The translations under genes were made by a program, and so were the position numbers. Below the pieces are notes generated by a model. The model was given only the letters and a program-made list of their open reading frames with translations. It was not told where the DNA came from and ran no database searches. From a bacterium (GTDB lineage: Bacteria > B130-G9), in contig JAGHCW010000204.1 in assembly GCA_021160245.1 (NCBI GenBank), forward strand, positions 1-10,405: a DNA stretch of 10,405 bases. The letters run 5' to 3'. This document shows, piece after piece, positions 1-10,405 of the stretch; position 1 is the first letter of the stretch, and each line of letters opens with the position of its first letter.

Positions 1-464
1 CCTTCTGCATTGAGGCGGGCACGGAGGCCGGTATCAAAATGGCATCGGAAATCAGCTCGCAGCTCGGCGCGAGCGTCGTTGAACTATCGGGCGAATCAAA
101 GGTAGCCCACCACCTCGCTTGCGTCATCGCCTCGAACTTCCTCGTTGTACTATTGAACGAGGCGCACTCGATTCACGAGGCGGCCGGCGTCCCCGGCGAC
201 GTGGGGCTTGACATGCTCACGCATTTGGCGAAGGCGGCGGCACAGAACGTCCGTTCTCAAGGGCCCAAGGCGGCGCTGACTGGCCCTTTTGCGAGAGGTG
301 ACATTAGCTCGATCGAGGCGCACATTGAGTGGATGAGTAAGTGCTCGCCGGCTCTTCTTGATCTATACACGACGCTCGGTCGGAGGGCGATTCAGCTTGC
401 CCTTGCCGCAAACCAAATATCGCAAGATGCGGCCTTAAAGATGCTTGATCTCCTCAAGGTGTAG
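1..464 (+). CDS. Rossmann-like/DUF2520 domain protein, C-terminal part (partial)
   Basis: The open frame runs from the window edge (first full codon at base 3) to TAG at 462-464, giving 153 visible residues. The ATG at base 39 is internal, because coding similarity continues upstream (FCIEAGTEAGIK). The visible part matches the all-helical C-terminal DUF2520 domain, which in this family follows an N-terminal NAD(P)-binding Rossmann fold lying outside the window. Diagnostic stretches are KVAHHLACVIASNF, in the dimerisation helix, and AALTGPFARGD near the middle; the ALTGP-RGD motif is the family signature. The fold resembles F420/NADP oxidoreductases and 6-phosphogluconate dehydrogenase-like enzymes, but the substrate of this family is not established. 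An 86-base gap with a possible promoter separates it from nnrED, so it may be a separate transcription unit. The family call is firm; the reaction is unknown. Confidence 0.85.
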   Translation, partial: FCIEAGTEAGIKMASEISSQLGASVVELSGESKVAHHLACVIASNFLVVLLNEAHSIHEAAGVPGDVGLDMLTHLAKAAAQNVRSQGPKAALTGPFARGDISSIEAHIEWMSKCSPALLDLYTTLGRRAIQLALAANQISQDAALKMLDLLKV

Positions 465-480
465 AGCGGACTTTGCCCGA

Positions 481-509
481 TTGACTCAGCCGACCACATC
501 AGCTACGAT
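481..509 (+). promoter_or_regulatory. Possible sigma70-type promoter for the nnrED-rex run
   Basis: TTGACT at 481-486 (5 of 6 to the -35 consensus) lies exactly 17 bases before TACGAT at 504-509 (4 of 6 to the -10 consensus). It falls in the only sizeable gap on this strand, and would start transcription near 516, leaving a leader of about 35 bases before the ATG at 551. Position, spacing and match make it plausible, but chance matches of this quality occur. No clear Rex-type palindrome overlaps it. Confidence 0.4.
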
Positions 510-537
510 CTCGCCATTGATTGCTCAAAATTGATAT

Positions 538-542
538 AAGGA
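538..542 (+). promoter_or_regulatory. Ribosome binding site that decides the nnrED start
   Basis: AAGGA ends 8 bases before the ATG at 551. The upstream in-frame TTG at 521 has no comparable site and would add ten residues (MLKIDIRNVT) ahead of the family's usual beginning, which resembles M-x-I-V-T-A-A-Q. The ATG at 551 is therefore preferred. Confidence 0.75.
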
Positions 543-550
543 ATGTCACG

Positions 551-2140
551 ATGGAGATCGTAACCGCCGCCCAGATAAGGGCAATTGATGATGAGACGAT
601 TCGAGGCATAGGGATTCCCGGGCCCGTCCTTATGGAGAGCGCCGGTATGAGTGTGGTTGCGGCTCTCAAGGGCCGTTTCAAGAGCCTCGAGACCAAGCAA
701 GTAGTCGTGCTTTGTGGTCGGGGCAACAACGGCGGAGATGGCTTCGTTGTCAGCAGGCGACTCAACTTGATGGGGGCCCCCGTGAGAACAATTCTCCTGG
801 GAACGCCTGATCAGGCCAAGGGCGACGCGAAATTGAACCTTGAGATTTTATCTCGACTCGGTATTCCAGTTGAAACTGCCCCGGACGCCGAGAGCTTCAA
901 GGGATTCTCCGACCTCATCTTCTCGTCCGATATCATCGTTGACGCGATATTGGGAACAGGACTCTCAAGAGGCGTTTCGGGTTATCTGGGAGATGTCATC
1001 GAGGTGGTCAATAGCGTGCCGGCCTTCGTTATCTCGGTTGACATCCCATCGGGGCTCTCGTCGGACACACCAAAAATACTAGGCTCCGTAATCCGCGCCT
1101 CGTGCACAGTGACCTTCGGCCTCCCCAAGATCAGCCAGATACTCTATCCGGCCGCGGAATATGTGGGCGATTTGATCGTATCGGACATCGGAATACCGCC
1201 GAGCGTGATTCAATCGAAGGGCATTACGACCTTTCGGCTCGACGCTGACGAGCTTGCTCTTGGCGCCTTTTTGCGCAAGCGCGATACGCACAAGGGGACC
1301 TTCGGACACGTTCTTATCATCGGTGGCTCAACGGGCAAGACCGGCGCTGTCGCGCTTGCAGCCGAAGCCACGATGAGGGCCGGGGCTGGCCTATGCAGCG
1401 CGGCGATACCCGCATCCCTAAACGAGATTCTGGAGACGAAGCTCACGGAAGCGATGACCATCCCTCTTTCTGAGGAGGCGCCCGGCGCGGTGGGCCCGGC
1501 GGCGATAGACTCCGTGCTGTCGGCCATCTCGGAGCTTAACGTCCGGGCCATTGCTATCGGCGTGGGCATCGGAGTCGCCCCCGAGACCATTGAATTCGTC
1601 CTCGAGTTACTGCCTAGAATCGCCGGGATACCAATCGTCCTCGACGCCGACGGCCTGAATGCGGTCGCAACCAGAGTCTCGGTCCTTGATGACCTAAAGT
1701 CGCCCATCATCTTGACGCCTCACCCAAAGGAGTTCTCTCGGCTCTCGGGGCTTGAGGTGAAACAGATACTTGAGGATAGGCTTGCAACCTCAAGGATGTT
1801 CTCTCATGACCACAATGCTTTCCTGGTTCTGAAGGGAGCAAGGAGCATTATTGCGGCGCCTGATGGGACCGCGTTCATCAATATGACTGGCAACTCGGGA
1901 ATGGCGTCTGGGGGCGCCGGGGATGTCCTGACGGGAATAATCGCAGCCCTCGCAGCGCAAGGGCTCGCGCCTCTTGAGGCGGCGAAACTGGGCACTTATG
2001 TCCACGGACTGGCCGGCGACATCGCGGCCGAGTCTGTAGGGGAGACGAGCCTGATAGCATCCGACTTGGTTCGCTTCCTGCCTAACGCTATTGGGGAGAT
2101 TATAGGCCAAACCAATGCAGAGCAGAGGAACTTAGACTAA
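551..2140 (+). CDS. nnrE-nnrD (yjeF): Bifunctional NAD(P)HX epimerase / ADP-dependent NAD(P)HX dehydratase
   Basis: This 529-residue protein repairs hydrated NADH/NADPH, which is damaged cofactor. The N-terminal YjeF_N domain (about 1-215) interconverts R- and S-NAD(P)HX; the C-terminal ribokinase-like domain (about 225-520) dehydrates the S form using ADP or ATP. Seen in the sequence: GRGNNGGDGF at 56-65, VDAILGTGL at 130-138 and VDIPSGL at 163-169 in the epimerase; then GHVLIIGGS at 252-260, VLDADGLNA at 363-371, TPHPKEF at 389-395 and the glycine-rich GNSGMASGGAGDVLTG at 447-462, where the Asp of GAGD is the expected catalytic base. Length fits the fused bacterial YjeF class. One oddity is that the usual GPGLG-like loop reads GVGIG at 337-341. 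The stop is one base before the rex ATG, so the two are surely cotranscribed. The pairing is logical, since one gene repairs NADH and the next senses it. Confidence 0.95.
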   Translation: MEIVTAAQIRAIDDETIRGIGIPGPVLMESAGMSVVAALKGRFKSLETKQVVVLCGRGNNGGDGFVVSRRLNLMGAPVRTILLGTPDQAKGDAKLNLEILSRLGIPVETAPDAESFKGFSDLIFSSDIIVDAILGTGLSRGVSGYLGDVIEVVNSVPAFVISVDIPSGLSSDTPKILGSVIRASCTVTFGLPKISQILYPAAEYVGDLIVSDIGIPPSVIQSKGITTFRLDADELALGAFLRKRDTHKGTFGHVLIIGGSTGKTGAVALAAEATMRAGAGLCSAAIPASLNEILETKLTEAMTIPLSEEAPGAVGPAAIDSVLSAISELNVRAIAIGVGIGVAPETIEFVLELLPRIAGIPIVLDADGLNAVATRVSVLDDLKSPIILTPHPKEFSRLSGLEVKQILEDRLATSRMFSHDHNAFLVLKGARSIIAAPDGTAFINMTGNSGMASGGAGDVLTGIIAALAAQGLAPLEAAKLGTYVHGLAGDIAAESVGETSLIASDLVRFLPNAIGEIIGQTNAEQRNLD

Positions 2141-2141
2141 G

Positions 2142-2804
2142 ATGACGAACAACAATCATAAGAGCATCTCCGGGATGCCTTCTCTATCCCTATTCCGCCT
2201 ATCGCTCTACCTCAGATACGTCAAAGCACTTGAGTGCAAGGGAGTGGAAAGCGTCTCATCAAAGGAACTCTCGCACAGATTCTCAATCTCATCTGCGCTC
2301 GTGCGAAAAGACCTCGGCTTCCTGGGATCACTCGGCAAACGAGGCGTGGGATACGACATTGCAGTACTCAAGAACGGCCTAATCTCCGCGCTCGGCATAG
2401 ATAAACATTGGAATGTCGCACTCGTTGGCGCCGGAAGGCTGGGAACCGCTCTTGTTCGATACACCCGTCGCGCAGAAGGTCCTTTCCGGATTGCGGCCAT
2501 TCTGGACAAATATCCCCAGCGAATGACCAAAGCCCGGGACCTGGATATGGAGGTGCTACATATCGATTCCCTGCCGGAAGCGGTGCAAGAAAGGGACATT
2601 AAAATAGGAATTATCTCAGTCCCGGGCTCTGCCGCCCAGGATGTTGCCGACAAACTCGTTGCGGCTGGCGTAGGGGCGATTCTCAACTTCGCGCCGGCCT
2701 ATATTGAGGCTCCCGACGGGATATTCGTTCACAATGTTGATTTCATCGTGTATCTTGAGAACCTGGCACATCACATCAATACTAACTCCGACATTGCGGA
2801 TTGA
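2142..2804 (+). CDS. rex: Redox-sensing transcriptional repressor Rex
   Basis: This 220-residue protein has the usual Rex length and layout. An N-terminal winged helix (about 14-85) holds VRKDL at 54-58 and GKRGVGYD at 65-72, the recognition-helix and wing signature. A Rossmann domain follows with GAGRLG at 96-101 and an acidic residue, Asp122, at the end of the second strand, as expected for NAD(H) over NADP(H). The NFAP...IFVHNVD stretch (182-200) and the C-terminal helix (YLENLAHHI, 204-212), which swaps between subunits, complete the family. Rex homodimers bind operators when NAD+ is high and let go when NADH rises, typically controlling fermentation and respiration genes. The start has AGAGGA about 12 bases upstream, a rather long spacing; an internal ATG at 2175 would remove only 11 poorly conserved residues. 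Autoregulation of this run is an inference, as I found no convincing operator. Confidence 0.95.
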   Translation: MTNNNHKSISGMPSLSLFRLSLYLRYVKALECKGVESVSSKELSHRFSISSALVRKDLGFLGSLGKRGVGYDIAVLKNGLISALGIDKHWNVALVGAGRLGTALVRYTRRAEGPFRIAAILDKYPQRMTKARDLDMEVLHIDSLPEAVQERDIKIGIISVPGSAAQDVADKLVAAGVGAILNFAPAYIEAPDGIFVHNVDFIVYLENLAHHINTNSDIAD

Positions 2805-2815
2805 ACGAGGCGCAG

Positions 2816-2821
2816 AGAGGA
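2816..2821 (+). promoter_or_regulatory. Ribosome binding site for the GTG start at 2829
   Basis: AGAGGA ends 7 bases before GTG at 2829. The spacing is good, there is no ATG with a comparable site nearby, and the basic N-terminus that follows is typical of membrane proteins. Together these support GTG as the true start. Confidence 0.7.
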
Positions 2822-2828
2822 TAGCTTA

Positions 2829-4940
2829 GTGCCACGCTCCAAACGACGAAGAGAGTTGAGAAGGGCAACGAAAAGGCAAGGGACGAGTCAAGCTCGCAAC
2901 ATCCATGCTCTTTCGGCTCGCATTCTGCTACTGATGCTTCTCGCGCTCATTCCGCTCGTCTTCACAACATATACCCAGGACAGATTCAGCTATATCAAGC
3001 TCGCCTCATTGCAGCTAGTCATTCCGCTGCTTCTTGCCATGGTCGGGCTCACGCTTGGCCCGCAGCTCAAACTTCTCATCAAAGGCCCGATGGTCGCGCC
3101 GGCCCTATTTTTCATCGCTTCTCTATTTGGTTCGGTGGTTTTTGCGGCCAATAAGCCCTGGGCCGCTCGGGGCGCTGTTAACCTACTCCTCATGTTCGTC
3201 CTTCTCTTCGCATGCCATGCGCTGTCATCGCTCGGCCTAAGCCTCAAGAAAGTCCTGATAACGGTTGTCATAGTCGGCACGCTCGTCTCCCTGCTCGGAG
3301 TGATTCAATACTACGAGATTCTCGGACAGAGACGCCTTCCCGACAACTACGGTGAACTCCAAACGCCCACAACCATCGGGCACAACAACTTCGCCGCGGC
3401 CTATATCATAATGTGCATCCCGGCCACCATCTCGCTTCTCGTGAGCGCGACCGCTGTCTGGGTCTATGCAGCTTTGGGCGCGTGCCTCTTCATTCAGCTT
3501 TACTATCTTCTGATTTCGGCGAGCCGGGGCGGCTGGATCGGATTCGTCGCGAGTATGCTCTTCTGGGGTTTATGGGCGTATATCCTCCCGAGTATCGCAC
3601 GCTCCGCCTCCGGAAAACCCAGGTGGACGCGACTGGTCGTTCTTATCGCGCCGCTTCTGCTCGGAGTCTCAATCGTGGTGTTGCTCATCCCATCCACCAG
3701 GAGATTGGTCACCGAAAAGGTCGCAGCCACATTTGATCTCTCCGACAAGCCTGTCCAGTTCAGGCTGCTTACTTGGCGATCCACGCTGAAGATGATACGC
3801 GATGAGCCGCTCGGCGTCGGCTTCAGGAACTTCGAGATGCGCTATCCGGAGTACAGGTCGGTCAAAGAACATCGAATAACAGGCCGATTCAGGAAGGTCC
3901 AAAAAACGCACAATGAGTTCCTGCAGGCTGCGGCGGAACTCGGCGCCTTCGGATTCGTGGCCTTCCTGTTCTTCATCGCGGCCATCTTCAAAGGCGGATT
4001 CGCGGTGGCAAAATCTGCAAAAAACCAACAGACCCGGCTGATGTCCCAGGCGGTTCTCGTTGGCATCACCGCGATGCTCGTCCACTCGCTCTTCAGCTTT
4101 CCGCTGCATCTGCCTGTTACAACCATGATGTTCTTCATATTCTGCGGCCTCATCTCCGGCGCCTCAACACCGGCGCAATATATGCCCGCTGAACCAGCCA
4201 TAAATAGAAAGGTTGCGATCAAGCGGACGGCGGTTGTCTTGACGCTGGTCCTGGTCGTCAGCATCCTGCAGCTCACCTCGTCGGAATATCTGGCGGATTA
4301 CTACCGCTCAAAGGGGCTAACGCTCAAGTCAAAGAGGCGGTTCTCATCCGCTCTGCCGCTTTTCCAAAAGGCCTCTGAGTTCTGCGGCTCGGACTTCCTG
4401 AACCACTATCTAGCGGCCGTCTGCCTTCGGAACATGGGCAAGTTTGACGAGGCGATTGGCGAATCTCTGTCAGCGCTTGAATGCAACAGAAACGACCGGC
4501 ATTCCGTCTTCAATCTCGGGTCGATTTACGCCTACAAGGGCATGCCCAGCAGGGCGATACAGCGATTTAGACAGGTCTTAGCAATCGACCCGGACTATTT
4601 GCAGGCCTACTTCAACATGGGCGCAGTATATGCCCAACAGGGCAGACGGGGCCTAGCCGTAACGGCGTATGAAAACGTTTTACGCATCGATCCCACTATG
4701 ACCGAGGCGTGCCACAACATGGTCATGCTGCTGGAGCAAATGGGCAAGCAAACCGAGGCGAGGGGTCATCTCTTGAAGTGTATCGACAGCAAGCCTGACT
4801 TTCAGCTCTATCTCGACCTCGCCCGCGTCTATGGCGAATTGGGGCAGATCGGCAACGCGCAACGGACTCTCAACGACGCCAAGACGCTCTTTCGTAGCGA
4901 AAAGCGAATAAACGAGGCGCTCCGAAAGCTGCCAAAATGA
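2829..4940 (+). CDS. O-antigen ligase/polymerase-type (Wzy_C) membrane protein with C-terminal TPR repeats
   Basis: This 703-residue protein begins with a strongly basic tail (PRSKRRRELRRATKRQ), then about a dozen hydrophobic segments between residues 30 and 484, then a soluble part of about 215 residues. Wzy_C/WaaL-family marks are TIGHNNFAAAY (182-192), SASRGGWIGF (230-239), a long presumably extracytoplasmic loop (about 288-370) with W316, PLGVGFRNFE at 327-336 and the conserved H361 in KTHNEFLQAAAELGAFGF, followed by more membrane segments. WaaL-type ligases join glycan from undecaprenyl diphosphate to an acceptor, and Wzy proteins polymerise repeat units; the sequence does not separate the two. 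From about 486 to 690 there are five or six TPR-like units (for example 557-590 and 591-624, each ending in IDP-like turns), likely outside the cytoplasm and suited to holding a partner protein. The stop overlaps the next start (ATGA), implying coupling to the following membrane protein. Confidence 0.87.
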   Translation: MPRSKRRRELRRATKRQGTSQARNIHALSARILLLMLLALIPLVFTTYTQDRFSYIKLASLQLVIPLLLAMVGLTLGPQLKLLIKGPMVAPALFFIASLFGSVVFAANKPWAARGAVNLLLMFVLLFACHALSSLGLSLKKVLITVVIVGTLVSLLGVIQYYEILGQRRLPDNYGELQTPTTIGHNNFAAAYIIMCIPATISLLVSATAVWVYAALGACLFIQLYYLLISASRGGWIGFVASMLFWGLWAYILPSIARSASGKPRWTRLVVLIAPLLLGVSIVVLLIPSTRRLVTEKVAATFDLSDKPVQFRLLTWRSTLKMIRDEPLGVGFRNFEMRYPEYRSVKEHRITGRFRKVQKTHNEFLQAAAELGAFGFVAFLFFIAAIFKGGFAVAKSAKNQQTRLMSQAVLVGITAMLVHSLFSFPLHLPVTTMMFFIFCGLISGASTPAQYMPAEPAINRKVAIKRTAVVLTLVLVVSILQLTSSEYLADYYRSKGLTLKSKRRFSSALPLFQKASEFCGSDFLNHYLAAVCLRNMGKFDEAIGESLSALECNRNDRHSVFNLGSIYAYKGMPSRAIQRFRQVLAIDPDYLQAYFNMGAVYAQQGRRGLAVTAYENVLRIDPTMTEACHNMVMLLEQMGKQTEARGHLLKCIDSKPDFQLYLDLARVYGELGQIGNAQRTLNDAKTLFRSEKRINEALRKLPK

Positions 4941-6811
4941 TCTTAGGCACACATTCTGTCAAGCTCACCACCTGGCTCGCCCTGATCGCTTTGGTTCTGC
5001 TCCCATTCATTCTCCAGATAATGATATGCGGACCCGACCCACGCGGGGTCACTCATCCACCCTCCCTCGACCGCGCGATACATATTGACCCCACGCGGCC
5101 AGCCCCGACCGTCGCCCTTGCGCCTCTTGCCGCCGGTGCGCCATCGATCTGCATCCTACTCGTTTTCATCATCGCTCGGATGCTATTCTCAGACGCAATT
5201 GCTCTCTCGGCGGCCTTCTTCACAGCTCTTTCGTTATCCATCAGTTTCTCACCGTTCATCGGCTGCCCAAGACCAGTATATGTTCTCGCCCACCTCGTCG
5301 CTTGGGCCGCATGCGTCTGGGCCACGCGCCGGCCACAATGGACCGCATCGTGTCTCGCGGGAGCCCTGACTGGCCTCGCGGCAACGGTTCAGCCAGCCGC
5401 CCTAGTCTTCCTGCCTGTCGCGATATGGACGGTCGAGAAGCGTAAGAGAATACTCTTGGCGGCCGCCTTGATCCCAGGCGCGCTCGCCGGCCTCCTTCTC
5501 GGGCTATTGCCCGCGATTACCCGCCTGCCGCTCGCGCTTGCGGGATTCGCCGAGAGCAGACGCCAGTGGGCTATCATAGATAGCAATTCTGACGGCCTAT
5601 TCTCAGCGTGGGCCATGCTTAAAGAGATGACCACCGACCTCGGCCTCCCAATCATGATTCTTGCGGGTATAGGGGTCCTCGTTGCCGTGTCGAGGCGCCG
5701 GCGGGAGGCCATCTGGGCTGCAAGCTATGCCGCGCTCTTTCTTTGGACGAAGCCCATGTCACTCGACCTGGGCTCTGCTGCTTGGGCGTGGCTCGTACCC
5801 CCGGTGGGGATCCTGGCAGCGGTTGGAGCCATCTCTATCACACGGGCCGTCGGAAGAAGAACCCGCTTGCTAACCCCGTTGCTTGCGTCAATCATCATCC
5901 TCGGCGCCTCATGCATGCCCGTCACGACTCTTTTGGACTACCCCGCTGAGGTCTGTGCCGCGAGAGATGGCTTTGAGCGCAATTGGCGGCAGGTTGATGA
6001 GGGAACGGCTCTGCCTCAGACGCCGATCCCACTTGCCGCCCTTCTCGAAGACCATTTCAGACAAGACCTTGAGAGCAGCAGGAGATACTCGATCCACGAT
6101 ATGGGTCAGACATTCATCAACTCCATTCTTTTCTGCAAGAAACCGCCCGTATTCGTCGATTATATCTCAGCTGGCGTCCGGGACTTCGCCATCAGTTCAT
6201 CCTCATTAGAGCTCTTCTCCGTCTTTCCGGCAATGAAGAGCCTGATCGCTCAGGTTCAGGCGAGATGCAAACCATACTTGCAATGCGGCGGCAGGACAGG
6301 TCCCAATCCATCGTGCCACATTTACAAATATGAGGGCCCGGTCGCTGAAGGTTCTGCCGCCCCGAACGATAGGCCGGCCTCACTTCGAGAATACTTAAAT
6401 CGGAACCCATCCGGGTCGATAATCATAATGTGCGTTAGGGGTCGGCCGTCCAACGAGACGTGGAACCAGCTCTTCAGGGCGATGATCCGAATCGGCGCGC
6501 CTCGTGAAGTCCAACCACACCTGGGCGCCTCGTTTGCCCTTGTGGGGATAATGGACGCTTCCCTTGGCTCTGCCGTGTGGCGGACGGGGGTCCAGGAGGT
6601 CGTCATCAAGATCGACGCGGGCGAGGAGATCGGCTCCACGGGTATTGTCGCGCCTCGCAGGATAGTAGCAAGGAGTATAGGCGATGGCGACCCACCCGGG
6701 CGGGCGATTATCTCCGTCGGCGGAGCTAACTGCTCAGCCAACACCGACGGCGTCAACGCGGCCGTAATTGATACGAATGGCCATTGCATTTCGCGAGCAT
6801 ACTTTCAATAG
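4937..6811 (+). CDS. GT-C-like polytopic membrane protein with C-terminal ILEI/FAM3-like region
   Basis: This 624-residue protein has an N-terminal membrane half and a soluble C-terminal half. Hydrophobic segments lie near 12-30, 58-80, 85-106, 115-129, 138-163, 172-193, 235-251, 258-270, 281-303 and 311-332. The pattern, with HPP at 40-42 and an RMLFS...ALSAAFFTALS stretch (81-98), recalls GT-C polyprenyl-phosphate-sugar glycosyltransferases (ArnT/PMT class), but the first loop is short and lacks a clear Asp-Glu pair, so activity is doubtful. Residues about 340-480 are soluble and unrecognised, with several Cys (C400, C444, C450, C460). Residues about 481-624 resemble ILEI/FAM3 domains: SGSIIIMCVRG (492-502), LFRAMIRIGAP (512-522), ASFALVGIMD (531-540), then GRAIISVGG...TDGVNAAVIDTNG (588-615). 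The halves appear in swapped order. Translationally coupled to the O-antigen-ligase-like gene, it probably acts in the same surface-glycan process. A specific reaction cannot be assigned. Confidence 0.68.
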   Translation: MILGTHSVKLTTWLALIALVLLPFILQIMICGPDPRGVTHPPSLDRAIHIDPTRPAPTVALAPLAAGAPSICILLVFIIARMLFSDAIALSAAFFTALSLSISFSPFIGCPRPVYVLAHLVAWAACVWATRRPQWTASCLAGALTGLAATVQPAALVFLPVAIWTVEKRKRILLAAALIPGALAGLLLGLLPAITRLPLALAGFAESRRQWAIIDSNSDGLFSAWAMLKEMTTDLGLPIMILAGIGVLVAVSRRRREAIWAASYAALFLWTKPMSLDLGSAAWAWLVPPVGILAAVGAISITRAVGRRTRLLTPLLASIIILGASCMPVTTLLDYPAEVCAARDGFERNWRQVDEGTALPQTPIPLAALLEDHFRQDLESSRRYSIHDMGQTFINSILFCKKPPVFVDYISAGVRDFAISSSSLELFSVFPAMKSLIAQVQARCKPYLQCGGRTGPNPSCHIYKYEGPVAEGSAAPNDRPASLREYLNRNPSGSIIIMCVRGRPSNETWNQLFRAMIRIGAPREVQPHLGASFALVGIMDASLGSAVWRTGVQEVVIKIDAGEEIGSTGIVAPRRIVARSIGDGDPPGRAIISVGGANCSANTDGVNAAVIDTNGHCISRAYFQ

Positions 6812-6823
6812 GGAGAAATTATA

Positions 6824-7783
6824 ATGATATACGGCGCAATCGACATAGGGACCGGCTCCGTGCTCTGTCTGGCCGCCGAACGGAGCGATGACGAAGCATG
6901 GCATGAACTCATCAGTGAGAGTGTGATAACCTCACTTGGCGCCGGGACGGAGATGAACTCAAGCGTCGCCCTTGAGAGCCAGGGACGGACGATTGCCGCC
7001 GTCGTGGACTACGTGCAAAGGCTGAAGGCGCTCGGTGCGGGCCACATATCACTCGTTGGTACAAGCGCGCTTCGACGGGCGGAGAATCGCGAGGAGTTCA
7101 TCGAGAGAGTCCGCTGTGAGACAGGGCTTTCTGTCGAGGTCATATCGGGAGAGGAGGAGGGCAGGCTTACATTCTGGGGCGCGACGCAAGGGCTTCTGAC
7201 CCGGGCAAGGCCGGTAGTCGTTATGGATGTGGGTGGGGGTAGCAGCGAGCTCGTGTTTGGGAGGGCTGCATCCGGGAGGGCGCCCGCGTCTCCAAATATC
7301 GGCGTCAGCATCCCCATCGGCGCCCTAGCCCTCACTGACCGTTTCATTTCCGCATACCCTATATCGACAGGGGAGTCATATCAGCTTAAGAAGGAGATTG
7401 ACGAGGCGCTCTGCACTGAGGAAGTTCGGACGCTCGTGGAATCCGCAAACCGGGCTTCAGAGAGGCCGCTCCTGGTCGGCGTGGGTGGGTCCGCAACGAC
7501 CCTCGTGGCCATGCGGGATGAACTCGACCCATACGTGCCCTCAAGAGTCCATCTCTCAAGCGTTACCCGGAGTGTTCTACATAAGCACATCGAGCGGCTT
7601 GGGGCGATGTCGCTTGATCGGCGCCATCGTGTTGTTGGCCTGCCGAAGGGCCGCGCGCCTGTTATAGACGCCGGACTCTCAATCCTTCACGCCATTATGA
7701 ACCTGTTCGGCGCCGACTCGATGACGGTTTCCGACAGGGGTCTGCGGCACGGCATCATCATCCGCGATGCTAGCCGGCTGTAG
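6824..7783 (+). CDS. Ppx/GppA-family exopolyphosphatase / guanosine pentaphosphate phosphohydrolase
   Basis: This 319-residue protein equals the two-domain core of the Ppx/GppA family, without the extra C-terminal helical domains of E. coli Ppx (about 510 residues). Visible motifs of the ASKHA-fold phosphatase are AIDIGTGSV at 5-13 (phosphate 1), TSALRRAENREEF at 80-92, ISGEEEGRL at 107-115 with the catalytic Glu at 111 or 112, MDVGGGSSELVFG at 134-146 (phosphate 2), GVGGSATTLVAM at 219-230 and RAPVIDAGLSIL at 277-288. These enzymes strip terminal phosphate from inorganic polyphosphate and, in some members, convert pppGpp to ppGpp; the sequence does not tell which. GGGAG at 6811-6815 sits 8 bases before the ATG, overlapping the end of the previous gene, so it is the last member of the plus-strand run. 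Canonical DIGSNS reads DIGTGS here, a variant compatible with the nucleotide/phosphate loop. Confidence 0.92.
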   Translation: MIYGAIDIGTGSVLCLAAERSDDEAWHELISESVITSLGAGTEMNSSVALESQGRTIAAVVDYVQRLKALGAGHISLVGTSALRRAENREEFIERVRCETGLSVEVISGEEEGRLTFWGATQGLLTRARPVVVMDVGGGSSELVFGRAASGRAPASPNIGVSIPIGALALTDRFISAYPISTGESYQLKKEIDEALCTEEVRTLVESANRASERPLLVGVGGSATTLVAMRDELDPYVPSRVHLSSVTRSVLHKHIERLGAMSLDRRHRVVGLPKGRAPVIDAGLSILHAIMNLFGADSMTVSDRGLRHGIIIRDASRL

Positions 7784-7819
7784 TGCTCTGCTTCGAGTCG
7801 CGGCGAAAGGGACTTGGCT
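7784..7819. other. Convergent junction between the two gene runs
   Basis: The plus-strand run and the minus-strand run end 36 bases apart. I looked for a GC stem followed by T-rich sequence on either strand and found none. The imperfect CTTCG...CGAAAG pairing is too weak to call. Read-through or a factor-dependent stop is possible. Confidence 0.5.
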
Positions 7820-8383
7820 TCAGACCACAGCATGTACCCGGGGCATCTTCATCGTCGTCCCGGTTATCCGGCCATATCGCTCCCTCAGCTGGTCGAAGTC
7901 CATCCGCAAAAAGTCCAGAATCTCCTCATCCGCAAAGCGTGAGATGTAGCCATCAATCATCGCCTTCAGCCGCTCATCGAAGGCTCTTCGCGAATGCCCA
8001 TGGGCGTAATTCTTGCCGGGGAAGCGGCGAATGTCACCGTCGAATTCAGGGCTTATGTGATAGAGCTCGTGGAATAAGGTCAGCAGTTTCGTCTCAAACC
8101 GCAGGTTCTGGAATCTAGGGAAATAAAAATATAGCACATAGAGAATCCGCCGCTCGCCTATCTCAATTGTGGGGTAGGCAAACTCCCGACCGCGATGCTT
8201 AATGCTCGCCTTGCCGCCCGGGAACCGTGTGGGGAATATCTTGGCATAGACCCCCCGCAGAGATCGCTTTCTAGACTTAGCGAAGCAAAGCAACAGCGCT
8301 TGTGGGTCTATGTGAGAGAATTCGCCGACATTCCGGCAGACATGCTCGGTTATCTCCTGCAGGCAATCAGTAACGTCTATCAT
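7820..8383 (-). CDS. Putative zinc metallopeptidase-like protein with HELYH motif, function unknown
   Basis: This 187-residue soluble protein has no signal peptide or membrane segment. The core is FETKLLTLFHELYHISPEF (96-114), where H105, E106 and H109 form an HExxH zinc site, followed by a conserved-looking FDGDIRRFPGKNYAHGHS (114-131) that could supply a third ligand at H128 or H130. Before it lie PTIEIGERRILYVLYFYFPRF (71-91), in strand-rich sequence, and an N-terminal helix. The layout resembles a small bacterial family annotated only as putative metallopeptidase; no substrate is known to me. Its ATG shares one base with the stop of the upstream oxidoreductase gene (TGATG), so translation is probably coupled. 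An AAGGA lies 12 bases upstream and an AGGG only 3 bases upstream, so initiation may rely on the coupling. Small size and lack of export signals argue for a cytoplasmic role. Confidence 0.8.
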   Translation of the reverse strand: MIDVTDCLQEITEHVCRNVGEFSHIDPQALLLCFAKSRKRSLRGVYAKIFPTRFPGGKASIKHRGREFAYPTIEIGERRILYVLYFYFPRFQNLRFETKLLTLFHELYHISPEFDGDIRRFPGKNYAHGHSRRAFDERLKAMIDGYISRFADEEILDFLRMDFDQLRERYGRITGTTMKMPRVHAVV

Positions 8384-9699
8384 CAGCCCTTAAGGTCCTT
8401 CTCGAGCAGCCTCGCCGCGTCTTGACCAAAAAGTATCGAGTTACTGACGTTTCTCGTGATCGGGTATATCTGGGCTGTGTTGTAGATGTAGAACCGCTTG
8501 AATAGCGTGCTGTGCTCCGGCAGCAACTTGGAGTAATTGAGCGTGTAGTAGGGGTCCGCGTGTGGGTGCCGGAACACGTGAAAACTCTCTATCTGATCGG
8601 CGGTAAAACCGGGCGATATCCGCCCAAGCGCCTCGACGAACTGATCGAATAACTCCTCATCAGATAGGCTATTCAACCGATGCTCCTCGGGTAAATAATT
8701 CGGCAGATAAATTACCGAGCGACCATCAAACTCCGGGCGGAGGTGCGAGAACTCAATAATACCGGGGAAGGGGATGGCGCTGTCTCCGATATTCAGCCAG
8801 AAGAATTTGGAAAAAGGCCTTTTCAAGATGATCGACATGTTAAGAACTGTCTGATATCTGATCGACGCAAGCCGCGTCCTGTAGCCGTCTGGAAAGAAAT
8901 CGACCGCCGAAAGCAGCGCCGGTAGCGGTATGGATGATATGACCGCGCGATGCACACGCTTGCCGAGCTTCGACTCTATCTGAAACTCACCCTCACGTGT
9001 CCTTTCGATTCCGGTGACTTTGCATTCAGTTCGAACCTCACCACCCATCTGGGCGATTCTCTTCATGTATTCATCAATGAGAATGGCGACACTGCCGCTT
9101 ACGTAGCCAAAGTGCTCAAGCGCGCTGCCCTCCCTTTTCGAACCCGCGCGCCTCGTGGTCCTTGCCCAGAGCCAAGAGAGCGGTATCTGGTCTTCAAAGC
9201 AATCGAATTTGCTCTTCATGAGGTGTGACCAGACGACTTCGTATGCCCGCTCGCCGGTCCATCTCTTAAGCCAGCGGGTTGCCGAGACGCTCTCCAGGGG
9301 CCGCCAGTCCGTCTTTCGCTGAAGCAGAAGCATGGCGAGACCGAAGCGGAGGCGTGACGTAAGGCTGAGCGCGCCGAAACGGAGCAGGTCCAACGGAGTC
9401 GTGAAATCCCACTGGCGGCCGCTTGAGAACATCCCCATTCGGCAATCACCCCACTTTATATGCTCGGACAGCCCGAACTCGCTCATCTGGTTCAATATCA
9501 CCCGGTCGGTGTCGCAGAGGAAATGGTGATACATCTCCAGTCGCGTGCCACAGACCTCGAACGTGCGAGCAAGACCGCCCGGCTCCTCGTCGCTCTCATA
9601 AACGGTTACGTCACCCAAGCCTCGGCTCAGGCAGTTATACGCCGCAGAAAGACCGAGTATGCCCCCGCCCAGAATCGCTATGTTCGCTCGCTTACCCAT
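8383..9699 (-). CDS. FAD-dependent oxidoreductase, amine oxidase / protoporphyrinogen oxidase-like fold
   Basis: This 438-residue protein starts with an FAD-binding Rossmann motif, IAILGGGILGLSAAYNCLSRG (7-27), an acidic residue after the second strand (E35 in VYESD) and the EPGGLART stretch (39-46) typical of amine-oxidase/PPOX/phytoene-desaturase folds. A middle substrate-domain portion includes SGSVAILIDEY (201-211), which is followed by a second dinucleotide-side motif (VISSIPLPAL, 253-262). The C-terminal FAD contact region reads NTAQIYPITRNVSNSILFGQDAARLL (407-432) in place of the usual AGD...SG..AA. Proteins of this subtype often sit in polysaccharide or lipid-carrier gene clusters, but their substrates are undefined. 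An in-frame GTG at 9717 exists, but ATG at 9699 is preferred because of its AGGAG and because it starts just before the FAD strand. It lies 39 bases after the acyl-CoA synthetase stop and overlaps the metallopeptidase-like gene by one base. Confidence 0.88.
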   Translation of the reverse strand: MGKRANIAILGGGILGLSAAYNCLSRGLGDVTVYESDEEPGGLARTFEVCGTRLEMYHHFLCDTDRVILNQMSEFGLSEHIKWGDCRMGMFSSGRQWDFTTPLDLLRFGALSLTSRLRFGLAMLLLQRKTDWRPLESVSATRWLKRWTGERAYEVVWSHLMKSKFDCFEDQIPLSWLWARTTRRAGSKREGSALEHFGYVSGSVAILIDEYMKRIAQMGGEVRTECKVTGIERTREGEFQIESKLGKRVHRAVISSIPLPALLSAVDFFPDGYRTRLASIRYQTVLNMSIILKRPFSKFFWLNIGDSAIPFPGIIEFSHLRPEFDGRSVIYLPNYLPEEHRLNSLSDEELFDQFVEALGRISPGFTADQIESFHVFRHPHADPYYTLNYSKLLPEHSTLFKRFYIYNTAQIYPITRNVSNSILFGQDAARLLEKDLKG

Positions 9700-9704
9700 C
9701 GCTG

Positions 9705-9709
9705 CTCCT
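9705..9709 (-). promoter_or_regulatory. Ribosome binding site that decides the oxidoreductase start
   Basis: On the minus strand AGGAG ends 5 bases before the ATG at 9699. The upstream GTG at 9717 would add six residues (VIAGAA) and would place this ribosome site inside the coding region, so the ATG is preferred. Confidence 0.75.
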
Positions 9710-9738
9710 GCTATCACTATCCATCAATCAGACAAATA

Positions 9739-10405
9739 TCAACTGCCCAGCATCCGTCGGATTTCGCGCTTCAATGGCTTGCCCAAGGGGCAGAGCGGAA
9801 GCTCCTTCCAGAAGAAAACTTGCCGGGGCGCCTTGTAATTTGAGAGCCGGCGCTTAACATAGTCAATCACGTCTCCCTCCGTAAGCGAGGCGCCTTCCGC
9901 AGGCTGAACAACCGCGACCGGGCGGGCCCCCTGATGGGTATCCGCGAGCCCGACGACCGAGACCTCAAGCACGCCCGGCATCTCCTTGATGACATCTTCC
10001 ACCTCGTGCGGATAGACATTGGCCCCTTGAACGAGTATCATGTCGTCCTTGCGGTCCTCAATGTAAATATACCCATCCGTGTCGATCCTCGCCATATCGC
10101 CCGTAAAAAGCCAGCCATCTATGATCCGCTTTGCGGTCGCCGCCTCGTCTGCAAAATACCCACGCATCACATTCGGCCCCATCACGAGAAGCTCTCCAAT
10201 CTCGTCAGGCGTCAGGTCGCTCCCGGCTTCATCAACGACTCGAACCGAAATGCCCGGCAGTGGGACCCCTATGGAGCCGGCCTTGCGGACCCCGTCGATG
10301 GGATTCAGCGAGACAACCGGGGACGCCTCGGTCAGGCCGTAACCTTCGAGCAGAGGGGCCTTGTATCGCTCGGCAAAGGCATCAATCGTCGATAGCGAAA
10401 GAGGC
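9739..10405 (-). CDS. Acyl-CoA synthetase / AMP-dependent ligase, C-terminal part (partial)
   Basis: The frame is open from the right window edge to TGA at 9739-9741, giving 221 visible residues; the gene begins outside. Reading from the edge, the protein shows EGYGLTEASPVVSLNP, the adenylate-forming A5-type motif, then GELLVMGPNVMRGYF, GWLFTGDMARIDTDGYIYI with the ribose-binding Asp, and the hinge DRKDDMILVQGANVYPHEVE. The C-terminal lid holds PLGKPLKREIRRML near the end, where the Lys of GK is the expected adenylation lysine. These enzymes activate a carboxylic acid with ATP and transfer it to CoA or a carrier protein. The YGLTEASP and NVYPHEVE wording fits long- or medium-chain fatty acid ligases, but substrate specificity cannot be read from this part. 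It leads the minus-strand run in the window, 39 bases before the FAD oxidoreductase, suggesting lipid or lipid-linked metabolism. All catalytic motifs visible here are intact. Confidence 0.93.
   Translation of the reverse strand, partial: PLSLSTIDAFAERYKAPLLEGYGLTEASPVVSLNPIDGVRKAGSIGVPLPGISVRVVDEAGSDLTPDEIGELLVMGPNVMRGYFADEAATAKRIIDGWLFTGDMARIDTDGYIYIEDRKDDMILVQGANVYPHEVEDVIKEMPGVLEVSVVGLADTHQGARPVAVVQPAEGASLTEGDVIDYVKRRLSNYKAPRQVFFWKELPLCPLGKPLKREIRRMLGS

Follow-up and report, generated by a model that had tools for sequence, protein, structure and literature searches.

Evidence for a conserved natural circular permutation of the ILEI/FAM3 domain in Coatesbacteria

Gene content and layout of the locus

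The window, meaning the whole stretch of 10,405 nucleotides analyzed here, is contig 207 of a draft genome (3.43 Mb) assigned to the Coatesbacteria group. It carries a real 624-residue open reading frame on the forward strand (4937-6811, +), which begins with ATG and encodes a PMT_2/GT-C-like membrane part followed by a C-terminal ILEI domain that appears to be circularly permuted. The start codon overlaps the stop codon of the upstream neighbor (ATGA), an O-antigen ligase-like protein with C-terminal TPRs (2829-4940, +; Pfam Wzy_C 4.9e-19), which is itself preceded by a conserved Rex-like transcriptional regulator (2142-2804, +; Pfam Put_DNA-bind_N 1.4e-13, CoA_binding 2.3e-15). Downstream lies a Ppx/GppA phosphatase (6824-7783, +; Pfam 3e-52), and the same neighbor is present in L031, L032 and L033. 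On the opposite strand, a 187-residue open reading frame with a PhageMetallopep match (7820-8383, -; PF18894, 8e-7) is immediately adjoined by an FAD amine-oxidase-like gene (8383-9717, -).

Inspection of the 624-residue protein reveals five consecutive segments on the forward strand. Residues 1-470 (4937-6346) form the membrane part, a distant relative of GT-C/PMT_2 proteins with approximately eight transmembrane segments by hydropathy. The segment corresponding to the second half of an ILEI domain (profile positions 70-139) comes first, at residues 481-550 (6377-6586), and is joined by a short junction (residues 551-564, 6587-6628) to the first half, which comprises the N-terminal strands (IGSTGIVAPRRIVARSIGD..GRAIISVGG; residues 565-598, 6629-6730) and the GVN hairpin up to the F of FDT at the end of the protein (residues 599-624, 6731-6808). 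The whole domain occupies approximately 6347-6808, or ~145 residues, a bit longer at both ends than the 6377-6808 assigned by the first-pass annotation.

The two halves of the domain match the ILEI profile in reversed order

Searching the full protein with the Pfam ILEI model (PF15711; cut-off 27 bits) recovers residues 480-538 as profile positions 29-87 only, with an E value of 1.3e-4. When the C-terminal piece of the window protein is used, this second-half match rises above the cut-off (27.2 bits, E 5.6e-6), and the orthologue L035, described below, reaches 39.5 bits. No NCBIfam match was returned. The present case illustrates why routine annotation with Pfam overlooks one half of the domain.

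To recover both halves, a canonical profile was built from 18 canonical ILEI domains, all from genomes of other phyla. This profile matches the window protein twice (E values at Z=1): model positions 70-139 align to residues 481-550 with an E value of 2.7e-12, and model positions 2-60 align to residues 565-623 with an E value of 6.5e-6. The reversed pair of matches bears out the first-pass proposal that the second half comes first (placed there at residues 481-540) and the first half follows (588-624), and the same pair is observed in the window protein and in each of its three orthologues, the four permuted sequences of our data set. A search with the canonical profile upstream of residue 480 of the window protein finds no first half, in agreement with the earlier claim that the preceding region holds no such copy. 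The canonical order, designated A-B-C, gives way to C-A-B in all four proteins.

The limited reach of the Pfam model, which detects positions 29-87 alone, would be expected if the resemblance to ILEI were confined to the second half and the tail were unrelated. This is almost certainly not the case. The first-half match is independently significant in all four proteins, with E values from 6.5e-6 to 2.7e-9 (Z=1) and a constant register, and the tail of the window protein (residues 563-621, 59 residues) shares 48% identity with the first half of L001, a canonical ILEI protein encoded in the same genome. Shuffling of the whole domain in 2,000 replicates gives a maximum of 5.0 bits, compared with 47.4 bits for the window protein against the single profile and 54.8 bits against the tandem profile introduced below. 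Shuffling only the last 70 residues leaves a best score of 45.8 bits in 2,000 replicates, and shuffling only the first 80 residues leaves 33.5 bits; in each case, the contribution of that half alone is lost.

The continuity of the domain is captured by a tandem profile, in which the canonical ILEI profile is written twice in a row. Each of the four proteins gives one near-gapless alignment from model position 70 to 210, spanning ~143 residues with about three inserted residues and scoring 54.4-68.1 bits. Within this alignment, the junction at residues 551-564 exceeds the canonical flanks by only ~2 residues. Restoring the halves to canonical order yields, for all four proteins, one continuous single-profile match of 55-68 bits. 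The canonical-profile matches skip model positions 61-69, which form the loop after FDT and therefore mark the place of the new termini. The window protein ends at F623-Q624, one residue past the F of FDT, and the three orthologues likewise terminate one residue past this F, with FQ, FG or FE as the endings among the four. The stop at the FDT position that had been read from the window sequence is thus located to within one residue.

If the canonical domain is divided into N-terminal strands (A), an RGxN hairpin up to FDT (B), and a helix-strand-helix-strand second half (C), the arrangement in these proteins is C-A-B. The strands that flank the old termini probably connect them directly, practically free of added linker, and the chain now begins and ends in the loop after FDT. 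The FAM3/ILEI fold appears to tolerate new termini after the FDT strand.

The swapped order is conserved among Coatesbacteria

A search of 98 genomes identifies orthologues in three other genomes of the same taxonomic family, with 50-59% identity over the whole domain, and the permuted domain is present in all four Coatesbacteria genomes examined. Order and cut point are the same in all three orthologues as in the window protein. The four genomes share a common gene order (NAD(P)HX repair enzyme, Rex, Wzy_C/TPR ligase, permuted ILEI, Ppx/GppA), and the ILEI start codon overlaps the ligase stop codon in every one, with the ATGA arrangement in two. Each of the three orthologues is a protein of ~200 residues that consists of one N-terminal transmembrane helix and the permuted domain, which makes up nearly all of the soluble protein; in L035 (~197 residues), the soluble part covers about residues 50-197. 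For every pair, dN is lower than dS; the closest pair gives a dN of 0.15 and a dS of 0.52, and dS is saturated in the other pairs. The permuted gene is under purifying selection.

These observations bear on whether the two halves form one fold at all, since two incomplete ILEI remnants left side by side by a decaying tandem could produce the same order. Tandem ILEI-ILEI proteins do exist (L047, below), partial loss of one could give this arrangement, and the residues of canonical function have been lost. We nevertheless consider decay very unlikely, as order, cut point and length are kept across four genomes at the identities and dN/dS relations given above, the domain is nearly the whole soluble protein in three of them, the tandem-profile alignment runs near-gapless through the junction, and the orthologue models as one domain (pTM 0.75).

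Structure models and fold comparison

AlphaFold2 models of the domain were generated from three-row alignments. The model of the window domain is poor (pLDDT 48.6), which makes its fold searches uninterpretable, and the model of orthologue L035 is usable (pLDDT 73.6, pTM 0.75). Comparison of the L035 model using VIA-align returns ILEI superfamily members in all of the top six rows, namely TMEM2 (Z 7.2), FAM3B (4.3), FAM3C (4.3 and 4.0), FAM3B E30 (4.0) and FAM3A (4.0), and the first unrelated chain follows at Z 3.1. On the tool's own scale, scores of 4-7 are ambiguous taken alone; the predicted model nonetheless finds the family expected from sequence in six of six top rows. The TMEM2 match (PDB 8c6i) covers 107 residues at 3.3 Å, with model residues 15-131 placed on chain residues 295-413. 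In the FAM3 rows, 87-98 residues are aligned, and the model ranges involved cover both halves; because VIA reports no more than ranges and does not document how it handles chain order, we claim no residue-level superposition of both halves on FAM3. Foldseek with the same model gives nothing at E ≤ 0.001, and TMEM2 appears at E 1.7. Querying the PDB by sequence, either with the permuted profile or with the orthologue, retrieves no relative; only the canonical profile does, as described below.

Taken with the reversed profile matches, the tandem-profile alignment and the shared locus in four of four genomes, these fold matches support the circular permutation first proposed from the window sequence. 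That the ILEI/FAM3 domain has been naturally permuted in Coatesbacteria, and conserved in this form, is well supported, and we regard as highly probable the complete reading of a natural C-A-B permutant of single origin that is membrane-anchored and whose gene overlaps a ligase gene.

Comparison with canonical ILEI domains

The FAM3/ILEI domain is known from human secreted proteins. The canonical bacterial profile matches the PDB entries of FAM3B, the POMGNT1 stem, TMEM2, FAM3A and FAM3C at E values of 1e-15 to 1e-19, and the bacterial ILEI domains consequently belong to this superfamily. The nearest reference is a canonical bacterial ILEI protein (PF15711) of 474 residues in the window's own genome (L001). 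It shares the motifs IGxTG..P..I..S.G, GxN..V.D..G, GSIV and GSA with the window protein and differs in its order, A-B-C versus C-A-B; unlike canonical bacterial ILEI domains, the permutants carry an invariant GRPS..W motif in the second half. FAM3A, FAM3B and FAM3C are among the best folds for the L035 model, and the permutants differ from these animal proteins and from the POMGNT1 stem in their permuted order, in the replacement of R129, D179 and R207, and in residing in a membrane-anchored bacterial protein. Among open-licence papers, we found no report of a permuted FAM3/ILEI domain.

The molecular function of the ILEI/FAM3 domain family, which is of medical interest, is still under debate. 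The permutant is a clean natural example of circular permutation: its position is conserved, it has a single origin, and other bacteria contain a plausible tandem precursor. As a small soluble domain, it should be easy to solve and test.

Sugar-binding residues and possible role

The POMGNT1 stem binds GlcNAc via Arg129, Asp179 and Arg207 (PMC9802357). In our alignment, these residues correspond to the R of RGIH, the D of KDEG and the R of WRDTW; the query was a human CEMIP stretch, used solely to read the TMEM2/POMGNT1 residues. All three are replaced in the permutants, where the window protein has D604, G502 and G530 at positions that vary among the orthologues. The data accordingly do not support lectin activity at the canonical site, and a lectin role for TMEM2 lectin-like domain 2 has likewise been judged unsupported on the same grounds (PMC10206443).

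The permuted domain would be kept membrane-anchored and probably extracytoplasmic, with its gene translationally overlapping that of the Wzy_C O-antigen ligase/TPR protein. We infer a location outside the cytoplasmic membrane for the protein and a joint action with the ligase. Gene order provides the link, and we tentatively suggest an accessory ligase partner that might handle a surface glycan or lipid-linked sugar through a site other than the POMGNT1/FAM3 GlcNAc site.

A degenerate GT-C-like membrane part in the window genome

The membrane part of the window protein matches Pfam PMT_2 with an E value of 0.012, under the Pfam cut-off, and matches the PMT_2 protein L018 by blastp at 4e-12; L018 itself scores 7.8e-15 against PMT_2. 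Residues 70-370 are distantly homologous to GT-C/PMT_2 glycosyltransferases, and the approximately eight transmembrane segments provide the polytopic topology of this group alongside the sequence homology. Alignment with L018 and L019 reveals what sets the window protein apart from these enzymes: loop 1 is shortened by a large deletion, and both the acidic DE motif of the first loop and the RTD motif, present in L018 and L019, are missing.

The homology to PMT_2 proteins, together with the occurrence of canonical ILEI on PMT_2 proteins of other bacteria (L047), would fit an active GT-C mannosyltransferase-type enzyme with the ILEI part as its substrate-binding module. Such an enzyme is highly improbable given the missing DE and RTD motifs, the loop 1 deletion, the absence of POMGNT1-type sugar-binding residues from the ILEI part, and orthologues that have no membrane part of this kind. 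From its sequence, the 470-residue PMT_2-like part is probably an inactive scaffold. A PMT_2-like part at this locus is found in the window genome only. The GT-C-like attachment described in the first-pass annotation consequently holds for the window genome and not for the orthologues, with their one transmembrane helix, nor does it extend to the acidic loop residues. In the window genome, the single transmembrane anchor may have been replaced by a degenerate GT-C-like membrane scaffold. Window positions 4937-6346 are thus a possible case of a dead GT-C scaffold substituting for a transmembrane anchor.

Origin of the permutation and related domain arrangements

Phylogenetic analysis groups the permutants as one clade (support 100), apart from the canonical ILEI proteins that their genomes also encode; the tree does not place them beside any particular canonical ILEI lineage. 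The permuted profile finds no further permutants outside the phylum among ~735 genomes (386 across the domain and 350 of another phylum), where every other match is either one half of a canonical domain or the tandem protein L047, and no relatives are found on viral contigs. The permutation would have arisen once, before the examined Coatesbacteria genera diverged.

Three further candidates were rejected as permutants. L072 (1423-1710) has a second-half-only ILEI in a 95-residue frame that overlaps the frame end of a CHAT-type protein and looked like a permutant; the downstream frame has no first half, and the hit looks like a canonical domain interrupted by a change of frame. L005, from the window's own genome (profile positions 26-87), has a weak first half preceding the match and hence canonical order. 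The end-to-end permuted-profile match in L047 is a tandem of two canonical domains.

Canonical ILEI domains elsewhere are carried by PMT_2/GT-C or YfhO-like membrane proteins. L047 (1-2232) encodes a membrane protein of PMT_2 type whose C-terminus bears a tandem pair of canonical ILEI domains. An L047-like tandem is a possible kind of precursor: most simply, a tandem ILEI-ILEI gene that shed its outer halves would leave C-A-B. The tandem with a lost half, raised in the first-pass annotation beside circular permutation, is better regarded as the likely route of origin than as a competing explanation, given that a conserved protein standing on its own has resulted.

The best fold match of the L035 model, TMEM2 lectin-like domain 1 (8c6i), has an order unlike that of the window protein, with the RG hairpin preceding the second half (profile match from residue 265). 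In TMEM2 265-413, the N-terminal ILEI strands seem to follow the second half, since the strands located there were matched to the A strands of the model (range 295-413). This domain may represent a third rotation, which we treat as a lead only. Three natural rotations, A-B-C (FAM3, POMGNT1, most bacteria), C-A-B (Coatesbacteria) and B-C-A (TMEM2/CEMIP lectin-like domain 1), would describe a family with freely movable termini that has been permuted repeatedly, a generalization we regard as rather doubtful.

Elsewhere in the window's own genome, on contig 52, L002 (454-3219) encodes a TPR protein with a 1143-residue open frame and two ILEI copies; an insertion of ~25 residues interrupts the first copy, and the second is partial. 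Proteins similar to it occur in two other Coatesbacteria genomes (L053 and L054).
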